A stretch of DNA of 64,000 nucleotides, from contig NC_011026.1 of NCBI RefSeq assembly GCF_000020525.1, positions 310,001 to 374,000 on the forward strand, written 5' to 3'. Positions 1-64,000 of the stretch are shown here, in pieces. The notes beneath the pieces are model-generated. The model was given only the letters and a program-made list of their open reading frames with translations. It had not been told where the DNA came from and ran no database searches. The translations under genes and the position numbers were made by a program. Origin of the DNA: Chloroherpeton thalassium ATCC 35110. Its GTDB lineage: Bacteria > Bacteroidota > Chlorobiia > Chlorobiales > Chloroherpetonaceae. Every line of letters begins with the position of its first letter. The stretch's first letter is position 1.

Positions 1-1187
1 CCAAACCCGACCACCGCTGCCGTCAAATAAATCACGCCTTTAATCATCCCGCGATTTGAACTGACAAAGTCCGTGACTGCATGCGTCATTTTGGTGAGCA
101 TATCGATCGCCCACTTGTATTCTTCGGCGAACAGCCCGCCAATCGTTTGCGACAGCGACCTTGAGGCGTCGTCCAACTTTTTGAGCGACGTGCCCAATTC
201 CTGCAGTTTAAGATTTGTGGCGGCGTCCAAACCTGTTTGAGCCTCAAGGCTCGATGATTCTTTCGTAAGACCCGTTTGTCCAGTTTGCGCGAGTTTCATG
301 GCGGCTTGGCTGCCTGTCCCAAAAAGCTGGGCAAAGACCTTATCCTTTAATTCGCCATCAAGCTCCTTGAGTTCATCGAGCTGCTGCATAAAGTTATCCC
401 AGCCAAGCGATTTGCCCTCTGCGTCCGTGAATGCTATGGGAATATCAATGCCCGCTTTGCTGAGCATCTTCTCGGCTTTTGCGACATTTGCGGCATCGTG
501 CGAGCTTTTCAGCATTGCCGAGAGCGCCGTGCCTGCTTGCTTGTTTGCGCCTAAAACTTTGAGAACGGGCGTTAAATTATTTTGGGCTTCCAAGCCTTGC
601 ATGCCCAAAACATCGAGCGAGAGGCTGACTTCATTAAACGCATCGGCCATGCCTTGAAAATCCTTTGTGCGGAAAAGCTTGTCTATGAAGCCGTCCATGT
701 TTCCCGCAGCGATGCCTGTTGATTGGGAGAGTTGGGCGATTTGTTCGGCGGCCTTTTCATACGGCATGTCAAGCGCCGTCGCAAGCTTTGCCGCCGGAGC
801 CATAAGCTTTTGGACATTCGCTTGCTGGATGCCTTTGTTCATCATGGTGGAAGCCATTTTCAGGAAATCGGCTTCCGTGCCAGCATAAACCCGAGAGAGC
901 GATTTCGTCTCTTTTTGAATCGCGGAAAAAGTCTCTTTTATTACCTTGGGCGTGCCAGATAAGGCAATCTTCAGTTGAGTTGTCGCCTGTTGATGCGCGA
1001 CAAAGTTATCGGTTGCCGTTTTGGCATAGGTTTTCATTTTTCCGAAAACGGCATCGTTTGTCTCAGCCAGCTTTTGCAAGGCAGCGTCAAGTCCTTCAGC
1101 TTGCCTGAGCGAGTCCTTTAGCTGCTTGGTGAGTACCAAAAGTCCGTTGCCGGAGAATTGAACGTTGATGCTATAGAGTTCTGACAT
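1..1187 (-). CDS. Phage tail tape measure protein, N-terminal part (runs off the window)
   Basis: The reading frame opens with ATG at 1187-1185 (MSELYSINVQFSGNG) and stays open for about 395 codons to the window edge. The sequence is rich in Ala, Lys, Gln and Leu and mostly helical, with segments such as MASTMMNKGIQQANVQ and a stretch on GMQGLEAQNNLTPVLKVLG that resemble TP901-type tape measure proteins. This protein sets tail length and is threaded inside the tube during assembly. Near the window edge a hydrophobic stretch begins (GVIYLTAAVV), as expected for the membrane-active part of such proteins. It lies downstream of baseplate J and tail protein I, whereas in Mu the tape measure gene (42) comes before 47 and 48. 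The C-terminal part cannot be judged. Confidence 0.75.
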   Translation of the reverse strand, partial: MSELYSINVQFSGNGLLVLTKQLKDSLRQAEGLDAALQKLAETNDAVFGKMKTYAKTATDNFVAHQQATTQLKIALSGTPKVIKETFSAIQKETKSLSRVYAGTEADFLKMASTMMNKGIQQANVQKLMAPAAKLATALDMPYEKAAEQIAQLSQSTGIAAGNMDGFIDKLFRTKDFQGMADAFNEVSLSLDVLGMQGLEAQNNLTPVLKVLGANKQAGTALSAMLKSSHDAANVAKAEKMLSKAGIDIPIAFTDAEGKSLGWDNFMQQLDELKELDGELKDKVFAQLFGTGSQAAMKLAQTGQTGLTKESSSLEAQTGLDAATNLKLQELGTSLKKLDDASRSLSQTIGGLFAEEYKWAIDMLTKMTHAVTDFVSSNRGMIKGVIYLTAAVVGF

Positions 1188-1216
1188 GGTGTCGTCTAAC
1201 TTTTCTTGATTTCCGG

Positions 1217-1744
1217 TTAAGTGCCGCTTTCGGTTAAGCTGAGCGCCTGCAATTTGGTGCGGGCTGGCTTCATGTTGTTGATGAGCTTTCGAACCCGCGC
1301 GTATTCGGCATCGTCCAAAGTCTGGCCTTCGGGCGCTGTGGCCGAAACGGAAAAAACAGCCCAGTTGGTTGTGCCGCCACCGTCGTAAAGAGCGCTTCCG
1401 CTGTAGCTCATCGCCCCGTCGTAGATATTGGCGCTCGCGCCTTCCGTAATGCTCACGGCGCTATATCCGATGGCCTGCAAGGCTTGAACGATGGCAAACT
1501 TCGTTCCCTTGTAGCGATGCCAAGAAATGGCGTTGCGAAGCAGTTGGCGGCGTTCGTCGTCCGTATTGGCAATCCAGCTCCAAGTCACATTTAGTTGCCA
1601 TTCCAAAAGTCGTAGCAAAGCAGGCGTTGCCTCTTCGGTATCATAGACGAGCAACATTTCCAATTGCTCGCTTCCGAGCCGGCCTGATAAAATTTCAACG
1701 GCTTCGGCGTGAAGGTCTCTGATGGATTCCGGTACGATACTCAT
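1217..1744 (-). CDS. Phage tail protein I (P2 gpI / Mu gp48-like)
   Basis: A 175-residue protein whose N-terminal half matches the tail protein I family: an initial SIRDLHAEAVEILSGR segment, then LLRLLEWQLNVTWSW, then NAISWHRYKGTKFAIVQALQ, the typical W-x-R-x-KGT motif of this family. In P2 and Mu the product is a baseplate wedge component that sits beside protein J. The ATG overlaps the stop of the J gene by 4 bases (ATGA type), so the two are translationally coupled. The C-terminal 60 residues (Gly/Ser/Tyr-rich, then TLDDAEYARVRKLINNMKPA) carry the usual late helix of the family. Length is normal for the family. Confidence 0.8.
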   Translation of the reverse strand: MSIVPESIRDLHAEAVEILSGRLGSEQLEMLLVYDTEEATPALLRLLEWQLNVTWSWIANTDDERRQLLRNAISWHRYKGTKFAIVQALQAIGYSAVSITEGASANIYDGAMSYSGSALYDGGGTTNWAVFSVSATAPEGQTLDDAEYARVRKLINNMKPARTKLQALSLTESGT

Positions 1745-2877
1745 AGGACGGTTACACTTGTGATGGCCAGATTGGCAAATTGAAAACGCTTGAGCGAAAT
1801 GGTTTCCACTTCTTCCTCCGCTTCATTCTTCAAATCAAGCGACACGGACACAACCCCTTCCACATCATGGATAAGGGCAATCATCTCGCTTTGAATGGCT
1901 TCTTTGGCGAACTCGGCCTTTAAACTTTCGGCATAGGCTTCCAAAACGGCCATCACTTCCGAGTTGACATCATCGCTCAAATAGCCCTCCTCGATGTCGA
2001 CTTCGCAGCTCACAGAACATTGAACGGCCTCAGCCGCACGCACCCAGAGCGTATCGCAAACCGCTTTGATGCTATCGCCCGATAGATAGGCTTCGACCTC
2101 CGAAAGCAATGCACTGCTTGATTCCAATGGAGGATTGGTTAAGAGATAGACGGCCACAATGCCAGGAATCACCGCCTCATCGAGCGCTTCGTCATCGCTG
2201 GGGGAAAGCACCGTCACATCTAAAATGCTTTGGCTGACGCTAAGCGCATGATAGCGGTAGGCCTCACGAGCGCCGGCGCTTGAAAAACTGCTTGGTGCCA
2301 AGCGAATTCGTTCTTTAAGCTGCTCGTCGGATTCATCGTCCGTGCCGCCGTAGCTTGCCTGCGTGTTCGTCACCTCAAGGCTCGCCATTGCTTGAACTAA
2401 GGTGTTAATCTGCCCCGGGACATAATAGTTGTAGCTTGTTCCCACTTCCAACGCTTCGGCGCTTACCGTTTCGCTTTTGCCAGATTGCACGGTGAGTTCT
2501 TCTACGGTCTCGAAGACGACCTCACCGCTTGCCGTGCTGACTTGCGTCCGTTCGGAAAACGTGACGGAAACGCCGGAATTGTTTGTAAACTGAAGCACGG
2601 TTTTGGCTTTTTGCGCCTCAAGCCGGGTAACGCCGACCAGTTCGGCCAAAAAGTCCAACTGATCGCCTAAGGCATAAGCAAGCAAGTTTTGCTTGGCAAT
2701 TTCCTGAATGGAAATGCGAAGCAAGGTTTCGCGGTAGGCGAGCAAATCGAGCATCAATCGCTCCGGCTGCGCGGGGTTTAAGGTTTTCCCTGCCATGTTT
2801 TCGTATTGTTGAATCATTTCGGTGAGCACCTCGTCGGCGTCGGTAGAAATGAATTGCGGCTCGGAAAATTCAGACAT
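1741..2877 (-). CDS. Baseplate assembly protein J (Mu gp47-like)
   Basis: A 378-residue protein of the baseplate J family. The sequence shows an N-terminal helical segment (LTEMIQQYENMAGKTLNPAQPERLMLD), a central beta-rich region, the conserved GGTDDESDEQLKERIRLAP motif near residue 180, then a segment AREAYRYHALSVSQSILDVTVLSP typical of the family. J proteins form the wedges at the edge of contractile-tail baseplates, where tail fibres attach. It overlaps the following tail protein I gene by 4 bases. The upstream side is unusual: instead of other baseplate genes it faces about 770 bases of repeats before the tail chaperone genes. Confidence 0.9.
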   Translation of the reverse strand: MSEFSEPQFISTDADEVLTEMIQQYENMAGKTLNPAQPERLMLDLLAYRETLLRISIQEIAKQNLLAYALGDQLDFLAELVGVTRLEAQKAKTVLQFTNNSGVSVTFSERTQVSTASGEVVFETVEELTVQSGKSETVSAEALEVGTSYNYYVPGQINTLVQAMASLEVTNTQASYGGTDDESDEQLKERIRLAPSSFSSAGAREAYRYHALSVSQSILDVTVLSPSDDEALDEAVIPGIVAVYLLTNPPLESSSALLSEVEAYLSGDSIKAVCDTLWVRAAEAVQCSVSCEVDIEEGYLSDDVNSEVMAVLEAYAESLKAEFAKEAIQSEMIALIHDVEGVVSVSLDLKNEAEEEVETISLKRFQFANLAITSVTVL

Positions 2878-2903
2878 TCTATTTTGGGTTTAATGTGTTC
2901 ATT

Positions 2904-3303
2904 TGTCTTATCATGCTGAACAACACGAAACATCCATGCGTCCAGTTGCTTTGGATTCTTCGGCTAAGAAGCCTCAGAATGACAACTCTTTTGCTGCGGC
3001 CTGAGCGTAGCCGAAGGCCTGTTGTCTTATCATGCTGAACAACACGAAACATCCATGCGTCCAGTTGCTTTGGATTCTTCGGCTAAGAAGCCTCAGAATG
3101 ACAACTCTTTTGCTGCGGCCTGAGCGTAGCCGAAGGCCTGTTGTCCTGTCATGCTGAACAACACGAAACATCCATGCGTCCAGTTGCTTTGGATTCTTCG
3201 GCTAAGAAGCCTCAGAATGACAACTCTTTTGCTGTGGCCTGAGCGTAGCCGAAGGCCTGTTGTCCTGTCATGCTGAACAACACGAAACATCCATGCGTCC
3301 AGT
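2904..3303. repeat. Tandem array of a 119-bp unit (about 3.4 copies)
   Basis: The motif beginning TGTCTTATCATGCTGAAC recurs with its TGTC at 2904, 3023, 3142 and 3261, an exact 119-base period. The first three copies are complete and nearly identical (TTAT/CTGT and one CGG/TGG difference); the fourth runs to about 3303 and then diverges. Each unit holds the sub-motifs ATGCTGAAC, GGATTCTTCGG and CCTCAGAATGACA that also appear in the repeats near the MuB gene. Open frames across the array are by-products of repeat structure and change frame between copies. The array sits inside the tail operon between the tail chaperone genes and gene J. Confidence 0.95.
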
Positions 3304-3503
3304 CTCGCGGGATGCTTCGCCAAGAGGATCAGCATAACATCGGTTTTCATGAACTCATACTGACTTTTTCCCTTGTCGTACTGAGCGGAGACGAAGTGCG
3401 ACAATCCTGAAAAACTCATCTCAGTTCAGTGTCACAGAAAAATCATCATTGTCAGCAGAGAAACACAGCCAGCCTTTAAAGAAGCCCCCCTTCGTCTCCG
3501 CTC

Positions 3504-3628
3504 AGGGTGACAGAGGAAGACAAATGCCAGAGTGACACAGAAAAACAAATGCCAGGGTGACACAGAAAAACAAATGCCAGAGTGACAGAGGAAGACAAAT
3601 GCCAGAGTGACACAGAAAAACAAATGCC
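3504..3628. repeat. Five tandem copies of a 25-bp unit
   Basis: Units start at 3504, 3529, 3554, 3579 and 3604, each reading AG(A/G)GTGACA(C/G)AG(A/G)AA(A/G)ACAAATGCC with two alternating variants. There are no spacers, so this is not a CRISPR. The unit length is not a multiple of three, so the 86-codon frame crossing it on the minus strand is not credible as a gene. The flanking sequence TTCGTCTCCGCTCAGGGTGACAG (from about 3490) belongs to the same dispersed family as the 119-bp units. Confidence 0.95.
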
Positions 3629-3645
3629 TCCTCAATTCAAGGCTT

Positions 3646-3732
3646 TTAGCGAGAGCTTGACAAGGCGTCGTTTTGCTCGGTGTAAAAATCACCTAAGCGA
3701 TCGAGCCAGTATTGTAGCTCCTCCGGCCTCAT
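3646..3732 (-). CDS. Small tail protein, P2 gpE'-like candidate
   Basis: A 28-codon frame (MRPEELQYWLDRLGDFYTEQ and on to a stop at 3648-3646) begins 3 bases after the stop of the tail chaperone candidate. Contractile and siphophage genomes commonly carry a short second gene here, often reached by a programmed frameshift, whose product assists tape measure loading. The W-L-D-R pattern and the position fit that role, but no slippery heptamer is evident at the junction, so separate translation by coupling is more likely. It is immediately followed by the 25-bp repeats, so its C-terminus may have been truncated by the repeat insertion. Confidence 0.5.
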   Translation of the reverse strand: MRPEELQYWLDRLGDFYTEQNDALSSSR

Positions 3733-3734
3733 GC

Positions 3735-4046
3735 TTAAGACGTCTTGGTAAGCGAATCGTCCTTCTCTAATGAGGAAGAAAGCTGCTCGGCCAATTCCCC
3801 CATACCGGTATCTTTTAAGGCGGTGGAAAGCTCGAAAAAATCTTTCGTTGAAAGCCCTTTCAACTCTTCCAACGTGAGTTTTTTGCCGTCAAATGTGCCG
3901 ATGGTGGCCAGCAAGGCCAAGACGCCGTCGATGCTGTCGATTTTGCCTGCAATGCGCTCGGCATTGACCAAATCGCCGACCGTCGGCTCCGCAAGCTCTA
4001 CGTTCGTAAAGCTTGCGGATTTCTTCTTTTTAATTTCAATTTTCAT
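3735..4046 (-). CDS. Phage tail assembly chaperone (P2 gpE / Mu gp41-like)
   Basis: A 103-residue protein that follows the tail tube gene with only 2 bases between them. The N-terminal KIEIKKKKSASFTNVELAEPTVGDLVNAERIAG segment, with its 'L-x-x-P-T-V-G-D' turn, is typical of tail assembly proteins of the gpE/gp41 group. These bind the tape measure protein before tube polymerisation. The rest is acidic and helical (LTLEELKGLSTKDFFELSTAL). Assignment rests on position, size and this motif; the family diverges quickly. Confidence 0.65.
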   Translation of the reverse strand: MKIEIKKKKSASFTNVELAEPTVGDLVNAERIAGKIDSIDGVLALLATIGTFDGKKLTLEELKGLSTKDFFELSTALKDTGMGELAEQLSSSLEKDDSLTKTS

Positions 4047-4048
4047 AG

Positions 4049-4549
4049 TTAGATAGACGTGACGGCAGTGCCGTTCACTTTATAGATGTTTGAAAGAATA
4101 TCGATTTCCATGACGGACTGGCCATCGAGGAGCAAGTGCACATAGTAAATCGCCATGTTCATTTCGACATCGATCGGCTCTTGCTGCTTGAACTTGCCGA
4201 GCGGCACATTTTTGAACGCGCCGGAGACATGAATCACCACCGGCTTGGGTTCGGCTCTGCCGCTTGAGAGAAATTCTTGCTGCTGAGCGTGCATCATCAA
4301 ATTGACCACCTTGCCCGGCTCGGCGGCTTTTGCCCAAACATCTTTGTAGAGCGCATTGAATTTCAAGCGCGCCTCAAGCTTTTCAAGGCCTTCGAAGAAC
4401 TCGGCGCTGCCTGTCATGCCAAGCGCCTTGTAATCGGAAAACTTGAACTTGACGTCCGGCAAATCAAACTCCTCGACTTGGCCGAGCAAAATATTGCCGT
4501 CGATATAGACCTTCGCATTGGTAATGCGGTTAATTGCCACTGATTCCAT
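4049..4549 (-). CDS. Phage major tail tube protein (P2 FII / Mu M-like)
   Basis: A 166-residue protein of the contractile tail tube family. Visible family features are the early INRITNAKVYIDGNILLGQV segment, VEEFDLPDVKFKF, and the DYKALGMTGSAEFFEGLEKLEA motif, which in P2 FII forms the inter-subunit strands. Six-fold rings of this protein form the inner tube ejected on contraction. It lies 3 bases downstream of the sheath gene, the usual pairing. Confidence 0.9.
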   Translation of the reverse strand: MESVAINRITNAKVYIDGNILLGQVEEFDLPDVKFKFSDYKALGMTGSAEFFEGLEKLEARLKFNALYKDVWAKAAEPGKVVNLMMHAQQQEFLSSGRAEPKPVVIHVSGAFKNVPLGKFKQQEPIDVEMNMAIYYVHLLLDGQSVMEIDILSNIYKVNGTAVTSI

Positions 4550-4552
4550 GGG

Positions 4553-5791
4553 TTACTCTCCTACTGTGCTTAAAAGGTTAATATCAACATAACTTTGAAT
4601 CGTGATGCGTTCTGCGGGCGGCGGGAACATGTAATTGACCCCGAAGATCAAGTGGCCGTCTGCGGGCGTGGAGTCCTCCGCGTTATAAACACATTCGCCG
4701 TCAATCAGAGCGCCGCGCCCAACAAGCGAGCGAATGAACGCATTGACGCTGGCCTTGATGGAATCGATCAACGCATCGGTAATCGGGCGATCCACAAACT
4801 GAAGCCCGGCTTGCTGAACGCTCTGCAAAAGCACATCCGAAACGCGGCGACCGTTAATGAAGTTGTGAGGCGCGGTGCTGGCCGGATACGCCGCCGAGCG
4901 GTTGCCCCAAGTCCGATAGCCCGTGCCAAACCCGGCAAACACGCTAACGATGCCGTTTTCATTTAAGCTATTGGCATCGGAATTGGCATCGGAAAGGCCG
5001 GCGCTGATGTTCTGCTCCAAGCCCAGAATGCCATTGATTTCGGTGTTGGAAGGACTCCACCAGTAGCCTTGCTCCGCATCTTTGTTTGCAATCACACCGG
5101 CAAGGAAGGCCGAATACCAGCGTTTGGCCGTCGTGTTGTTTTCCGCAACAAGCAATCGCGGATAGCAAAGCACACAGCGCTCATCGGAGGTGTTAAATGC
5201 GCCGCTGATAACGGCTGTTTTCGCAGCATCCACAGCGATATTGTTGCCGCCGTATTCCGCGCCGTCGGTAGTGCTTTTCTCATTATCAAGCGAAGCGACA
5301 TCCACGAGGGCAACGGCTTTGTGTTTGTCTGCCGCCGTAAGCATTTGCGACAGGATTCCAGACTTGTGAGAAAATCCCGGCGCAATCAAGATTTTCGGTT
5401 CAAAACCGAAGAGGGAGATGCTCTCCTCAAATCCGGTTAATGCCGCCGAAAAATCACTGCCGTTCATCACGCAGATAAGCACGGTGCAAGCGCCTTGCGC
5501 AAAAATGCTTTCCAGCGATTCCAAAATGCTGGAATAAGAGACGTTCGAAACGATGGATGTCACGCCTTCATCGGTCACTTCATGCGTGCCGACATGGAAA
5601 AGTTCACGCGCTTCTTTCAAGCTGCGAACGAGCGTAGGCGTGTTGTATTCGGTGAATTTTTCGCCCGAATAAGTATCGGCGTAAGACACCGTGCCGACAA
5701 GCCCGATAACCGCCGAACGCACCTCGCGAATCGGCTTGAGGCCGGAGCTGACCTCTATAATTTCCACTCCGTGTAAATATGCTGCTGGCAT
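4553..5791 (-). CDS. Phage tail sheath protein (P2 FI / Mu L-like)
   Basis: A 412-residue protein with the typical N-terminus of contractile sheaths (YLHGVEIIEVSSGLKPIREVRSAVIGLVG), a central NISAGLSD-like region, and the C-terminal FINGRRVSDVLLQSVQQAGLQFVDRPITDALIDSIKASVNAFIRSLVGRGALI block where subunits knit together. The sheath contracts on the tube during injection. The gene starts the compact sheath-tube-chaperone module. Length is near that of P2 FI (about 396). The start gives the canonical MPAAYLHGV opening. Confidence 0.95.
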   Translation of the reverse strand: MPAAYLHGVEIIEVSSGLKPIREVRSAVIGLVGTVSYADTYSGEKFTEYNTPTLVRSLKEARELFHVGTHEVTDEGVTSIVSNVSYSSILESLESIFAQGACTVLICVMNGSDFSAALTGFEESISLFGFEPKILIAPGFSHKSGILSQMLTAADKHKAVALVDVASLDNEKSTTDGAEYGGNNIAVDAAKTAVISGAFNTSDERCVLCYPRLLVAENNTTAKRWYSAFLAGVIANKDAEQGYWWSPSNTEINGILGLEQNISAGLSDANSDANSLNENGIVSVFAGFGTGYRTWGNRSAAYPASTAPHNFINGRRVSDVLLQSVQQAGLQFVDRPITDALIDSIKASVNAFIRSLVGRGALIDGECVYNAEDSTPADGHLIFGVNYMFPPPAERITIQSYVDINLLSTVGE

Positions 5792-5889
5792 AGTTGTTTT
5801 GTTTTGTTGTTTTGAATCTGCTTTAATGTTGAACTAAAAATTATGCTTCTCGTCTCTGTGCATGCAAAGATGCTATTGATTTTTCAGTG

Positions 5890-6519
5890 TTAAGCTGCTT
5901 TACCAATCGCTATCCATGAGAAAACAACTCCTATATCACTCAAGACGGTATGAAAACTTGACGAGGTAAAACCGGCAACATAAATCGTTGAATTAGCAGT
6001 ATGGGTTTGGCATACAACTGAGTACACGTCCCCAGTGAAAGAAACAGGAAATGAAACTTGTCTGGAAGTGTCGGTGCCACTATAGCTATATCCCCACTGT
6101 AATCGAAGGCCGCCCGGTAAATCACAATAACCAGTTTGCGCCATTGTGTTTGATGGATTCAAAATATCGTCAATCTCCCCTTCCGCCGCAGTGAGCCTTG
6201 AATCGATCGTGCCTGCACTTTCATCGTAATCGCCACTTGCGATGTCATTTTTCAACGCCGTGATACGTGCGTCTAACGTGCCTGCACTTTCATCGTAATC
6301 GCCACTTGCGATGTCATTTTTCAACGCCGTTAGTTGCTCGTTCAAATGCTGCGTTCTATCGGCAAGCAATTTGGCTTGAACATTGGCGTGGCCGTCCGTG
6401 ACCGAAGTGATGTTTTCGCCGTCTTTTGAATAGACCGGCGTGCCGCCCTTGACCGGGTCTTCGGTGCCGATTTGATAGATTTTCTCGTGAAAGATGCTTT
6501 CTTCCGTGATGTGTGCCAT
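5890..6519 (-). CDS. Phage tail fibre-like protein with duplicated stalk segment
   Basis: A 209-residue protein. The N-terminal 60 residues would attach to the baseplate, followed by a short stalk in which ALKNDIASGDYDESAGT occurs twice in a 23-residue period, then AAEGEIDDILNP. The C-terminal 85 residues (LPGGLRLQWGYSYSG to FSWIAIGKAA) end with a 'W-x-A-I-G' signature common to gp37/gp53-type fibre tips, usually trimeric receptor-binding domains. It sits between Gp37 and the sheath gene rather than after tail protein I, so fibre acquisition or rearrangement is possible. Receptor unknown. Confidence 0.7.
   Translation of the reverse strand: MAHITEESIFHEKIYQIGTEDPVKGGTPVYSKDGENITSVTDGHANVQAKLLADRTQHLNEQLTALKNDIASGDYDESAGTLDARITALKNDIASGDYDESAGTIDSRLTAAEGEIDDILNPSNTMAQTGYCDLPGGLRLQWGYSYSGTDTSRQVSFPVSFTGDVYSVVCQTHTANSTIYVAGFTSSSFHTVLSDIGVVFSWIAIGKAA
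6208..6330. repeat. 54-bp identical direct repeat inside the fibre gene
   Basis: The sequence beginning CGTGCCTGCACTTTCATCG occurs at 6208-6261 and again at 6277-6330, identical over 54 bases with a 69-base period. The period is 23 codons, so repeat number can change without breaking the reading frame. Confidence 0.93.
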
Positions 6520-6526
6520 TTCTATT

Positions 6527-7045
6527 TTAGGTTGAGGCTATTGTTAAATCTTGAATGTCCGTTGTTTTAAGCAGATGCAATTCTTCGGTATCGTACGTTT
6601 GAATCAACAAGGCGGGGCAGGCGAAGCGAATGCGATAGTGGAATTTGTGCGCCGCCGCATCGGCTTGCGCAAATTCATCGCGAACCACGCGCAGGGCGTC
6701 CGTGCAATCCGTCGGCACAAATCCCGCAAGCGCGGTGATGACTTGCCCGACATAACCTAACGCCAAATCCTCAGGATTTTCGCCGGTCAAGTTTTGGCAA
6801 AGCACGGAGACATCGAAGAGCAGTTCGCGCTCTTGAAGCGTTAAGCCGGGCGCGGTGACTTGGCCGTAGGTGCTGCCGGCGTAGCGCACAATGACAAGGC
6901 CGTCCGCGTCCGTCCAAGTCTCGTTTTCCAGCAAAACCTCATCGGCGGTGCGCTTCAGAGCAAGCGGCAACGGCTGAAGCCGTTCGCCAAGCCTTGTGAG
7001 AATGTCGGCCTGAATGGCGATTAAAATTTGTTCAAAACTCGTCAT
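6527..7045 (-). CDS. Gp37-like phage protein
   Basis: A 172-residue protein located just upstream of fibre and sheath, as Mu gene 37 lies upstream of L. The sequence begins with an amphipathic ILIAIQADILTRLGERLQPLPLAL segment, has a beta-rich middle (DGLVIVRYAGSTYG, RELLFDVSVLCQNL) and FHYRIRFACPALLI near the end, consistent with the Mu Gp37 family. The family's precise structural role is not established; it is probably a tail completion or connector factor. It overlaps the holin stop by 4 bases. Confidence 0.6.
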   Translation of the reverse strand: MTSFEQILIAIQADILTRLGERLQPLPLALKRTADEVLLENETWTDADGLVIVRYAGSTYGQVTAPGLTLQERELLFDVSVLCQNLTGENPEDLALGYVGQVITALAGFVPTDCTDALRVVRDEFAQADAAAHKFHYRIRFACPALLIQTYDTEELHLLKTTDIQDLTIAST

Positions 7046-7443
7046 TGCTTTCGGATTTGAGAGATTTTTTCGATGCCGCGACTGCCGAAGTAAAACATGA
7101 CGCCGGTGAGCATGATTTCTTTATAAATCGGGATGTAAATGTCTTTGATTTGAAACCCGCCAAAGTTGCCGTCGGCGAGGGACGCAAGGAAAAACAAGAC
7201 GAACGAGCCGATTAAGAGCAGCGGCCTAACGGATTTGGCCAGCCAATTGTCGGAGGCCATATCGGCCTTGAGGCGTTCGGTCAGTTCGGCGGCCATTCGG
7301 TTGGAATGGTCATAAACGAGCGCCTCGATTTGCGCCTTGAGTTGCAATCGCTCCTCATCGGTCGTGGAGGCGGCATCCACCGCTTTGCCGATGGCCGCGA
7401 CCAGCCCGGCGCCGGCATCATTGAAAAATCCCAATACACTCAT
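7042..7443 (-). CDS. Holin-like membrane protein (GTA holin 3TM type)
   Basis: A 133-residue protein with a helical acidic N-terminal region (about residues 1-65), a hydrophobic segment VRPLLLIGSFVLFFLASLA (about 71-89), and a second one around EIMLTGVMFYFGSRGIEKI near the C-terminus. 'SVRPLLL' and 'FYFGSRGIEK' are typical of the holin family also found in gene transfer agents. It would form the membrane lesion that releases the neighbouring endolysin to the peptidoglycan. Position next to the M15 peptidase supports the call. Confidence 0.75.
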   Translation of the reverse strand: MSVLGFFNDAGAGLVAAIGKAVDAASTTDEERLQLKAQIEALVYDHSNRMAAELTERLKADMASDNWLAKSVRPLLLIGSFVLFFLASLADGNFGGFQIKDIYIPIYKEIMLTGVMFYFGSRGIEKISQIRKQ

Positions 7444-7455
7444 AAGCGGCGTGGT

Positions 7456-7851
7456 TTATGATTCTATCAATTCAAAATGCACAAGGTCATCGAAGCGATT
7501 GTCCTTGAGGCTGTTGTCCATGTCCCAATCGCCGCCCCAGCGCAGGCCGATGCCTTTGGCGGCGGCAATGCCTTTGACAAATCCGGCAAAGTAGATGAAG
7601 CGTTCGCGCTCGTCCCAAATGATGGGATAGGGCGCCACATCCACCGCAAGGCTCGGCACACGGTTGTGCTTTGAGTTTGGCCAAGCCAGCTTCGTGCGGC
7701 CTTGCATGAGCATCATGCGCTGCTTTTGCTCATTGCGATGGCCTTCCAAAATGCTGCAATCCGCCTTTGTGACGACGGCATAAAAAATTTCCTGCAAGCG
7801 GGCGTCGCACTTGGCGAGCCGCGCTTTCGAGGTTTCTGAAAATTTTGGCAT
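7456..7851 (-). CDS. Endolysin, M15 family L-Ala-D-Glu/D-Ala-D-Ala type peptidase
   Basis: A 131-residue single-domain protein. The zinc-binding pattern of M15 peptidases is visible: SKHNRVPSLAVDVAPYP (first His and the Asp of S-x-H-x(6)-A-x-D) and DLVHFEL near the C-terminus (third ligand His). A middle stretch FAGFVKGIAAAKGIGLRWGGDWD is the usual helix and loop before the catalytic region. It cuts peptide cross-links of peptidoglycan at lysis. No signal peptide is seen, so release depends on the adjacent holin. Confidence 0.87.
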   Translation of the reverse strand: MPKFSETSKARLAKCDARLQEIFYAVVTKADCSILEGHRNEQKQRMMLMQGRTKLAWPNSKHNRVPSLAVDVAPYPIIWDERERFIYFAGFVKGIAAAKGIGLRWGGDWDMDNSLKDNRFDDLVHFELIES

Positions 7852-8277
7852 GTTTCACTCGTCTTGAAAATTCATTCCGCCTTTGGCGCGGCAAGTCATC
7901 GTTCGCGCACATCAAAGTCTCGGCACTCGCCCTTGCTTTGGCGAACCGCCCTCACTGAAACTGAGGGACGCGCTTCTGAAAAGCGGTGAGGGCAACCGGT
8001 GCGTCAACTCATAGCCCCGACTGTTTGGGGTTATCCTAACAATACAACGTTCCGTGCCTTTTGGGCACGATGCCGATTTGGTCGGGCGCGGATTTCACGG
8101 TTTCAAAAAACGGTTGCAGGCGGCTCGCGCTGATTTTCCCGAGCGGTTTTTGCCTTTGAACGAGCGCAATTTAGCCCCGCCCCCACGCCGAAACCCCCGC
8201 ACGAGGTCGGGAGTTTAAATCTGCCGGTGGCGCTACGTTTTTGCGGATTATCAATTTTGAACATCGGAGGTAGGAGA
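7852..8277. other. 426-base non-coding stretch with nested hairpins
   Basis: No convincing gene is seen. Around 7949-7991 the sequence can form mutually exclusive or nested helices: CCCTCA (7949-7954) with TGAGGG (7962-7967), CGCTT (7971-7975) with AAGCG (7981-7985), and CCTCAC (7950-7955) with GTGAGG (7986-7991). A short GTGCC-TTTTG-GGCAC hairpin follows near 8056. The stretch separates the minus-strand lysis genes from a plus-strand gene at 8278, so it should hold divergent control signals; an 80-codon minus-strand frame at 8103-8345 overlaps that gene and has no family features. Confidence 0.5.
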
Positions 8278-8586
8278 ATGGAAGTAGTGGAAAATGGACT
8301 TGAAATTGCACGGTTAGGCTCGCACCTCAGTGTGGCTTTTATCATTTCGGTGTTGTGGTATTTATTTCATGTGATTGAAAAAAAGCAGCGCAGCGAGGAA
8401 CGCAAAACCGACGAGGAAAAGTGGAACAAGGTGTTTCATCAATATGTAGAGGAGCGGCGCGAGGAACGCAAAACGCTGCGAGAAACCATCACGGCGATGC
8501 AATCGCTGGCGGCGTCGATCAAAGAACACACCATTAAGTTGGACTCCATCGAGCGCATCATCAACGCAATTAATCAGAAGGTTTAG
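8278..8586 (+). CDS. Small membrane-anchored coiled-coil protein, unknown function
   Basis: The start at 8278 is chosen because GGAGGTAGGAGA precedes it closely; the longer frame from 8227 lacks a ribosome site. The 102-residue product has one transmembrane segment (HLSVAFIISVLWYLFHVI, about residues 15-32) and a charged helical tail (KKQRSEERKTDEEKWNKVF, then EERREERKTLRETITAMQ) likely to form a coiled coil. It is the only plus-strand gene between the lysis genes and the repressor. Such proteins near lysis genes can be spanin-like or antiholin-like; the sequence does not decide. Confidence 0.65.
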   Translation: MEVVENGLEIARLGSHLSVAFIISVLWYLFHVIEKKQRSEERKTDEEKWNKVFHQYVEERREERKTLRETITAMQSLAASIKEHTIKLDSIERIINAINQKV

Positions 8587-8684
8587 CAAAACGAGAAGAA
8601 AACGCCGTTAGTGGTTAGGTTGTAACAAATACAAAAATTATTTAAACATTTTTAACAGGGAAGACTGAGCGGAGGCAAACGACG

Positions 8685-8710
8685 CTAAAAGACCGTCTTC
8701 GCTCGGTCTT
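8685..8710 (-). terminator. Weak terminator-like hairpin after the RHH gene
   Basis: AAGACCG (8689-8695) pairs with CGGTCTT (8704-8710); on the minus strand the stem is followed by a short T-run at 8685-8688. It lies 45 bases downstream of the antitoxin-like gene stop. Confidence 0.4.
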
Positions 8711-8754
8711 GCACGGATTGAACGGTTTTCACGTATCATTAAATATTTGTGCGC

Positions 8755-9015
8755 TTAGCTATGCAATTTCTCAGATAAATGATCGCGATAAGCATCTTTA
8801 GGATGAATATCGGTGGGGAGCTTCACGCCGGTTGCCATGCTTTTTACGAACGGTGAAATCTCAATTTCGCCCGCTCGGCTTGAACCAGCTTCAGCGACGA
8901 GCCGTTTCAAATACATTTCCACAATCTCTGATAAGCTGAGATGATGAGCCGAAGCATAAGCTTCCGCTTTATCAATCAGGGTTTTATCCAACTTAAGCGT
9001 TACTTTTGTTTCCAT
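8755..9015 (-). CDS. Ribbon-helix-helix antitoxin-like protein (DUF6364-like), no toxin partner seen
   Basis: An 86-residue protein opening with KVTLKLDKTLIDKAEAYASAH, a short basic strand followed by two helices (LSLSEIVEMYLKRLV) as in RHH DNA-binding antitoxins. The C-terminal tail (ISPFVKSMATGVKLP) resembles the toxin-neutralising tail of DUF6364 antitoxins, which normally precede a PIN-domain ribonuclease. No PIN toxin frame follows in the 165 bases before the next gene, nor lies upstream. It may be an orphan antitoxin, a remnant of a cargo module, or an anti-addiction gene. Confidence 0.7.
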   Translation of the reverse strand: METKVTLKLDKTLIDKAEAYASAHHLSLSEIVEMYLKRLVAEAGSSRAGEIEISPFVKSMATGVKLPTDIHPKDAYRDHLSEKLHS

Positions 9016-9113
9016 ATTTGCCTCGCCCGGATTTTTCAGGTTCTATTTTTAAAGATAGGCGAAGTTGTTTAAAAATCAAGCCGTGTGAGCGATGCGTCTC
9101 GGTTAACCCCTGA

Positions 9114-9140
9114 CAAAAAAAGCCTCCGTTTCAGGAGGCT
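9114..9140 (-). terminator. Rho-independent terminator overlapping the end of the Mor gene
   Basis: AGCCTCC (9121-9127) pairs with GGAGGCT (9134-9140) around a 6-base loop; on the minus strand it is followed by a run of seven T (9120-9114). The stem includes the Mor stop region (9131), so transcription of the early operon would end at once after mor. Confidence 0.85.
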
Positions 9141-9430
9141 TCTTTGGTTGCGTTGTCAAAAATTTCAAGTTGCGACAAGGACTTCGGCGTGATGAACAAG
9201 TCTTTGACATATCGCTGCACGGTGCGCTCCGAAAGTCCCAACTCCCGCGCCAACGCTTTGACATTGTCGCCCTTGAACTTTTGGCGAATGTAGAGCCGAT
9301 GAAAACATTTTTTCGGGACATAAAGCTTTTCGCCGCCCATGAGTTTCATCAAGCCTAACGCCACAGCGATGCCGAGATGCTCGGCGATGAAGCGCATGTC
9401 GCCCGCCGGAATATCATCTAACGAAATCAT
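9131..9430 (-). CDS. mor: Mor-family transcription activator of the phage middle/late operon
   Basis: A 99-residue Mor/C family protein. The N-terminal dimerisation region is recognisable (IPAGDMRFIAEHLGIAVALGLMKLMGGEKLYVPK), followed by a helix-turn-helix (VKALARELGLSERTVQRYVKDL). In Mu, Mor is the last early product and switches on the middle promoter leading to C and late genes. Here it also ends the early operon, directly before a strong terminator. It is a little shorter than Mu Mor (129). No separate C-like gene is seen. Confidence 0.87.
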   Translation of the reverse strand: MISLDDIPAGDMRFIAEHLGIAVALGLMKLMGGEKLYVPKKCFHRLYIRQKFKGDNVKALARELGLSERTVQRYVKDLFITPKSLSQLEIFDNATKEAS

Positions 9431-9432
9431 GT

Positions 9433-9786
9433 TTACCCCGCTCGTTTTTTCTTACCGGAAGCTTCGCTGTATTCATACACCTTGCCCAAAAACGCCAAGA
9501 CCGCGCGGCGCCTGGCCTTTGTGAGCGCCATTTCGGCGGCCACCGCGTGCGAATGCGGGCTGTCGGGATGTTCCGGCGCGGCAAATCCGACATCCGAAAC
9601 CCCGCCGTCGCCGAGCCGTCGGCACGCATCGTCCATCAAATAGACTTCGACTTCTGCGCCGTACATGTCGCCAGTTAGGCTCGGGAATTTTTTCACCAAA
9701 CAGCCTAACTGATATTCTCGCATCAAACGATTGACTTCGCTCTCTGCGATTTCTACATTCAGTAGCTTGAGTTTTACTTCTTTCAT
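9433..9786 (-). CDS. Phage early protein, unknown
   Basis: A 117-residue protein between gemA and mor. It starts with a beta-rich segment (EVKLKLLNVEIAESEVNRLMREYQL) and has an Ala/Arg-rich helix (AAEMALTKARRRAVLAFLGKVYE) in the second half. The 'ALTKARRRAV' helix is faintly like that of single-strand annealing or gamete-type phage proteins, but this is too weak for a functional name. It overlaps the gemA stop by 4 bases and is separated by 2 bases from mor, so it belongs to the same transcript. Confidence 0.7.
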   Translation of the reverse strand: MKEVKLKLLNVEIAESEVNRLMREYQLGCLVKKFPSLTGDMYGAEVEVYLMDDACRRLGDGGVSDVGFAAPEHPDSPHSHAVAAEMALTKARRRAVLAFLGKVYEYSEASGKKKRAG

Positions 9787-10280
9787 TGTGGGTACTCTTT
9801 TTCGGTTTCGAGTTTCTGAAGCTTCATTTCTTGCAAGGTTTTGAAAATGCGTTGCACCAATTCAGCTTCAATCTGTAAGGGACTGATTCGATTAAACCGC
9901 TGATGAAGGAAATTTGAAAGCGCCGCCTTACGCCGTTTGGCACTTTGAAAAACGGAAACTTCCTTCCAAATCGCTTCAATCATGCGGAGTTGTTTGGGCG
10001 ATGCCATGCCGGGGCGCTTGCCCAATTCGTCATACTTTTGCCTGCCGAAGCCGTATGAAGCCGCGAGCTTGTCACGGTTTTGTGGTGAATTCGGCGAGCA
10101 CTTTGCCTGCTCTGCCGACAGCATTCGGATGACTTCGCCGGCACCTCGATAAGATAGGTCTTTTGAACTCCTAACACCAAAACCTGACAAGAAAGCACGA
10201 TAATTTTCCTCCGAAATGGCCAGATTTTTTTTCAAGATATGAATCTGCTTGATTTGCGATGTCGTTGCCGCGTCATTCAT
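9783..10280 (-). CDS. gemA: GemA-like early regulatory protein (Mu gp16/GemA family)
   Basis: The start at 10280 (MNDAATTSQIKQIHILKKNL) is preferred because the longer frame from 10361 overlaps the gene before it and has a low-quality N-terminus; here the ATG overlaps the upstream stop (ATGA). The 165-residue product has the GemA pattern: QIKQIHILKKNLAISEENYRAFL near the start, a middle region with ...MASPKQLRMIEAIWKEVS, and a final helix. In Mu, GemA modulates host gene expression and DNA topology genes. It is cotranscribed with the unknown genes on both sides. Confidence 0.8.
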   Translation of the reverse strand: MNDAATTSQIKQIHILKKNLAISEENYRAFLSGFGVRSSKDLSYRGAGEVIRMLSAEQAKCSPNSPQNRDKLAASYGFGRQKYDELGKRPGMASPKQLRMIEAIWKEVSVFQSAKRRKAALSNFLHQRFNRISPLQIEAELVQRIFKTLQEMKLQKLETEKEYPQ

Positions 10281-10498
10281 GATGGCCAGTCCCTTTCGAT
10301 TCGGTTGCCCTGGCAGCTGCCGACTTGCCGAGCGTGCCGCAGTTCCTGAACGGCGTCGCAAAGCGCGGCTTCAGCGCGGTTCAGATTGCGAAGCGGCAAG
10401 GTTTCGATGCACTTGTAAGCGTCGGCCAATTTTTCTGCTGCGGCAATCACGGCTTTTTCCGCCGCGCGGAGTTTGCCGAAAATCTCGTTACACGGCAT
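10277..10498 (-). CDS. Small phage early protein, unknown
   Basis: A frame ending at 10277 that overlaps the gemA start by 4 bases. The internal ATG at 10498 gives MPCNEIFGKLRAAEKAVIAA, 73 residues, mostly one or two Ala/Leu/Glu-rich helices; the longer form from 10549 would overlap the preceding gene by 62 bases. No family recognised. Confidence 0.55.
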   Translation of the reverse strand: MPCNEIFGKLRAAEKAVIAAAEKLADAYKCIETLPLRNLNRAEAALCDAVQELRHARQVGSCQGNRIERDWPS

Positions 10499-10769
10499 GT
10501 TCGCGCCCCTTTCTTTGCACAATGCGCACGCCGGAAAAATGCTTGGCAAAATCGGCGGCGAGTTTTTCTTGGTAATTTATTTCGTTGAAATTCTCTTCGC
10601 CGGTCAGCACGGAAATGGTGGCAATGCGCATCTCCGTGCGAAGTCCCTGCGCGGTGGCCACCACGCGGTCGCACGCGGCAAGCGGCTCATCCGAGTGCGC
10701 CACCAGCACAAAGACATCGAACACGGCACGCGCGTAGCCCATGCGTTTCCAAATTTTGTTGTCCATCAT
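10488..10769 (-). CDS. Phage early protein, unknown
   Basis: A 93-residue protein, first of the run of overlapping early genes that leads to mor. The sequence has a hydrophobic early part (YARAVFDVFVLVAHSDEPLAACDRVVA) and a charged C-terminus (FSGVRIVQRKGREHAV). It starts with two Met codons (10769 and 10766). No domain recognised. It is cut off from the MuB gene by about 350 bases of repeats. Confidence 0.6.
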   Translation of the reverse strand: MMDNKIWKRMGYARAVFDVFVLVAHSDEPLAACDRVVATAQGLRTEMRIATISVLTGEENFNEINYQEKLAADFAKHFSGVRIVQRKGREHAV

Positions 10770-10846
10770 TGCATTTTATTTTGATGTTGATAAAAATTCT
10801 TTCCTCTCGCGTTTTCTTCTTCCTAACAAATTTTCCTAACTCTCTC

Positions 10847-11092
10847 TGTCATGCTGAACGACTCGGAACGAGTCAGCGAAGCATCCACTCGTGACATTGT
10901 GGATTCTTCGGCAAGAGCCTCAGAATGACATGTGCTTTAGCCATTCACAATGACATCGTTCCTTCTTTGTCATGCTGAACGACTCGGAACGAGTCAGCGA
11001 AGCATCCATTCGTGACATTGTGGATTCTTCGGCAAGAGCCTCAGAATGACATAATTCCTTTTTTGTCGGTCTCCGGCGGAGACGAAGACCGC
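10847..11092. repeat. Two direct copies of an ~84-bp dispersed repeat; the second is part of a 125-bp inverted repeat
   Basis: Copies run from TGTCATGCTGAACGACTCGG to CCTCAGAATGACAT at 10847-10931 and 10968-11052. The second continues with a T-run and GTCGGTCTCCGGCGGAGACG to 11092, and that whole 125-base block is matched in inverted orientation at 11916-12040. Each unit contains the palindromic core GACTCGGAACGAGTC. The 350 bases between 10770 and 11120 hold nothing else. Confidence 0.93.
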
Positions 11093-11120
11093 TTTTCCAA
11101 AACACCAACCCCGCCACCAC

Positions 11121-11876
11121 TTATTTGCGCCCGCCGCGTTCGAGCAGAATGTCGGCGGTTTGTGCGATGATTTCTGCGAACGCTTCCGAGCCGACCGGCA
11201 CGGACGAATGCCGCGCCGCAATCAACGATTTGAACACATGATTTTCCATGAAGCGCCCGTCGCCGCCGGATTCGCGGTGATACAGCTTGACGCACTCGTC
11301 GGACAGCTCGGGAATGACGGTTCGGCAGAGGCTGGCCGCGTCGCCGAGCGTGAGCTTGCGCAGCGAGGCCGGGACTTTCACGCGATTGACGATGTACTCG
11401 TAATCGCCGCGCAGCGATTGCAGGCGCGAACGAAACCGATCGATGCCGACATACAAAATGCCGATGCCCGCGCGGTCGTTGAGTTGGCGCACCTCGTCCA
11501 GCGTGCTTGGGCTTAAATGCTCGGCCTCGTCCAAAATGAGCAGCCGCGCCGAATGGTGAAGCTTCGTGACGAGTTCGCGCATCATGCGATGCACCGTGCC
11601 TTTCGGCTCGATGTGGCAGGCTTCGCAGAGGTCGACGAAGACTTCGCGCGTGGAATAGCGATGATGCGCCCGAATCACGATGGCGGAGTCGTCGCGCCGC
11701 TTGTATTCATTGACGGCGGTGGTTTTGCCGACGCCGCTCGGCCCCGTCACCCGCCCAATTTCGCCGTAAAGGTGACACAGGCGGGCGGCCTCGTAGAACT
11801 TTCGCCAAACCGATGTCTCCGTAAAAGCAAACCGCGCTCGCGGCTCTTGGATAATTTCTTGATGGCTTGTCTTCAT
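11121..11876 (-). CDS. MuB-type transposition ATPase (target-DNA activator)
   Basis: The start at 11876 (MKTSHQEIIQEPRARFAF) is used; the longer frame from 12011 runs into repeat sequence and encodes repeat-derived residues. The 251-residue AAA+ ATPase has Walker A GPSGVGKT (residues 45-52), Walker B LLILDEAEHL (about 112-121, D116-E117) and a sensor-like GIGILYVGIDRFRSRL. MuB/TniB proteins polymerise on target DNA and deliver it to the transposase. The gene is bracketed by 125-bp inverted repeats, so it could be flipped by recombination. In Mu, B follows A directly; here they are 635 bases apart. Confidence 0.88.
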   Translation of the reverse strand: MKTSHQEIIQEPRARFAFTETSVWRKFYEAARLCHLYGEIGRVTGPSGVGKTTAVNEYKRRDDSAIVIRAHHRYSTREVFVDLCEACHIEPKGTVHRMMRELVTKLHHSARLLILDEAEHLSPSTLDEVRQLNDRAGIGILYVGIDRFRSRLQSLRGDYEYIVNRVKVPASLRKLTLGDAASLCRTVIPELSDECVKLYHRESGGDGRFMENHVFKSLIAARHSSVPVGSEAFAEIIAQTADILLERGGRK

Positions 11877-11915
11877 TTTTTTCAAAAATATTGGTTTCCT
11901 TACCGTTAGGTTTTT

Positions 11916-12436
11916 GCGGTCTTCGTCTCCGCCGGAGACCGACAAAAAAAGAATTATGTCATTCTGAGGCTCTTGCCGAAGAATCCACAATGTCACGAAT
12001 GGATGCTTCACTGACTCGTTCCGAGTCGTTCAGCATGACAACCACACATGTCATTCTGAAGGGCTAAAGCACATGTCATTCTGAGGCTCTTGCCGAAGAA
12101 TCCAACCTCACCGGACACATGGATGCTTCACTGACTCGTTCCGAGTCGTTCAGCATGACAGAAAAAAATCATGTCATTCTGAGGCTCTTGCCGAAGAATC
12201 CAACCTCACCGGACACATGGATGCTTCGCGCTGCTCAGCATGACAGAAAAAAATCATGTCATTCTGAGGCTCTTGCCGAAGAATCCACAATGTCACGAAT
12301 GGATGCTTCACTGACTCGTTCCGAGTCGTTCAGCATGACAGAAAAAAATCATGTCATTCTGAGGCTCTTGCCGAAGAATCCACAATGTCACGAATGGATG
12401 CTTCACTGACTCGTTCCGAGTCGTTCAGCATGACAC
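11916..12436. repeat. Five copies of the ~84-89-bp dispersed repeat, including the inverted partner of 10968-11092
   Basis: Units running from ATGTCATTCTGAGGCTCTTGC to TTCAGCATGACA lie at about 11956-12040, 12073-12161, 12174-12244, 12255-12341 and 12352-12436. Copy 3 lacks most of the palindromic core (CGCTGCTCAGC replaces it). Copies 2 and 3 carry CAACCTCACCGGACAC in place of CACAATGTCACGAAT. Together with the leading GCGGTCTTCGTCTCCGCCGG block, 11916-12040 is the reverse complement of 10968-11092 with two differences. Frames through this array are not genes. Confidence 0.93.
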
Positions 12437-12445
12437 GCAGGTCAG

Positions 12446-12493
12446 CCCCTACGATTCCGGTTGTCTTGTAGGGGCGAACCTGTGTGTTCGCCC
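12446..12493. repeat. Double-hairpin intergenic repeat (TAGGGGCGAAC type)
   Basis: CCCCTAC (12446-12452) pairs with GTAGGGG (12468-12474), and the overlapping GGGCGAAC (12472-12479) pairs with GTTCGCCC (12486-12493). Short palindromic blocks of this type are scattered in intergenic DNA of many bacteria. It lies just after the MuA stop, between that gene and the repeat array. Confidence 0.75.
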
Positions 12494-12511
12494 GTGCATT
12501 AATCCTGCTGC

Positions 12512-14704
12512 TCATTCCTCGTCCTCCAAATCGCATTTGAAAATTGAATAGCGTTTTTTGGCGGGCGGCTCGTCGGTGGCGGGCGAAAAGCAGGCGATGT
12601 CGTGCGTGCCGGTTTTTCGCCATTCGCGCTCGCGGCTCAGCGCCTCGTCCATCGCCGTTTTGTGAATAATTTTCGCCGACCCGTTTTGCCCGATGGATTT
12701 GATCTTGCCCTGTTGCTTATCGTTTGCATGTTGCGCTTCGGCGGCGAGCGTTTCCGAAAGGCTTGCGCCCGCTTGCACGCCCGCCGATTGGTAGCGCAAA
12801 AGCGCTTCGGGCGAAACCTCAACGCCGTCGCCCGCCAGCGTTTTGAGCGTTTTTTTGACGCGCTTTTTGTGCGCCAGTTTTTCCCTAACGGTTTTTCGCT
12901 CAAGCCCGCTTTCGGCGAGCGCCGGGACGCGCCAGAAGCCGAGCGTGGCCGGGCCGAGATATTCGTCCGTTTCGGCGTCAAACACCCACGCTTCTTGCCA
13001 CGCCTTGAGCGAGCGGCGCAGATAAACCTTCGCGCCCGCGTGGCCGTCCATCCATTCGGCGTAATACCAATCGCCCAAAGCGGCATCCCTAACGCCGTTA
13101 CGCTTGATGGTCACTTCGCCCGAAATCCGATAGCGATACAGCCGCAGCGCGTCCTCTGTGACCCACTTGGCCGCCGCGCCGTCGTATTCCTCGCGCCACG
13201 CCGCCTCGCGCGAGCGCCCGCTCAGCACCTTGCCTTGCGATTTGATTTGGTGCAGCACCTCTTCAATGAAATAGCCGACAAGCGCCTCGCCGCGCTCAAA
13301 GTCAAGCTGCGCCTCCACGCGCTCGGGGCGCTCGAGCGGGTTGCCGCCCGTGTAGCCCGGCATGCCTTTGTCCATCCATTCTTTGAAAATGAGAAAATCG
13401 CGTTCGATAGGTTTGGTCTGCGCACCGTAAGGATTGGCAAAATGAACGCGAACGCCGAGCTGCGCAGTTAGGGAACGCGATTGGGTGCGTATATAATTAT
13501 AATCCGCCGCGTCCTGATTGGCGTAGTTCGGGCGAAAGCGTCGCCGCCCGCCCGCAAAATCCTTGACGCGATAATCCTTGCCATTGTCGATGATGATTTC
13601 CTCCGGCACGCCAATTTTTAAGCACGCCTCGCAAAAAGTTTCGATGACATGATCGGCGTTAGGATCTTCAAAATGTAGCGACCAAGAAATCCAATAACCG
13701 GTTTTGAAATCGCGCCAAACGGTAAGCCAAGGGCGGCGGGCGCGACCGTCGGCAAGCGCCCACGCCTGATCCAGCCGCCGATGATCGGAAACCCAAACCT
13801 TGCCCGCACGAATCGCCGAATAGTCGCGGCTGAGAAAATGCGCGTACTTGCGGTTGTAAGCTTCCTCTCCCTCACGGTGCAAACAAATCGCAGCCTCACC
13901 AATTTCCTTTTTCAACTTGCGCAAAAACGCGGCGCGGCTCGGAAATCTGCCCTGCCGAACGGCCTCAAAAAAGCCGTGTTCTTTGGCAAAACCGAGCGTG
14001 GCGGCAAAAACCGCCTCCAGCTTCGGCTGCGAGCGTTTTAAATAAGCCGATTTGAAAAATTCATACACCGGCGGCATGGCCTCGCCCCAGCAAGGATCGT
14101 CGATTTTTGACGTGCCTCGCAATTTTCCGTAACTGCCCAGCAGCCCCGAAAGACCTTCTTCGGCGAAAATTTTTCGCGCCCGCATGAGGCTCGGGTAGGA
14201 CGTTTTTTGCTCGGGATGCGCGGCGTTCCATTTTTGAATGGCCTCGCGAAGCCCGGCGCCCTTGAGGCCGTCCGTCGCCTGAAAAAGCAAGGCGTATTTG
14301 TCGGCCTTGCGGCGATTGTAATCGGCAGCTTGTTGATAGGAAAGCGCATCGAGGCGGCGGGTGTCGGCTTCGGCATCGTTAGGCGGCGTGTTCTCGCGCA
14401 GCCATTTTTCCCGCGCGCTCGCAGGCAAGGACGAGAGCGCGACGAACACGGGCTTGCGCTTGTCGGCCTCGTCGATGCGCGTGACAAAATTGCCCTTGCG
14501 AATTTTTTTCTGAACGGCTTGCTTCGAGCAGCCCAAAAGGTTGGCGACCTCCAAAACGGAAAGAAATACGTCCGATTCGGATAACGCTTGATTTTGCAAA
14601 CAGTTATCCGGCTCGACAACCGCCGTTTTCGGGTTGTCGAGTAAGTTGTCGATCGGTTGAACGAGGTCGACAACCTCAGCGCGAAGTTTCCGGGTCGCCG
14701 TCAT
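12512..14704 (-). CDS. MuA-type DDE transposase
   Basis: A 730-residue protein (MuA is 663). Order: N-terminal winged-helix segment with LSVLEVANLLGCSKQAVQKKI (about 48-68), an internal Ibeta/gamma-like DNA-binding region (120-300), the integrase-type catalytic core from about 300, and the beta-barrel plus C-terminal region. The catalytic triad can be placed: D307 (WVSDHRRLD), D373 (EIIIDNGKDY) and E434 (KPIERDFLIF), with spacing like MuA. It makes the strand transfer that drives replicative transposition with the neighbouring MuB ATPase. The acidic C-terminus (CDLEDEE) is the expected MuB/ClpX contact region. Confidence 0.95.
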   Translation of the reverse strand: MTATRKLRAEVVDLVQPIDNLLDNPKTAVVEPDNCLQNQALSESDVFLSVLEVANLLGCSKQAVQKKIRKGNFVTRIDEADKRKPVFVALSSLPASAREKWLRENTPPNDAEADTRRLDALSYQQAADYNRRKADKYALLFQATDGLKGAGLREAIQKWNAAHPEQKTSYPSLMRARKIFAEEGLSGLLGSYGKLRGTSKIDDPCWGEAMPPVYEFFKSAYLKRSQPKLEAVFAATLGFAKEHGFFEAVRQGRFPSRAAFLRKLKKEIGEAAICLHREGEEAYNRKYAHFLSRDYSAIRAGKVWVSDHRRLDQAWALADGRARRPWLTVWRDFKTGYWISWSLHFEDPNADHVIETFCEACLKIGVPEEIIIDNGKDYRVKDFAGGRRRFRPNYANQDAADYNYIRTQSRSLTAQLGVRVHFANPYGAQTKPIERDFLIFKEWMDKGMPGYTGGNPLERPERVEAQLDFERGEALVGYFIEEVLHQIKSQGKVLSGRSREAAWREEYDGAAAKWVTEDALRLYRYRISGEVTIKRNGVRDAALGDWYYAEWMDGHAGAKVYLRRSLKAWQEAWVFDAETDEYLGPATLGFWRVPALAESGLERKTVREKLAHKKRVKKTLKTLAGDGVEVSPEALLRYQSAGVQAGASLSETLAAEAQHANDKQQGKIKSIGQNGSAKIIHKTAMDEALSREREWRKTGTHDIACFSPATDEPPAKKRYSIFKCDLEDEE

Positions 14705-14706
14705 GG

Positions 14707-14949
14707 CTAAACCGCCTCCCGAAGGGCTTCGAATTGGCGGCGAGTTTCCTTGCGAGCGTTTGCAATTTCCACAAATCGCGCCTGCAAACGCGGGTTTCCG
14801 CGCCGGATGGACATTTTCACCGCGTCCGCCGTGACTTTTTTCTCCGTGATGCCGTTTTCTACCAGCCGCGCCGTCTCCTCTTCGGCGATTTCGGCGTAAA
14901 TGCCGCGAAACATTGAGCGCATAAAAGTGGTGTTCGCTCTTTTGCCCAT
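14707..14949 (-). CDS. Phage early protein at the Ner position, unknown
   Basis: An 80-residue basic protein, first gene of the early operon, ending 2 bases before the transposase ATG. It shows no Ner-like helix-turn-helix; a conserved-looking segment is TADAVKMSIRRGNPRLQARFVEIANARKE. By position it could be a small DNA-binding regulator or a transposition accessory factor. No family recognised. Confidence 0.65.
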   Translation of the reverse strand: MGKRANTTFMRSMFRGIYAEIAEEETARLVENGITEKKVTADAVKMSIRRGNPRLQARFVEIANARKETRRQFEALREAV

Positions 14950-14972
14950 GATTTATTCTTTTATTAGATTAC

Positions 14973-15009
14973 CGATATATTATGCTCACAATATATCGCT
15001 TAAGCGATA
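14973..15009. promoter_or_regulatory. Paired palindromic operators between repressor and early operon
   Basis: Two overlapping symmetric sites lie in the 91-base divergent gap: CGATATAT (14973-14980) inverted as ATATATCG (14991-14998) over 10 bases, and the 16-bp perfect palindrome TATCGCTTAAGCGATA (14994-15009). The region is very AT-rich. This is the expected place for the repressor to control both its own promoter and the early promoter; the sites share the TATCG half-site. Confidence 0.75.
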
Positions 15010-15040
15010 AATAGCAAAATAAAAATATCATTTTTCTGAT

Positions 15041-15853
15041 ATGGAAGAGATGATTGGAGATCGTTTCAAAGCGGTCAGAAAAGCGCTGATGCTCAATCAG
15101 GATGCGTTTTCAAAGGATATTGGCATTTCGCAAAGCTCGCTTTCGGAAATCGAGAACGGAAAATTTTCGCCGGGCAGCGACATTATTTTATCGCTTTGCC
15201 GATATTTCAATATCGACAGCAACTGGCTGCTGACGGGAACAGGCAAGATGTTTCTGGAAAAAAAGCCCGAATCGGAAAATATTTCGGAGGCGGGCGACGA
15301 GCCGAGCGCGGCGGACTGGCAGCTTCAGGCCGAGCAAGCCGCAAAAACGGCAGCAAGCCGCAGCGAAAGCGAGGCGCTGGCCGGCGATGTGGCGGCGCTG
15401 AAAAAGCAGGTCAATGAGCTTTTCGGGCTGGTGCGCGGCAGGATGGATGTGCTGGAAGACGCGATGGTTGAAATTCCGGTGTTTATGCACCGTGTGTCGG
15501 CGGGACCGGCGGTGGCGTCCTCATCGGAAATTGAGGAATATATTAAGTTACCGACCGTGCTGCTGAAGCATCCGAAGCGCAGCTACGCGGTGCGGGCGAG
15601 CGGCAACAGCATGGTCGGCGCGGGCATCCATTCCGGTGACCTTTTGATTGTGGATCAGGAAGCGGCCATCAAGCACAAGTGCATCGTGATTGCGAGCATC
15701 AACGGCGAGCAGACGGTCAAGCGCCTGCTGATCGAAGACGGCGAGCTGGTGCTTGCGCCGGAAAACAGCCACTACCAATCAACGCCCATCACCAAAGAGA
15801 TGAATTTCAGCATTTTGGGCGTGGTAATGCACATCATTCGCACGGTTTACTAA
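15041..15853 (+). CDS. Phage repressor: HTH plus S24 (LexA-like) autocleavage domain
   Basis: A 270-residue protein. Residues 7-60 are an XRE-type helix-turn-helix (NQDAFSKDIGISQSSLSEIENGKFSPG). A coiled-coil-like linker follows (about 95-140). The C-terminal S24 peptidase domain shows a likely scissile Ala154-Gly155 (RVSAGPAV), nucleophile Ser190 (ASGNSMVGAG) and Lys227 (GEQTVKRLL). It should keep the prophage silent and be cleaved after RecA activation. This differs from the Mu c repressor, which has no such peptidase domain. ATG at 15050 is an alternative start; neither has a clear ribosome site. Confidence 0.93.
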   Translation: MEEMIGDRFKAVRKALMLNQDAFSKDIGISQSSLSEIENGKFSPGSDIILSLCRYFNIDSNWLLTGTGKMFLEKKPESENISEAGDEPSAADWQLQAEQAAKTAASRSESEALAGDVAALKKQVNELFGLVRGRMDVLEDAMVEIPVFMHRVSAGPAVASSSEIEEYIKLPTVLLKHPKRSYAVRASGNSMVGAGIHSGDLLIVDQEAAIKHKCIVIASINGEQTVKRLLIEDGELVLAPENSHYQSTPITKEMNFSILGVVMHIIRTVY

Positions 15854-16088
15854 GCCGTCGCCGGCACATCGCGCCGCGATTTTCCGCCACATTTTTTTGC
15901 AAGCCAAAAGTGTGGCGAGGGGACGGTGTTTCTCAAAATTCATAAAAACAAACCGCGCAAACCGTTCAAACCCAAAACGCACACTCAAACCGAGCCACCA
16001 GCGCATTGCGTTGTGCTTCAACCATTTATGCGGATTTTGATTTTCTTAATTTGGTGGGGGGTTTATAGTGGACGACTATCGGCAAAAC
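15854..16088. other. Presumed prophage end region, no gene
   Basis: Between the repressor stop and the host terminator. A long-loop inverted repeat CGCCACA (15885-15891) / TGTGGCG (15911-15917) lies first, then clustered AAACCG motifs (AAACCGCGCAAACCGTTCAAAC around 15950-15975), which could be transposase-binding repeats. Composition shifts from GC-rich to AT-rich across this stretch. The exact end is not visible. Confidence 0.45.
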
Positions 16089-16143
16089 AAAAGAAAAAAA
16101 AGCGAAGCAAAAACCGCTTACATGCAATTTTCACTTCGCTTCC
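16089..16143 (-). terminator. Terminator of the chlorosome/ArsA cluster
   Basis: On the minus strand AAGCGAAG pairs with CTTCGCTT (plus-strand positions 16134-16141 and 16100-16107) around a 26-base loop and is followed by a T-rich run (16099-16089). It lies 28 bases after the arsA-like 1 stop. Confidence 0.7.
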
Positions 16144-16170
16144 TACTTTATGCAAGTTTGTTTAGGAGAA

Positions 16171-17322
16171 CTAAGCAAACGTAACTTCTAAGTTGCCGTC
16201 TTCAAATTTTGCACTTTCAGTTTTACGACCGATAAGCACGTTTGGCAAAATGATATTTTTTCTAAAGTTATTGACTTCAATCAACAACTCATCACCTTTC
16301 AAGTTCATTTGAACACGGTCGATTTCAACGTTCGGCAAGTATAACCGAAGCATATATTTTCCATCTGTTTTTTCAACAGACTGTGTCAATTGCTCATGGT
16401 ATAAAACATCGGCAGGGTTGATTCCATCAAAAAGCTCGGTACTTAACATGTGTAACTTATCCGCACCAATTACTTCTTGACTATGAAGCCTTGCTGGGAA
16501 TATTGGTAAAGGATAGAAGCAATTATTAATCTTATCCAAATATTTCTTTTGTTGCTCAACCATTGCCAAAATATAAGGATCAGTAGATTTGTGCATGATA
16601 ACCTTATTCACAACTACGGCATCCAACTTATACCCAAACAAATTCAGATAGGTTTGTGCTCGTAAAGCTTCTTTAAGCACCATATTCTCAGGATTGACAA
16701 CAATTCGGTAAGTTGTGATATTTGGGTCCATCAGAATTTTATGCAAATCCTGCATGTTCTCGCCAACTTGTGGTAAAAGCTTGAACACGTTTTTCTTTGG
16801 CATCCACTTCTGAATTAACGGCGCTGCAAGCCCCATCGCCCGAACATGCCAACTGGCAATTTTATCGGAATACCATCTGTATGATTCAGGCATTGCCAAC
16901 AAGCGCATGGTTTCACCTGTCGGAGCTGCATCCACCACAATAGCGTCATATTCACCTGATTTTGCTGCCAGCCAAATGTGGCGAAGACTAATCATCTCTT
17001 CCATGCCAGGCATGATAGCAAGTTCATCAGCTACAATTTCAGAAGCACCTTCTTGCATTAAAATGGTTGAGAAATAGGCATGAAATTCTTCCCAGTGTTC
17101 TCTGATCTCAGCTAAGATATTAACCTCTAATGCAAATAGATTTTTCTCAATTTCTATAGGTTTAGCTCCTAATTCAACGCCTAACGCATCAGCAAGACTA
17201 TGAGCAACGTCGGTACTCAAAATCAAAACTTTTTTGCCACTTCTTGCGATTGATACTGCTGTTGCTGAAGAAATAGATGTTTTACCTACTCCCCCTTTGC
17301 CAAGATATATTATAACTCGCAT
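16171..17322 (-). CDS. ArsA/Get3-family ATPase with C-terminal HSP20-like domain (copy 1)
   Basis: A 383-residue deviant-Walker ATPase: GKGGVGKTS at residues 8-16, switch I in [13 protein letters not shown], switch II in [12 protein letters not shown]. After about residue 310 a beta-sandwich tail ([29 protein letters not shown] ... GNLEVTFA) matches the HSP20-like domain found at the end of many bacterial ArsA homologues. It has a single cysteine (NNCFYP) and none at the arsenite-binding positions, so arsenite transport is unlikely. Position in a run with csmC and csmA suggests a role in chlorosome protein handling or envelope insertion (inference). It is the last gene before a terminator. 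Confidence 0.85.
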
Positions 17323-17365
17323 AAGTACTTCACTCCTTTTTTCGTGGAGACGTCAATTTGTTTAG

Positions 17366-18721
17366 TTAACCGTTATCTGACTTTACTTTAATTTTTTTGC
17401 GTCGGCTTCTCGAACTTGAATCATCATCAGAAGCCTCTTCTTTTTTACTGGACTGCCAAATGCTATCGCTATTATCCTTTATAGGCTTCTTTGCTTCTGA
17501 GCTTTTTTCCGTTTTAGCGCTACCATCTTCGTATACTTTCCCACCAAACGAATCTTTTCTTTCATATTCATTTTTTCGCCTATTTCCAGGCATCGGTGGT
17601 GTTGGGACAACGGTTTTTACAAATTTAGATGCTGCACCAAACAAACCATCGCTTTTTACCGCCGCTTGAATGACATCAATAAGAAAATCCTGCGTCTGTT
17701 TGTTGCTTGATACATTTTGAAGTAATTCATTCAACGCATTGACTGATTCAACAAAATTATCGGGAAGTTTTTGAAAATTCTCTGGAATTTTTCGCAAATC
17801 ATGTTTGAATTGCTCTTTATATTCTTCAGGTATGGATGCGATCAATTCTTTGACCATTTCACTCATTTGCTTCATTGTAGCCATATCTATTTCTGGTGGC
17901 CGCTGTGCTCCATTCGGGGACATGTTCTGAGGATTTTGCCCAAATGGACGGCTACTATTAAATGGCATGCTTCCTGGATATTGCTGATTTCCAAACATAC
18001 GACTACCTTGCTGCGCAGCACCTCCTTGATAACCAGAAAATGAATGGCGTGCTTTAAACTGCTCTAACAGATCTTGCCCATATCCTATATGGGAATTATT
18101 CGATTGATCTTGAAAATTTTGCACATACCCCATTCCAGGAATACCCATTGATGACTGCGGTGGAATTGAAGTTCCTACAGCTTCATTTCCTTCATTTTGA
18201 TACGGGGCTAATTCAAAAACTTTAGGAGGGCAAGAATCTATTCCTGTAGTGTATATTTTGTCTGCAATTTCCTGAGGAATTTCTTCTAAATAATTTTTCC
18301 CTAAATGCTCTTCAAGTACTGTTTCTATAAGCACTTGAAGCAAAACTATCTTCTCCGCTTCCTCTACGGGAACAAGGTCAAAAACCAAATATATGGATTC
18401 TTTCGCTTTCCGATTTAGGACAATTTCTACTGTTGAAGTGTTCTTATCGCGCTGCTTCGCCGTTATTGAAACGGTGCCAAGATCAAACCGATCTAAATAA
18501 TCTTTATCAGCACCTCTCGCCCAAAGATATAGCGACTTGTCTGAAAAAATGAGATAATCTTGAAAAGCCACGCTACCAATTTGCTCATTTTTGGACTCAT
18601 AGAAAAAGCCATCAAAAGCAGCTATTGGTCGTTCCCCTAACTGAAGTAAATTTCTACGAAAAAACTCTTGTATATGAGCCTCTTCGGCGTGCTTAGCCGC
18701 ATAAAGCTTAATAGTCTCCAT
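17366..18721 (-). CDS. PH-like-domain protein with low-complexity middle, chlorosome cluster, unknown
   Basis: A 451-residue protein. Residues about 25-135 have the strand pattern of a bacterial PH-like domain (LGERPIAAFDGFFYE, DYLIFSDKSLYLWARG, STVEIVLNRK, IYLVFDLV). Residues 170-275 are Gly/Gln/Asn/Pro/Ser/Met-rich and probably disordered. Residues 280-370 are helical (MATMKQMSEMVKELIASIP, FVESVNALNELLQNV). The tail from 375 is highly charged and ends in basic residues. No signal peptide. It lies between csmA and an ArsA-family gene on the same strand, so a chlorosome biogenesis or membrane-docking role is plausible but unproven. Confidence 0.75.
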   Translation of the reverse strand: METIKLYAAKHAEEAHIQEFFRRNLLQLGERPIAAFDGFFYESKNEQIGSVAFQDYLIFSDKSLYLWARGADKDYLDRFDLGTVSITAKQRDKNTSTVEIVLNRKAKESIYLVFDLVPVEEAEKIVLLQVLIETVLEEHLGKNYLEEIPQEIADKIYTTGIDSCPPKVFELAPYQNEGNEAVGTSIPPQSSMGIPGMGYVQNFQDQSNNSHIGYGQDLLEQFKARHSFSGYQGGAAQQGSRMFGNQQYPGSMPFNSSRPFGQNPQNMSPNGAQRPPEIDMATMKQMSEMVKELIASIPEEYKEQFKHDLRKIPENFQKLPDNFVESVNALNELLQNVSSNKQTQDFLIDVIQAAVKSDGLFGAASKFVKTVVPTPPMPGNRRKNEYERKDSFGGKVYEDGSAKTEKSSEAKKPIKDNSDSIWQSSKKEEASDDDSSSRSRRKKIKVKSDNG

Positions 18722-18864
18722 TTTAACTAAACTTACTCCTAAACCACCTTATTATTGTAAGCGATATCAAGTACACTGTTTCCATCTCATATCTTGAATC
18801 ATAGCTGAAAGACTCAACCAATTTATAACGGCATTGCCCGACGGTTTCAAGTGAGGAATAAACA

Positions 18865-18899
18865 TTATAGGCAGCAATGCCTTACATCGCTGCCTATAA
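18865..18899 (-). terminator. Hairpin after csmA
   Basis: TTATAGGCAGC (18865-18875) pairs perfectly with GCTGCCTATAA (18889-18899), starting 12 bases after the csmA stop. On the minus strand the stem is followed only by a weak T-rich stretch, so it may be a partial terminator or an mRNA 3' stabiliser that lets csmA messages accumulate over the downstream genes. Confidence 0.65.
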
Positions 18900-18910
18900 G
18901 AAAAGCAAAT

Positions 18911-19156
18911 TTACTTAGCGAACTTTGATTCGATTTGCTTACCGTATTCACGAGATGGTGATGAGCCACGAAGTGAAGAACCACCTACACCACCGCCCAT
19001 GCTACCCCAAAGATTTTGGTTGAGGCGCAATGAACCTTGTGCTAATGATTCAACTGCTTTGCTAAAAGCATACCAGTGACCTTCAAACATGAGCTCAGAA
19101 ATGCGACCAATGCTGGAAAGCACCTCTGTAATTGCTCCTCCTCCTCCTACTGGCAT
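18911..19156 (-). CDS. csmA: Chlorosome baseplate protein CsmA precursor (bacteriochlorophyll a-binding)
   Basis: An 81-residue protein matching CsmA: GGGGAITEVLSSIGRISELM, then EGHW with His27 (the expected bacteriochlorophyll a ligand), SLRLNQN-WGSMGGG, then SLRGSSP and a C-terminal ESKFAK. CsmA forms the two-dimensional baseplate that passes energy from the chlorosome to the FMO protein or reaction centre. In Chlorobaculum the precursor loses about 20 C-terminal residues; a similar tail is present here, so processing is expected. A strong AAGGAGG site precedes the ATG. A hairpin follows the gene. This is the key taxonomic marker in the window. Confidence 0.97.
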   Translation of the reverse strand: MPVGGGGAITEVLSSIGRISELMFEGHWYAFSKAVESLAQGSLRLNQNLWGSMGGGVGGSSLRGSSPSREYGKQIESKFAK

Positions 19157-19343
19157 ATTTCCTCCTTATTTTATGTTTAGGATTTGATTGATAGAAAACG
19201 CGACCAAAAAAATGGCCTCTTTAAAATAACAACACTTTACTTACTATTTTACTTATCTGTTCCTATTTTTTGTTTCACACCTAAAATTTAGCCTGCGCAT
19301 CGTTTCTCTTCAAAAAAAGACATCAACTCAAATGCCTTGATCA

Positions 19344-19556
19344 TTACGAGTTGTCACTTTTCTTAGCCCGTTCTTGCACTTTTTGAGCGCCTCCTGGACT
19401 ATTAAAAGCGATAATATCATTAGCAACGGGAAGCACTGAATTCATTGTATTCGAAACACCTTGCAAAATCGTATCTAATGCTCCAAACACACAAAAGGAA
19501 ATTTTTTCAGACATTTCCATACTTTGGAACTCGCCTATAAATTCATTTTTATCCAT
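19344..19556 (-). CDS. Short CsmC/CsmD-like protein, possible chlorosome envelope component
   Basis: A 70-residue frame from ATG 19556; the longer frame uses a TTG at 19583, and neither start has a clear ribosome site. The segment FIGEFQSMEMSEKISFCVFG lines up by eye with LRTQFKELPLTDRIAFIAEA of CsmC next door, including F-(K/Q), the acidic/basic pair and I-(A/S)-F; both then continue with Ser/Gly/Asn-rich amphipathic stretches. It begins 30 bases after the csmC stop, so the two are likely cotranscribed. This looks like a truncated or diverged csmC duplicate. Confidence 0.65.
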   Translation of the reverse strand: MDKNEFIGEFQSMEMSEKISFCVFGALDTILQGVSNTMNSVLPVANDIIAFNSPGGAQKVQERAKKSDNS

Positions 19557-19586
19557 CGCAAGACATTTATTTTCAATGTTCAAAAA

Positions 19587-20012
19587 CTACTTTTTAGGAG
19601 AAGTTACTTCAGCAGCCGTTTTTTGAATCGTTCCTGTTACATTTTTAACGACTTCTGATGCCTGTGAAGTCACATCACCAAGACCTTTTGCAATTCCACC
19701 TGTTGCATCATCTACACCCTTAGCCACATCTTTATAGATAGTTCCTGCTGCTTTACCTGCATCTTTGACGGTAATAGCAACACGTTCTACCGTTTGGCTA
19801 ACAACGTTATTTGAGCTATTTGAAAGACCAGTTGCCTTAATGATAGAGTCAACTGACGATCCGATATTTTCAAAAACACCTCCAAAAAGCCCCATTGAAT
19901 CACTTAAAGCGGACTGCCCCGTCATGACGGTTGCTTCTGCAATAAATGCAATACGGTCAGTTAAAGGAAGCTCTTTAAATTGAGTACGGAGCTTATCGTA
20001 TGCTTCTGTCAT
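19587..20012 (-). CDS. csmC: Chlorosome envelope protein C-like (CsmC/CsmD family)
   Basis: A 141-residue protein without signal peptide. N-terminal FKELPLTDRIAFIAEATVMTG matches the conserved first half of CsmC/CsmD, and the Ser/Gly/Val/Thr-rich C-terminal half (AGKAAGTIYKDVAKGVDDATGGI and similar) is amphipathic and repetitive as in this family. CsmC is a surface protein of the chlorosome envelope and in Chlorobium is cotranscribed with csmA, as the order here suggests. AAGGAGG lies just before the ATG, with a small hairpin (GCTGC/GCAGC at 20025-20046) overlapping the ribosome site region. Confidence 0.85.
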   Translation of the reverse strand: MTEAYDKLRTQFKELPLTDRIAFIAEATVMTGQSALSDSMGLFGGVFENIGSSVDSIIKATGLSNSSNNVVSQTVERVAITVKDAGKAAGTIYKDVAKGVDDATGGIAKGLGDVTSQASEVVKNVTGTIQKTAAEVTSPKK

Positions 20013-20174
20013 TTTTTCCTCCTTGCTGCATTAAAAATTAAGCAGCTTATTTTATTTAAAGTTTTTACTTTTTATGACTTAAAGAAAATTAACAAATAAA
20101 AACTCTTTTACCAACTATAAAATCATATACAGAAACACTTTACAAAGAATCTAATCCAAACAACAGCACACGAA

Positions 20175-21383
20175 TTATCCCCGACCATTTCCTACTGGGG
20201 ACGCCTGTGGCGTCACTGGAAATGGAATAGAAAGCCATTTTCCTTTGAAAGCCGCATCCCCTGGTTCAACACCAGTTAGGGTGAGAGGCAAGGTCATTAC
20301 TTTTCTTTGATTTCCAATCTGGATAAACAACTCATCTCCAGATACCCAAACATCAATATCATCAGGATTTGCAAACTGTAATTTAATTTGCACCTCATAG
20401 CTATCATCATGACGAATAAATCTCATCGGATCTTCATGATATAGCATTTGCGATGGATCTGTATCGCCGTACAAATCATTTGCCAACCGATTTAAGGCGT
20501 CCAAACCAACCACTTCATTGTCATACATTGGAAGCGTTTTAATTGGCAGCGGCTCAAAAGCACTGTTAATTTCATTCAAATACCGCTTCTGAACAGCTTT
20601 CCACTTTTCAAGGTAGCCACTATCTTCATCCTCTGAGAGCAACTTATTTACAGTGACCATATCAACCTTAAATCCGTATAAGTTTAAATAAGTCAAAGCT
20701 CTCATCGTTTCTTTAATAGCCATCTTTTCAGGGTTCATCACCAGTCTTACAGAAGACAAGTTTTGATCCGTCAAAATCTCACGAATTCCATCTAACTCTT
20801 CATAAACTTGATCTACCGAATCAAAAACTTCTTGAGAAGGAACATAATTTGATAGCTTATCAGACATTCTTGAGAGCGGTCTGGCAAGTGGACGAACAAT
20901 AAATTTATCGACGTTACGAATCATTTTGATTCCCCATGCCAACGTATCAGGCAGAGATAACAAGCGGAGCGTTTCTCCAGTTGGCGCGGTATCAAGAACC
21001 AACGCATCATACTGACCCGACATTTTATACCGTTTCACTCTTACAAGCGAGAATAGCTCTTCCATTCCAGGCAAAACAGTCATTTCATCAGCCATCACGT
21101 TTGGCATTCCTTGAGCCGCAAACAAGTTTGCATAGTACTTCTGAACCACATGCCAGTTTTCTTTCAAATCAACGTAAGCATTTACCTCTATAGCAGATAA
21201 ATTATCCTTAATTTTTGTTGGCTCGGCAGAAAGCGACACGTTAAACGAGTCTGAAAGGCTGTGTGCAGGGTCGGTTGAAAGCACAAGTGTCCGCATACCG
21301 AGTTCAGAGAGTCTGAGAGCGGTCGCTGCTGCAATACTAGTCTTTCCTACACCGCCTTTACCTGTAAAAGTGATAATACGCAT
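20175..21383 (-). CDS. ArsA/Get3-family ATPase with C-terminal HSP20-like domain (copy 2)
   Basis: A 402-residue protein with GKGGVGKTS at residues 8-16, switch I STDPAHSLSDSFNV, switch II DTAPTGETLRLL, and a C-terminal beta-sandwich (VQIKLQFANPDDIDVWVSGDELFIQ ...) of the ArsA HSP20-like type. The whole protein contains no cysteine, so neither arsenite binding nor a Get3-type CxxC zinc dimer is possible. It lies 162 bases upstream of csmC on the same strand and is a paralogue of the ATPase at the other end of the cluster. It may act as a targeting or assembly ATPase for chlorosome proteins (inference). Confidence 0.86.
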   Translation of the reverse strand: MRIITFTGKGGVGKTSIAAATALRLSELGMRTLVLSTDPAHSLSDSFNVSLSAEPTKIKDNLSAIEVNAYVDLKENWHVVQKYYANLFAAQGMPNVMADEMTVLPGMEELFSLVRVKRYKMSGQYDALVLDTAPTGETLRLLSLPDTLAWGIKMIRNVDKFIVRPLARPLSRMSDKLSNYVPSQEVFDSVDQVYEELDGIREILTDQNLSSVRLVMNPEKMAIKETMRALTYLNLYGFKVDMVTVNKLLSEDEDSGYLEKWKAVQKRYLNEINSAFEPLPIKTLPMYDNEVVGLDALNRLANDLYGDTDPSQMLYHEDPMRFIRHDDSYEVQIKLQFANPDDIDVWVSGDELFIQIGNQRKVMTLPLTLTGVEPGDAAFKGKWLSIPFPVTPQASPVGNGRG

Positions 21384-21889
21384 AAACTTTATATGGATAC
21401 TGAGAAGTTATCTAATTACTTAATTAGCAACGATGAGAAACAAAAGCCTATAAAGCCAGAATCTGACATTATATAACAGACACAAATATGATAGTTTTTT
21501 TGGGATTTCCAAATGTAAAAACATATTCAATGTGAGGCCTTAACAGATTTGCAACGCAATAAAATACCTTTGCATTTTTTAACCTCTGCATGCCTGTTAA
21601 CATAAAAATTTTCATCCCTGAATCAAAAACTTTTATGCTTACGAATACTATTGATTGCAATTCCCTTCCCTTCAATACAACGTATTTATTTTAAACAGTT
21701 TATTTAATCAAATCATCGCTATTCGTCCAAATCGTCCTTTTTTTATTTTTCCCAACATTGATGAGAACTGTTTTCCTTAAATTCTTTTATTTACTGCTTT
21801 TTAGGAACGAGAAAGATGCTCTATATTTTGCATCCATTCGCAGATATGCTATAAAATAGACACTACTTAAAACTTTGATATATCAATTG
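21384..21889. other. AT-rich divergent intergenic region
   Basis: About 500 bases between the divergent arsA-like 2 and mltD-like genes. Only a 68-codon minus-strand frame without family features is open here. No clear terminator, repeat or strong promoter match stands out; promoters for both flanking genes are expected in it. Confidence 0.5.
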
Positions 21890-23578
21890 ATGCTTAAATT
21901 GCCTTTCTTTCAGATGCTTGTTCGTTTGTTTTGCTTCTCTTGCCTTCCAATTCTGGCCGGTTGTGCTGCAACGCAAACGCCGATTTCAATAGACGACTAC
22001 CAACTCCATAACGACTGCAGGCTCTTTACTGCTCCGCCTAAAATCACACTATACCCTTCGCGCACTTGGGATGATCTTCGTGCTGCCCACAGACAAATTG
22101 CAGAAATTGACAGCACGCCTGCCCCTGCAAACTTTGCTGACTCAACCGCCATTCAAATCGGTTATGCGCATATCCTATATCAGGCGGCCTTGAAAGCGCT
22201 TCAGCGCACACCGATGCCGGATAAAGAAACCGCCCGCGAGGCTTTAACAGAAGCGCTTGAAATCATCTCCTCCGTGCTTGCACAACCTGATCTGAAGGCA
22301 GATCCGCAGCTCTCGCGACTTGCCTTGTACGTCGTCCAAACTTATGATGACCACATACAAAAACTCAGCGAGCTTGAAGGCGATGCGCCAGCACTTCTCG
22401 TATATGAACGCTTGTTTGGCAACCCGGAAAATACCATCGTTGATGAAAACCTATTTCTCGGGATTTTGCTTCCTAAAACGGAAATTCCTCTTGAGCTCAA
22501 TTATCAGGTTAAAAAGTTTATCACTTTTTATAGCTCTCGCTTTCACGATATTTTTCAGCGCTATTTAAATCGAGCTGAAATTTATTTTCCCATGATGCAA
22601 AAAATCATCGAGGAAGAAAATGTCCCGCCGGAAATTATTTATTTAACCATTGTCGAAAGTGGTGTGAATCCACATGCTCGAAGCCATGCAAACGCCGTTG
22701 GCGCATGGCAGTTTATTAAATCCACCGGAAGGCTTTTTGATTTGCACGGAAATAATTGGTTCGACGAACGCCAAGATATTGAAAAATCAACCCGAAGCGC
22801 CATGCGACTTTTAAAATCGCTACACCAGCGATATGGCGATTGGTATCTTGCGCTTGCCGCCTATAATGCAGGAACGGGAAAAATTAACCGCGCTATTCGC
22901 CGTTCTGGGAAAAAGAACTTTTGGGAACTAACTCGATACTTGAGAACTGAAACACGCCAGTATGTGGCCCGGTATATCGCCGCGTCCATTATTGCCATGC
23001 ACCCTGAGCATTTTGGCTTCACCTCGCTCGAGTTTGAAGAAATTGAAGAAACTGAACTGGTTACCGTTCCCAATTGCCTTTCTCTTGATGTGCTTTCGCA
23101 ATCGATCGGCATGCCCAAAGAACAATTGCAATTTTTAAATCCTGAACTTCGACAAGATGTAACACCGCCGGCATATAAGAACTATCCGCTGCGCGTTCCC
23201 AAACGCTTGGCAAGCTCAGCCCAGCAGGCCATCGATTCCATTCCCGATTCGGAGCAGCTTTTTTTCACACTCTATAAGCTCAAACAAAATGAGTCGCTTA
23301 GTCGGATTGCGAAAAAATTAGATGTCACGCCATCCATATTGCAGGAAATTAATCACCTGAAGTCGAGTGTTGTTCCACGCGGAAAAGTGCTCATGATGCC
23401 AACTTCGCCAGAGGCTTTTGCCGAAACCCATTTTTCGCGTCGTGAACTGTCTGATGATAGTCGCGAAAGAAGACGGCGTCGGCGTCGGTATAAACAACCG
23501 GCGTCGGAAGAAAATATCTCGCTGGTTCAAGTCTATCGGAAAATCCAAACCGATTTGCAAGCAGAGGAGAAAGAGTAA
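21890..23578 (+). CDS. Membrane-bound lytic murein transglycosylase (MltD-like) with LysM domain
   Basis: The ATG at 21890 is used; the longest frame starts at a TTG five codons earlier. The product (562 residues) has a lipoprotein signal with lipobox LAGC (Cys25), a helical N-terminal domain, an SLT domain with catalytic Glu (about 256) in YLTIVESGVNPHARS and the motif ANAVGAWQFI plus LALAAYNAGTGKI, and a LysM-type segment near 455-505 (LKQNESLSRIAKKLDVT ... GKVLMMPTS). It cleaves glycan strands of peptidoglycan at the outer or periplasmic face. The C-terminus is Arg-rich. A 33-codon ORF begins one base after its stop and links it to the next gene. Confidence 0.9.
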   Translation: MLKLPFFQMLVRLFCFSCLPILAGCAATQTPISIDDYQLHNDCRLFTAPPKITLYPSRTWDDLRAAHRQIAEIDSTPAPANFADSTAIQIGYAHILYQAALKALQRTPMPDKETAREALTEALEIISSVLAQPDLKADPQLSRLALYVVQTYDDHIQKLSELEGDAPALLVYERLFGNPENTIVDENLFLGILLPKTEIPLELNYQVKKFITFYSSRFHDIFQRYLNRAEIYFPMMQKIIEEENVPPEIIYLTIVESGVNPHARSHANAVGAWQFIKSTGRLFDLHGNNWFDERQDIEKSTRSAMRLLKSLHQRYGDWYLALAAYNAGTGKINRAIRRSGKKNFWELTRYLRTETRQYVARYIAASIIAMHPEHFGFTSLEFEEIEETELVTVPNCLSLDVLSQSIGMPKEQLQFLNPELRQDVTPPAYKNYPLRVPKRLASSAQQAIDSIPDSEQLFFTLYKLKQNESLSRIAKKLDVTPSILQEINHLKSSVVPRGKVLMMPTSPEAFAETHFSRRELSDDSRERRRRRRRYKQPASEENISLVQVYRKIQTDLQAEEKE

Positions 23579-23680
23579 ATGAACCGGCCATCTTTCGCCA
23601 ATAGGCAAATCGTGGGCTTTGCCTTTAGCCTCGCAATGTCCATATTTCGGTTTTCTCACCTGTTACCGCTGTTTGGCTGA
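23579..23680 (+). CDS. Tiny bridging ORF, 33 residues, unknown
   Basis: The frame starts at ATG 23579 immediately after the TAA of the transglycosylase gene and stops with TGA at 23678-23680, whose A is the first base of the next ATG. GAGGAGAAAG lies upstream as a ribosome site. The product begins MNRPSFANRQIVGF and is hydrophobic in the middle (FAFSLAMSIF). Zero spacing on one side and one-base overlap on the other make translational coupling likely, but chance cannot be excluded for a frame this short. Confidence 0.35.
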   Translation: MNRPSFANRQIVGFAFSLAMSIFRFSHLLPLFG

Positions 23681-25902
23681 TGATGCGAGGGATTTATCTT
23701 GCCGCCGTTTTTGCGCTGGTGATACTTTTTTGCGGCGGCTGCGCACGCGACGACGATAGCCTTTTTGGAAAAGCTTATCACAATTTTTCTGCGTACTTCA
23801 ACGCGTACTACAACGCCAGCATTGAATTTGAAAAAGGCATTTCAGCCATGCGCGAGGCGCAAACTTTTAGCGCCAGCGATAACCTTCATATTTTTTCAAA
23901 AACTGAAAACAACACCGCAGGCAAAGCTAATTTTGAAAAAGTCATCACCAAAACCTCCGAAATTCTTAAGTCCCATCCGGTAAGCGATTTGGCCGATAAC
24001 GCCTTGTTGCTCATGGGAAAAGCTTATTTCTACACGAATGAATTGCAACCTGCCGAGCGAAAATTCAAAGAAATCCTGACCAATTATCCCGACAGCGATA
24101 TTTTTGACGAAGCTTCTTTTTGGTATGGCCGAACGCTGACGCGCCAATTTCACACAGAGGAAGCCGCCGAGATTCTGCGTTCGATTATGAAATCCAGCAA
24201 AACATCCGATGTCGTAATGGCAAAATGCTATTTTTCGCTCGCCGAATTAGCCATCAATGAGGGAAACTTGGAAGAAGCTGCCATGCTAATTGAATCCGGC
24301 CTGGCTTTGGAAGATAGTGAGGATTTAAAAACACTTGCGGCCTATACGCTCGCCAGAATCTACGATCAGCTTCATCGTTTCAAGAAAGCTGCGGAAACCT
24401 ACACCTTTCTTTTGAACTTGAGCCCGAGCTACGAGATGCACTACATCGCGCAATTGAATACCGGCATTGCATTGCGCGAACAATCGCGCGCGCGCCTTGC
24501 CATCAAAATTTTTCAAGATTTACTTGCCGACGATAACAATCTCGAAAACTTCGGAGAAATTCGTTTTGAACTGGCTACCGCTTATGCTCAAAATGATGAG
24601 TTAGGCAAAGCGTTTGATTTATATCAAGAAATTATTTATCGCCACCCGGGCACAGAAGCTGCCGCAAAAAGCTTCTACCAACTGGGCAAATTGCGAATGG
24701 AAATTTCCCAGGATTTGACGATGGCAAAAACCCTATTTGATAGCGCAAAAGCCGCTTACCCAAAAGGCGACATCGCCAAAAAAGCGCAAGAGCAATCCAC
24801 CACACTCAAAAATTTGCTCGATCTCTACGACGAAACCATTCAATTAGACAGCACGATTCAATTGGGCATTCTTGCCACAGCCGATGTGCTGGCAGAAGAT
24901 ACGGCGCTGCCCAACGACTCGCTTGAAAGCGAGCCTGCGCCCAAAAAAGAAGAACCTCCCAGAAAACGCACCCGGCAGGATTATCGCAAAAGCGCTTTCT
25001 TAGCACGCGGCGCGCACGATGCGTTCAACGAAACAACCACGCAAAAAAGCAGCACAAGCACCAAACCCAAATTTCAGCCAGCGGCCAACGAGGCGGCACT
25101 CAAACAATATCAAATTCAAGCAATTGAAAATCGCATCGCGTTAGGCAGATTTTATCACCTCACCATGCAAACCCCCGACTCGGCACTGAGTTGGTACACT
25201 CAAGCGTTGCGCAAAATCCAAGCCGATAGCAGCGATAAACTGGCAACCCTTCGAGAAGTCGTGCTGTTCTCGCTGTCCGACATTTACCGAAATTTAGGCG
25301 ACACCACGCAGATGGATTCCGTTTATAAAGTGCTGCTCGCCGATTTTCCCGAAAGTGCCTACATCAATCGTGTGCGCGAGCATTTCAACCTGCCCAAACT
25401 CAGGCGCGGCGAAAATGCTCCCGAACAAATCCTTTATACCAACGCGATTCAAACGCTTGAAAATAGCCAAGCCGATACGTCGTTAGCGATGCTGAAAACC
25501 TTGCTATCGCGCTACCCAAACTCTGCACTCATTCCTAAAGTGCTGCTTGGCATCGGTTTTATTTATGAAAATAATTTGAGCGAACCGGATTCGGCGATTC
25601 TTGCCTATCAAAAATTGGCTGCTGACTATCCAAAATCAGAGGAAGCCAAACATGTTAAAAATAAATTGGATGCCGTGCAAAGTCGCGCCAAGCTAATCCC
25701 AACGACGCCTGATGATAAAATTGAATTGCCGGAAAAACCGCCTACGCCCGCACCCGAAATGAATCGGCTTGAGCGGTTTCCTATCAAAAAAGATTCAACA
25801 AAGGCAAATGGAGTGCAACCAGAATTACAAAAAATGATTAAATTCGCCGGCAATCGAGCCGATTCTGTGCAACACAATCCCGAAAAGCAAAATTTAGAAT
25901 GA
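23680..25902 (+). CDS. TPR-repeat lipoprotein, SprE/PorW-like (gliding / type IX secretion-associated)
   Basis: A 740-residue lipoprotein (lipobox CGGC, Cys21). After the signal comes the segment KAYHNFSAYFNAYYNASIEFEKG, close to the 'HN-T-x-x-YN-x-x-FNA' hallmark of SprE/PorW proteins, then several tetratricopeptide repeats (AERKFKEILTNYPDSDIFDEASFWYGR and similar) in both halves with a charged, Pro-rich linker near residue 410-460. SprE and PorW are needed for gliding and type IX secretion in Bacteroidota. The C-terminus is Pro/Lys-rich. Alternative ATG at 23683. Its stop overlaps pyrK. Confidence 0.75.
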   Translation: MMRGIYLAAVFALVILFCGGCARDDDSLFGKAYHNFSAYFNAYYNASIEFEKGISAMREAQTFSASDNLHIFSKTENNTAGKANFEKVITKTSEILKSHPVSDLADNALLLMGKAYFYTNELQPAERKFKEILTNYPDSDIFDEASFWYGRTLTRQFHTEEAAEILRSIMKSSKTSDVVMAKCYFSLAELAINEGNLEEAAMLIESGLALEDSEDLKTLAAYTLARIYDQLHRFKKAAETYTFLLNLSPSYEMHYIAQLNTGIALREQSRARLAIKIFQDLLADDNNLENFGEIRFELATAYAQNDELGKAFDLYQEIIYRHPGTEAAAKSFYQLGKLRMEISQDLTMAKTLFDSAKAAYPKGDIAKKAQEQSTTLKNLLDLYDETIQLDSTIQLGILATADVLAEDTALPNDSLESEPAPKKEEPPRKRTRQDYRKSAFLARGAHDAFNETTTQKSSTSTKPKFQPAANEAALKQYQIQAIENRIALGRFYHLTMQTPDSALSWYTQALRKIQADSSDKLATLREVVLFSLSDIYRNLGDTTQMDSVYKVLLADFPESAYINRVREHFNLPKLRRGENAPEQILYTNAIQTLENSQADTSLAMLKTLLSRYPNSALIPKVLLGIGFIYENNLSEPDSAILAYQKLAADYPKSEEAKHVKNKLDAVQSRAKLIPTTPDDKIELPEKPPTPAPEMNRLERFPIKKDSTKANGVQPELQKMIKFAGNRADSVQHNPEKQNLE

Positions 25903-26717
25903 CACACATGACTGAAGCCACGACCAAAGCTGATGATATTTTTGACCTCTCACTAACCGTTCAAGAAACCACCCAACTCAATGCAACAACTGCCGTTCTT
26001 GCATTCAAATCTGAGTTAATTGCGCCGCTCATCAAGCCGGGGCAGTTTGTAAATATTAAAGTGAACGATACGCTTGCGCCACTTTTGCGAAGGCCGCTCA
26101 GTGTGCATCGCGTAGAAGGCGACATTTTTGAAGTCATGGTAAAAGTGGTGGGTTCTGGCACAAAACTGCTCTACAATGCGCTGCCCGGCTCAACCGTACA
26201 GGTTTTGGGGCCGCTTGGCAATTCGTTTGATTACGCTCGCCAGGATTACGATACAGCCATTTTGGTTTCCGGCGGCGTTGGGGTTGCGCCCATGACCATT
26301 CTCGACGATTGCTTGCGCCAAGCAGGAAAAGAAATTTTCAATTATGTGGGCGGTCGCACGGCTTCCGACATCATCGCCAGAAAACTTACGAACCTGCGCA
26401 TCGCAACCGATGATGGCTCACAAGGTTTTAAAGGAACGGTGGTCGCGCTGCTCGAACAGGACTTTCCAGAATTTGCTAAAAAACGGGTTCGGATTTTTTC
26501 CTGTGGCCCAAATAGAATGCTTCAAGCTCTCGCTGATTTTAGCATGAAAAAAAATATCCCATGCGAGGTTTCTTTAGAATCCGTGATGGGTTGCGGCATT
26601 GGCATTTGTTACGGCTGCCCCGTTCATGTCAAAAATGAACAAGGCGAACCCGACGGCCACAAACTGCTTTGCCAACACGGCCCAGTTATGGACGCCAAGC
26701 AAGTTGTGTTTGAGTAA
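25899..26717 (+). CDS. pyrK: Dihydroorotate dehydrogenase electron-transfer subunit PyrK (2Fe-2S/FAD)
   Basis: A 272-residue protein of the ferredoxin-reductase type. FAD-binding RRPLSVH at 64-70, NAD-type motif VSGGVGVAPM near 123-132, and the PyrK-type [2Fe-2S] cysteines C232, C237, C240 and C258 (CGIGICYGCP ... LLCQHGP). It passes electrons from dihydroorotate dehydrogenase type 1B to NAD in pyrimidine synthesis. The catalytic subunit gene pyrD is not beside it. The ATG overlaps the preceding stop by 4 bases, so it rides on the transcript of the TPR lipoprotein. An alternative ATG is at 25908. Confidence 0.93.
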   Translation: MTHMTEATTKADDIFDLSLTVQETTQLNATTAVLAFKSELIAPLIKPGQFVNIKVNDTLAPLLRRPLSVHRVEGDIFEVMVKVVGSGTKLLYNALPGSTVQVLGPLGNSFDYARQDYDTAILVSGGVGVAPMTILDDCLRQAGKEIFNYVGGRTASDIIARKLTNLRIATDDGSQGFKGTVVALLEQDFPEFAKKRVRIFSCGPNRMLQALADFSMKKNIPCEVSLESVMGCGIGICYGCPVHVKNEQGEPDGHKLLCQHGPVMDAKQVVFE

Positions 26718-26777
26718 AACGCTGAAGGAAAAGCGCTTGTCACTCAGCAGAAAGTAAGTCTTCCCCCAAAGACGCAT

Positions 26778-27926
26778 TTATCCAACAGGCGTCGTTTCAG
26801 CTAATCGCTCTGCGATGCGTTCCCAAGTCAAGCTTTTTAGAATTCGCTCGCGACCATATTTTCCGATTTTCTCGGCAACTTCGGGATTTTTAAGAAGCAA
26901 CAGCAACTTTTCCTCAATTTCCAAAATATTATCCGGCGCAACCAAAAAGCCGCTTTTGCCGTCTTCAATCGCATCTAAAACACCGCCCGAGCGCCCGCCA
27001 ATAACCGGCTTTTCGCACGCATTGGCTTCTAAATAGGTAATGCCAAAACCTTCGGTATCTCCGGTTTCGGTCAATTCGTAGCTGGGCATGATATAAACAT
27101 CGCAAAGGTTATAGTGCGCGTTCAGCGCTTCCGGCTCGATGTAGCCGATGAAAGTGACTTGCTTTTCCAAGTTCAGGTCGCGGCAAAGCTGCATGAGGCG
27201 ACGGGCGTAATCGGAGTCGGTTTTGCCGGAAATCAAATAGCGCACATTGGGCACTTCGGAAAGAATTTTCGGCAAAGCCTGAATCACGCGGTCGTGGCCT
27301 TTGCGCTCTTTCAGCCGAGCCAGCGTTAGAATGACTTTTTGCCCATCCAATTGATATTTTCTTCGCCAATCCGAAAGCGCCGAAATAGGAAAAAACTGTT
27401 CGGGATTGACGCCGTTTGGCAACACCATAATTTTTTCCGGCGCAATACCATGCTGACTCACCACGCGCTCTTTGGTAAAATGACTAACCGAGACGATCAA
27501 ATCTGCCGCGTTGAGCGTTTCTTTGAGCCACTTTTGTTTTATGGGCGTCATTTTGCGCGTCACTTCCAGCCCATGCACAACAATGATGAGCCGAAAGCCA
27601 AATTTCTTAGCCAAGCCAGTTGCACCTCGCGCCAAATTCCATGTTGTGGCAATAACCGTATCCGGCAAAAAGCCGCTTTTGACGAGCGATTTCACACCTT
27701 TGTAGGCGTACCACGTGCGCAATTTTTTCCAATAATTTCCTCGCATGTGCCTCACCGGATAAGATGAACGCCGTTGCAAATCCGCTATTTCTTGGCTAAG
27801 AAATCGCGTTAGAACTGCCACATCATACCCCAACTTTTGAAAACTTTCCGCCATGCCGGCTGCCCACTGCGCAATGCCACCAACATTTGGGGGAAAATCT
27901 TCGGAAAAAATCAAAATCTTTTTCAT
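26778..27926 (-). CDS. Glycosyltransferase, GT4 family (GT-B fold)
   Basis: A 382-residue GT-B enzyme. N-terminal Rossmann opening KILIFSEDFPPNVGGIAQWA with the Gly-Gly loop, central VILTLARLKERKGHDRVIQALP, and the C-terminal nucleotide-sugar site VYIMPSYELTE ... EGFGITYLEANACEKPVIGGRSGG with the E-x7-E pair of GT4 enzymes. It transfers sugar from an activated donor, probably to a lipopolysaccharide or glycan. Donor and acceptor unknown. The gene overlaps the upstream GT9 gene by 4 bases, so both act in the same pathway. Confidence 0.9.
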   Translation of the reverse strand: MKKILIFSEDFPPNVGGIAQWAAGMAESFQKLGYDVAVLTRFLSQEIADLQRRSSYPVRHMRGNYWKKLRTWYAYKGVKSLVKSGFLPDTVIATTWNLARGATGLAKKFGFRLIIVVHGLEVTRKMTPIKQKWLKETLNAADLIVSVSHFTKERVVSQHGIAPEKIMVLPNGVNPEQFFPISALSDWRRKYQLDGQKVILTLARLKERKGHDRVIQALPKILSEVPNVRYLISGKTDSDYARRLMQLCRDLNLEKQVTFIGYIEPEALNAHYNLCDVYIMPSYELTETGDTEGFGITYLEANACEKPVIGGRSGGVLDAIEDGKSGFLVAPDNILEIEEKLLLLLKNPEVAEKIGKYGRERILKSLTWERIAERLAETTPVG

Positions 27927-28972
27927 GCAGAGAATCCTTTTCTTAAATCAACTTGGAGCATTTTTTCGGCGGCAGTTTGCACGTCGACAACGGAAATGTC
28001 GTGCACCAGCGAGGTTTTGGAAATCACTTGAATGTTCGGAAGTTGGTACGGCGCAAAGCGCGTGTGATGAATCACATCCGCACGATACAGGCCCACAACG
28101 GGCGTTTGGCTGCACGAGGCCACATGAATAAACGACGTATCTGGCGTGATTAAAAGCGAGAGTTTTTTGATGAGAACCGCCGCATCAAAAAGCGATTTCG
28201 TGCGCGGCGTTTTTAAAACATGCGGATGTGCTTTTTCCAACGATTCTTTTTCGGAAAACCGATCGGGCATGGAAAAAATAATCGTCGGGAGCGGCAGCAA
28301 CGCCAAAAGTTGCGACCATTTTTCCAACGGCCATTCGCGCGAAGGCTCGCCCGCACTTAGATTTATGCCGATGACTTTTTTCCCGACAAATGATTCGGCA
28401 AACTGTTGAATCTCTTCCGAAATTGGAGCGTCGGGCAAGTACGGTCGGCACGCCTCGTCTGAAGCAGGAATTTTCAGATATGGCAAAACGGCGCAATTTT
28501 TCCGCACAACATGCGATTCAAACGGCACATCCAACAAATGATGATAAAACCCGCGATGATAATCGTGAAATACGGCAATTTTATATCGCGCCGGAATTAA
28601 AATCGAGTACATCATGAATGTCCACGACGGATGATCTTTCGTGTTGAAAAGCACATCAAACTCGAATTTGCGCACGCTAAAAATGAAATTCATCAAGCCA
28701 GATTTCGGGCGATGCAGCACATCGATGTTTTTATCGTGCTGAAAAAAATCAGCCGCCGCTCGAACGGCCACAAGATGAATTTCTAACTTGGGATTGGCCT
28801 GGCGAAGTTGTTTGATGAGCGGCGTGAGCAAAATGGCGTCGCCTAATTTTTCTTGTGCTAAAATCACAATCCGGTTCAAATTTCCTTGAAAAGCGGGTTT
28901 TTCGAGAAGCCGCCCCCAAAAAAGACGCATTAGCCGCGCCAAAAGCCGCCGTTTTGTGGCTTTTTGAATCAT
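27923..28972 (-). CDS. Glycosyltransferase family 9 (heptosyltransferase-like)
   Basis: The start at 28972 (MIQKATKRR) is preferred over the longer frame from 29023. The 349-residue product has the GT9 opening RIVILAQEKLGDAILLTPLIKQLRQ and, after the ADP-heptose region (GINLSAGEPSREWPLEKWSQLL), the C-terminal LLITPDTSFIHVASCSQTPVVGLY motif with Asp and His of the donor site. GT9 enzymes add heptose or related sugars to lipid A-core. It likely acts with the overlapping GT4 in surface glycan synthesis. Confidence 0.88.
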   Translation of the reverse strand: MIQKATKRRLLARLMRLFWGRLLEKPAFQGNLNRIVILAQEKLGDAILLTPLIKQLRQANPKLEIHLVAVRAAADFFQHDKNIDVLHRPKSGLMNFIFSVRKFEFDVLFNTKDHPSWTFMMYSILIPARYKIAVFHDYHRGFYHHLLDVPFESHVVRKNCAVLPYLKIPASDEACRPYLPDAPISEEIQQFAESFVGKKVIGINLSAGEPSREWPLEKWSQLLALLPLPTIIFSMPDRFSEKESLEKAHPHVLKTPRTKSLFDAAVLIKKLSLLITPDTSFIHVASCSQTPVVGLYRADVIHHTRFAPYQLPNIQVISKTSLVHDISVVDVQTAAEKMLQVDLRKGFSA

Positions 28973-29106
28973 GCTTTGAATGCAAAAATACAGTTGAACT
29001 TTTTTTGAAGATACGCTTTCCAAGCGAGAGTTTCAGAAGGGTTTTCTGGCTTCGGCAACCCGCGTGATGAAAAGAACATCATGGATTGCGATGTTTTCGC
29101 CGAAGC

Positions 29107-29589
29107 TCAAAGAATGAATTCCAAATCATAGCCGGTCGTTTGCGCCTCTTTTACAAACGCCATGAGCGATTCGAGAAATGAACAAAATTCCGTCGGAGAA
29201 ATTACGCGCCAATAACTGATTTTCTCTGGGCTATCTTGCCAACCGAGCATAATTTCTTCCGGTTTTGTTTCGCGATGCGCGTCAAGTTCATCGCCCAAAA
29301 TACCGATCAATTTTTCCAGCAGCGTGTTTGGCAGATAAGCCTCATCCCAACTGTCCAAGCCATTTTTAGTTTCGGAAATAAATGGCAACGCGTTGAGCGC
29401 ATCAATGGAATTGTAATGAAAAAGCGCCGCGTAGTTGTGAGCCGAAATCGGCAAACTTTGATAAACAAAATAGCCTTCGTCGTTAAGCCGAATCGCATTC
29501 ACATGACCTTTGCGGTAAATGGAAAGTTCTCGATGCGCTGCGTTCTCATCGTCAATAAAGATTTTTCGATACATTGGTGTTGATGGCAT
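29107..29589 (-). CDS. Hypothetical protein, 160 residues
   Basis: Soluble acidic protein with no signal or membrane segment. Segments include ISAHNYAALFHYNSIDALNAL, DSWDEAYLPNTLLEKLIGILGDELDAH and YWRVISPTEFCSFLESLMAFV. The end (QTTGYDLEFIL) is hydrophobic. No family recognised. It stands alone on the minus strand upstream of the glycosyltransferase pair. An ATG five codons in (MYRKIF) is a possible alternative start. Confidence 0.7.
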   Translation of the reverse strand: MPSTPMYRKIFIDDENAAHRELSIYRKGHVNAIRLNDEGYFVYQSLPISAHNYAALFHYNSIDALNALPFISETKNGLDSWDEAYLPNTLLEKLIGILGDELDAHRETKPEEIMLGWQDSPEKISYWRVISPTEFCSFLESLMAFVKEAQTTGYDLEFIL

Positions 29590-29703
29590 TGCAAAGCTTT
29601 TTTGTTTTCAGTCTCTCTGATATTTGAATTAACTTTATAGATTGAAACAATAATAACTTAATCTGTCTCCCGCCGGATTAAAAAACAAAAATCATACGAA
29701 AAA

Positions 29704-31128
29704 ATGGTAGGGAAATATTTACGTAGAATCGGGTTTTATTTACTCACTGCCATTCTGTTTTTTTCGCAATCCTCACAGGCGCAGGCAAATGATGAGGAAA
29801 CCAGAGGCACCGATAGCTACTCGCTCTATCAGGAAAATCCGGTGATGAACGCGTTTACGGGCGGAATGGGCATTACAGTTTTCGACGATGAGGTGTATTA
29901 TAATCTTTACCTCGCCCCGGAACTTGTGCTTGGAAAAGTCGGCATTGGGTTCGATGTAAATCTTCGAATCGGGACAGATGGAAAACTTCGAAAAGAAGAC
30001 TGGGATGACGACGTTTCAAGTTACTTGCGACTCATTCGATATGTGCGCTACGGCAATAAATTCGATAGCCTTTATGTTCGTGTTGGGCAGCTCGAAGCAA
30101 CTCGGCTTGGGCATGGCTCGCTGATGTATATGTATCGCAACAATGGCAGCTACGACACGCGAAAAATTGGCTTGGAGTTCGATATGGACTTTGCCAAATG
30201 GGGATTTGAAAGCATGGTAAGCGACTTGACAAGTTTTGATCTCGTTGGCGTGCGAGGCTACATGCGCCCCCTGCTTGAGAGCAACCTTCCGATTATCGAT
30301 CAACTGGAAGTTGGCGCTTCACTTGTCAGCGATTTTCGCGACAACACCAATCTGGTTGCAACCACACAAAGCCTGAGATCCGCTTATTCGGAAAATGGCC
30401 AAATTGCATTTAACCCATCGCTGGCAAATCGTGAATCGTCGTTGATGGCGTGGAGCGTGGATTTAGGTCTGCCACTAATTCGCTTGCCAATCCTTGAAAT
30501 CGAAGGCTATATGGATTATGCAAAAATCGTGGATTATGGCTCTGGCGGTCTGATCGGCTTGAGCGCCTCGCTAAAAAATATTACCAGCATCGCCACGTTT
30601 TCGGCGCGACTTGAGCATCGCGTAGCCGGCGACCAGTTCCAATTTTCTTACTTCGATGCGCTTTATGAACAAGATCGTTTTGAGACCATTCAAAACTTCG
30701 GCGACTCCAGCGTTGTTCGCACACGAGCCAATGAATTGGCCAATTACACCTCGCCCGGGCCTGGCGTTTATGGCGATCTCGGCGCAACCATTTTGAGCTC
30801 CATTCGACTTTGGGGAAGCTATCAGCGCTTATACAACACCAAGCAAAGCGGACAGCTTCATCTCAGTGCGGGCTTGAAGGAACTCATTCCGCAAGTGCTT
30901 TTGAAAGCCGATTATTACAAACGCGACGTTGGCTCGGAAACGGAAGTTTTTACGTTAGATGATCGCAGTCTGGCATTAGTAGAGTTTGGCTACTATCCAC
31001 AGCCTTATATGCTGCTTTCGATCATTTACCAGTGGACATATTTGCCCGTGCGCAATGGGGATGAAGTCATTGGCTACGAACCTATTCGACGCATTGAGCC
31101 TCGCGTCTCATTAAATTTTCAGTTTTAA
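29704..31128 (+). CDS. Outer-membrane beta-barrel candidate, unknown
   Basis: A 474-residue protein with a Sec signal peptide (hydrophobic core FYLLTAILFF, cleavage likely after SQAQA, about residue 29). The mature part is rich in alternating hydrophobic/aromatic strands (VYYNLYLAPELVLGKVGIGF, GMRPLLES-like turns, QFQFSYFDALYEQDRF) and ends with VSLNFQF, the terminal Phe expected of an outer-membrane barrel substrate of BAM. No porin family recognised. It might be a porin or lipid/secretion barrel. It stands alone, ahead of clpC. Confidence 0.7.
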   Translation: MVGKYLRRIGFYLLTAILFFSQSSQAQANDEETRGTDSYSLYQENPVMNAFTGGMGITVFDDEVYYNLYLAPELVLGKVGIGFDVNLRIGTDGKLRKEDWDDDVSSYLRLIRYVRYGNKFDSLYVRVGQLEATRLGHGSLMYMYRNNGSYDTRKIGLEFDMDFAKWGFESMVSDLTSFDLVGVRGYMRPLLESNLPIIDQLEVGASLVSDFRDNTNLVATTQSLRSAYSENGQIAFNPSLANRESSLMAWSVDLGLPLIRLPILEIEGYMDYAKIVDYGSGGLIGLSASLKNITSIATFSARLEHRVAGDQFQFSYFDALYEQDRFETIQNFGDSSVVRTRANELANYTSPGPGVYGDLGATILSSIRLWGSYQRLYNTKQSGQLHLSAGLKELIPQVLLKADYYKRDVGSETEVFTLDDRSLALVEFGYYPQPYMLLSIIYQWTYLPVRNGDEVIGYEPIRRIEPRVSLNFQF

Positions 31129-31350
31129 CTTTCCTATGGCGTAAGGTTGGTGTCTTTGGAAAAGAAAGTGAATATATTATATACTAAAGCTGAACGTCAC
31201 AAAAGGTAATAATGTTGGGCATTTATCGGTATCAGTTTGTTATTTCATAGCGGCGAGATCGATATTTGCAACGAAGCACCGTTCAAAAAATGCAATTAAG
31301 AAAAAGCCCTACGAGGTAATCATTCAAGGAATTCTCTACGATAAAAAATT

Positions 31351-33906
31351 ATGGAAGGCAATTTTTCAAACAGGGTACAGGATGTCATTCGTTACAGCCG
31401 CGAGGAAGCATTAAGGCTGGGGCATGACTACATTGGTACGGAGCATTTGCTATTAGGCATCATTCGTGAAGGCGAAGGCATTGCTGTGCGAATCCTGAAA
31501 AACCTCGGTTGTGATCTTTACAAACTCAAACGCGCCATTGAAGACTCCGTTCGCTCAACCGGCGGCACACTCACGCTGGGCAATGTGCCGCTCACGAAGC
31601 AAGCAGAAAAAGTGCTAAAAATCACTTACTTAGAAGCCAAAATTTGTAAGTCGGACATTATTGGCACGGAGCATCTTTTGTTATCGCTTTTAAAAGATGA
31701 AGAAAATATCGCTTCGCAAATTTTATCACAGTTTGGAGTGCGTTACGAAACCGTTCGCGAAGAACTTGAAAACATTATGAGCGGCAAGTCCAGCAGCGGC
31801 GAGATTTCTGCAATGTCTCCAGGCCAGCAAAGTGGTAGCGGGCAATATCAACAACAATATGAATCTCGAAAGATGGAAAAGACAAAAACACCCGTCTTAG
31901 ACAATTTTGGTCGTGATTTAACCAAGTTAGCGCTTGAGGACAAACTCGATCCGATTATCGGTCGCGAGAAAGAAATCGAGCGTGTGGCTCAGGTTTTAAG
32001 TCGTAGAAAAAAGAACAATCCGGTTCTCATCGGCGAGCCTGGCGTGGGAAAAACCGCCATTGCGGAAGGCCTTGCACTGAGAATTGTCCAACGCAAAGTT
32101 TCCAGAGTGCTTTACGACAAGCGAGTTGTTGCGCTTGACCTTGCTGCGCTTGTCGCTGGCACGAAATATCGTGGCCAGTTCGAAGAGCGAATGAAAGCCG
32201 TGATGAACGAACTTGAAAAATCGAAAGATGTGATTTTGTTCATCGATGAGCTGCACACCATTGTGGGCGCTGGCGGCGCTTCGGGGTCGCTTGATGCGAG
32301 CAACATTTTCAAGCCGGCGCTTGCTCGCGGCGACTTGCAGTGCATCGGCGCAACCACGCTCGACGAATATCGCCAATACATCGAAAAAGATGGTGCGCTC
32401 GACCGTCGTTTCCAGAAAATCATGATTGAACCGACTTCAGTCGAAGAAACGGTTAGCATTTTAAACAATATTAAGGAAAAGTACGAGACGCACCACAATG
32501 TGCGCTACATGCCGGAGGCTATTGACTCAGCCGTCAAACTCTCCGACCGTTATATCACCGATAGGCATTTGCCTGACAAAGCCATCGATGTCTTGGATGA
32601 AGCGGGCGCTCGTGTGCACTTGTCCAATATTCATGTTCCAAAAGAAATCTTAGACCTTGAGGCCAAAATTGAGGACATCAAGGTTGAGAAGAATCAGGTC
32701 GTCAAATCGCAGAATTTTGAAGAAGCGGCGCGGCTACGCGACCAAGAAAAGAAGTTGCTCGAGACACTCGATAAAGCCAAGCAGGATTGGGAAAAGACCA
32801 CTGCCGAAATGGTTTATGATGTCAATGAAAGTGATGTGGCTGCGGTGGTTGCCATGATGACCGGCATTCCTGTGCTGAAAGTTGCTCAGTCGGAATCTGA
32901 AAGATTACTTAAAATGGGCGAGATGCTCAAAGGTGAAGTCATCGGACAAAACGAAGCCATTGAAAAAGTCACGAAAGCCATCCAAAGAACCCGTGCTGGC
33001 TTGAAAGATCCAAACCGCCCGATCGGCTCGTTTATTTTCCTTGGTCCAACAGGCGTTGGAAAAACCGAGCTGGCCAAAGCCTTGACACGCTATCTCTTCG
33101 ACACGGAAGAAGCACTGATTCGCATCGACATGAGCGAATACATGGAGAAATTCTCCGTCAGCCGATTGGTGGGAGCGCCTCCCGGATATGTTGGCTACGA
33201 AGAAGGCGGGCAGCTCACTGAGAAAGTTCGTCGCAAGCCGTACTCGGTTGTGTTGCTTGACGAGATCGAAAAAGCGCATCCTGATGTATTCAACATTCTC
33301 CTGCAAGTGCTCGATGATGGAATCTTGACCGATGGACTGGGTCGTCGTGTAGACTTCCGAAACACCGTTATTATTATGACATCAAACATCGGCGCGCGCG
33401 ATATCAAGAGCATGGGAATGGGCATGGGCTTTGGCGGTGCACCTGACCACAAGTCAAAATACGATAGCATGAAGTCCACGATTGAAGATGCTTTGAAGCG
33501 TGTCTTTAATCCTGAGTTCCTAAACCGAATCGACGATGTCATCGTCTTTCATCAGCTTGAGAAAGCCGACATCTTCAAGATTATCGACATCTCGGCAGGC
33601 CGTCTCTTTAAGCGCATTCGTGACATGGGCATCAGCATTGAAATTACCGATCGCGCCAAGCAATTTCTTGTCGACAAAGGCTACGATCAGCAATTTGGCG
33701 CCAGACCGCTTCGCAGAGCCTTGCAGCGCTACATTGAAGAACCGCTTGCAGAAGAAATGCTTAAGGGCAATTTTGCAGAAGGAAGCACCATCAGAATCAA
33801 GTATGATGAAAGCAATGACGCATTGCAATTTGTAGATGCAGCCAAAGATGATTCTTCAAGTGAAGAGTCTGGCCAAACGGTTGAAGGCAAGCAACAAGAT
33901 GCCTAA
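31351..33906 (+). CDS. clpC: ATP-dependent Clp protease ATPase subunit ClpC
   Basis: An 851-residue class I Clp unfoldase. Two Clp N repeats ([32 protein letters not shown] and the second near residue 80-145), first AAA+ module with Walker A GEPGVGKT (228-235), a UVR motif in the linker ([21 protein letters not shown], about 453-473), and the second AAA+ module with GPTGVGKT and ADIHR-like sensor regions. The UVR motif distinguishes ClpC from ClpA. It feeds proteins to ClpP and usually needs an adaptor. A terminator follows. Confidence 0.96.
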
Positions 33907-33932
33907 AATCCAAACTGCTACATAACATTTAG

Positions 33933-33964
33933 AAGACCTGCTAAATTAGCAGGTCTTTTTTTTA
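33933..33964 (+). terminator. clpC terminator
   Basis: AAGACCTGCTAA (33933-33944) and TTAGCAGGTCTT (33946-33957) form a perfect 12-bp inverted repeat followed by a run of T to 33963. Confidence 0.95.
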
Positions 33965-34032
33965 CCCAATACGACGCGTTTCATCCGTCATAGCGAAGAT
34001 TTTTAGTTGCTAACTTTTAGCTGAGCGGAAAT

Positions 34033-34069
34033 AAAAAAAGCAGTTAGACTCCGTAAAAAGCCTAACTGC
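34033..34069 (-). terminator. Minus-strand terminator without an evident gene
   Basis: GCAGTTAG (34040-34047) pairs with CTAACTGC (34062-34069); on the minus strand it is followed by seven T (34039-34033). No minus-strand gene longer than a few codons ends here: the 200 bases from 34070 to 34267 hold no supported coding frame. It may end a small RNA transcribed leftwards from near 34200-34260, or be a relic. Confidence 0.75.
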
Positions 34070-34267
34070 CTTAAACCACAAGCGTTAAAGAACAATTTGC
34101 CCCATCCCGAAGGATAAGACAACTATGAGACAATTTTCTTTTCAAATGGTTTAACGAGTTTGCCCAAAAGTCATATCTTTGTCACATTATAGCATCTTGA
34201 CTTTTGAGCCAATTGATTTATCAAAGTCGTTTTGACGCTGTTTTGACAATACAAAATTTCGCATGAT

Positions 34268-35227
34268 ATGAAATGTGTTAGAGATAATTGTACCGGTAGA
34301 AGTGTTTGTAACGTGCGTGCCTGCCTGCCTGATTATTTGCTGAGCCTTGAAAATAAAATCCTTGAAGAAGCCGACCCAACCGAGCTGCAAGAGTGCAGTT
34401 TATATGAAGTAGAATTTCGCGGAAATCGAAAAGAATTTTATAAAGATGACAACCCGCAAAATTTAAGAATCGGAGATTTTGTTATCGTGCAAGCCGATAG
34501 CGGACACGACGCCGGTTGGATTTTTTCTTCAGGTGCACTTGCCAGAAAAAAAGTTGAACAACGCAGCCTAGATCCGAATAACAAAAAAATTCTCAACATT
34601 CTCAGAAAAGCCTCGACGGAGGAAATAGAAGCGCTTCAGGTGATTGAAACGCGCGAGCCGGAAATAGCAGAGATTTGTCGAAAAAAAATCGCCGCACATC
34701 AGCTCGACATGAAATTTGTGGATGTAGAGTTGCGATTTGATCAGCAAAAAATTTCCGTCTTTTTTACCGCCGATCACCGGATTGATTTTCGCGAGTTGGT
34801 GCGCGACTTGGCTTCCGAGTTTCATGTTCGCATTCAAATGGTGCAAATTTCCACGCGCGATGAAGCCAAACGCATGGGCGGCGTTGGCAGCTGTGGAAGA
34901 ATGCTTTGCTGCACCACTTGGCTAAAAGAATTCCACCAAGTTTCCACCGATTCGGCCAAATATCAAAATATGCAGATGAACATGAGCCGCCTTTCCGGCC
35001 AGTGCGCACGCCTGAAATGCTGCCTAAACTATGAACGCGATAGCTACCTTGAACAATTGAAAAAATTCCCCATAGTTGAAAGCATCGTCAAAACGGAGCA
35101 AGGAAAGGCTAAAATCGAGCGCGTGGATATTTTTCGGGATGAAATTTGGCTGCACTACGAAGCAAACGACACCTGGCAGTGCCTGAACTTAGAAGAGTTT
35201 AATCGGATTTTTACCCGCAGAAATTAA
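34268..35227 (+). CDS. RicT-like PSP1-domain protein
   Basis: A 319-residue protein. The C-terminal half has the PSP1 core with GGVGSCGRMLCC ... RLSGQCARLKCCLNYE, the cysteine-rich signature of RicT/YaaT; these cysteines bind an iron-sulfur cluster in the Bacillus Y-complex, which affects mRNA processing. The N-terminal part carries further cysteines (C3, C8, C14, C19). It has no ricA/ricF genes nearby. The start at 34268 has no strong ribosome site. The SRPBCC gene follows 15 bases downstream. Confidence 0.88.
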   Translation: MKCVRDNCTGRSVCNVRACLPDYLLSLENKILEEADPTELQECSLYEVEFRGNRKEFYKDDNPQNLRIGDFVIVQADSGHDAGWIFSSGALARKKVEQRSLDPNNKKILNILRKASTEEIEALQVIETREPEIAEICRKKIAAHQLDMKFVDVELRFDQQKISVFFTADHRIDFRELVRDLASEFHVRIQMVQISTRDEAKRMGGVGSCGRMLCCTTWLKEFHQVSTDSAKYQNMQMNMSRLSGQCARLKCCLNYERDSYLEQLKKFPIVESIVKTEQGKAKIERVDIFRDEIWLHYEANDTWQCLNLEEFNRIFTRRN

Positions 35228-35242
35228 GTCGAACGGGCCTAC

Positions 35243-35704
35243 ATGCACACGCTTTCTTTTTCAGTCGATATTGCAGCTCCTTGCGATGCGGTGTTTCACT
35301 TTCATGACGATGTGGAAAATCTTAAGCAAATTACTCCGCCAGAAGCTGATCTAAAAATTCTTTATGCCGATGATCCGGGCAAAGGGCAAAAGGTGGTTCT
35401 AAGCATCGCACAATTTGGATTTCTACACATGAAATGGGAAGTCCTTATCACAGATTATGAACCGCCTTTTCGCATGACCGACGAGCAAATCAAGGGACCT
35501 TTTCACAGTTGGCGGCAAACGCGCTCGTTTCAATCGCTTTCCAACGCACACACGCGGCTCACCGACGCAGTTGTTTATGAGTTGCCGTTGCAGTTTTTCA
35601 GCGACTTTTTCTTCGGTGCGCTTGTTGAACAGCAAATCACGGAACAATTCAAATATCGGCAGGCAAAATTGAAAGCTATTTTGGAAAATCAATTTCACAG
35701 CTAA
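35243..35704 (+). CDS. SRPBCC-fold protein
   Basis: A 153-residue protein of the START/SRPBCC fold: HTLSFSVDIAAPCDAVFHFHDDVENLKQITPPEA opening with the typical 'D-V-E-N-L' helix, a central strand-rich region, and a final long helix (QFKYRQAKLKAILENQ). These bind a hydrophobic ligand in a deep cavity; the ligand here is unknown. It is cotranscribed with the RicT-like gene. Confidence 0.8.
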   Translation: MHTLSFSVDIAAPCDAVFHFHDDVENLKQITPPEADLKILYADDPGKGQKVVLSIAQFGFLHMKWEVLITDYEPPFRMTDEQIKGPFHSWRQTRSFQSLSNAHTRLTDAVVYELPLQFFSDFFFGALVEQQITEQFKYRQAKLKAILENQFHS

Positions 35705-35746
35705 AAAATCGCCTTGCAACGATTTCTGATTTTTATGATTTAGCCA

Positions 35747-35778
35747 AAGGAAAGACACAAGGTCTTGTGCCTTTCCTT
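35747..35778. terminator. Shared hairpin between convergent genes
   Basis: AAGGAAAG-A-CACAAG (35747-35761) pairs with CTTGTG-C-CTTTCCTT (35764-35778), one mismatch. It lies between the SRPBCC gene (plus) and yifB (minus). No strong T-run on either strand, so termination efficiency is uncertain. Confidence 0.5.
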
Positions 35779-35783
35779 GCAAA

Positions 35784-37343
35784 TTAATAATTCCAAAATT
35801 CTCTATCGAGGCTGCGATATTGAATGGCTTGTACCAAATGGCGAAATTGAATGTCAGCGGCACCGTTCAAATCCGCAATGGTGCGGCTCACTTTCAAGAT
35901 TCGATCGTGCGCACGCGCCGATAGATTGAGCCGGCGCATACTATCGAGCAAGCGCGTTTCGCTATCGGCATCCAATCGACAAAATTCCCGAATCATCCGG
36001 CTGGTCATCTGTGCATTTGAAAAGATATGTTGATTTTTATAGGCCATAAACCGTTTTTGCTGAATTTCTCTTGCCTGCAAAACCCGCTCTCGAATCGCCG
36101 CAGAACTTTCACCTTTCGCGCGCGAAATCAAGTCCTCGTAATTTACCTTTGGCACATCGATATGAATATCAATTCGATCTAAAAGTGGTCCAGAAATTCG
36201 AGAAAGATAGCGCTGAATTTGCTGCGGCGTCGCGGTCAAATTGCCGTGTTCGTCTTTCAGCGCGCCAGCCGGACTTGGGTTCATGGCCGCCACGAGCATA
36301 AATCCCGCCGGATATTTTGTTGTCAGCGCGGCTCTCGAAACCGTTACCTCACGATCTTCCAATGGCTGACGAAGCACCTCCAGCGAAATTCTGGAAAATT
36401 CAGGCAGTTCATCCAGAAATAAAACGCCATTGTGCGCCAGGCTAACTTCGCCGGGCTTGGCCATGGTTCCGCCGCCAATTAAGGCCACGCTACTCGTGGT
36501 GTGATGCGGATTTCGAAAAGGTCGTTGCGTTAAAAGCGCTTTTCCGGTGGGCAAATGCCCCGCAACAGAATAAATTTTGGTGGTTTCCAGCGCTTCTTCA
36601 AACACCATTGGCGGAAGAATGCTCGGCAACGCTTTAGACAGCATGGTTTTTCCGCTGCCAGGAGGCCCAATCATAATGATGTTGTGACTACCAGCGGCGG
36701 CTATTTCCATCGCTTTTTTCGCGTCGTTTTGACCTTTAATGTCGGAAAAATCGATGGTGTAGTTTGGCGCGTCGCTGAAAATCTCTGAAACAGAAATTTG
36801 TGTTGGCGCAATCGGATTTTGCCCCGTTAGCAAATCAACCGTTTCACTGAGCGACGAAACACCAAACACTTGCAATACCGAACCGCAAGCCGCCGCCGCA
36901 ACCGCCGCCTCAGACGCATTTTCCTTTGGCAAAATCATTCGCTTCATCCCCAAACGCGCAGCCATTGCGGCCATCGGCAATGCGCCAATAATTCGCCGCA
37001 ACGAGCCATCGAGCGCGAGTTCCCCTAAAATGAGCGTATCGCCAAGATCCTCGCTCGGAACAATTCCGCATGACGCCAAAATGCCAATGGCAAGCGAGAG
37101 GTCAAACGCCGTGCCTTCTTTGCGAACATCGGCGGGAGCTAAATTCACAGTGATTTTTTTTGGCGGAATGCTGAAGCCAGAATTTTTCAACGCGGTCATT
37201 ACCCGTTCGCGACTTTCTTTGATGGCGCTATCGGGCAACCCAACTACAATAAAAGCCGGCAAACCGCTATCTAAATTGGTTTCAACATCAATGCGAATGG
37301 CATCCACGCCAATCACGGCTGCGGCACAAAGCTGAGATAACAT
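35784..37343 (-). CDS. YifB/ComM-type Mg-chelatase-like AAA+ protein
   Basis: The start at 37343 (MLSQLCAAAVIGVDAIRIDVE) is chosen; the longer frame from 37463 adds unrelated residues. The 519-residue protein has an N-terminal Lon-protease-like domain (LDSGLPAFIVVGLPDSAIKESRERV ... ILGELALDGSLRR), the Mg-chelatase AAA+ domain with Walker A GPPGSGKT, the YTIDFSDIKGQNDAKKAMEIAAAGSHNIIMIG entry motif and the C-terminal Mg-chelatase helical domain. ComM is a branch-migration helicase that helps natural transformation in several bacteria. Confidence 0.92.
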   Translation of the reverse strand: MLSQLCAAAVIGVDAIRIDVETNLDSGLPAFIVVGLPDSAIKESRERVMTALKNSGFSIPPKKITVNLAPADVRKEGTAFDLSLAIGILASCGIVPSEDLGDTLILGELALDGSLRRIIGALPMAAMAARLGMKRMILPKENASEAAVAAAACGSVLQVFGVSSLSETVDLLTGQNPIAPTQISVSEIFSDAPNYTIDFSDIKGQNDAKKAMEIAAAGSHNIIMIGPPGSGKTMLSKALPSILPPMVFEEALETTKIYSVAGHLPTGKALLTQRPFRNPHHTTSSVALIGGGTMAKPGEVSLAHNGVLFLDELPEFSRISLEVLRQPLEDREVTVSRAALTTKYPAGFMLVAAMNPSPAGALKDEHGNLTATPQQIQRYLSRISGPLLDRIDIHIDVPKVNYEDLISRAKGESSAAIRERVLQAREIQQKRFMAYKNQHIFSNAQMTSRMIREFCRLDADSETRLLDSMRRLNLSARAHDRILKVSRTIADLNGAADIQFRHLVQAIQYRSLDREFWNY

Positions 37344-37522
37344 ATTTTCGAATTTGGGGTTAAAAAAAACCTTTCTGCGTTGGGCGCAGAATCGATGGGA
37401 AAAATACTGATTTTGGCAGGTTATTAAAAAACACCGCGCTGATGAACGGCACTGCTTTTCCAATCGCTGTTACGGAAAAAACGAAGTTACTTTTTAGAAG
37501 TGACCCTTTGATTGGGAATGCG

Positions 37523-37565
37523 AAAAAAAAAACAGGATAGCCATCTTTTCACTGATCGCTATCCT
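37523..37565 (-). terminator. Terminator of the CoA-transferase gene
   Basis: AGGATAGC (37534-37541) pairs with GCTATCCT (37558-37565); on the minus strand it is followed by about ten T (37532-37523). Confidence 0.9.
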
Positions 37566-37582
37566 GCAGCTCATAAAATTGG

Positions 37583-38863
37583 CTAAAAGACGTTTGACCC
37601 GTAAAGCTTGTGCGCTTCAGCAGAAAGCGCCTCGCGATGATCAGGATGGGCTATGTTGATTAACGCTTCTGCGCGTTGACGGAGATTTTTTCCGTAAAGC
37701 ATTGCCGCTCCGTATTCAGTCACAATGTAGTGCACATGCGCGCGCGTGGTCACGACGCCAGCGCCATGCTTGAGCGACGAAACAATGCGCGATTCGCCAT
37801 GCTTTGTAGTGGAAGGCAATGCAATAATCGGCTTTCCATTTGGAGAAAGAGATGCGCCACGAATGAAATCCATTTGTCCACCAACACCGGAATATTGTTT
37901 CGTTCCGATAGAGTCAGCGCAAACCTGTCCGGTCATGTCGACTTCCAACGCGCTGTTAATCGCTGTGACTTTTGGGTTGCGGCGAATAACGGCTGTGTCG
38001 TTCACATAATCCGAGCCAAGCATGACAATCAGCGGATTATCATCAATGAAATCGTACAACCGGCGCGATCCCATTACAAAGCTGCTCACAACTTTTCCAG
38101 GATGCACCCGTTTATCTTCGCCCGTAATGACTCCTTTTTCCACCAAATCGATAATGCCATCAGAAAACATTTCGGTGTGAATTCCCAACCGCTTATGATT
38201 TCCGAGCAGCGCAAGCACCGCGTCGGGAATTGCGCCGATGCCCATTTGCAACGTTGCGCCATCTTCAACAATTTCAGCAACATTGCGGCCAATTGACTTT
38301 TCAACATCGGTTAATGGATGTGGCGGAAATTCCGGCAGGGCATCGTTGGATTCAACCAGCGCATCGATATTGCGCGTATGAATCAGACCGTCGCCGTGCG
38401 TGCGCGGCATATTGGGATTGACCTGCGCCACCACATATTTTGCCGTGTGAACGGCTGCTTGTGCCGCGTCAATGGAGACGCCAAGCGAGCAATAGCCATG
38501 CTTATCCGGCGGAGAAACATGTACCAACGCAACATCCAATGGCAAAATATTGCGCGTGAAAAGATGCGGAACTTCACTCAAGAAAATCGGAATGTAGTCG
38601 GCACGACCTTCTTGAACAGCCTTGCGAACATTTGCACCGACAAAAAACGCATTCACACGAAAGCTTTCTCGATATTCGGGCTTTACATACGGCGCGTCGC
38701 CTTCGGTGTGCAAATGAACGATTTCAACATTGCGAAACTCTGAGGCGCGATTCGTCATGGCTTGAACCAATCGCTGTGGAGAGGCAACCGCTGTGTGGAT
38801 AAAAACACGATCACCGGATTTGATCGCGGAAACAGCTTCTTCGGCGGAAACAACCTTTCCCAT
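37583..38863 (-). CDS. Acetyl-CoA hydrolase/transferase family (carboxylate CoA-transferase)
   Basis: A 426-residue protein of the acetyl-CoA hydrolase/4-hydroxybutyrate CoA-transferase family. N-terminal domain with VSAEEAVSAIKSGDRVFIHTAVASP, and in the C-terminal domain the catalytic Glu231 in LGIHTEMFSDGII within GIGAIPDAVLALL. The glutamate forms the CoA thioester intermediate. Substrate pair cannot be read from sequence (acetate/succinate, propionate or hydroxybutyrate are possible). In anaerobes such enzymes equilibrate acyl-CoA pools. Stands alone with its own terminator. Confidence 0.88.
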   Translation of the reverse strand: MGKVVSAEEAVSAIKSGDRVFIHTAVASPQRLVQAMTNRASEFRNVEIVHLHTEGDAPYVKPEYRESFRVNAFFVGANVRKAVQEGRADYIPIFLSEVPHLFTRNILPLDVALVHVSPPDKHGYCSLGVSIDAAQAAVHTAKYVVAQVNPNMPRTHGDGLIHTRNIDALVESNDALPEFPPHPLTDVEKSIGRNVAEIVEDGATLQMGIGAIPDAVLALLGNHKRLGIHTEMFSDGIIDLVEKGVITGEDKRVHPGKVVSSFVMGSRRLYDFIDDNPLIVMLGSDYVNDTAVIRRNPKVTAINSALEVDMTGQVCADSIGTKQYSGVGGQMDFIRGASLSPNGKPIIALPSTTKHGESRIVSSLKHGAGVVTTRAHVHYIVTEYGAAMLYGKNLRQRAEALINIAHPDHREALSAEAHKLYGSNVF

Positions 38864-39151
38864 GGCAAACTCCTTTCATTTGGAAAAGTATTAACGGGGC
38901 AAGATGAAAAATGAACAGATTTTTCTGCTCGCTAATTTACAGCTTTTTCCAACCGAAAAATAGCCGTTAATTGAAAGTTAATGCGCGCCCATTTTATGCC
39001 CATAAGAAAACGAAATAGGTGATTTTAATCACTTTGATTTGCTTATCCTCATTTTATCTTATTTGAACTTCAATGATTTTCCCCCGCTTGGCTGCTTGCT
39101 TTTACGATTGCTCATCGGAACAGCGAGCCTTTTCTAACTTAAACAAGAACC

Positions 39152-40084
39152 GTGATGAAACGTGATTTATTCATGACTCTTCTTACTTTTCTCGTGCTGG
39201 GCGCATTTTCAATCGCAGGCTGCGACGACGACAATCCTATCGTGGAAACGGATTACAGCAGCGAGTATAGCGAATACGCTGCAAACGATATTGCCAGCAC
39301 AATGGGCAGCGACAATGGCGGCCTAAATGACCAATTTACCGACCTTGCCAATTTGGTAGTCGACTCGCTCGACATGGCTGAAACTGCCGCCAGCGATACC
39401 ATTGTGATATCAAGAGAGCGAAGCGGCCCTTACTACAACAATGGCCAATGGACGCTGAAATTATCCAGCCAGGCATCTTCGAGCTCGCTTACTGGAAGCT
39501 GGTCTCGCGGATATCGATACTGGTACAGCAAAAACACACAACGCCAAAAGCACTTTTTCCAAAAAGGCTCGGGCATTGCCGACTCTATTGGATTTGGCCT
39601 CATATCCGATAGCTGCAGCGGTAGCTACGAAAACGCTTATCGCACCCACACGCTCAATCAGCTTCAAGCGGAATGGGCGTGCCGTGTAGATTCGGCCAGC
39701 AACATGATTCGGCTGGGCTCAACCCAAAACTACACGTGCCAGTCGACCGATGAAGTGAAACTCGGGCAAAATACGCGGGTTTCAACTTACACCTTAACCT
39801 TATCCATGTCTGATATAGAAATTCCAATAAAAGAGCGCTTTATTCGTGGAAAATATGTTCATCCTCGTTCAGGAACCATTACGGGCACACATGTCGCTTC
39901 GCATAAAATGCTTAGCTCAACTGGCACGGCCTTGTGGGAGCGCTCCGGCATAGAGCGTTCGTTTGAAATCACTTATTCTTACAACGCCAGCACACAAACG
40001 CGCACGGTTACCGTTACCGTTGCAGGGCCCATTTCCAGCCTAACCAAAACACTGAACATCGAAACTGGAACCGTAGAAGATTAA
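39152..40084 (+). CDS. Lipoprotein, Ser/Thr-rich, unknown
   Basis: A 310-residue protein with a lipoprotein signal: hydrophobic core LLTFLVLGAFSI and lipobox IAGC, followed by an acidic DDDN stretch typical of surface or periplasm-retained lipoproteins. The mature part is beta-rich and full of Ser/Thr/Tyr (WSRGYRYWYSKNTQRQKHFF, TYTLTLSMSDIEI, RTVTVTVAGPISSLT). No domain recognised. Alternative start at the second Met. Confidence 0.7.
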   Translation: MMKRDLFMTLLTFLVLGAFSIAGCDDDNPIVETDYSSEYSEYAANDIASTMGSDNGGLNDQFTDLANLVVDSLDMAETAASDTIVISRERSGPYYNNGQWTLKLSSQASSSSLTGSWSRGYRYWYSKNTQRQKHFFQKGSGIADSIGFGLISDSCSGSYENAYRTHTLNQLQAEWACRVDSASNMIRLGSTQNYTCQSTDEVKLGQNTRVSTYTLTLSMSDIEIPIKERFIRGKYVHPRSGTITGTHVASHKMLSSTGTALWERSGIERSFEITYSYNASTQTRTVTVTVAGPISSLTKTLNIETGTVED

Positions 40085-40107
40085 GCCGATTCTAACGAAG
40101 CAATAAG

Positions 40108-40153
40108 AAGCCGCCCAAAAATCATGGAAAGATTTCAGGGCGGCTTTTTCTTT
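40108..40153 (+). terminator. Terminator of the lipoprotein gene
   Basis: AAGCCGCCC (40108-40116) pairs with GGGCGGCTT (40138-40146) and is followed by a T-rich run. Confidence 0.9.
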
Positions 40154-40182
40154 TAATTTTTATCGTGCGGCGAATCCCGCCA

Positions 40183-40860
40183 CTAAGGCTGCGCATCTTC
40201 CGAAGAAGCTGCTTCTTGCAGCACGTAATCGGCTGGCAAATCAAAAAGCGACTGAGGAAGATTTTTGGCTTGAATAGACTTCAACTCCGTAACCACTTCT
40301 CGGCCTTGCATATCCGCGCGCATTTTCACCGGAAAACCGCCCACGCCTTGAGCGTCCATCGCATCAAGCATTTTTTCATTGACGCCTAAAAACTGACTGG
40401 CCGAGCTTAAACGCTTCAGCGATTCACCGTCTAAAATGTCCTTTGAAGTCCATAATTCCAGCGTGAGGCGTCCATCGGAAATGGTAAAATGCGAGCAGGA
40501 ATAACCGAGCACTTTCTCTTCGCCCAGCTTTTCGATGGTGTAATTCTTTAAATGGCTGAGCGCAGCACTTCGCCGGCGAGTTTCTTCAAGGTCAATTTCC
40601 GAATATGTTTTTTCCGAAAGATTTAGCTGATAGAGCGCATTGCTTTTCTGTCGGATTAACATGATTTGCTGCATTTTCTCACCTTTGGCTTCTATTCTGA
40701 TGCCTTGTTTAGAAAGAAAAAACTCGGCTGATCCGCTAAATTTTGGCGCCGAAATTTGCAGTTCGAGCCGGCCTTCAAACGACTTTTTTGCGTACGCTAA
40801 CGACTGTGCGCAAAAAAATAACAGAAATAAAAAAATAACTGGCGTGGTGCGTTTTTTCAT
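40183..40860 (-). CDS. Secreted DUF4412-like protein
   Basis: The start at 40860 (MKKRTTPVIFLFLLFFCAQS) is a clear Sec signal peptide; the longer frame from 40914 only adds a basic extension. The 225-residue product, with KSFEGRLELQISAPKFSGSAEFFLSKQGIRIEA, and later LGYSCSHFTISDGRLTLELWTSKDI, matches the pattern of DUF4412-type periplasmic or outer-membrane-associated proteins: conversion of lipid/metal content is not established. Function unknown. Confidence 0.7.
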   Translation of the reverse strand: MKKRTTPVIFLFLLFFCAQSLAYAKKSFEGRLELQISAPKFSGSAEFFLSKQGIRIEAKGEKMQQIMLIRQKSNALYQLNLSEKTYSEIDLEETRRRSAALSHLKNYTIEKLGEEKVLGYSCSHFTISDGRLTLELWTSKDILDGESLKRLSSASQFLGVNEKMLDAMDAQGVGGFPVKMRADMQGREVVTELKSIQAKNLPQSLFDLPADYVLQEAASSEDAQP

Positions 40861-41117
40861 TCTTTTTCCCAAATTTAGAGTTGCCTTTTTGCCCGATTTG
40901 ATGCGCTGACGCAAAAAGAATCGGCGCTTTTTGTTGTTTTCTGGACGCTTATTTTACGCGTGAAACTTGTTTTTTCCGAACGCTATTGAGGGGAAACCGA
41001 TTTCTTTTTATTTCTCCAAGAGGATTTGCTTGCAATTCTATCTGGCTATGATATATTGCAGACGCATTGCATTAACTGACAATTCTCATTTCTTTTCACA
41101 TTTATTTTAATTTGATT

Positions 41118-41354
41118 ATGCCAGCCGTATTTGAAAACAGAAATAGCGACAATGCGCCAGGACGGTACTATATCGATTCTCAATGTTACGACTGTGGACT
41201 TTGCGTCGACATTTGCCCAACCATTTTTAAGCGAAACGGAAAAAAACGCTACTCCTTTGTAGGGGCACAGCCCGAACAGGCAACCCATGAAAAGCTTTGC
41301 AAAGAAGCGTTGGAAACATGCCCATGTGGCGCAATTGGCGACGACGGCAAGTAA
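41118..41354 (+). CDS. Ferredoxin, single [4Fe-4S] cluster type
   Basis: The ATG at 41118 is preferred over a TTG two codons earlier. The 78-residue protein carries C23-x2-C26-x2-C29 and C68-P as cluster ligands; C33 and C61 are placed like the disulfide pair of single-cluster ferredoxins such as that of Thermotoga. C70 is extra. The charge is near neutral to acidic at the ends. It would carry electrons in anaerobic metabolism, perhaps from the photosynthetic reaction centre, but the partner cannot be inferred. Confidence 0.87.
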   Translation: MPAVFENRNSDNAPGRYYIDSQCYDCGLCVDICPTIFKRNGKKRYSFVGAQPEQATHEKLCKEALETCPCGAIGDDGK

Positions 41355-41383
41355 ACCTCGATTTTTCCCTTACTGATTTTTTT

Positions 41384-41454
41384 TGAAAAAATAGCCCTGA
41401 AGTCTTCATGCAAGCCTGCGCTGCACGGATGACTTTCAGGGCTGTTTTGTTTTT
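41384..41454. terminator. Shared bidirectional terminator
   Basis: AGCCCTGA (41393-41400, extended by AGTC) pairs with TCAGGGCT (41436-41443). Plus strand: followed by GTTTTGTTTTT. Minus strand: followed by a T-run across 41384-41391. It serves the ferredoxin (plus) and the DUF5683-like gene (minus). Confidence 0.85.
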
Positions 41455-41469
41455 CGCGTGAAGCGAAGG

Positions 41470-42255
41470 CTAAAACGATTTCTCCAGATTTAAACCGACG
41501 CCATCTACCAAAAATGGCCTTGAACGATACACTTTTGGTGTAATTCGCAACGATGCGCTGGAGCTCAGCGATTCGTTGTAGGCACGCACACTGCGAACCG
41601 CATTGATGGCGCTAAACAGCCGATTCACAGCCATTGCGCCAAGAATGAAATAAGTGGCTTGAAAGGCTTCATCGCTGGAAATGCGCAGATCACGGTACTT
41701 CTTACGATTGGCTTCTGTGTCCCAGTCCCAAAAATCCTCTTGTGAATAGCGGCCATTGTAGTCGCGAAGCTGCATGCGTTCTTCGTTGTAGGCTGCCATA
41801 CTTTCGTAGTTTGAAATGTCCTTCCAGAACTGATCAGATTTTTGACTTGAAGAAACGCCCGCATTCGAACGAGCCAAAGTTTGAAAGTCCGTCTCAAGGC
41901 TGTTGGCATAAACCGTTGTCCCGACGAAACCGGCAATCAATCCGATTTCAATTCCCAGCGAATATTTTCCTGTTGAAAAATTTCCAGCATAAGCTTCACC
42001 GAGTCCAGGCAATACAAAAGAAAGCAATCCGGCGATAAACGGCGATTTTGAGCCTTCTACATCAGGAACAAGCTCAAACTCGGGAAATTCGGCGCTATCG
42101 ATTGGCACGGCAAGCGCCTGCTCGGCCAGATAAGTTTCAGTGAAAAGGTTGGGTTGCGGTTGCCACTGGGCGTGCGCCGGCAGAAATGAATGAAGAAATA
42201 GGACAAGAAAAAAAGCGCTAAATCGACACAAAAATGAGTTTAGGGATTGCTGCAT
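41470..42255 (-). CDS. Secreted DUF5683-like membrane-associated protein
   Basis: The start at 42255 (MQQSLNSFLCRFSAFFLVLF) gives a signal peptide ending near AHA-Q; the longer frame from 42300 lacks it. The 261-residue product contains SPFIAGLLSFVLPGLGEAYAGNFSTGKYSLGIEIGL, the hallmark 'GLGExYAG' turn of DUF5683 proteins, and a second hydrophobic stretch (AFQATYFILGAMAVNRLFSAINAV). Such proteins are common in Bacteroidota/Chlorobiota and are of unknown function, perhaps envelope assembly. Confidence 0.8.
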   Translation of the reverse strand: MQQSLNSFLCRFSAFFLVLFLHSFLPAHAQWQPQPNLFTETYLAEQALAVPIDSAEFPEFELVPDVEGSKSPFIAGLLSFVLPGLGEAYAGNFSTGKYSLGIEIGLIAGFVGTTVYANSLETDFQTLARSNAGVSSSQKSDQFWKDISNYESMAAYNEERMQLRDYNGRYSQEDFWDWDTEANRKKYRDLRISSDEAFQATYFILGAMAVNRLFSAINAVRSVRAYNESLSSSASLRITPKVYRSRPFLVDGVGLNLEKSF

Positions 42256-42580
42256 GAAGCGTTCGCAAATTTTGATGTTTGATAAAAATCCCGCAGGCAT
42301 AATAGGTGAATAATTTAGTGAAGTTTCCCCAACTCAATTGCAACCTAAGCTGTCCCATTTGCAATTGCCGCTCGTTTTTCCCTCGAGTGTAATAATGGAA
42401 GAAAATGCAGCCAGCCTTTGGTTATCAGCTAACTTTATATTAACATTGGGCGCAATTAAGTTGTATATGCCTTTTTGCCACCAATGATTTTTTGCGTCAC
42501 ATCTCGGAATCCAGTCTAAAAAAAGCATACCGGGGCGGGTCGCCGTTTATCATGGATTTAACATAAGAAAACAAAACTTT
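42256..42580. other. Divergent promoter region of DUF5683-like gene and DEAD-box helicase
   Basis: About 325 bases with no supported gene. It contains repeated GCAATTG motifs near 42340-42370. Long untranslated leaders are usual for cold-regulated DEAD-box helicase genes, but no specific cold-box motif was recognised. Confidence 0.45.
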
Positions 42581-43876
42581 ATGAGCCTCATTAATTTTGA
42601 AAGTATTTCACTCAATCCCTCCATTCTTCGCGCGTTAAAAGAGTTAGGCTACGAAACACCAACCGCCATTCAAGCCGCTGCTATCCCGGAAGCTATTTTA
42701 GGAAAAGATATCCTTGCAACCGCACAAACTGGAACAGGTAAAACCGCTGCATTCGCACTCCCGATTCTTCACCGTTTAGGCGAAAATCGCAGTTATGACA
42801 TTCGCGCACCACGAGCCCTTATTCTAACGCCAACCCGAGAATTGGCACTTCAAATTGACAACAATATCCGCCTTTATGCGCGTTACTTACGGCTGCGGAC
42901 TGGTGTCATTATGGGCGGTGTGCCAGCTCATCCTCAGATCAAAATGCTTCGTAGGAATCCTGACATTTTGGTGGCAACGCCAGGACGCCTCATCGACTTG
43001 TTTGACCAAGGCTTTATCGGGCTTGATCAAATCCAAACCTTCGTTTTGGATGAAGCAGATCGCATGCTCGACATGGGATTCATCGACGACATTCGCCGCA
43101 TAGAATCCTTGCAGCCGCGCGATCACCAAACGCTGCTATTTTCCGCGACACTTTCACCGGAAATTGAAGCGTTGGCCTCGCGGATGCTTCGCGAGCCCGT
43201 CCGCATTGAAGTCGCACCGGTTTCTTCCGTTGCCGACAACATCACGCAGAAAGTGCTTTTCGTTGAACAAAACAACAAGCGCGAGTTGCTTCACAACCTT
43301 TTCAAGGAAAACGACATCAAGCGCGCGCTGGTCTTTACCAGAACCAAACAACGCGCCAATCATGTGGCCGAGCAGCTCATTCGTTTGGGCATTTCTGCCG
43401 ACGCGATTCACTCAAGCAAAAGCCAACGCGCTCGTCAGCGTGCGCTCATGCTTTTTGATCGTGGCAAAATTAATGTGCTCGTTGCAACCGACATTGCCGC
43501 TCGCGGCATCGATGTGGATGGCATTTCTCATGTGATTAACTACGAATTGCCAGACGATCCTGAAAACTACGTGCACCGCATTGGACGCACCGCTCGTGCA
43601 GGCGCTTCCGGCACGGCGCTTTCCTTCTGCGACGCAGACGAAGTTAGAATGCTCAAAGGCATTGAAAAATTGACCAAAAGCTCAATTGCGATTTGCGACA
43701 ACAATCCATTTCACTCCATTGCTGTGGCGTCCATGCACAAAGTGGCCAAAGCGGGCAATAAACCGCAATATTTTCAGAAAAAGCCACGCCGGTTTAGCAA
43801 TTCCAAGTCAAAATACTCAAGCAAATATTCCGATAGAAAACACTCTTCGGGAAAACGCTCCTATAAATCAGCTTGA
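42581..43876 (+). CDS. DEAD-box RNA helicase (RhlE/CsdA-like)
   Basis: A 431-residue protein with all core motifs: Q motif FESISLNPSILRALKELGYETPTAIQ, Walker A AQTGTGKT, PTRELA, GG/TPGRL, DEADRML, SAT, and in domain 2 ARGIDVDG and HRIGRTARAG. A basic, Ser/Lys/Arg-rich tail of about 55 residues (KPRRFSNSKSKYSSKYSDRKH...) probably binds RNA. Roles in this family are ribosome assembly, RNA decay and cold growth. Terminator follows. Confidence 0.94.
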   Translation: MSLINFESISLNPSILRALKELGYETPTAIQAAAIPEAILGKDILATAQTGTGKTAAFALPILHRLGENRSYDIRAPRALILTPTRELALQIDNNIRLYARYLRLRTGVIMGGVPAHPQIKMLRRNPDILVATPGRLIDLFDQGFIGLDQIQTFVLDEADRMLDMGFIDDIRRIESLQPRDHQTLLFSATLSPEIEALASRMLREPVRIEVAPVSSVADNITQKVLFVEQNNKRELLHNLFKENDIKRALVFTRTKQRANHVAEQLIRLGISADAIHSSKSQRARQRALMLFDRGKINVLVATDIAARGIDVDGISHVINYELPDDPENYVHRIGRTARAGASGTALSFCDADEVRMLKGIEKLTKSSIAICDNNPFHSIAVASMHKVAKAGNKPQYFQKKPRRFSNSKSKYSSKYSDRKHSSGKRSYKSA

Positions 43877-43892
43877 TTATTTTTTTAGCGCG

Positions 43893-43925
43893 AAAAAAAA
43901 GGCAGCTTGTGAGCTGCCTTTTTTA
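43893..43925. terminator. Shared bidirectional terminator
   Basis: Eight A, then GGCAGCT (43901-43907) paired with AGCTGCC (43912-43918), then seven T: functional in both directions, between the helicase gene (plus) and the surA-like gene (minus). Confidence 0.93.
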
Positions 43926-43941
43926 TTGAATCCACGCCGAT

Positions 43942-45261
43942 TTAAATTTTTACTTTCCAATAAATCGTCTTTTTCAGTTCCTCAACCCAGCTGCTATACC
44001 TTTCGGCTTGCTGGCGTTGAAGCGCCATATTTCGCAGACGAGCATAATCCTGCTCAAGATTTAAGCGATGCTTTGGCGCAAAGTATTTCAACTTGACGAT
44101 AGAAAACGCATATTCGTCGCCAAGCTGAATGCGCGTTGGCTTTGAAATTTCGCCTGGACGAAGCGTTTCAATAATGGAGCGAATTGCGGGCAAAAGTCCA
44201 TCCAGCGGAATACGCTTTTGGTTGGTTTGCGGCGAAACAATGTCACCACCGAGCTCTGCTGAACTTTCATCTTCGGAAAACTGCCGTGCCATCATGCTAA
44301 ATTCAGCTTTTCCTGACAACACATTTTCCCGAATTTCATTCAATTGATCGATGGCAGCCGCATCGTTTAGCTTCGTTTTATCGAAGCGCTTCAAAATATG
44401 ACGCACTCGAATAGCCTCACCTTTCCGCTCCAACAGTTGAATAATGTGATAGCCAAATTCCGTTTCCACAATGCCCGATATTTGATTTTCCTTCAAACCA
44501 AAAGCGACTTCTTCAAAACGCCGAACAAATTCGCCGCGCTTCACAAAGCCCAAGTCGCCGCCCAACCGCGCCGATCCCGGATCTTGCGATTCAGCACGGG
44601 CAAGCTCGGCAAAGTCCTTTCCATCTTGCAACTCTTTTTGCACTTCTTGAATGGCGTCCAGCGCCGATTGCTTCGAAAGGCTATCGGTTTTGGGCTTAAT
44701 GACAATATGAGCCACTTCAACCTCCGCCGGAATTTCAGGCAGCGAATCGCGATACGTATTGTAGAAATCCACGACTTCCTCGTTTGAAACGGTTAAATCG
44801 GAAAAATGCTGGCGTTGCAATTCTTCAACCAATCGCTGAGACTTGATCTCTTCGCGCAAATCCACGCGAAGCATATCGATCGATTTTCCAAATGTTTCCA
44901 CAATGGCTTCGTCTGTGCGCAAGCGCTCGCGCAAAAACGCGATTCGCTGCTCAACCAATCCATCAACTTCTTCGCTGCTCACCGTAATGCTATCCAGCTT
45001 GGCTTTCATCAATAAGATTTTTTGGTTGATGAGCGCGGTAAAAACTTCCTTCCACAGCCCAGGCGTATTGAGATTGATCTGATTTTGGTAAGCGTAAAGC
45101 ATCGCCTGATTATCCACATCCGACTTTAAAATGGCTTCATCGCCCACTACCGCCACAATGCCATCCAACATTTCCTGCGCACTTGCAGGTTTTGAGAAAC
45201 TGCCAGCCAAAGCAAGCATGAACAAGAGGGCAAAACCGATTTTTCCAAGTTTGTTTATCAT
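43942..45261 (-). CDS. SurA-like periplasmic chaperone/peptidyl-prolyl isomerase
   Basis: A 439-residue protein with a signal peptide (FALLFMLALAGSF, cleaved near ASA-Q). It has a SurA N-terminal helical domain (MLDGIVAVVGDEAILKSDVDNQA), and two parvulin domains; the first is complete (AHIVIKPKTD ... SQDPGSARLGGDLGFVKRGEFVRRFEEVAF ... EFGYHIIQLLERKG), the second more degenerate. It escorts outer-membrane proteins through the periplasm. It is the last gene of a group of three such genes. Confidence 0.9.
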   Translation of the reverse strand: MINKLGKIGFALLFMLALAGSFSKPASAQEMLDGIVAVVGDEAILKSDVDNQAMLYAYQNQINLNTPGLWKEVFTALINQKILLMKAKLDSITVSSEEVDGLVEQRIAFLRERLRTDEAIVETFGKSIDMLRVDLREEIKSQRLVEELQRQHFSDLTVSNEEVVDFYNTYRDSLPEIPAEVEVAHIVIKPKTDSLSKQSALDAIQEVQKELQDGKDFAELARAESQDPGSARLGGDLGFVKRGEFVRRFEEVAFGLKENQISGIVETEFGYHIIQLLERKGEAIRVRHILKRFDKTKLNDAAAIDQLNEIRENVLSGKAEFSMMARQFSEDESSAELGGDIVSPQTNQKRIPLDGLLPAIRSIIETLRPGEISKPTRIQLGDEYAFSIVKLKYFAPKHRLNLEQDYARLRNMALQRQQAERYSSWVEELKKTIYWKVKI

Positions 45262-45278
45262 AGATGTTAAAATTCTTT

Positions 45279-46142
45279 TTAGCGTTGCGCTGCTTTTCGG
45301 GCGCGTTTTTGAAGCTCGATATAAAATGCGTTTTGCTTTTTCAATTTCAAACGTTGTTTAATTTCGTCGTAGGCCGCTTCAAGTGGCTTTTCCGTTCCTG
45401 TTTCAACACGCGTCTCAAGTCGCATCACCACAAAAAGCGAATCGTTGAGCTTGACAATCGGCGAAATGTTGCTCGGGCGCATCTTCTCTAAAAGCTGCTG
45501 CAACACATCCGATTCAAGATGCAAGCGACTGATTCGCACAAATTCTTCTGAATCTTGAAGTGCATGCGTGTTCAAAGTATCCAGTTCTGGCGCTATGATT
45601 TTGGCTTCGCTAACCAGCTCATCAAACGAAAATCGACGATTGCCAAGCGCTCTTGCCATTCGCGTGGCGGAATCCGACGAAGACGCATAGAGGCGAATCA
45701 GCTTTACCGCCGGCTCACGATAAACAAACTCTTGCTTGTGCATCTCATAATAGGCACTGACTTCGATAGAATCCACTCTAAATGCGCCTTTTGCCTCAGC
45801 TTTTTTCATTTCTATATCAACAAAGCGCTGCACGAAAATGCGGCGCTTGGCTTTTTCTAAAAGCACTTGAGCAAGCGGATCGGATTCAATGTTGGCCTGG
45901 CACGCTAAGTCATAGAGCGCGGCAGTGTGTTTCCAATCTTCAATGTAAATGGCGGCGGCTGTTGCGCTATCCTTTGGAGACGCATACTGAATAGATGCTT
46001 GCAATTCGGAAAGGGTCAGATTGCTTTCACCAACTTTCGCCACCACCGAATCCGCCGAATTGGATTCGCAGGCCGAAACCATTCCGAAAAGCACGCAGAG
46101 AAACAGCACGTGCAAAATGTTCTTTTTAACCGATTGGCTCAT
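45279..46142 (-). CDS. SurA-like lipoprotein, parvulin domain degenerate or absent
   Basis: A 287-residue lipoprotein (VSAC lipobox, about Cys25). After the signal, VVAKVGESNLTLSELQASI resembles a SurA/PrsA N-terminal domain. The place of a parvulin domain (VYREPAVKLIRLYASSSDSATRMARALGNRRFSFDEL) is degenerate with no active-site pattern. Typical for one member of the SurA-type trio in this group of bacteria: probable chaperone without isomerase activity. It lies 17 bases upstream of the surA-like gene on the transcript. Confidence 0.8.
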   Translation of the reverse strand: MSQSVKKNILHVLFLCVLFGMVSACESNSADSVVAKVGESNLTLSELQASIQYASPKDSATAAAIYIEDWKHTAALYDLACQANIESDPLAQVLLEKAKRRIFVQRFVDIEMKKAEAKGAFRVDSIEVSAYYEMHKQEFVYREPAVKLIRLYASSSDSATRMARALGNRRFSFDELVSEAKIIAPELDTLNTHALQDSEEFVRISRLHLESDVLQQLLEKMRPSNISPIVKLNDSLFVVMRLETRVETGTEKPLEAAYDEIKQRLKLKKQNAFYIELQKRARKAAQR

Positions 46143-46212
46143 TTATTTTTTCTCTTGCTTGATTGAACGAAAATGAAAAGGCGGCTTTCAAAGTCGCTAT
46201 TCATTCGAAAAC

Positions 46213-46240
46213 GTAGAGACGCGGCAAATCGCGTCTCTAC
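46213..46240. repeat. Short palindromic intergenic repeat (GTAGAGACGCG type)
   Basis: GTAGAGACGCG (46213-46223), 6-base loop, CGCGTCTCTAC (46230-46240). This palindrome is a widely scattered intergenic element. It sits in the 208-base gap inside the ppiC gene group and could act as an mRNA-processing or stability element. Confidence 0.85.
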
Positions 46241-46350
46241 AACTCTTCAAATTTCAACGAAGTGTCGATGCTTGATTAATTTAAGAAAGATTTGCTTACG
46301 ACTTCGGCATTTTGATTTTTACGTTTGCCTGCCCAGTCCAAACCGCGCAG

Positions 46351-48537
46351 TTATTTATCTTCCTTGAACGCCTGCTTTAAATTGTCTTCAAAAACGGTAA
46401 TCTTGCTTTTTGCGCGCAAGCGATTCACCCACTCGGTTTCCAAGGCGCGGGTGTTTTGCTCCTGTAAGATGGAAAAAATCTCTGTGCGAGCTTCTTCATA
46501 CGTTTTTTCAGTTGGCGGCAACATGATATCCAAACGCATTATTCTATATCGCTCATTTATCGACTCAGGCGCAGCGACAAAGCCGACGGGCTTTCCAAAA
46601 AGCTTATCGACACGCCGATTTTCACCACGGTTGAAAATCGCGCTTTCCGCTGAGCCCAAGCTATCGGCAGTTTCGCTATAACGCGCGGCCAATGCCTCGA
46701 AGCTTCTTGGCTGATCATCGACTTGCAGTCCGGTCAGTTGCTCTTGCAATTTTTGGAACTTCAGCTGCGATTTTTTGTCGCGGCGTTTTTTGAGCTTGCG
46801 CAATTGCGCTTGAATTTTGCGTTTTTGAATTTTCACATCTTGGGCGCTCACCACATCGCGCTGACGAATATTTTGGGTCAGCTCGTTGTAAATATCATCG
46901 GCGAGTGATTTTTCGGAAACAACAATCTCGGAAACTTTCATGCGCTCGCCCAAGCGAAAATCGCCTTTGTGCGTTGCGTAGTAAGCACGACCGGCAGAAT
47001 CAGTTGCGGCAGCCTGGCTCCAAACCGTTTCATCCGAAACTTTAAAAAGCAACACGCCATCGCGATAGTCTTCCATCAACTGCGTAAAATCAGCATAGCG
47101 TGCTTCCAAATGGTCAATTTCATAGGATTTGAGCGTTTCATCGACATATTGCTTTGCATATTGATGAATGGCGTCCGCCGTGAGCAGCGAATTTTTTCCA
47201 CCAAACCGCTTCATAAAATCGATCAAATCAGCCAGCGTGCGGGTTTGTTTTTCTGCAAAAGTGAAAAATACCGTGCCGAGCGTCGCGTCATCCAAATCGT
47301 CCAATTGTGCAAAAGTCGAGTTGCTATCGATTTTCGCCGTCAGCATGGGAAGTGCCGATTCATTTTCCTTAAAGTGATACGTCTCTTTGAGTTGCTGGAT
47401 GAAAAGATCTCGCTCATGCTTGAGCTTTTCAGAATTGCGACTCAGCAAACGCTTTAGCAACTCTTTGCTTTCGTCATAGCTTTTTGGTTCTTCGCGCCCG
47501 GTGAGCAAAATAATGTGATACCCAAACGGCGTGCGAATAATTGGAGAAAGGTCTCCAGCCTGTTTCAAAGCAAAAGCAGCGGTTTCAAAGGGTTTGACCA
47601 TTCGATTCAGGCCAAACAGGCCAAGATCGCCGCCACGCGCCCCGGACAATTTGTCATCGGATTCTTTTTTAGCAATGCTCTGAAAATCTTCACCTTTTTG
47701 AATTCTGCGCAGAATCGATTCCGCTTTTCGATAGGCTTTTAGCGTGTCTGACGGCGTAGGCGATTTTGGCAGCGCAACCATAATGTGCGACGCACGAATT
47801 GGCTGCGTTTTAGGACGACGATCATAAATCTTCACAATATGATACCCATAACGGGTGCGAAACGGTCCCACCAATTCGCCAACTTTTCCGCCGTAAGCCG
47901 CATCTTCAAATTGATACACCATCATGCCGCCGGAAAAATAGCCCAGATTGCCTTTGTTTTGTCTCACGCTTGGATCTTCGGAGAAAGCCAATGCGACCGA
48001 ATCGAACGGCGCGCCAGCCAGAATGAGTTTTCGCGCTTCCATGATTTTCTGATACGCTCTGAGCGTATCAGCTGGATCGGCTGCACTTGAAACCAATGCT
48101 AAAATGTGCGAGGCATTAATTTCTTCTTGCTGCTTATCGTACAAATCGCGCAAATTTTTCTCCATCACCGCTCTTTCCATCAAATACGGCTCAGCAAGTT
48201 GCGCGCGATAGTCCTTGAGCTCTTGCAAAAGACTTGGGTCTTGGCCAAATCCGCGATCCTGCGCGTCTTTGACTTTCAAGCGAAAGGTGATGTATTTATC
48301 CAAAAAATCTTGATAGGCTGCAAACGTATCTCTGCGAAGGGTATCAGAGAAAAAAGTGCCGTCGTTGTATTTCGACTCGAATTCCTGTAAATCAACCGCG
48401 TATTCCCAGCCTGGTTGCTCTATTTTTGCAACAGGAAGTTGCGAAAGCGAACCGCCGCAGGCCGTTAAAATCGAAGCCGAAAAAAGGGCGGCAAAAAAAA
48501 GTTTGAGTTTTTTGAATTCAAGGTTGAACCTAACCAT
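46351..48537 (-). CDS. Peptidyl-prolyl isomerase lipoprotein, PpiC/SurA type, two parvulin domains
   Basis: A 728-residue lipoprotein (signal ending in lipobox LTAC). Two parvulin domains, one around ASHILALVSSAADPADTLRAYQKIMEARKLILAGAPFDSVA ... GNLGYFSGGMM ... RYGYHIVKIYDRRP and the next around ASHIMVALPKSPTPSDTLKAYRKAES ... GGDLGLFGLNRM ... FGYHIILLTGRE. A third helical region follows, with a KIQKRKIQAQLRKLKKRRDKKSQLKFQKL coiled coil. Members of this family (PrsA/PpiD-like) help fold or secrete envelope proteins. First of three SurA-type genes. Confidence 0.88.
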   Translation of the reverse strand: MVRFNLEFKKLKLFFAALFSASILTACGGSLSQLPVAKIEQPGWEYAVDLQEFESKYNDGTFFSDTLRRDTFAAYQDFLDKYITFRLKVKDAQDRGFGQDPSLLQELKDYRAQLAEPYLMERAVMEKNLRDLYDKQQEEINASHILALVSSAADPADTLRAYQKIMEARKLILAGAPFDSVALAFSEDPSVRQNKGNLGYFSGGMMVYQFEDAAYGGKVGELVGPFRTRYGYHIVKIYDRRPKTQPIRASHIMVALPKSPTPSDTLKAYRKAESILRRIQKGEDFQSIAKKESDDKLSGARGGDLGLFGLNRMVKPFETAAFALKQAGDLSPIIRTPFGYHIILLTGREEPKSYDESKELLKRLLSRNSEKLKHERDLFIQQLKETYHFKENESALPMLTAKIDSNSTFAQLDDLDDATLGTVFFTFAEKQTRTLADLIDFMKRFGGKNSLLTADAIHQYAKQYVDETLKSYEIDHLEARYADFTQLMEDYRDGVLLFKVSDETVWSQAAATDSAGRAYYATHKGDFRLGERMKVSEIVVSEKSLADDIYNELTQNIRQRDVVSAQDVKIQKRKIQAQLRKLKKRRDKKSQLKFQKLQEQLTGLQVDDQPRSFEALAARYSETADSLGSAESAIFNRGENRRVDKLFGKPVGFVAAPESINERYRIMRLDIMLPPTEKTYEEARTEIFSILQEQNTRALETEWVNRLRAKSKITVFEDNLKQAFKEDK

Positions 48538-48720
48538 TTGTTAGCGTCCGTTTTTAGGTTGATGATTTTTGAAAATGATCAAAACCAAGCTTTAGAGGCC
48601 ATATTTGCGGGCGAATAGTAAAGAAAAAAACCATGATTTACAATATACGCGAATTAGCCAACCGCTGCTTTGACTTGGCTTGGCCGTCTTGGCGAATGTG
48701 CGCGGCAAAATTTAGAACGC

Positions 48721-49509
48721 TTACCTCTTTTTCTTATCGATTTGGCTCAGTCGGCCAAGTTCGCCTTCAATTTCTACATCTTGATAGGCATTTCGTTCTA
48801 CAAAATTTCGCACAATCACGTCTCGAGAATGGCGCAATTCCTGGCGCGTGCCGAGAAAATAAATCCGGCCTTCGTGCATCATGGCCACACGGTCGGCAAC
48901 TTTATCCACGCTTTGCATGTCGTGCGTGACCACAATCGAGGTGACTTGCAGCGATTTGGCAAGATTCAAGATGAGCGAATCGATGGAGTCGGACATAATC
49001 GGGTCGAGTCCGGTTGTGGGTTCGTCGTAAAAAATATATTGCGGGTTTGTCGCCAGGGCTCTGGCCAGGCCAACGCGTTTGCGCATTCCGCCGGAAAGTT
49101 CGGACGGCTTCAAATGCTCCGTTCCTGGAAGCTCAACCATTGCGAGCTTTTCGGCGACAATCTTCTCGATTTCTTTGTTGGGCAACTGCGCATTTTCTTT
49201 CAGCGCAATCCCAACATTTTCGCCAACTGTCATCGAATCGAAAAGCGCAGCACTTTGAAAAAGCATCCCAAATTTTTCGCGAACTCGATAGAGCGCCGCC
49301 TTGCTCATTTGTGAAATATCCTCGCCATCGACGAGCACGCGGCCTTCATCAGGCACAAGCAACCCGACCATGTGCTTGAGCAACACGGATTTTCCGCAAC
49401 CGCTTCGCCCAATAATCACCATCGTTTCGCCTGTTTTGATTTCGAGCGAAACACCGCGCAACACCTCTTTTTGCCGAAATTGCTTTTTCAAATTTTGAAC
49501 TTCAATCAT
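48721..49509 (-). CDS. ABC transporter ATP-binding protein, MlaF/Ttg2A type
   Basis: A 262-residue ATPase with Walker A GRSGCGKS, Q-loop region, signature LSGGMRKRVGLARA, Walker B YIFYDEPTTGLDP and the H-loop VVTHDMQSVDKVADR. The pattern 'GRSGCGKSVLLKHMVGLL' is typical of MlaF, which drives phospholipid transport between membranes with permease MlaE and substrate-binding MlaD. Neither gene is adjacent: downstream is the PpiC lipoprotein and upstream is DAHP synthase on the same strand. Confidence 0.85.
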   Translation of the reverse strand: MIEVQNLKKQFRQKEVLRGVSLEIKTGETMVIIGRSGCGKSVLLKHMVGLLVPDEGRVLVDGEDISQMSKAALYRVREKFGMLFQSAALFDSMTVGENVGIALKENAQLPNKEIEKIVAEKLAMVELPGTEHLKPSELSGGMRKRVGLARALATNPQYIFYDEPTTGLDPIMSDSIDSLILNLAKSLQVTSIVVTHDMQSVDKVADRVAMMHEGRIYFLGTRQELRHSRDVIVRNFVERNAYQDVEIEGELGRLSQIDKKKR

Positions 49510-49587
49510 AACGCGAGAATGAAAAAATTTGCGATGCGTTGCAAAGTAATGAATCGTTGGAAAATGCGCGAGCTTTTTTGATGGGAG

Positions 49588-49619
49588 AACTCAGAGCAAG
49601 CCGTTGCAAGCTCTGAGTT
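49588..49619 (-). terminator. Hairpin after DAHP synthase
   Basis: AACTCAGAGC (49588-49597) pairs perfectly with GCTCTGAGTT (49610-49619) over a 12-base loop. The following minus-strand bases are not a clean T-run, so terminator strength is uncertain. Confidence 0.5.
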
Positions 49620-49657
49620 TCTGGAAAAGATTAAGAACCGTTTCTGCAACTGATAAA

Positions 49658-50695
49658 TTAAATCAGTTCTTCCACCGTTGCGTTAAGCGTTCGGCCAACT
49701 GCTTCAGCCACCGGTTTTAGCTCTTTGAGCAAACGATAAAACTTTTTCGGCTTCAGCGATTGCGGCCCGTCGGAGAGCGCTTTTTCAGGATGTGGATGAA
49801 CTTCCACAATCAGACCATCTGCACCGCACGCAATCGAGGCTTTTGACATCGGATTTACATATTCCCAAAGTCCAACACCGTGCGACGGATCGACGACAAT
49901 CGGCAAATGCGACAAATGCTTGACCGCCGGAACGGCATTCAAATCGAGCGTGTTGCGCGTGTGCGTTTCAAATGTCCGAATGCCGCGCTCGCACAAAATG
50001 ACATTTTGGTTGCCATTCGAATAAATATATTCAGCGGCCATCAAAAACTCCTCAATGGTGGCTGCCATGCCGCGCTTCAAGAGAATCGGATTTTTATATT
50101 TTGCCGCCGCTTCAAGCAAGGCGAAGTTTTGCATGTTGCGAGCGCCGATTTGCAAAATATCGCTGTGTTCGGCCACTGCTGGCAAATTTTCCGTGTCTTT
50201 CACTTCCGTGATCACCAGCATCCCGTATTTCTCGGCGGCTTCCTTCAATAGCTCAAGCCCTTTGATTTTTAAGCCTTGGAAAGAATAAGGCGAAGTTCTC
50301 GGCTTGAACGCGCCACCGCGCAAGATTTTCACCCCAGCAACGCTAATGGATTCAGCCACTTCATATATTTGCTCACGACTTTCCACCGCGCAAGGTCCGG
50401 CCATAATTTGAATTTCCTTGCCGCCAATTTCCACGTCGCCGATGCGCACGATGGTATTTTCCGGCTTGACCTCGCGACCAACCAATTTATACGGTTTTGT
50501 AATTCGCACCACATCCACAACGCCCGACATGCTTGAAAAGCCGTCTTCGTCCAAAACCCCTTTATTTCCCGTTACGCCGATCGCAATTCGCTGCGAACCG
50601 AGAATTTTATGTGGCATACAGCCTAACTCCCGAACTCGGTCATAAACCGCATGAATTTGCTCTTCCGTAGCCTCATGCGACATCACAATAAACAT
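49658..50695 (-). CDS. 3-deoxy-7-phosphoheptulonate (DAHP) synthase, type Iβ with N-terminal ferredoxin-like regulatory domain
   Basis: The start at 50695 (MFIVMSHEATEEQIHAVYDRV) is chosen because AAGGAG lies 7-12 bases before it; the longer frame from 50761 is untranslated leader. The 345-residue enzyme has the N-terminal ferredoxin-like domain (residues 1-70) seen in the Thermotoga enzyme, where it gives feedback control by Tyr/Phe, then the catalytic barrel with AGPCAVES, LRGGAFKPRTSPYSFQG, ILLKRGM and VDPSHGVG metal-binding motifs. It makes the first committed step of aromatic amino acid synthesis. It has its own promoter and leader. Confidence 0.94.
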   Translation of the reverse strand: MFIVMSHEATEEQIHAVYDRVRELGCMPHKILGSQRIAIGVTGNKGVLDEDGFSSMSGVVDVVRITKPYKLVGREVKPENTIVRIGDVEIGGKEIQIMAGPCAVESREQIYEVAESISVAGVKILRGGAFKPRTSPYSFQGLKIKGLELLKEAAEKYGMLVITEVKDTENLPAVAEHSDILQIGARNMQNFALLEAAAKYKNPILLKRGMAATIEEFLMAAEYIYSNGNQNVILCERGIRTFETHTRNTLDLNAVPAVKHLSHLPIVVDPSHGVGLWEYVNPMSKASIACGADGLIVEVHPHPEKALSDGPQSLKPKKFYRLLKELKPVAEAVGRTLNATVEELI

Positions 50696-50811
50696 CTGAA
50701 AACTCCTTTCGATGATGAAAAAAAAATTATGTCCCAAAGTGAGATATGAGATAGAAATCAATCTAACTTGACTGCCTTACAGGCAAAAACCGAGATGATA
50801 TAAAGATTAGT

Positions 50812-50830
50812 TTCGCCACCAAGTGGCGAA
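50812..50830 (-). promoter_or_regulatory. Leader hairpin of DAHP synthase mRNA
   Basis: In the transcribed leader, TTCGCCAC (minus strand) pairs with GTGGCGAA around a 3-base loop (50812-50819 with 50823-50830). It lies about 120 bases upstream of the start codon. No aromatic-codon leader peptide was found, so attenuation is not supported; it may affect RNA stability. Confidence 0.4.
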
Positions 50831-50883
50831 GAAAAAGAAGGAGAATGCGGTAAAATATGTGGTGCTACGGCAAATCATAAATC

Positions 50884-50912
50884 ATTATAAGTAACCGTGT
50901 GCGAAAATGCAA
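50884..50912 (-). promoter_or_regulatory. Candidate sigma-70-type promoter of DAHP synthase
   Basis: On the minus strand TTGCAT (50912-50907), 17 bases, then a consensus TATAAT (50889-50884). Start would be near 50877, leaving a leader of about 180 bases before the chosen ATG. Confidence 0.45.
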
Positions 50913-50955
50913 TGGCTTGTTTGAGGAAAATTGCCATTCATCATTGTAGAAATAG

Positions 50956-50987
50956 AAAAAGCCGCTACCAAAACGAAGCGGCTTTTT
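50956..50987. terminator. Terminator of the DUF4340 gene
   Basis: AAAAAGCCGCT (50956-50966) and AGCGGCTTTTT (50977-50987) form a symmetric stem with A and T runs on both sides. It lies 22 bases downstream of the minus-strand DUF4340 gene. Confidence 0.93.
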
Positions 50988-51008
50988 AGAGATTTGATAA
51001 AAGACCGA

Positions 51009-52346
51009 TCAGGAGTTTTTTTCTTTCAGCAATTCGCGGCGCGAAAGCTTGAGCTTATCAAAATTCTTGCCAGGAATAATGTAGTACCAATCGGCAAAAC
51101 GGTTGGTGAGCGAGCTTGCCAACTTTTTCCCATCTTCGACTTGCTTTTGCCACTTTTCATGTGCGCGGCTCTGCTTTTTGTTTTCGCGGTCGGCTGCTGA
51201 CCAGAGCGAATCGGGCTTGGTTTCGAACGCTGTGCTTTCGGGTTGCTTGGGTTCTTTAAAAGCGTCTTCGTCAAACGAGGCCGTTAGGAAAAGAAAGCGA
51301 TTCTCTTTTGTCTGCGAATCATCTTCGTCATTTTCACCTGGAACCACTTCGCCGAAACGGAGCGTATAAATTACGCCGTCTTCGGTGCGCAGCTGAAGCT
51401 CGCCTTCGTTGGAAAGCAATCTGCCATCTCGCGTAAAAAAGTATCCCTTACTTTGCAGTGAAAGCATATCGTCCTTCGAAACTTCAATACCAGCGCTTTG
51501 CTTCTTCAAACCCGCGGAAAGGCCGCTGGGTTTAGGGCGAACGCCCACAATTTTCAGTTCATCCAGCGCGCTTAGCACTTCTGCCACTTTTTTCGTGTTT
51601 AAATCTTCGCCCGGTTTCATGCGGTCCAGCATCCAGGTTTCGCCATTTTTACTCAAGCGAATTTCGCCGCGCTCGTCGACCGTCCCCGTCACTTCGTTGA
51701 TGGAATAATCCTTCAGGAGAATTTCGGAAACGCGCTTCTTATCCAACTGAAGCAAGTCGGTATCGATCCAATCGTTGAATTTGGTGGAAATCTCAAAATT
51801 CAATTTGGCCGTATAAACGCGCTTTCCTTCTGGCTCGCGCACGAAGTAATAATCCTTTTTGCCCGACACTTTTTTGCCGATGATTAAATCGGCCAGCACC
51901 TTGTCGTTCTCGTTGCGAACAGTGACGCGCTTGCCGTGCCCGCTCATGGCGGTTGAAGATTCATCAAGCGGATCGATGACACCGAGCGATTCAAACTCTG
52001 CCGGATTATCGGTTCGGAAATCTTCTTTTTTAATTTGAATCATTGCCGCAGCGGTCTTGGAAAGCTGCTCCTTGCCATCCGCCGGATAGTTATATTCCGA
52101 AGGAATCACCCACAGGCCTTTTTTGAAAGTCACCTTAAACGGACGCGCCGAAGCGGTTTCCTCATCATACTTGACGACTTCAAGCACGGCGGCGGTATTT
52201 GGATCGGTAAAGTCAGGGAAGAACGCCGCGCCCACATCGGCAAACGCATCGGGCGTAGAAGCTTTCGGCGCGGAAAGAAATCCAAGCAAGCCAAGCATCA
52301 GCGCCGTCGCAACAAAAATAAGCGTTTTTTTCTGCTCGTTCATCAT
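51009..52346 (-). CDS. DUF4340-domain membrane-anchored protein
   Basis: A 445-residue protein with an N-terminal membrane anchor (TLIFVATALMLGLLGFL) and repeated DUF4340-type beta units: LEVVKYDEETASARPFKVTFKKGLWVIPSEYNYPADGKEQLSKTAAAM and later LLKDYSINEVTGTVDERGEIRLSKNGETWML. DUF4340 genes often follow GldF/GldG-type ABC transporter genes, as here, and may be a periplasmic accessory subunit. The C-terminal 70 residues (SRAHEKWQKQVEDGKKLASSLTNRFADWYYI) are helical. A strong terminator follows. Confidence 0.85.
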   Translation of the reverse strand: MMNEQKKTLIFVATALMLGLLGFLSAPKASTPDAFADVGAAFFPDFTDPNTAAVLEVVKYDEETASARPFKVTFKKGLWVIPSEYNYPADGKEQLSKTAAAMIQIKKEDFRTDNPAEFESLGVIDPLDESSTAMSGHGKRVTVRNENDKVLADLIIGKKVSGKKDYYFVREPEGKRVYTAKLNFEISTKFNDWIDTDLLQLDKKRVSEILLKDYSINEVTGTVDERGEIRLSKNGETWMLDRMKPGEDLNTKKVAEVLSALDELKIVGVRPKPSGLSAGLKKQSAGIEVSKDDMLSLQSKGYFFTRDGRLLSNEGELQLRTEDGVIYTLRFGEVVPGENDEDDSQTKENRFLFLTASFDEDAFKEPKQPESTAFETKPDSLWSAADRENKKQSRAHEKWQKQVEDGKKLASSLTNRFADWYYIIPGKNFDKLKLSRRELLKEKNS

Positions 52347-52670
52347 GTTTTTCTTTTGGTGTTGTTTTGTTTAGAGTGTTAAAATATTTTGAATTTGTTG
52401 ATTATTTTTACTTATGTATCAGCCTACTTCATAGAGCATTTAGCGAATCTTCTCGGTTAAATTCCAACGCCTCTTTAAGCGTAATTTTAACGCTTCATAC
52501 GCTTTTTCCTGAAAATTCACGCATGGAACTTCTTCAATCCTGCCAATCAATCAATCATTTTCTTGTTTTATTACAGCGGTATATTCGGGTTGCATTTTCT
52601 TTCCTCCCAAAATCAATTGTAATGTTGATAGTCCCTCTCCCAAACGGAAGAGGGACATTTTTACCAAAAA
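52347..52670. other. 324-base gap inside the GldA-GldFG-DUF4340 group
   Basis: No gene seen. A hairpin GTCCCTCT (52631-52638) / AGAGGGAC (52649-52656) of the scattered CCTCTCCC type lies 15 bases after the gldFG stop; it has no T-run on the minus strand. The rest is AT-rich and could hold a separate promoter for the DUF4340 gene. Confidence 0.5.
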
Positions 52671-55343
52671 TCACGCCTGCCTCCGCCGTCTCGCAACCGC
52701 CGTTCCGGCTTTTTCCCGGCGACGGCGGCGCATGAAGATCATCACCGCCATGAGGCCGACCGGAATCGGGGGCAGCAGCACGGCGAAAAGCTTTATCGTA
52801 CTTTGAATCGTTTGGACGCGAGCTTCCATATTTTCTTTGCTGCGCTGAATCTTGGCGTCTTTTTCGGCCTCGATGCGCGATTTGAGCGCCTCAAATCTTC
52901 GACTCTCGACTTCTTGAATGTTTCGCGCCATGATTTGCTTGGTTTGCTCGTCCAAATCGGTGCGGCGGCGCATTTCGGCGACTTTGTTGTTCAGGCGGTC
53001 TTGCGCTTCCGACAGCGCTTTTTCGGCTTCCAATTCGGCTTGTTTTTCCTCGTCGCGGCGAAGTTTCGCGTAAGCCATCACTTGTTTTTCCAGCGTCTCG
53101 AGCGTGCGATGTTTCAGGCGTTTTTTGCGTAGCTCGATAAACGACTCGTCGCCGGCCAGCCAATCCATGCAGTTGAGGAAAAAGGTGACATTGTCAAAAT
53201 TCAAGCTTTCGTAGCCCGATTTGCGAATGTCAAAAAATTGCTCGGAAATGAAATCAATATCGGCCACCGTGATGACATTCAATTTCGTTTTGCTTTTCGT
53301 GCTATCGGAATTATCCGAAAAGGCGCGGGCGGCAAGCGTATATTTCACGCCGCCGACTTGATGCGGAATCATTCGGCTCGGCACCATTTGTACGCCGAAA
53401 TAGCTACGCTGCACAAGCTGCCGATAATTTAGCCTGCCCGACATCTCGCTGCACGAAATTAGCGGCTCATACCCGTAGCTGCCCGACGGCGACATTTCCA
53501 GAAATCCAGGAAAAAGAAACACCAACTCTTGCAAACCCTGCGTCGGCACAAGCTTTTTATTAAACGAATCGGGATTTCGATTGCCTTCACCGATGAAAAT
53601 CACTTCGGGCGGCAGCGTGGCCAATTCCGGGTGCGGGTTGTAGCTGTCCCAAACGATTTCTTGCGGATTCCAATTGAAACCCAAACGGCGCATAAACCCT
53701 TGTATGTTGCCTTTCGGCTTGGGCTGCATGCCTTGATTTCTCAAAAACGGATTCATTTCCGCGCCGCTTTTTTCGGACGGCGAAAGCGCAACAGTTTCCA
53801 AAAAGAGCGGGTCGGTTAAAACCAGCGCTGGATTTCCCGCCTCAATAAACGCGGCCAAATTGTCCATTTCCTCTTGCGAAAGTGACGACGGCAACACCAC
53901 AAGCAAGCCGTCCAACTGTTCCTCAATCGGGCTGTCTGCGGAAATTTCCACCACTTCGTATTGCTTTTTCAACTCGCTGACCACTTGCCATTCCGGGCTG
54001 TTTTGCATGGTTTGGAAATCGAATCCGCCGAAAATTTTGGCGGCGGTTTTCACCACGCCGATCTTTTTGCGCTCCGACTTGGACACCACGCGAATGCTGC
54101 GAATGAGTTCGTATTCAACCGGCAGGCCTTTGTCAAAAAAATCAATGACCTGCTCTTCCGCGCCGCAGGTAAAAGCCAAGCCCATGTAGATTTGTTTCGG
54201 CACGGCCTGCATCGCGCCCGTGTTGGCAACGACTTCGCGCGGCGTGATGCCGAATTTTTCGCGTGCCTCACGCGCTTCGTCGCTATACGGCTCGGTTTCT
54301 TTAATTAAAACTTGAACTTTCCCGCCCGACGAGGCTTCGATTTCCTTGAGGAAACTCAGCAAGTTGCTGCGCGTTTGCACCAAAACTTGCGGCACTTCGG
54401 GACTGATAAACGCTTGCACCAAAACGGTTTTCTCGCCGGGCAAATCGCCGAGCAAGCGCCGGGTTTCGCCGGAAAGCGAATGCAGCTTTTCGGAAGTCAC
54501 ATCCCAACGGAAGCCGAATCGTTGGAAAATCATGTTTAAACTGACGAGCGCCACGATGAGCGAAATCGCGCGAATCGCATGATGGCCGCTCATCTTCATG
54601 CCGCCCGCAGATTTCGGCCAATGCCGCTTGCCGAGCAGGATAATATTTATATACAGTCCGAACGCGGCGATAGAAAAAAAGTAGAAAATCGCGGAAAAGC
54701 TCAGGACGCCGCGCGAGAAATCTTCAAAGTGCGCCCGGATGCTGACGGCGTCGATAAACGGCTTGAGCGCGTCGCCGAACAGCCCGCTCAAAACGGAAGT
54801 CGAGGCGAGCAGGCCGGTGAAAACGACGCCCAAAATAAACGCGATCGTCGCGTTTGCGGTCAGCATCGAGGCAATCATGCCGACGCTGATGAGCGCCGCG
54901 CCGCTGATGAAATAGCCGAAATAGTTCGCAAACATCAGGCCGATGTCCGGGCTGCCCAAGAAAAACAGCACCACGATGTGGCTCAGCGAAAGCACGAGCG
55001 AGGCCGCATAAACGCCCAGCACGGCGAAATATTTCCCCAGCACGAGTTCCGCATCGGTGGCGGGCAGCGTGAGCAAAAGCTCGTCCGTGCCTTGTTTATT
55101 TTCCTCCGCCCAAACGTTCATCGTGAGCGCGGCGATAAAAAAAACAAGCAGCACGGGAAAAACGGCGTTGAGGCGGCTCAGCGAGGCGAGGTTGTTCAAA
55201 AAGAATTGCTCCTGCCAAAAGGCCGCGCCGGCGCTCAGAAAAATAAACAGGGTGATAAACACATACCCCGACGGGTTGGTAAAAAACAGACGCAAATCGC
55301 GTTTGATAAGGGCTGAAATCATCTTGACATTCAGGTTCATCAT
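52671..55343 (-). CDS. ABC transporter permease fused to GldG-type auxiliary protein (GldF-GldG fusion)
   Basis: An 890-residue protein. Residues 1-240 are an ABC-2 type permease with six membrane segments (LFFTNPSGYVFITLFIFLSAGAAF, VFPVLLVFFIAALTMNVWAEENKQGTDELLLTLP, ...). A further membrane segment (HHAIRAISLIVALVSLNMIF, near 255-275) begins the GldG-type periplasmic domain, with EKLHSLSGETRRLLGDLPGEKTVLVQAFISPE and FGGFDFQTMQNSPEWQVVSEL, a coiled coil (770-835) and a last membrane helix (LFAVLLPPIPVGLMAVMIFM) before a basic tail. GldF and GldG are separate in Flavobacterium and needed for gliding. Confidence 0.88.
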   Translation of the reverse strand: MMNLNVKMISALIKRDLRLFFTNPSGYVFITLFIFLSAGAAFWQEQFFLNNLASLSRLNAVFPVLLVFFIAALTMNVWAEENKQGTDELLLTLPATDAELVLGKYFAVLGVYAASLVLSLSHIVVLFFLGSPDIGLMFANYFGYFISGAALISVGMIASMLTANATIAFILGVVFTGLLASTSVLSGLFGDALKPFIDAVSIRAHFEDFSRGVLSFSAIFYFFSIAAFGLYINIILLGKRHWPKSAGGMKMSGHHAIRAISLIVALVSLNMIFQRFGFRWDVTSEKLHSLSGETRRLLGDLPGEKTVLVQAFISPEVPQVLVQTRSNLLSFLKEIEASSGGKVQVLIKETEPYSDEAREAREKFGITPREVVANTGAMQAVPKQIYMGLAFTCGAEEQVIDFFDKGLPVEYELIRSIRVVSKSERKKIGVVKTAAKIFGGFDFQTMQNSPEWQVVSELKKQYEVVEISADSPIEEQLDGLLVVLPSSLSQEEMDNLAAFIEAGNPALVLTDPLFLETVALSPSEKSGAEMNPFLRNQGMQPKPKGNIQGFMRRLGFNWNPQEIVWDSYNPHPELATLPPEVIFIGEGNRNPDSFNKKLVPTQGLQELVFLFPGFLEMSPSGSYGYEPLISCSEMSGRLNYRQLVQRSYFGVQMVPSRMIPHQVGGVKYTLAARAFSDNSDSTKSKTKLNVITVADIDFISEQFFDIRKSGYESLNFDNVTFFLNCMDWLAGDESFIELRKKRLKHRTLETLEKQVMAYAKLRRDEEKQAELEAEKALSEAQDRLNNKVAEMRRRTDLDEQTKQIMARNIQEVESRRFEALKSRIEAEKDAKIQRSKENMEARVQTIQSTIKLFAVLLPPIPVGLMAVMIFMRRRRREKAGTAVARRRRQA

Positions 55344-55358
55344 GCTCAGCTTAATAAG

Positions 55359-56111
55359 TTAAGATTCGGTTGTTTGGGTTTCGGTCGGTGAGGTTAAACG
55401 ATAGAACGCCTCTTCGAGCGAGCTTTCGGCATGAAGTTCGGCGGGCGAGCCGTCGAAGACAAGCCGCCCTTCGTTGATGAAAATCACGCGTTCCGCAACG
55501 GCCTCCACTTCCTGCAAAATGTGCGTGGAAAGCAAAATCGTTTTTGTTTTGCCCAGCACCTTGATGTTGGCGCGAAAATCTCGAATTTGGTTCGGGTCAA
55601 GGCCGGAGGTCGGTTCGTCCATAATCAGCACGTCCGGGTCGTGAAGCAAGGCTTGCGCAAGCCCGACGCGCTGGCGATAGCCTTTCGAAAGCCGACCGAT
55701 AGGTTTATCCAAAACTTCTTGCAAGGCGGCAAGCTCGGTAACGGTTTCAATGCGCGTTTTCAACTTTGCAGGCTCAAGACCGCGAGCTTCCCCGAAAAAT
55801 TGAAGCGATTCGTAGGGCGTCATGTCCAAATAAAGAGGCCCGTTTTCGGGAAGATAACCAAGATGCGCGGCGGCCTTCAAACGCGCCTCCGCGACATCAA
55901 AGCCGGCGATTTTTGCGCTGCCTTCGCTCGGCGCAAGGTAGCCCGACAAGATGCGCATGGTCGTGGATTTTCCCGCACCGTTCGGCCCAAGAAACGCTAC
56001 TACTTGGCCTTCCGGCACAGAAAATGACACATTTTCAATAGCCACAAAGGATTCATAAAATTTGCTCAATCCTTTTGCCTCAATCATCACTTTTGAGTTT
56101 TTTTCGCTCAT
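55359..56111 (-). CDS. gldA: ABC transporter ATP-binding protein, GldA-like
   Basis: A 250-residue ATPase with Walker A GPNGAGKS, signature LSKGYRQRVGLAQA, Walker B VLIMDEPTSGLDPNQ and H-loop STHILQEVE. The 'PTSGLDPNQI' and 'GSPAELHA' features are characteristic of the GldA/CcmA-like branch. It pairs with the permease-GldG fusion 15 bases downstream. In Flavobacterium the GldAFG transporter supports gliding motility. Confidence 0.9.
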   Translation of the reverse strand: MSEKNSKVMIEAKGLSKFYESFVAIENVSFSVPEGQVVAFLGPNGAGKSTTMRILSGYLAPSEGSAKIAGFDVAEARLKAAAHLGYLPENGPLYLDMTPYESLQFFGEARGLEPAKLKTRIETVTELAALQEVLDKPIGRLSKGYRQRVGLAQALLHDPDVLIMDEPTSGLDPNQIRDFRANIKVLGKTKTILLSTHILQEVEAVAERVIFINEGRLVFDGSPAELHAESSLEEAFYRLTSPTETQTTES

Positions 56112-56449
56112 TTCTATGAACTCCTATCCTTTGCTCGTATGTAGTTGTCTTAAATGGCAGTTAAAAAGTCGTTTCCAATTATGGAAAAAAAGTATTCATG
56201 TGGGCGCAAAATTAGCGATTCCAGCGAAATCATAAAATCCCATTTAGCAGCACTTCATCACGGTTTTTTCGCGCAGAAATCCAGCTTTTTGAGAGAATCA
56301 ACCATGTAATGCTTTGCATCACTATGCTTTGCATCACTACGGGCTGAAGTTGCATTTAAAGTCGCTCAGCGCTCACTGTTTTTTTACTGCCATTTATCGG
56401 TTATCTTTTGATAAAAACAATTCTTAACAGCCACAAACGTATCATTCCT
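56112..56449. other. Divergent intergenic region between gldA and the thioesterase gene
   Basis: About 338 bases with no gene. It contains a direct repeat of ATGCTTTGCATCACT at 56309-56323 and 56324-56338, each with an internal ATGC/GCAT symmetry, just upstream of the thioesterase gene, and might bind a regulator. Confidence 0.5.
56309..56338. repeat. Perfect tandem duplication of a 15-base motif
   Basis: ATGCTTTGCATCACT occurs twice in immediate succession. Each copy contains ATGC-TTT-GCAT, a small inverted repeat. Position is about 112-141 bases upstream of the thioesterase ATG. Confidence 0.9.
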
Positions 56450-56929
56450 ATGTCAGAAAAAACGCGTCCGGCAAAACCGGTATCGGCTTCTCGCGTGGAG
56501 ACGACGCATTTTGTGACCCCTCCCGACGTGAATTATCTTGGAAATTTGGCTGGTGGAAAACTCATGCACTGGATGGACTTGACCGCAGCCATTGCAGCCG
56601 GGCGCCACGCCAACGCGGTTTCCGTCACGGCCTCCGTCGATTCGCTCGACTTCAAACATCCGATCAATCTTGGCGAAGTGGTGATTATTAAGGCGAGCGT
56701 CAATCGCGCGTTCAATTCGTCGATGGAAGTGGGCGTGAAGGTGATTTCGGAGAATCTGATTACTGGCGAGCAAAAGGTTTGCAATCGGGCTTATTTTACG
56801 TTCGTTGCCATCGACGATTCCCTTTCACCAACAAGCGTTCCCGCCGTTCTGCCCGAAACGGAAGAAGAAAAACAGCGCTACAACAAAGCCGAACTCCGCC
56901 GGCAAATTCGCCTGCTCAACAAGGGATGA
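56450..56929 (+). CDS. Acyl-CoA thioesterase, hotdog fold (YciA/BfiT-like)
   Basis: The ATG at 56450 is used; the longest frame begins at a TTG 14 codons earlier. The 159-residue protein shows the hotdog core: FVTPPDVNYLGNLAGGKLMHWMDLTAAIAAGRHANAVSVTASVDSLDF with the G-G-x-L-M-x-W-M-D helix and the Asp that activates water, then VIIKASVNRAFNSSMEVGVKV and the FTFVAID strand. It hydrolyses acyl-CoA thioesters, probably medium to long chains. Terminator-like hairpin follows. Confidence 0.88.
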   Translation: MSEKTRPAKPVSASRVETTHFVTPPDVNYLGNLAGGKLMHWMDLTAAIAAGRHANAVSVTASVDSLDFKHPINLGEVVIIKASVNRAFNSSMEVGVKVISENLITGEQKVCNRAYFTFVAIDDSLSPTSVPAVLPETEEEKQRYNKAELRRQIRLLNKG

Positions 56930-56977
56930 ATCAAGCGCGCTCGCCAATTCTAACGCGAACGGAACATGCTATTCCCC

Positions 56978-57007
56978 AAAAAAAAGGGCGAGCCCAACAG
57001 CTCGCCC
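56978..57007 (-). terminator. Terminator of the MDR oxidoreductase gene (possibly also for the thioesterase gene)
   Basis: GGGCGAG (56986-56992) pairs with CTCGCCC (57001-57007); on the minus strand it is followed by eight T (56985-56978). Confidence 0.88.
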
Positions 57008-57037
57008 ACTTTTGAGATCGTATCAAACGGATTTTTT

Positions 57038-57994
57038 TCAAGGCTTGAGTACAATTTTGCCGTAATTTTTTCGGCCAAGCATGAGTTCATGCGCCTTTGC
57101 CGCATCGGACAACGGCAGAACATGACCAATTTCCACTTTTAGCTGTCCGGTTTTCAGCCATTCAAAAATGTCATTATAAGCTCTTTCAAAAAGTTCTGGC
57201 TGTGCCACAACCACCCGCATGGTGCACGCAATAATTTGATGCGCATTCCAAATGAGGCTATAAGGATCAATCGGCGGAATCGGCCCGGCTGCGTTTCCAT
57301 AAAGAACCACGCGACCGAAATTGGCCATCATTTTGAAATTTTTGGCAAAATCAGCGCCGCCATTGCCATCCAAAACACAGTTGACGCCGTCACCATTTGT
57401 TGCATCCATCACCGCTTTCTGCAAATCCTCTTCGGCATAATTGACCAACACGTCTGGATGAAAAGCTTTGAGCCGTTCCAATTTTTCGGCTGAGCTGGCC
57501 GCGGCAATTACCTTTGCCCCGCGAAGCTTGGCAATTTGAAGCGCCTGCGTGCCAACGCCGCCGCCCGCCGCTAAAATTAAAACCCATTCGCCAGCTTGAA
57601 TTTTTCCTGTGGTAATCACTGCGTGATACGCCGTTTGGGTGGTCACGGCAAACGCCGCGCCTTGCTCGAAGCTTAAATATTCCGGCAATTTGCGAACGGA
57701 AAATTCCGGCACCACAGCTTTTTCGGCGTAGCAGCCGCCCCAATGCGTGGCAGCAAACACACGATCGCCCGGCTTGAAGCGGTGCGCGTCGCGGCCAGCA
57801 CTTTCTACAATGCCGGCGATTTCCGATCCCATTTCCGTGCCTTTGTCTAAGGTGTTCCCGTTAAGGATTTTTATGTCTGCAAAATTAACGCCGATCGCCT
57901 CAATTTTGATTGCAACTTCGTTGTCATGCACTTCCGGGCTGGGAACTTCCTGAAGCGACAAGTTTAAGTCGTTATCTGCTACGATTTTTTTCAT
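57038..57994 (-). CDS. Quinone oxidoreductase-like MDR family enzyme (zinc-free)
   Basis: The start at 57994 (MKKIVADNDLNLSLQEVPSP) is chosen because earlier codons from 58138 do not look like this family. The 318-residue enzyme has the N-terminal GroES-like domain (VNFADIKILNGNTLDKGTEMGSEIAGIVESAG) and a Rossmann domain with LILAAGGGVGTQALQIAKL (NADPH site). No structural-zinc cysteines are seen, so it is in the quinone oxidoreductase branch. Substrate unknown; divergently transcribed from metH. Confidence 0.87.
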   Translation of the reverse strand: MKKIVADNDLNLSLQEVPSPEVHDNEVAIKIEAIGVNFADIKILNGNTLDKGTEMGSEIAGIVESAGRDAHRFKPGDRVFAATHWGGCYAEKAVVPEFSVRKLPEYLSFEQGAAFAVTTQTAYHAVITTGKIQAGEWVLILAAGGGVGTQALQIAKLRGAKVIAAASSAEKLERLKAFHPDVLVNYAEEDLQKAVMDATNGDGVNCVLDGNGGADFAKNFKMMANFGRVVLYGNAAGPIPPIDPYSLIWNAHQIIACTMRVVVAQPELFERAYNDIFEWLKTGQLKVEIGHVLPLSDAAKAHELMLGRKNYGKIVLKP

Positions 57995-58441
57995 AACGGT
58001 TTTTCTGGTGGTTGAGGAATCTATCTGAGAAATAGTTGTTTCGCATCCATGATGCCTGCCAAAGATAACGTTCATACGATGGTTTTCACAAATGCCAAAC
58101 AAATGCGTTTTTTTTCGTTTTAAACCTAACTCATTCAAGTTAGTTTATCTATTTTAGGCATTTTTCTGTTTTTCAAAAATGGTTGATCCAGCCCGTTAAG
58201 TTTTGATTATCAATTGAGATCAGTTTCGACGCCGCTCAACCTCCAATGGGAAAATCATAAATGAAAACCCATCTGCCTGAGCGAAGCCGAAGGCTGCAGC
58301 AAAAGGTCAAAAATCGAAAGTCACTGTGATTTTCGTATCTTGCGCTTTTATTTTTCTGCTCATACTTGCTCAGCAAAGGCGTTAGGGAATTTGCTTGGCT
58401 AATAAAAAGTACAGATTCGTTAAACTCAGAAACAAGGATTT
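57995..58441. other. Divergent region upstream of metH
   Basis: About 450 bases without a supported gene. It contains a fragment of the dispersed repeat family (CTGAGCGAAGCCGAAGGCTG near 58276-58295). No B12 box or SAM riboswitch motif was recognised, although metH is often B12- or SAM-controlled. The start of the MDR mRNA and of metH should lie here. Confidence 0.5.
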
Positions 58442-61400
58442 ATGCAACGAGATATTATCAAATTACTTCAAGAACGGATTTTGGTTTTGGACGGCGCTAT
58501 GGGAACGCTCATTCAGCGCCACAAACTTACCGAAGAGGACTTTCGCGGCGAACGGTTCAAAGACCATTCGCACTCGCTCAAGGGAAACAACGACATTCTG
58601 GTGATCACGCAACCGGAAATCATCAAAGATATTCATCGTCAATTTTTGGAAGCTGGCTCGGATATTATCGAGACCAATACATTTAGCAGCACGCCGATTT
58701 CGCTCGCCGATTACGAGGTGCAAGATTTAACCTACGAACTGAACCTAACGGCCACGAAGCTCGCGCGTGAAGTCGCCGATGAAATGACAGCAAAAACGCC
58801 GGACAAGCCGCGATTCGTTGCCGGTTCAATCGGTCCGACCAATAAAACGCTTTCGCTTTCGCCGGATGTAAACAATCCTGGCTACCGCGCCATTACTTTC
58901 CAAAATGTGGTTGATGCTTACACCGAGCAGCTCAAAGGCCTTCTGGATGGCGGCGTCGACATCTTGCTCGTGGAAACCGTTTTCGATACGCTGAACTGCA
59001 AAGCCGCGCTTTTTGCCATTCACGAGTTTTTCAACAAAACCCAGAGGCGCGTGCCAGTCATGGTTTCCGGCACAGTTGTGGATGCCAGCGGTCGCACACT
59101 TTCCGGCCAAACCACCGAAGCGTTTTGGATTTCCATTTCCCACATGCCCGACCTGATGAGCGTCGGCTTGAACTGCGCGCTCGGCGCAAAGCAGATGCGC
59201 CCGTTTGTGGAAGCCATGTCGAATGTGGCGCAAACCTATACAAGCGTTTATCCGAACGCCGGCTTGCCTAACGAATTCGGCGAATACGACGACTCGCCAG
59301 AATACATGGCGGCGCAAATCGAAGATTTTGCAAAATCGGGTTTTGTCAATATCGTTGGCGGCTGCTGCGGCACCACGCCCGCGCACATCAAAGCGATTGC
59401 TGAAACCGTGAAAACGCTCCCACCACGCAAACGCCCCGAGCCACATCACATTTTGCAGCTTTCCGGCCTTGAGCCACTTGCTGTCGATAAAACCACCGGA
59501 TTTATCAACATCGGCGAACGCACGAACGTAACCGGTTCGCGCAAATTTGCCCGTTTGATTAAAGAAGGCAATTATGACGCGGCGCTTTCCATCGCCCGCC
59601 AGCAGGTTGAAAGCGGCGCACAAGTCATCGATGTAAATGTGGATGAAGGCATGCTCGATTCGGAAAAAGTCATGGCGGAATTTTTGAACCTGATCGCGTC
59701 CGAACCGGAAATTGCCCGCGTGCCGATTATGATTGACTCGTCAAAATGGTCGGTCATTGAGGCCGGATTGCGCTGTACGCAAGGCAAGTGCATCGTCAAT
59801 TCCATCAGTTTGAAGGAAGGCGAAGCAATTTTCAAAGAACGCGCCGAAAAAATTCTGGAATACGGCGCGGCGGCGGTCGTCATGGCGTTTGACGAAAAAG
59901 GTCAGGCCGACAGCTACGAGCGCCGCGTTGAGATTTGCTCACGCGCTTATAAAATCCTAACGGAGGAAGTCGGATTTCCGCCCGAAGACATCATTTTTGA
60001 CCCGAACGTCCTAACGGTTGCAACCGGCATCGAAGAGCATAACAACTACGCCGTCGATTTTATCAACTCGGTGCGTTGGATTAAACAAAATTTACCGCAC
60101 GCAAAAATTTCCGGCGGCATCAGCAATATTTCGTTCTCATTCAGAGGCAACGAGCCCGTGCGTGAAGCCATGCACGCCGCGTTTCTTTATCACGCGATTC
60201 GCGAGGGTTTGGATATGGGCATCGTCAATGCTGGGCAGCTTGCCATTTACGAGGACATCGATAAAGACTTGCTGGAGCGCGTCGAAGATGTTTTGCTCAA
60301 TCGCCGTGAGGACGCCACCGAGCGTTTGGTTGATTTTGCCGAAACCATCAAATCGGACGGCTCAAAATCGGAGGCGAAAAAGGCCGAATGGCGCAACTTA
60401 CCGGTTGAAGAACGCTTGAAACACGCGCTCATCAAAGGCATTGTGGAACATATCGACGAGGATACGGAAGAAGCCCGGCAGAAATATCCGCGCCCGCTGC
60501 ATGTGATTGAAGGGCCATTGATGGATGGCATGAACACCATCGGCGACCTTTTTGCCGAAGGAAAAATGTTCTTGCCGCAGGTTGTGAAAAGCGCCCGCGT
60601 GATGAAAAAATCGGTCGCGTATTTGATTCCGTTCATCGAGGAGGAAAAAGCGCAATGCGAAGATTCAAAGCCGGCGGCGAAAGTGCTGCTTGCGACGGTC
60701 AAAGGCGATGTGCATGACATCGGCAAAAACATTGTGGGCGTCGTGCTCGCGTGTAACAACTTCCAAGTGGTTGACATCGGCGTGATGATGCCGTGCGAAA
60801 AAATCATGGAAGCGATTGAAAAGGAAAAACCGGATGTCGTGGGTCTCAGCGGCCTGATTACGCCATCGCTTGACGAAATGGCGCATGTCGCCAAAGAGAT
60901 GCAGCGCGCCGGCATGAACATTCCGCTGCTCATCGGCGGCGCGACGACCTCGAAAGTGCATACGGCTGTGAAGCTTGCACCGCATTATTCCGCGCCGGTC
61001 TTGCATGTGTTGGACGCTTCGCGCAGCGTGCCGGTCGTCAATAATTTGGTCAGCGACGAGCAGAAAAGCGATTACATCGCTAAGCATTTTGCAGAGCAAG
61101 CACAAATGCGTGAAGACCATGAAAAGCGCAATGCCAAACGGAAATTCGTTTCGCTTGAAGCCGCCAGGGAAAACGCGCTGAAGATTGACTGGAGCGAAAG
61201 TGAAGTTTTTGCGCCAAAGCAAGCGGGCATTACGAAGTTTGAAAATGTCTCGCTTGCCGAGCTTCGCAAGTATATCGACTGGACGCCGTTCTTCCTGACT
61301 TGGGAACTTCACGGCAAGTATCCGAATATTTTCGAGCATGAAAAATTTGGCGAAGAAGCCAAAAAGGTTTTTGACGACGCAAACGCACTGCTCGATAAAA

Positions 61401-62143
61401 TTATCACCGAAAATGCGATTCAGGCGAAAGGTGTGGTCGGGATATTTCCGGCAAATAGCGTCGGCGATGACATTGAAGTTTATGCCGATGAAAATCGGAG
61501 CGAAACTTGCACTGTCTTGCATACGCTTCGCCAGCAAAACGAAAAATCCAGCGGGCAGTCGAACATCGCACTTGCCGATTTCGTCGCGCCGAAGGAAAGC
61601 GGATTGAAGGATTATGTCGGCGGATTTGCTGTAACAGCAGGGCTTGGCATAGAGAAGTTGATGAAAGAATTCGCAGCAGCGCACGACGATTATCATCGCA
61701 TCATGACGCAGGCGCTCGCCGACCGTTTGGCGGAAGCATTCGCTGAAATGCTGCACGAAAAAGTTCGCCGCGAACTTTGGGGCTATGCAACAAGCGAGTC
61801 TCTCTCGAGCGACGAGCTTATCCACGAAAAATATCAAGGCATTCGTCCGGCACCGGGCTATCCAGCCTCGCCAGATCACAGCGAAAAGCCGATTCTTTTC
61901 AAACTGCTCGGCGCGGAAGAAGCAACAGGCATTTCGCTAACCGAAACTTGCGCGATGTCGCCGGCGGCGTCCGTCAGCGGTCTTTACTTCGCGCATCCGA
62001 AAGCTTCGTATTTCAGCGTCGGCAAAATCGGAAAAGACCAAGCCGAAGATTACGCCGCTCGCAAAGGCATGAAAATGGAAGAAGTTGAAAAATGGCTTTC
62101 CACCGCGCTCAATTACGAGCCGAATGTTGAGACGGTTGGATAG
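58442..62143 (+). CDS. metH: Cobalamin-dependent methionine synthase MetH
   Basis: A 1233-residue full-length enzyme with four modules in the usual order. Homocysteine domain with zinc cysteines C245, C308 and C309 ([14 protein letters not shown]); pterin-binding domain ([43 protein letters not shown]); cobalamin domain with the lower-ligand motif D756-x-H758-D-x-G ([15 protein letters not shown]) and [11 protein letters not shown]; AdoMet-activation domain with [12 protein letters not shown] and [20 protein letters not shown]. It remethylates homocysteine using methyl-tetrahydrofolate. No separate activator is needed. Confidence 0.97.
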
Positions 62144-62162
62144 ACTGTCATAAAAAACTGAG

Positions 62163-62189
62163 GAATCCATTCAAAACACGGATGGATTC
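62163..62189. terminator. Hairpin after metH, repeat-derived
   Basis: GAATCCAT (62163-62170) pairs with ATGGATTC (62182-62189). The following TTCGGCTTTCT is only weakly T-rich. GGATTCTTCGG is the core of the dispersed repeat family seen in the prophage, so this may be a repeat remnant used as a terminator. Confidence 0.5.
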
Positions 62190-62276
62190 TTCGGCTTTCT
62201 AAACCAATTTTGAGTCATGAAAAAATATCCTCATTTGGCTTAAAAGACGCAGTTTACCCCATAAAGAAATTATAAA

Positions 62277-62774
62277 ATGCAAGAGAGATACTGGAATCTG
62301 TTTTGTCATCTAAAAATAAACTCGCTCTACACTTACTATTACCATATTGAAACTGAAAGAATAGACCGTTATCTGCGAATTTTTTTGGCAATCACTTCAA
62401 GCGCAAGTATTGCTGCATGGACGATATGGAAGGAGATTTCATACATTTGGGGCGGGATTATTGCATTTTCTCAATTACTCAATGCAGTGAAAGACTATTT
62501 GCCTTATCAAAATCGTATGAGAAAGTTAAGCGCTTTTAGCTCCGATTTGAATACATTATTGCTTTTGTGCGAAAGAAAATGGTATGATGAGGCATCGGGA
62601 GATATGACGGAAAGTGAAATCCACCAAGCATTTATGGATTTGAAGGAGAATCTTAAAAAGATAGACGAAAAGTATTTTAGCGAAAGCCCGTTACCGAGAA
62701 ATAATAAAATTTTTGAAAAAGCAGAATTGGAAGCAGCCACTTATTTTAAAACATTTTACAATTCACCGTTATGA
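62277..62774 (+). CDS. Two-transmembrane SLATT-like protein, candidate effector
   Basis: A 165-residue protein. After a soluble N-terminal segment (HLKINSLYTYYYHIETERIDRYLR), two close membrane helices (IFLAITSSASIAAWTIW and YIWGGIIAFSQLLNAV, about 34-70) are followed by a helical cytoplasmic tail (FSSDLNTLLLLCERKWYDEA ... MDLKENLKKIDEKYF). This layout, and the LNAVKDYLPYQNRMRKL helix, are like the SLATT family, whose members act as membrane effectors in several defence systems. Assignment is by pattern only. It is AT-rich compared with metH and overlaps a second small gene by 4 bases. Confidence 0.7.
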   Translation: MQERYWNLFCHLKINSLYTYYYHIETERIDRYLRIFLAITSSASIAAWTIWKEISYIWGGIIAFSQLLNAVKDYLPYQNRMRKLSAFSSDLNTLLLLCERKWYDEASGDMTESEIHQAFMDLKENLKKIDEKYFSESPLPRNNKIFEKAELEAATYFKTFYNSPL

Positions 62775-62938
62775 ACGAAGCCGAAAAAAATAAAATAAAA
62801 GAGCGCAAAAAAGATTATGCCACTTTTGAACGAGGAACTTTACCCATATCCAAAATGAAGATTCCGATGCCGCCTGTAAAAGCACCGAAAAAAGAAATAA
62901 CGGTAAAAGCCGAAGATAAAAATCAGGCCAGCGATTGA
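62771..62938 (+). CDS. Small basic protein coupled to the SLATT-like gene, unknown
   Basis: A 55-residue protein (MNEAEKNKIKERKKDYATFE ... ) starting inside the stop of the preceding gene (ATGA overlap), so translation is coupled. It is highly charged, with a Lys/Glu-rich helix, then a Pro/Lys-rich stretch (MKIPMPPVKAPKKE). No family recognised. Its coupling to a two-TM partner suggests a joint function, such as regulator or immunity partner; this is inference. Confidence 0.7.
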   Translation: MNEAEKNKIKERKKDYATFERGTLPISKMKIPMPPVKAPKKEITVKAEDKNQASD

Positions 62939-63004
62939 TTGCTTTTTTGCGGTTTGCACTTAGCTATAAGCTGCCTTTTATTTTCTCCGCGAGATTGTAA
63001 ACTC

Positions 63005-63030
63005 AAAAAGGGCTTCAAAAAGCCCTTTTT
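63005..63030. terminator. Shared bidirectional terminator
   Basis: AAAAAGGGCT (63005-63014) and AGCCCTTTTT (63021-63030) form a symmetric stem with A and T runs, between the two-gene cassette (plus) and a minus-strand gene. Confidence 0.93.
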
Positions 63031-63056
63031 AACTTATGCGATAATGAATTGGCATC

Positions 63057-63380
63057 TCAGTTTGTCACCAGTTCCGTTTTAACAAGCTTTGCTTCTTGCT
63101 TTGCTTTCTCAATTGAATTGGCATCGCTTTTCGATACAGGCTCAAACTCGTAGATATTTATTTCATAGTAGTTATCCATCGAATTCCACGACTTGAACGA
63201 AATGCACTTGCCTTGCGAAAAATACCACCAGCTTTCAGAATTTTGTTCCCCGACTGTCTGCAACACAACTTCTTCGGCTTTTCCATACTTGCTTGAAATG
63301 TCTTTTTTGGCATCGCTCAGATCTGCATTCATGGTGAAGAATGTCAATAACAATCCGGCGGCGAGAGTAACGAATTTCAT
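63057..63380 (-). CDS. Small secreted protein, unknown
   Basis: A 107-residue protein with a Sec signal peptide (FVTLAAGLLLTFFTMNA), then a charged region with SWWYFSQGKCISFKSWNSMDNYYEINIYEFEP. The SQGKCISF segment has the only cysteine. No family recognised. Probably periplasmic. Confidence 0.7.
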   Translation of the reverse strand: MKFVTLAAGLLLTFFTMNADLSDAKKDISSKYGKAEEVVLQTVGEQNSESWWYFSQGKCISFKSWNSMDNYYEINIYEFEPVSKSDANSIEKAKQEAKLVKTELVTN

Positions 63381-63484
63381 ATTTGACCAATATTAAATTA
63401 TTGTAAGATTTTAGAAATATAACTTGTCTTTATACGGGTTCTCGAACAAAAGTTGTGTGCGCTAAAGCATAATCATTACTAAAA

Positions 63485-63979
63485 TTATATCAGGTGACTT
63501 TTTAGCGTTTCATGGAAAAACTCATAGGGAATGGGCGTTAGGTTCGAGTAGGAAAAGTTTTTGTGCGCCGCCTCCCACTTCAGCGGGCAAATGTGCGGGG
63601 TCGGCGGCAACTTCGGATTTTGTGGGTTGATAAACACCGCAAGCTCCAATTTTTCCGGCAAAATTTCATGCTTCTGGCACAAGGTCAATAGCAACGCGCT
63701 TTTATCTTTTCCTTTTCCCTTTTCTGCATCATATTCCAACCAAACAATTAAGCTTCCCACTGCTTTATATTTCACGCCGTCAAATTCCTCCGGCTCAGTT
63801 AAAAACAACATGCTCACCACCATCGCGTTGATTTCTTTGGCAAACTCCGGTGGTAGTTCAAGCTCAAAATCGCAAGCGCTGCAATTAATCTTTTTGCCCG
63901 GCTTAATGTCTTTGACATCAAGCGTAAGCTGACCTGCGCATGAAGGACAGCGAAACGTGAAATTTTTCGGTATGTGCAT
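63485..63979 (-). CDS. Zinc-ribbon-containing protein, unknown
   Basis: A 164-residue protein with an N-terminal zinc ribbon: CPSCAG (residues 11-14 region) and CSACDF about 20 residues later, CxxC ... CxxC, as in rubredoxin-like knuckles. The rest is globular (KYKAVGSLIVWLEYDAEKGKGKDKSALL, KWEAAHKNFSYSNLTPIPYEFF) with no recognised domain. Near the window edge; stands alone. Confidence 0.7.
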   Translation of the reverse strand: MHIPKNFTFRCPSCAGQLTLDVKDIKPGKKINCSACDFELELPPEFAKEINAMVVSMLFLTEPEEFDGVKYKAVGSLIVWLEYDAEKGKGKDKSALLLTLCQKHEILPEKLELAVFINPQNPKLPPTPHICPLKWEAAHKNFSYSNLTPIPYEFFHETLKSHLI

Positions 63980-64000
63980 GACTCATATTCTTAGCGTTAA

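Follow-up and report, generated by a model that had tools for sequence, protein, structure and literature searches.

Get3d-type ATPases and a PH-like protein adjoin csmA in a conserved gene block that may serve chlorosome assembly

The window analysed here, a stretch of 64,000 nucleotides from Chloroherpeton thalassium ATCC 35110 (NC_011026.1), carries six genes on its minus strand, which run from position 21383 down to 16171 in the order Get3d_A, csmC, a short CsmC-like gene, csmA, a PH-like gene and Get3d_B and are followed by a terminator. The gene set, order and closing terminator claimed in the earlier note were thus recovered in full, with all six genes in place and a hairpin with T run at 16143-16098. 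The features, in window coordinates, are as follows:

20175..21383, minus strand: Get3d_A, Get3/ArsA-type ATPase, 402 aa, first gene of the block (PF02374 369 bits, PF17886 69.5 bits, TIGR00345 285 bits)
20220..20408, minus strand: C-terminal alpha-crystallin (HSP20-like) domain of Get3d_A, residues 326-388 (PF17886)
19587..20012, minus strand: csmC, chlorosome envelope protein C, 141 aa (PF11098 250 bits, E 1e-74; AGGAGG ribosome-binding site upstream)
19344..19556, minus strand: short gene, putative distant relative with the CsmC/CsmD motif, 70 aa from ATG, or 79 aa if the TTG at 19583 is used (homologues at the same place; profile match)
18911..19156, minus strand: csmA, baseplate protein, 81 aa (PF02043 109 bits, E 9e-32)
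18865..18899, minus strand: hairpin directly 3' of csmA, 16 pairs, weak T tail (folding)
17366..18721, minus strand: PH-like protein, 451 aa, with PH domain, disordered middle, helical segment and basic tail (AlphaFold, Foldseek, orthologues at csmA loci)
18206..18721, minus strand: PH-like domain, residues 1-172 (AlphaFold: seven strands and a helix, pLDDT mostly >90)
17384..17392, minus strand: I-K-V in the PH-like tail motif RRKKIKVK, residues 444-446 (motif enrichment, orthologue tails)
16171..17322, minus strand: Get3d_B, second Get3/ArsA-type ATPase, 383 aa (PF02374 279 bits, PF17886 78 bits); ribosome-binding site AAAGGAGTG, 43-nt gap to the PH-like gene
16177..16365, minus strand: C-terminal alpha-crystallin domain of Get3d_B, residues 320-382 (PF17886)
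16098..16143, minus strand: intrinsic terminator 3' of Get3d_B, a 20-pair hairpin, then T run TTTTCTTTT

The chlorosome genes are clearly assigned, with csmA being the only PF02043 gene of the genome (cut-off 25 bits) and csmC far above the cut-off of 26.3 bits for PF11098. The short gene may be related to CsmC, with a profile-profile match limited to the CsmC N-terminal part (hhalign E 8e-6, probability 84%), and its homologues are found at the same place in Chlorobiales families f1 and f3. The maximum KD-19 window is 0.84 in CsmA and 0.98 in CsmC, and both lack a tail anchor or strong transmembrane segment, so that they would be unusual Get3 clients. Classical tail-anchored clients were also sought within the block and rejected, no block protein having a KD-19 window above 1.4.

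Both ATPases have the Get3/ArsA fold with a deviant Walker A motif (GKGGVGKT), which in Get3d_A is accompanied by switch I (STDPAHSL), switch II (DTAPTGET) and an A-loop. Judged by their sequences, the 'ArsA' genes encode Get3-type ATPases of the Get3d kind, each consisting of one half that ends in an alpha-crystallin domain: both score above the cut-offs of TIGR00345 (Get3/TRC40) and PF17886. A Get3-type insert is present in both, but it is only moderately hydrophobic (maximum KD-19 about 0.5). Neither contains a C..C pair of the CxxC zinc motif (no Cys in Get3d_A, 0-1 across the two). The Get3 side of the family name 'ArsA/Get3' used in the earlier note therefore stands, while ArsA in the sense of an arsenite pump does not. 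The pump was rejected on the single-half length (383-402 aa, no two fused halves), the 0-1 Cys and pump-model scores of 110-115 bits against a cut-off of 650, and no arsB/arsR or other ars transport or regulator gene was seen in or near the block. The automatic family name ArsA_ATPase is what speaks for export ATPases for arsenite or another anion lying beside csm genes by accident, a reading to which we assign almost no probability, given a linkage to csmA that is conserved in two phyla.

The csmA-linked proteins share the Get3-fold ATPase, the C-terminal alpha-crystallin domain and the lack of CxxC with the Get3d proteins of Nostoc (3igf/8egk) and Arabidopsis (At1g26090, 8elf), which bind tail-anchored clients, hydrolyse ATP and have their alpha-crystallin domain on the Get4 site (PMC10248533). 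They differ from the published proteins in keeping switch I, switch II and the A-loop and in adjoining csmA and a gene for a PH-domain partner. Their sequences are closer to archaeal Get3 (3zq6, E 1e-51) than to 3igf (E 3e-25), and for the NosAFP equivalog NF050088 both ATPases score 151 bits against a curated cut-off of 325, as relatives that fall outside this equivalog. Proteins of green sulfur and green nonsulfur bacteria have been assigned to the Get3d group before, with several copies per genome, in a paper that contains no occurrence of chlorosomes (PMC10248533).

A Pfam search of the PH-like protein gave no match, and the family, its Chloroflexota members included, is without a Pfam model. 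The earlier note had proposed a PH-like domain with a disordered middle, and structure prediction agrees: AlphaFold folds residues 1-172 into a confident seven-strand and helix domain and leaves the middle and tail disordered, and Foldseek matches this domain to PH domains (best E 7e-5). Profile alignment with hhalign shows the PH-like families of Chlorobiota and Chloroflexota to be homologous (E 1e-9 and 1.5e-13), and the PH fold, a seven-strand barrel with a C-terminal helix, is common to both according to AlphaFold and Foldseek. This fold is shared with other bacterial PH domain proteins (e.g. 3dcx, 3hsa), from which the present family is set apart by the missing Pfam match, a long disordered I-x-I tail and, among the genomes searched, an occurrence confined to those with csmA. 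Basic I-x-I/V/L motifs are about 25 times commoner in the disordered tails than in shuffled tails, in both phyla; the C. thalassium tail contains just one such motif, and the strict motif is absent from 13 of the 71 Chlorobiales tails.

An ATPase beside an adaptor-like protein could also serve to space chlorosomes along the membrane in the manner of the related ParA, MinD or McdA proteins, with the PH-like protein as organelle adaptor. The layout suits an adaptor with a disordered region, and a deviant Walker A is common to Get3/ArsA and ParA/MinD proteins, although the latter match only weakly: TIGR00345 gives 244-285 bits and MinD or ParA models give less than 45. As a Get3-type insert and an alpha-crystallin domain would be unexpected in a positioning ATPase, we consider this role improbable.

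The check suggested in the earlier note, whether the ATPases and the PH-like gene also accompany csm genes in other Chlorobiota, was carried out and extended to Chloroflexota. The order Get3d-csmA-PH-like is kept at 20 Chlorobiales loci covering all four families seen, and at 53 further Chlorobiales csmA loci genes of this order are missing only at contig ends. Within Chloroflexales, Get3d lies directly upstream of csmA in 27 of 27 loci and PH-like genes are present in 25, the other two loci being truncated; the same order is seen in two divergent genomes that have csmA and resemble Ca. Chlorohelix. Chance is excluded by this recurrence, which covers every examined csmA locus that was complete enough, in two phyla, while the genes flanking the block differ between the families inspected. 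For Chloracidobacterium, in the third phylum with chlorosomes, the published account consulted names csmA without describing the genes beside it.

The PH-like gene is found in 89 of 98 Chlorobiales and in none of 297 other Bacteroidota, the few csmA-positive Chlorobiales without a match being multi-contig draft genomes. Among 60 Chloroflexales it occurs in 21 genomes, exactly those with csmA, and in 0 of 21 phototrophs that lack csmA. In the sets searched, the family was confined to genomes with csmA, and it therefore tracks chlorosomes, not phototrophy. Because the gene order is conserved and the PH-like gene follows csmA rather than photosynthesis, it is very likely that the unit is specific to chlorosomes. 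The 'chlorosome biogenesis unit' of the earlier note gains support in this respect, while for its remaining part, delivery of CsmA and CsmC to the monolayer by the ATPases, we can only infer a role.

The csmA-linked Get3d_A proteins of both phyla form one clade in our tree (support 97/98), which also takes in one Chlorobiales paralogue unlinked to csmA; Chlorobiales genomes hold at least three more Get3d paralogues away from csmA, and the Chloroflexales relative of Get3d_B does not lie at csmA. Not every Get3d is thus chlorosome-specific. PF17886 was dropped as a phylogenetic marker for Get3d, as other HSP20-like proteins match it too, with hits in 329 of 395 genomes. The additional paralogues, together with Get3d-like proteins in a Bacteroidota family without csmA (f34), would be expected if Get3d proteins were chaperones with a general housekeeping role, regulated together with csmA, and the PH-like protein alone were chlorosome-specific. 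We regard this as unlikely, since adjacency is held over two phyla at all loci while the flanks differ, and at least nine Chlorobiaceae have a third Get3d at a distance of 3-4 kb from csmE.

We posit that the block is a dedicated Get3d/PH-protein module for chlorosome assembly, a mechanism to which, taken as a whole, we give an even chance. The two Get3d ATPases would take up newly made, aggregation-prone CsmA, CsmC and the short CsmC-like protein and hold them soluble in an ATP-dependent manner. The PH-like protein would be the organelle-specific partner. Its PH domain would bind the surface of the envelope or baseplate as it grows, and the flexible tail, in which basic I-x-I/V motifs recur, would dock on the alpha-crystallin domain of Get3d and so trigger release of the client into the lipid monolayer. 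In small heat-shock proteins, a C-terminal I-x-I/V peptide docks on alpha-crystallin domains. The PH-like tail may bind Get3d by analogy, because its motifs resemble these peptides (e.g. RTIPIT of the small heat-shock proteins, REIPLR here), although docking is here proposed in trans, from the PH-like tail to Get3d. The moderately hydrophobic insert of both ATPases and the absence of a transmembrane tail in CsmA and CsmC speak against this module, as do the Get3d paralogues away from csmA, the location of the Chloroflexales Get3d_B relative outside the csmA locus, the single tail motif of C. thalassium and the Chlorobiales tails without the strict motif.

The cargo of Get3d and the PH-like protein may instead be lipids or pigments that the chlorosome needs as it grows (galactolipid, bacteriochlorophyll, quinone), with protein clients being secondary. 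This is consistent with phospholipid-like density in the chamber of a Get3d crystal (PMC10248533), with the alpha/beta hydrolases and methyltransferase-like gene with which the Chloroflexus cluster goes on, and with bchU and bchK within the csm cluster on published maps. Published Get3d, however, also bound a tail-anchored protein (PMC10248533), and the conserved Chlorobiales core consists of structural proteins, Get3d and PH-like genes without lipid or pigment enzymes, so that such handling has, in our estimation, a small probability.

The assembly module resembles the GET/TRC40 system (Get3 with Get4/5 and Get1/2) in that a cytosolic ATPase is proposed to pass hydrophobic proteins via partners to a membrane surface. 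It differs in that the block lacks genes for Get1/2 and Get4/5, in proposed clients without tail anchors, in a lipid monolayer as proposed target and in a PH-like protein as proposed partner. A GET-like targeting pathway for a lipid-monolayer organelle, in which Get3d loads non-tail-anchored clients and a PH-domain receptor with an I-x-I tail takes the handover, is a tentative idea that we hold to be rather doubtful. If true, it would carry targeting of the Get3 type beyond bilayers to an organelle bounded by a monolayer, explain the purpose of the Get3d alpha-crystallin domain and add a second chlorosome machinery conserved in two phyla.

CsmA alone among chlorosome proteins has been stated to show sequence similarity between phyla, and a budding model of chlorosome construction is still weighed against an aggregation model (PMC9316378). 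The block represents a second protein set, beside CsmA, that is conserved between Chlorobiota and Chloroflexota, with a previously unnamed PH-domain protein limited to csmA genomes. It also offers candidate clients and a candidate partner for Get3d, whose partners have so far been predicted and whose alpha-crystallin domain had no assigned role (PMC10248533). In the accessible literature, no paper names both chlorosomes and Get3, and chlorosome papers that name ArsA treat it as a taxonomic indel marker or in arsenite export only; an earlier remark elsewhere on the neighbouring arsA genes is possible. In the parts consulted, the account of the Chloroflexus aurantiacus csm/bch cluster, with csmA, bchU, bchK, csmM, csmN and csmP, does not name neighbouring Get3d and PH-like genes as chlorosome genes (PMC3150298).

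The earlier view of the genes as one block holds as a gene arrangement and falls short as proof of one transcript. Since a hairpin comes right after csmA (18899-18865), the six genes are probably not one simple transcript, with at least partial termination after csmA suggested by the sequence. In the csmCA cluster of Chlorobium/Chlorobaculum, where csmC precedes csmA as it does here, mono- and dicistronic mRNA have been reported (Chung and Bryant, summarised in PMC12214013), and the consulted part of that summary does not treat flanking Get3d and PH-like genes. In a related species, csmA is itself reported to be essential (PMC12214013). Folding of related loci placed a hairpin on the 3' side of csmA there too, and most of the Chlorobiaceae loci inspected have it as a terminator with a clear T run; in C. 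thalassium it is likely a partial terminator or mRNA stabiliser.

The chlorosome gene block of the window comprises six minus-strand genes followed by an intrinsic terminator, in the order that an earlier note on this DNA had described. The genome carrying it is a single contig of 3.29 Mb. The features are as follows, in the order of transcription:

21383-20175, minus strand: Get3d_A, ArsA/Get3-type ATPase, first gene
20012-19587, minus strand: csmC, second gene
19556-19344, minus strand: short gene (70 aa), putative distant CsmC relative, third gene
19156-18911, minus strand: csmA, fourth gene
18899-18865, minus strand: strong hairpin directly 3' of csmA
18721-17366, minus strand: PH-like protein (451 aa), fifth gene
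17322-16171, minus strand: Get3d_B, ArsA/Get3-type ATPase, sixth gene
16143-16098, minus strand: intrinsic terminator 3' of Get3d_B

The PH-like gene and Get3d_B are separated by 43 nt. The related loci that were folded share a hairpin at this position after csmA, with a long T run behind it in most Chlorobiaceae loci; the hairpin likely leads to an abundant csmCA transcript and less of the PH-like/Get3d_B pair. The terminator end of the block adjoins a Mu-like element (11121-15853) encoding a TniB/MuB-like AAA protein, a 730-aa Mu-type transposase and an S24/HTH repressor. The stretch 11867-12409 is rich in repeats, and the ORFs there reiterate the peptide CHSEALAEESTMSRMDASLTRSESFSMT.

The two ATPases had been assigned to the ArsA family, and both indeed match ArsA_ATPase and score above the TRC40/GET3/ArsA subfamily cut-off. 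In the model search neither reached the cut-offs set for arsenical pumps and for the NosAFP equivalog, and with a C-terminal ArsA_HSP20 match (alpha-crystallin domain) their architecture is that of Get3d, known from plants, cyanobacteria and green bacteria (PMC10248533). Both are single-half proteins retaining P-loop, switch I, switch II and A-loop; inspection of the sequences showed that CxxC is absent from both and that neither has more than one Cys. The closest solved structures by sequence are archaeal Get3 and ArsA1, followed by other Get3 proteins. Two Bacteroidota without csmA (L192 and L193, genomes G195 and G147) also encode Get3d-like proteins that match ArsA_HSP20 strongly, and the architecture is thus not confined to chlorosome bearers.

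The ATPases and the PH-like gene accompany csm genes in other Chlorobiota as well. The order Get3d_A - csmC - csmA - PH-like - Get3d_B is common to 20 loci from four Chlorobiales families, and the genes outside this block vary by family. Two ArsA genes flank csmA wherever the contig permits (ArsA positions in 22 genomes). A further 53 Chlorobiales csmA loci, some from genomes already counted, are consistent with this order, absent genes falling at contig ends; several genomes are fragmented MAGs, and gene calls beyond the window are mechanical. Of 98 Chlorobiales genomes, 96 contain PF02043, and among the 395 Bacteroidota sampled no genome outside Chlorobiales had a match. Families f1 and f3 have the short gene; no copy of it was detected in Chlorobiaceae loci. 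In Chlorobiaceae, an extra Get3d that forms a separate clade is encoded 3-4 kb away from csmE and in the opposite direction (L079:7883-13058 and L080), with similar spacing in at least nine genomes.

In all 27 loci found in Chloroflexales with a Chloroflexus CsmA query, which they matched at 72-99% identity, the gene immediately upstream of csmA encodes a Get3d about 50% identical to Get3d_A. Two tandem PH-like genes follow csmA in 25 of them, the other two being cut by contig ends. As a rule, the tandem genes are followed by a GKGGTGKT-type Get3d and a Get3d relative without P-loop. The latter (L094:14147-15247), judged from its sequence, is a pseudo-ATPase that also lacks switch I and switch II and keeps the alpha-crystallin domain. 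An alpha/beta hydrolase is encoded downstream of the GKGGTGKT-type Get3d in Chloroflexus (L094:15262-16269) and in a family f3 Chlorobiales genome (L087:10892-11884). The arrangement Get3d - csmA - PH-like - PH-like is also present in two genomes with very divergent csmA, which are probably of the Chlorohelix kind.

In a tree of 60 sequences, to which a long-branch warning applies, the Get3d proteins encoded beside csmA in Chlorobiales, Chloroflexales and Chlorohelix-like genomes form one clade (97/98) that also takes in an unlinked Chlorobiales paralogue. Get3d_B clusters with a Chloroflexales Get3d encoded elsewhere, and the GKGGTGKT type represents a third class. Both phyla thus contain several of the Get3d classes, through either common descent or transfer.

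The PH-like families of Chlorobiales and Chloroflexota are homologous according to profile comparison (E 1.4e-9 and 1.5e-13), and a PH fold is predicted in both. The PH-like domain profile (A5) finds matches in 89 of 98 Chlorobiales, where a genome usually has a single one located at the csmA locus, and in none of 297 other Bacteroidota. Among 60 Chloroflexales it matches exactly the 21 genomes bearing csmA. Of the 60 genomes, 42 score strongly for type II reaction-centre genes: these 21 and another 21 that lack csmA. None of the latter carries the PH-like gene, and they mostly encode a fused reaction-centre reading frame of about 650 aa, an arrangement like that of Roseiflexus. Roseiflexus has no chlorosomes (PMC6180586). 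The PH-like gene therefore tracks the chlorosome and not photosynthesis.

The Get3d paper treats green bacteria, not chlorosomes (PMC10248533), and a 2022 Chloroflexus study, which describes two competing models of chlorosome biogenesis, names CsmA as the only chlorosome protein common to the phyla (PMC9316378). No chlorosome-Get3 connection was found in the accessible literature, where ArsA mentions in work on chlorosomes carry another sense; since older subscription literature lay outside the search, an earlier mention of "arsA" beside csmA is possible.

We posit that the module most likely handles newly made chlorosome proteins, with Get3d acting as their ATP-dependent holder and the PH-like protein as a partner on the organelle side. 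A plain GET analogy is weakened by CsmA and CsmC being without a transmembrane tail. Because of the lipid-like density in Get3d crystals (PMC10248533) and the hydrolases also present in the Chloroflexus cluster, it is possible that the module serves lipid or pigment handling.

For the handling of chlorosome proteins, the disordered tails of the PH-like proteins offer a specific idea. They carry a basic motif, [RK]-(x)-[IV]-x-[VIL]-[RK], at 2.30 per protein in Chlorobiales (0.09 in shuffles) and at 3.24 and 1.00 in the two Chloroflexales paralogues (0.12 and 0.04 in shuffles); examples are RRKKIKVK in the window and REIPLRRR and RRIAVR in Chloroflexus. In control loci, the motif occurs within the final 60 residues of about 5% of ORFs. 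The tail motif is similar to the I-x-I/V peptide that small heat-shock proteins use to bind alpha-crystallin domains. Given this likeness, and since the alpha-crystallin domain of Get3d occupies the surface that Get4 uses in cytosolic Get3 (PMC10248533), the tail might dock on that domain. In family f3, the short CsmC-like proteins have similar C-terminal stretches (IPVK, IPIK, ISIK or IPIR); their genes are located as follows:

L054:9140-9481, homologue of the short CsmC-like gene
L057:9103-9420, homologue of the short CsmC-like gene
L062:7649-7990, homologue of the short CsmC-like gene
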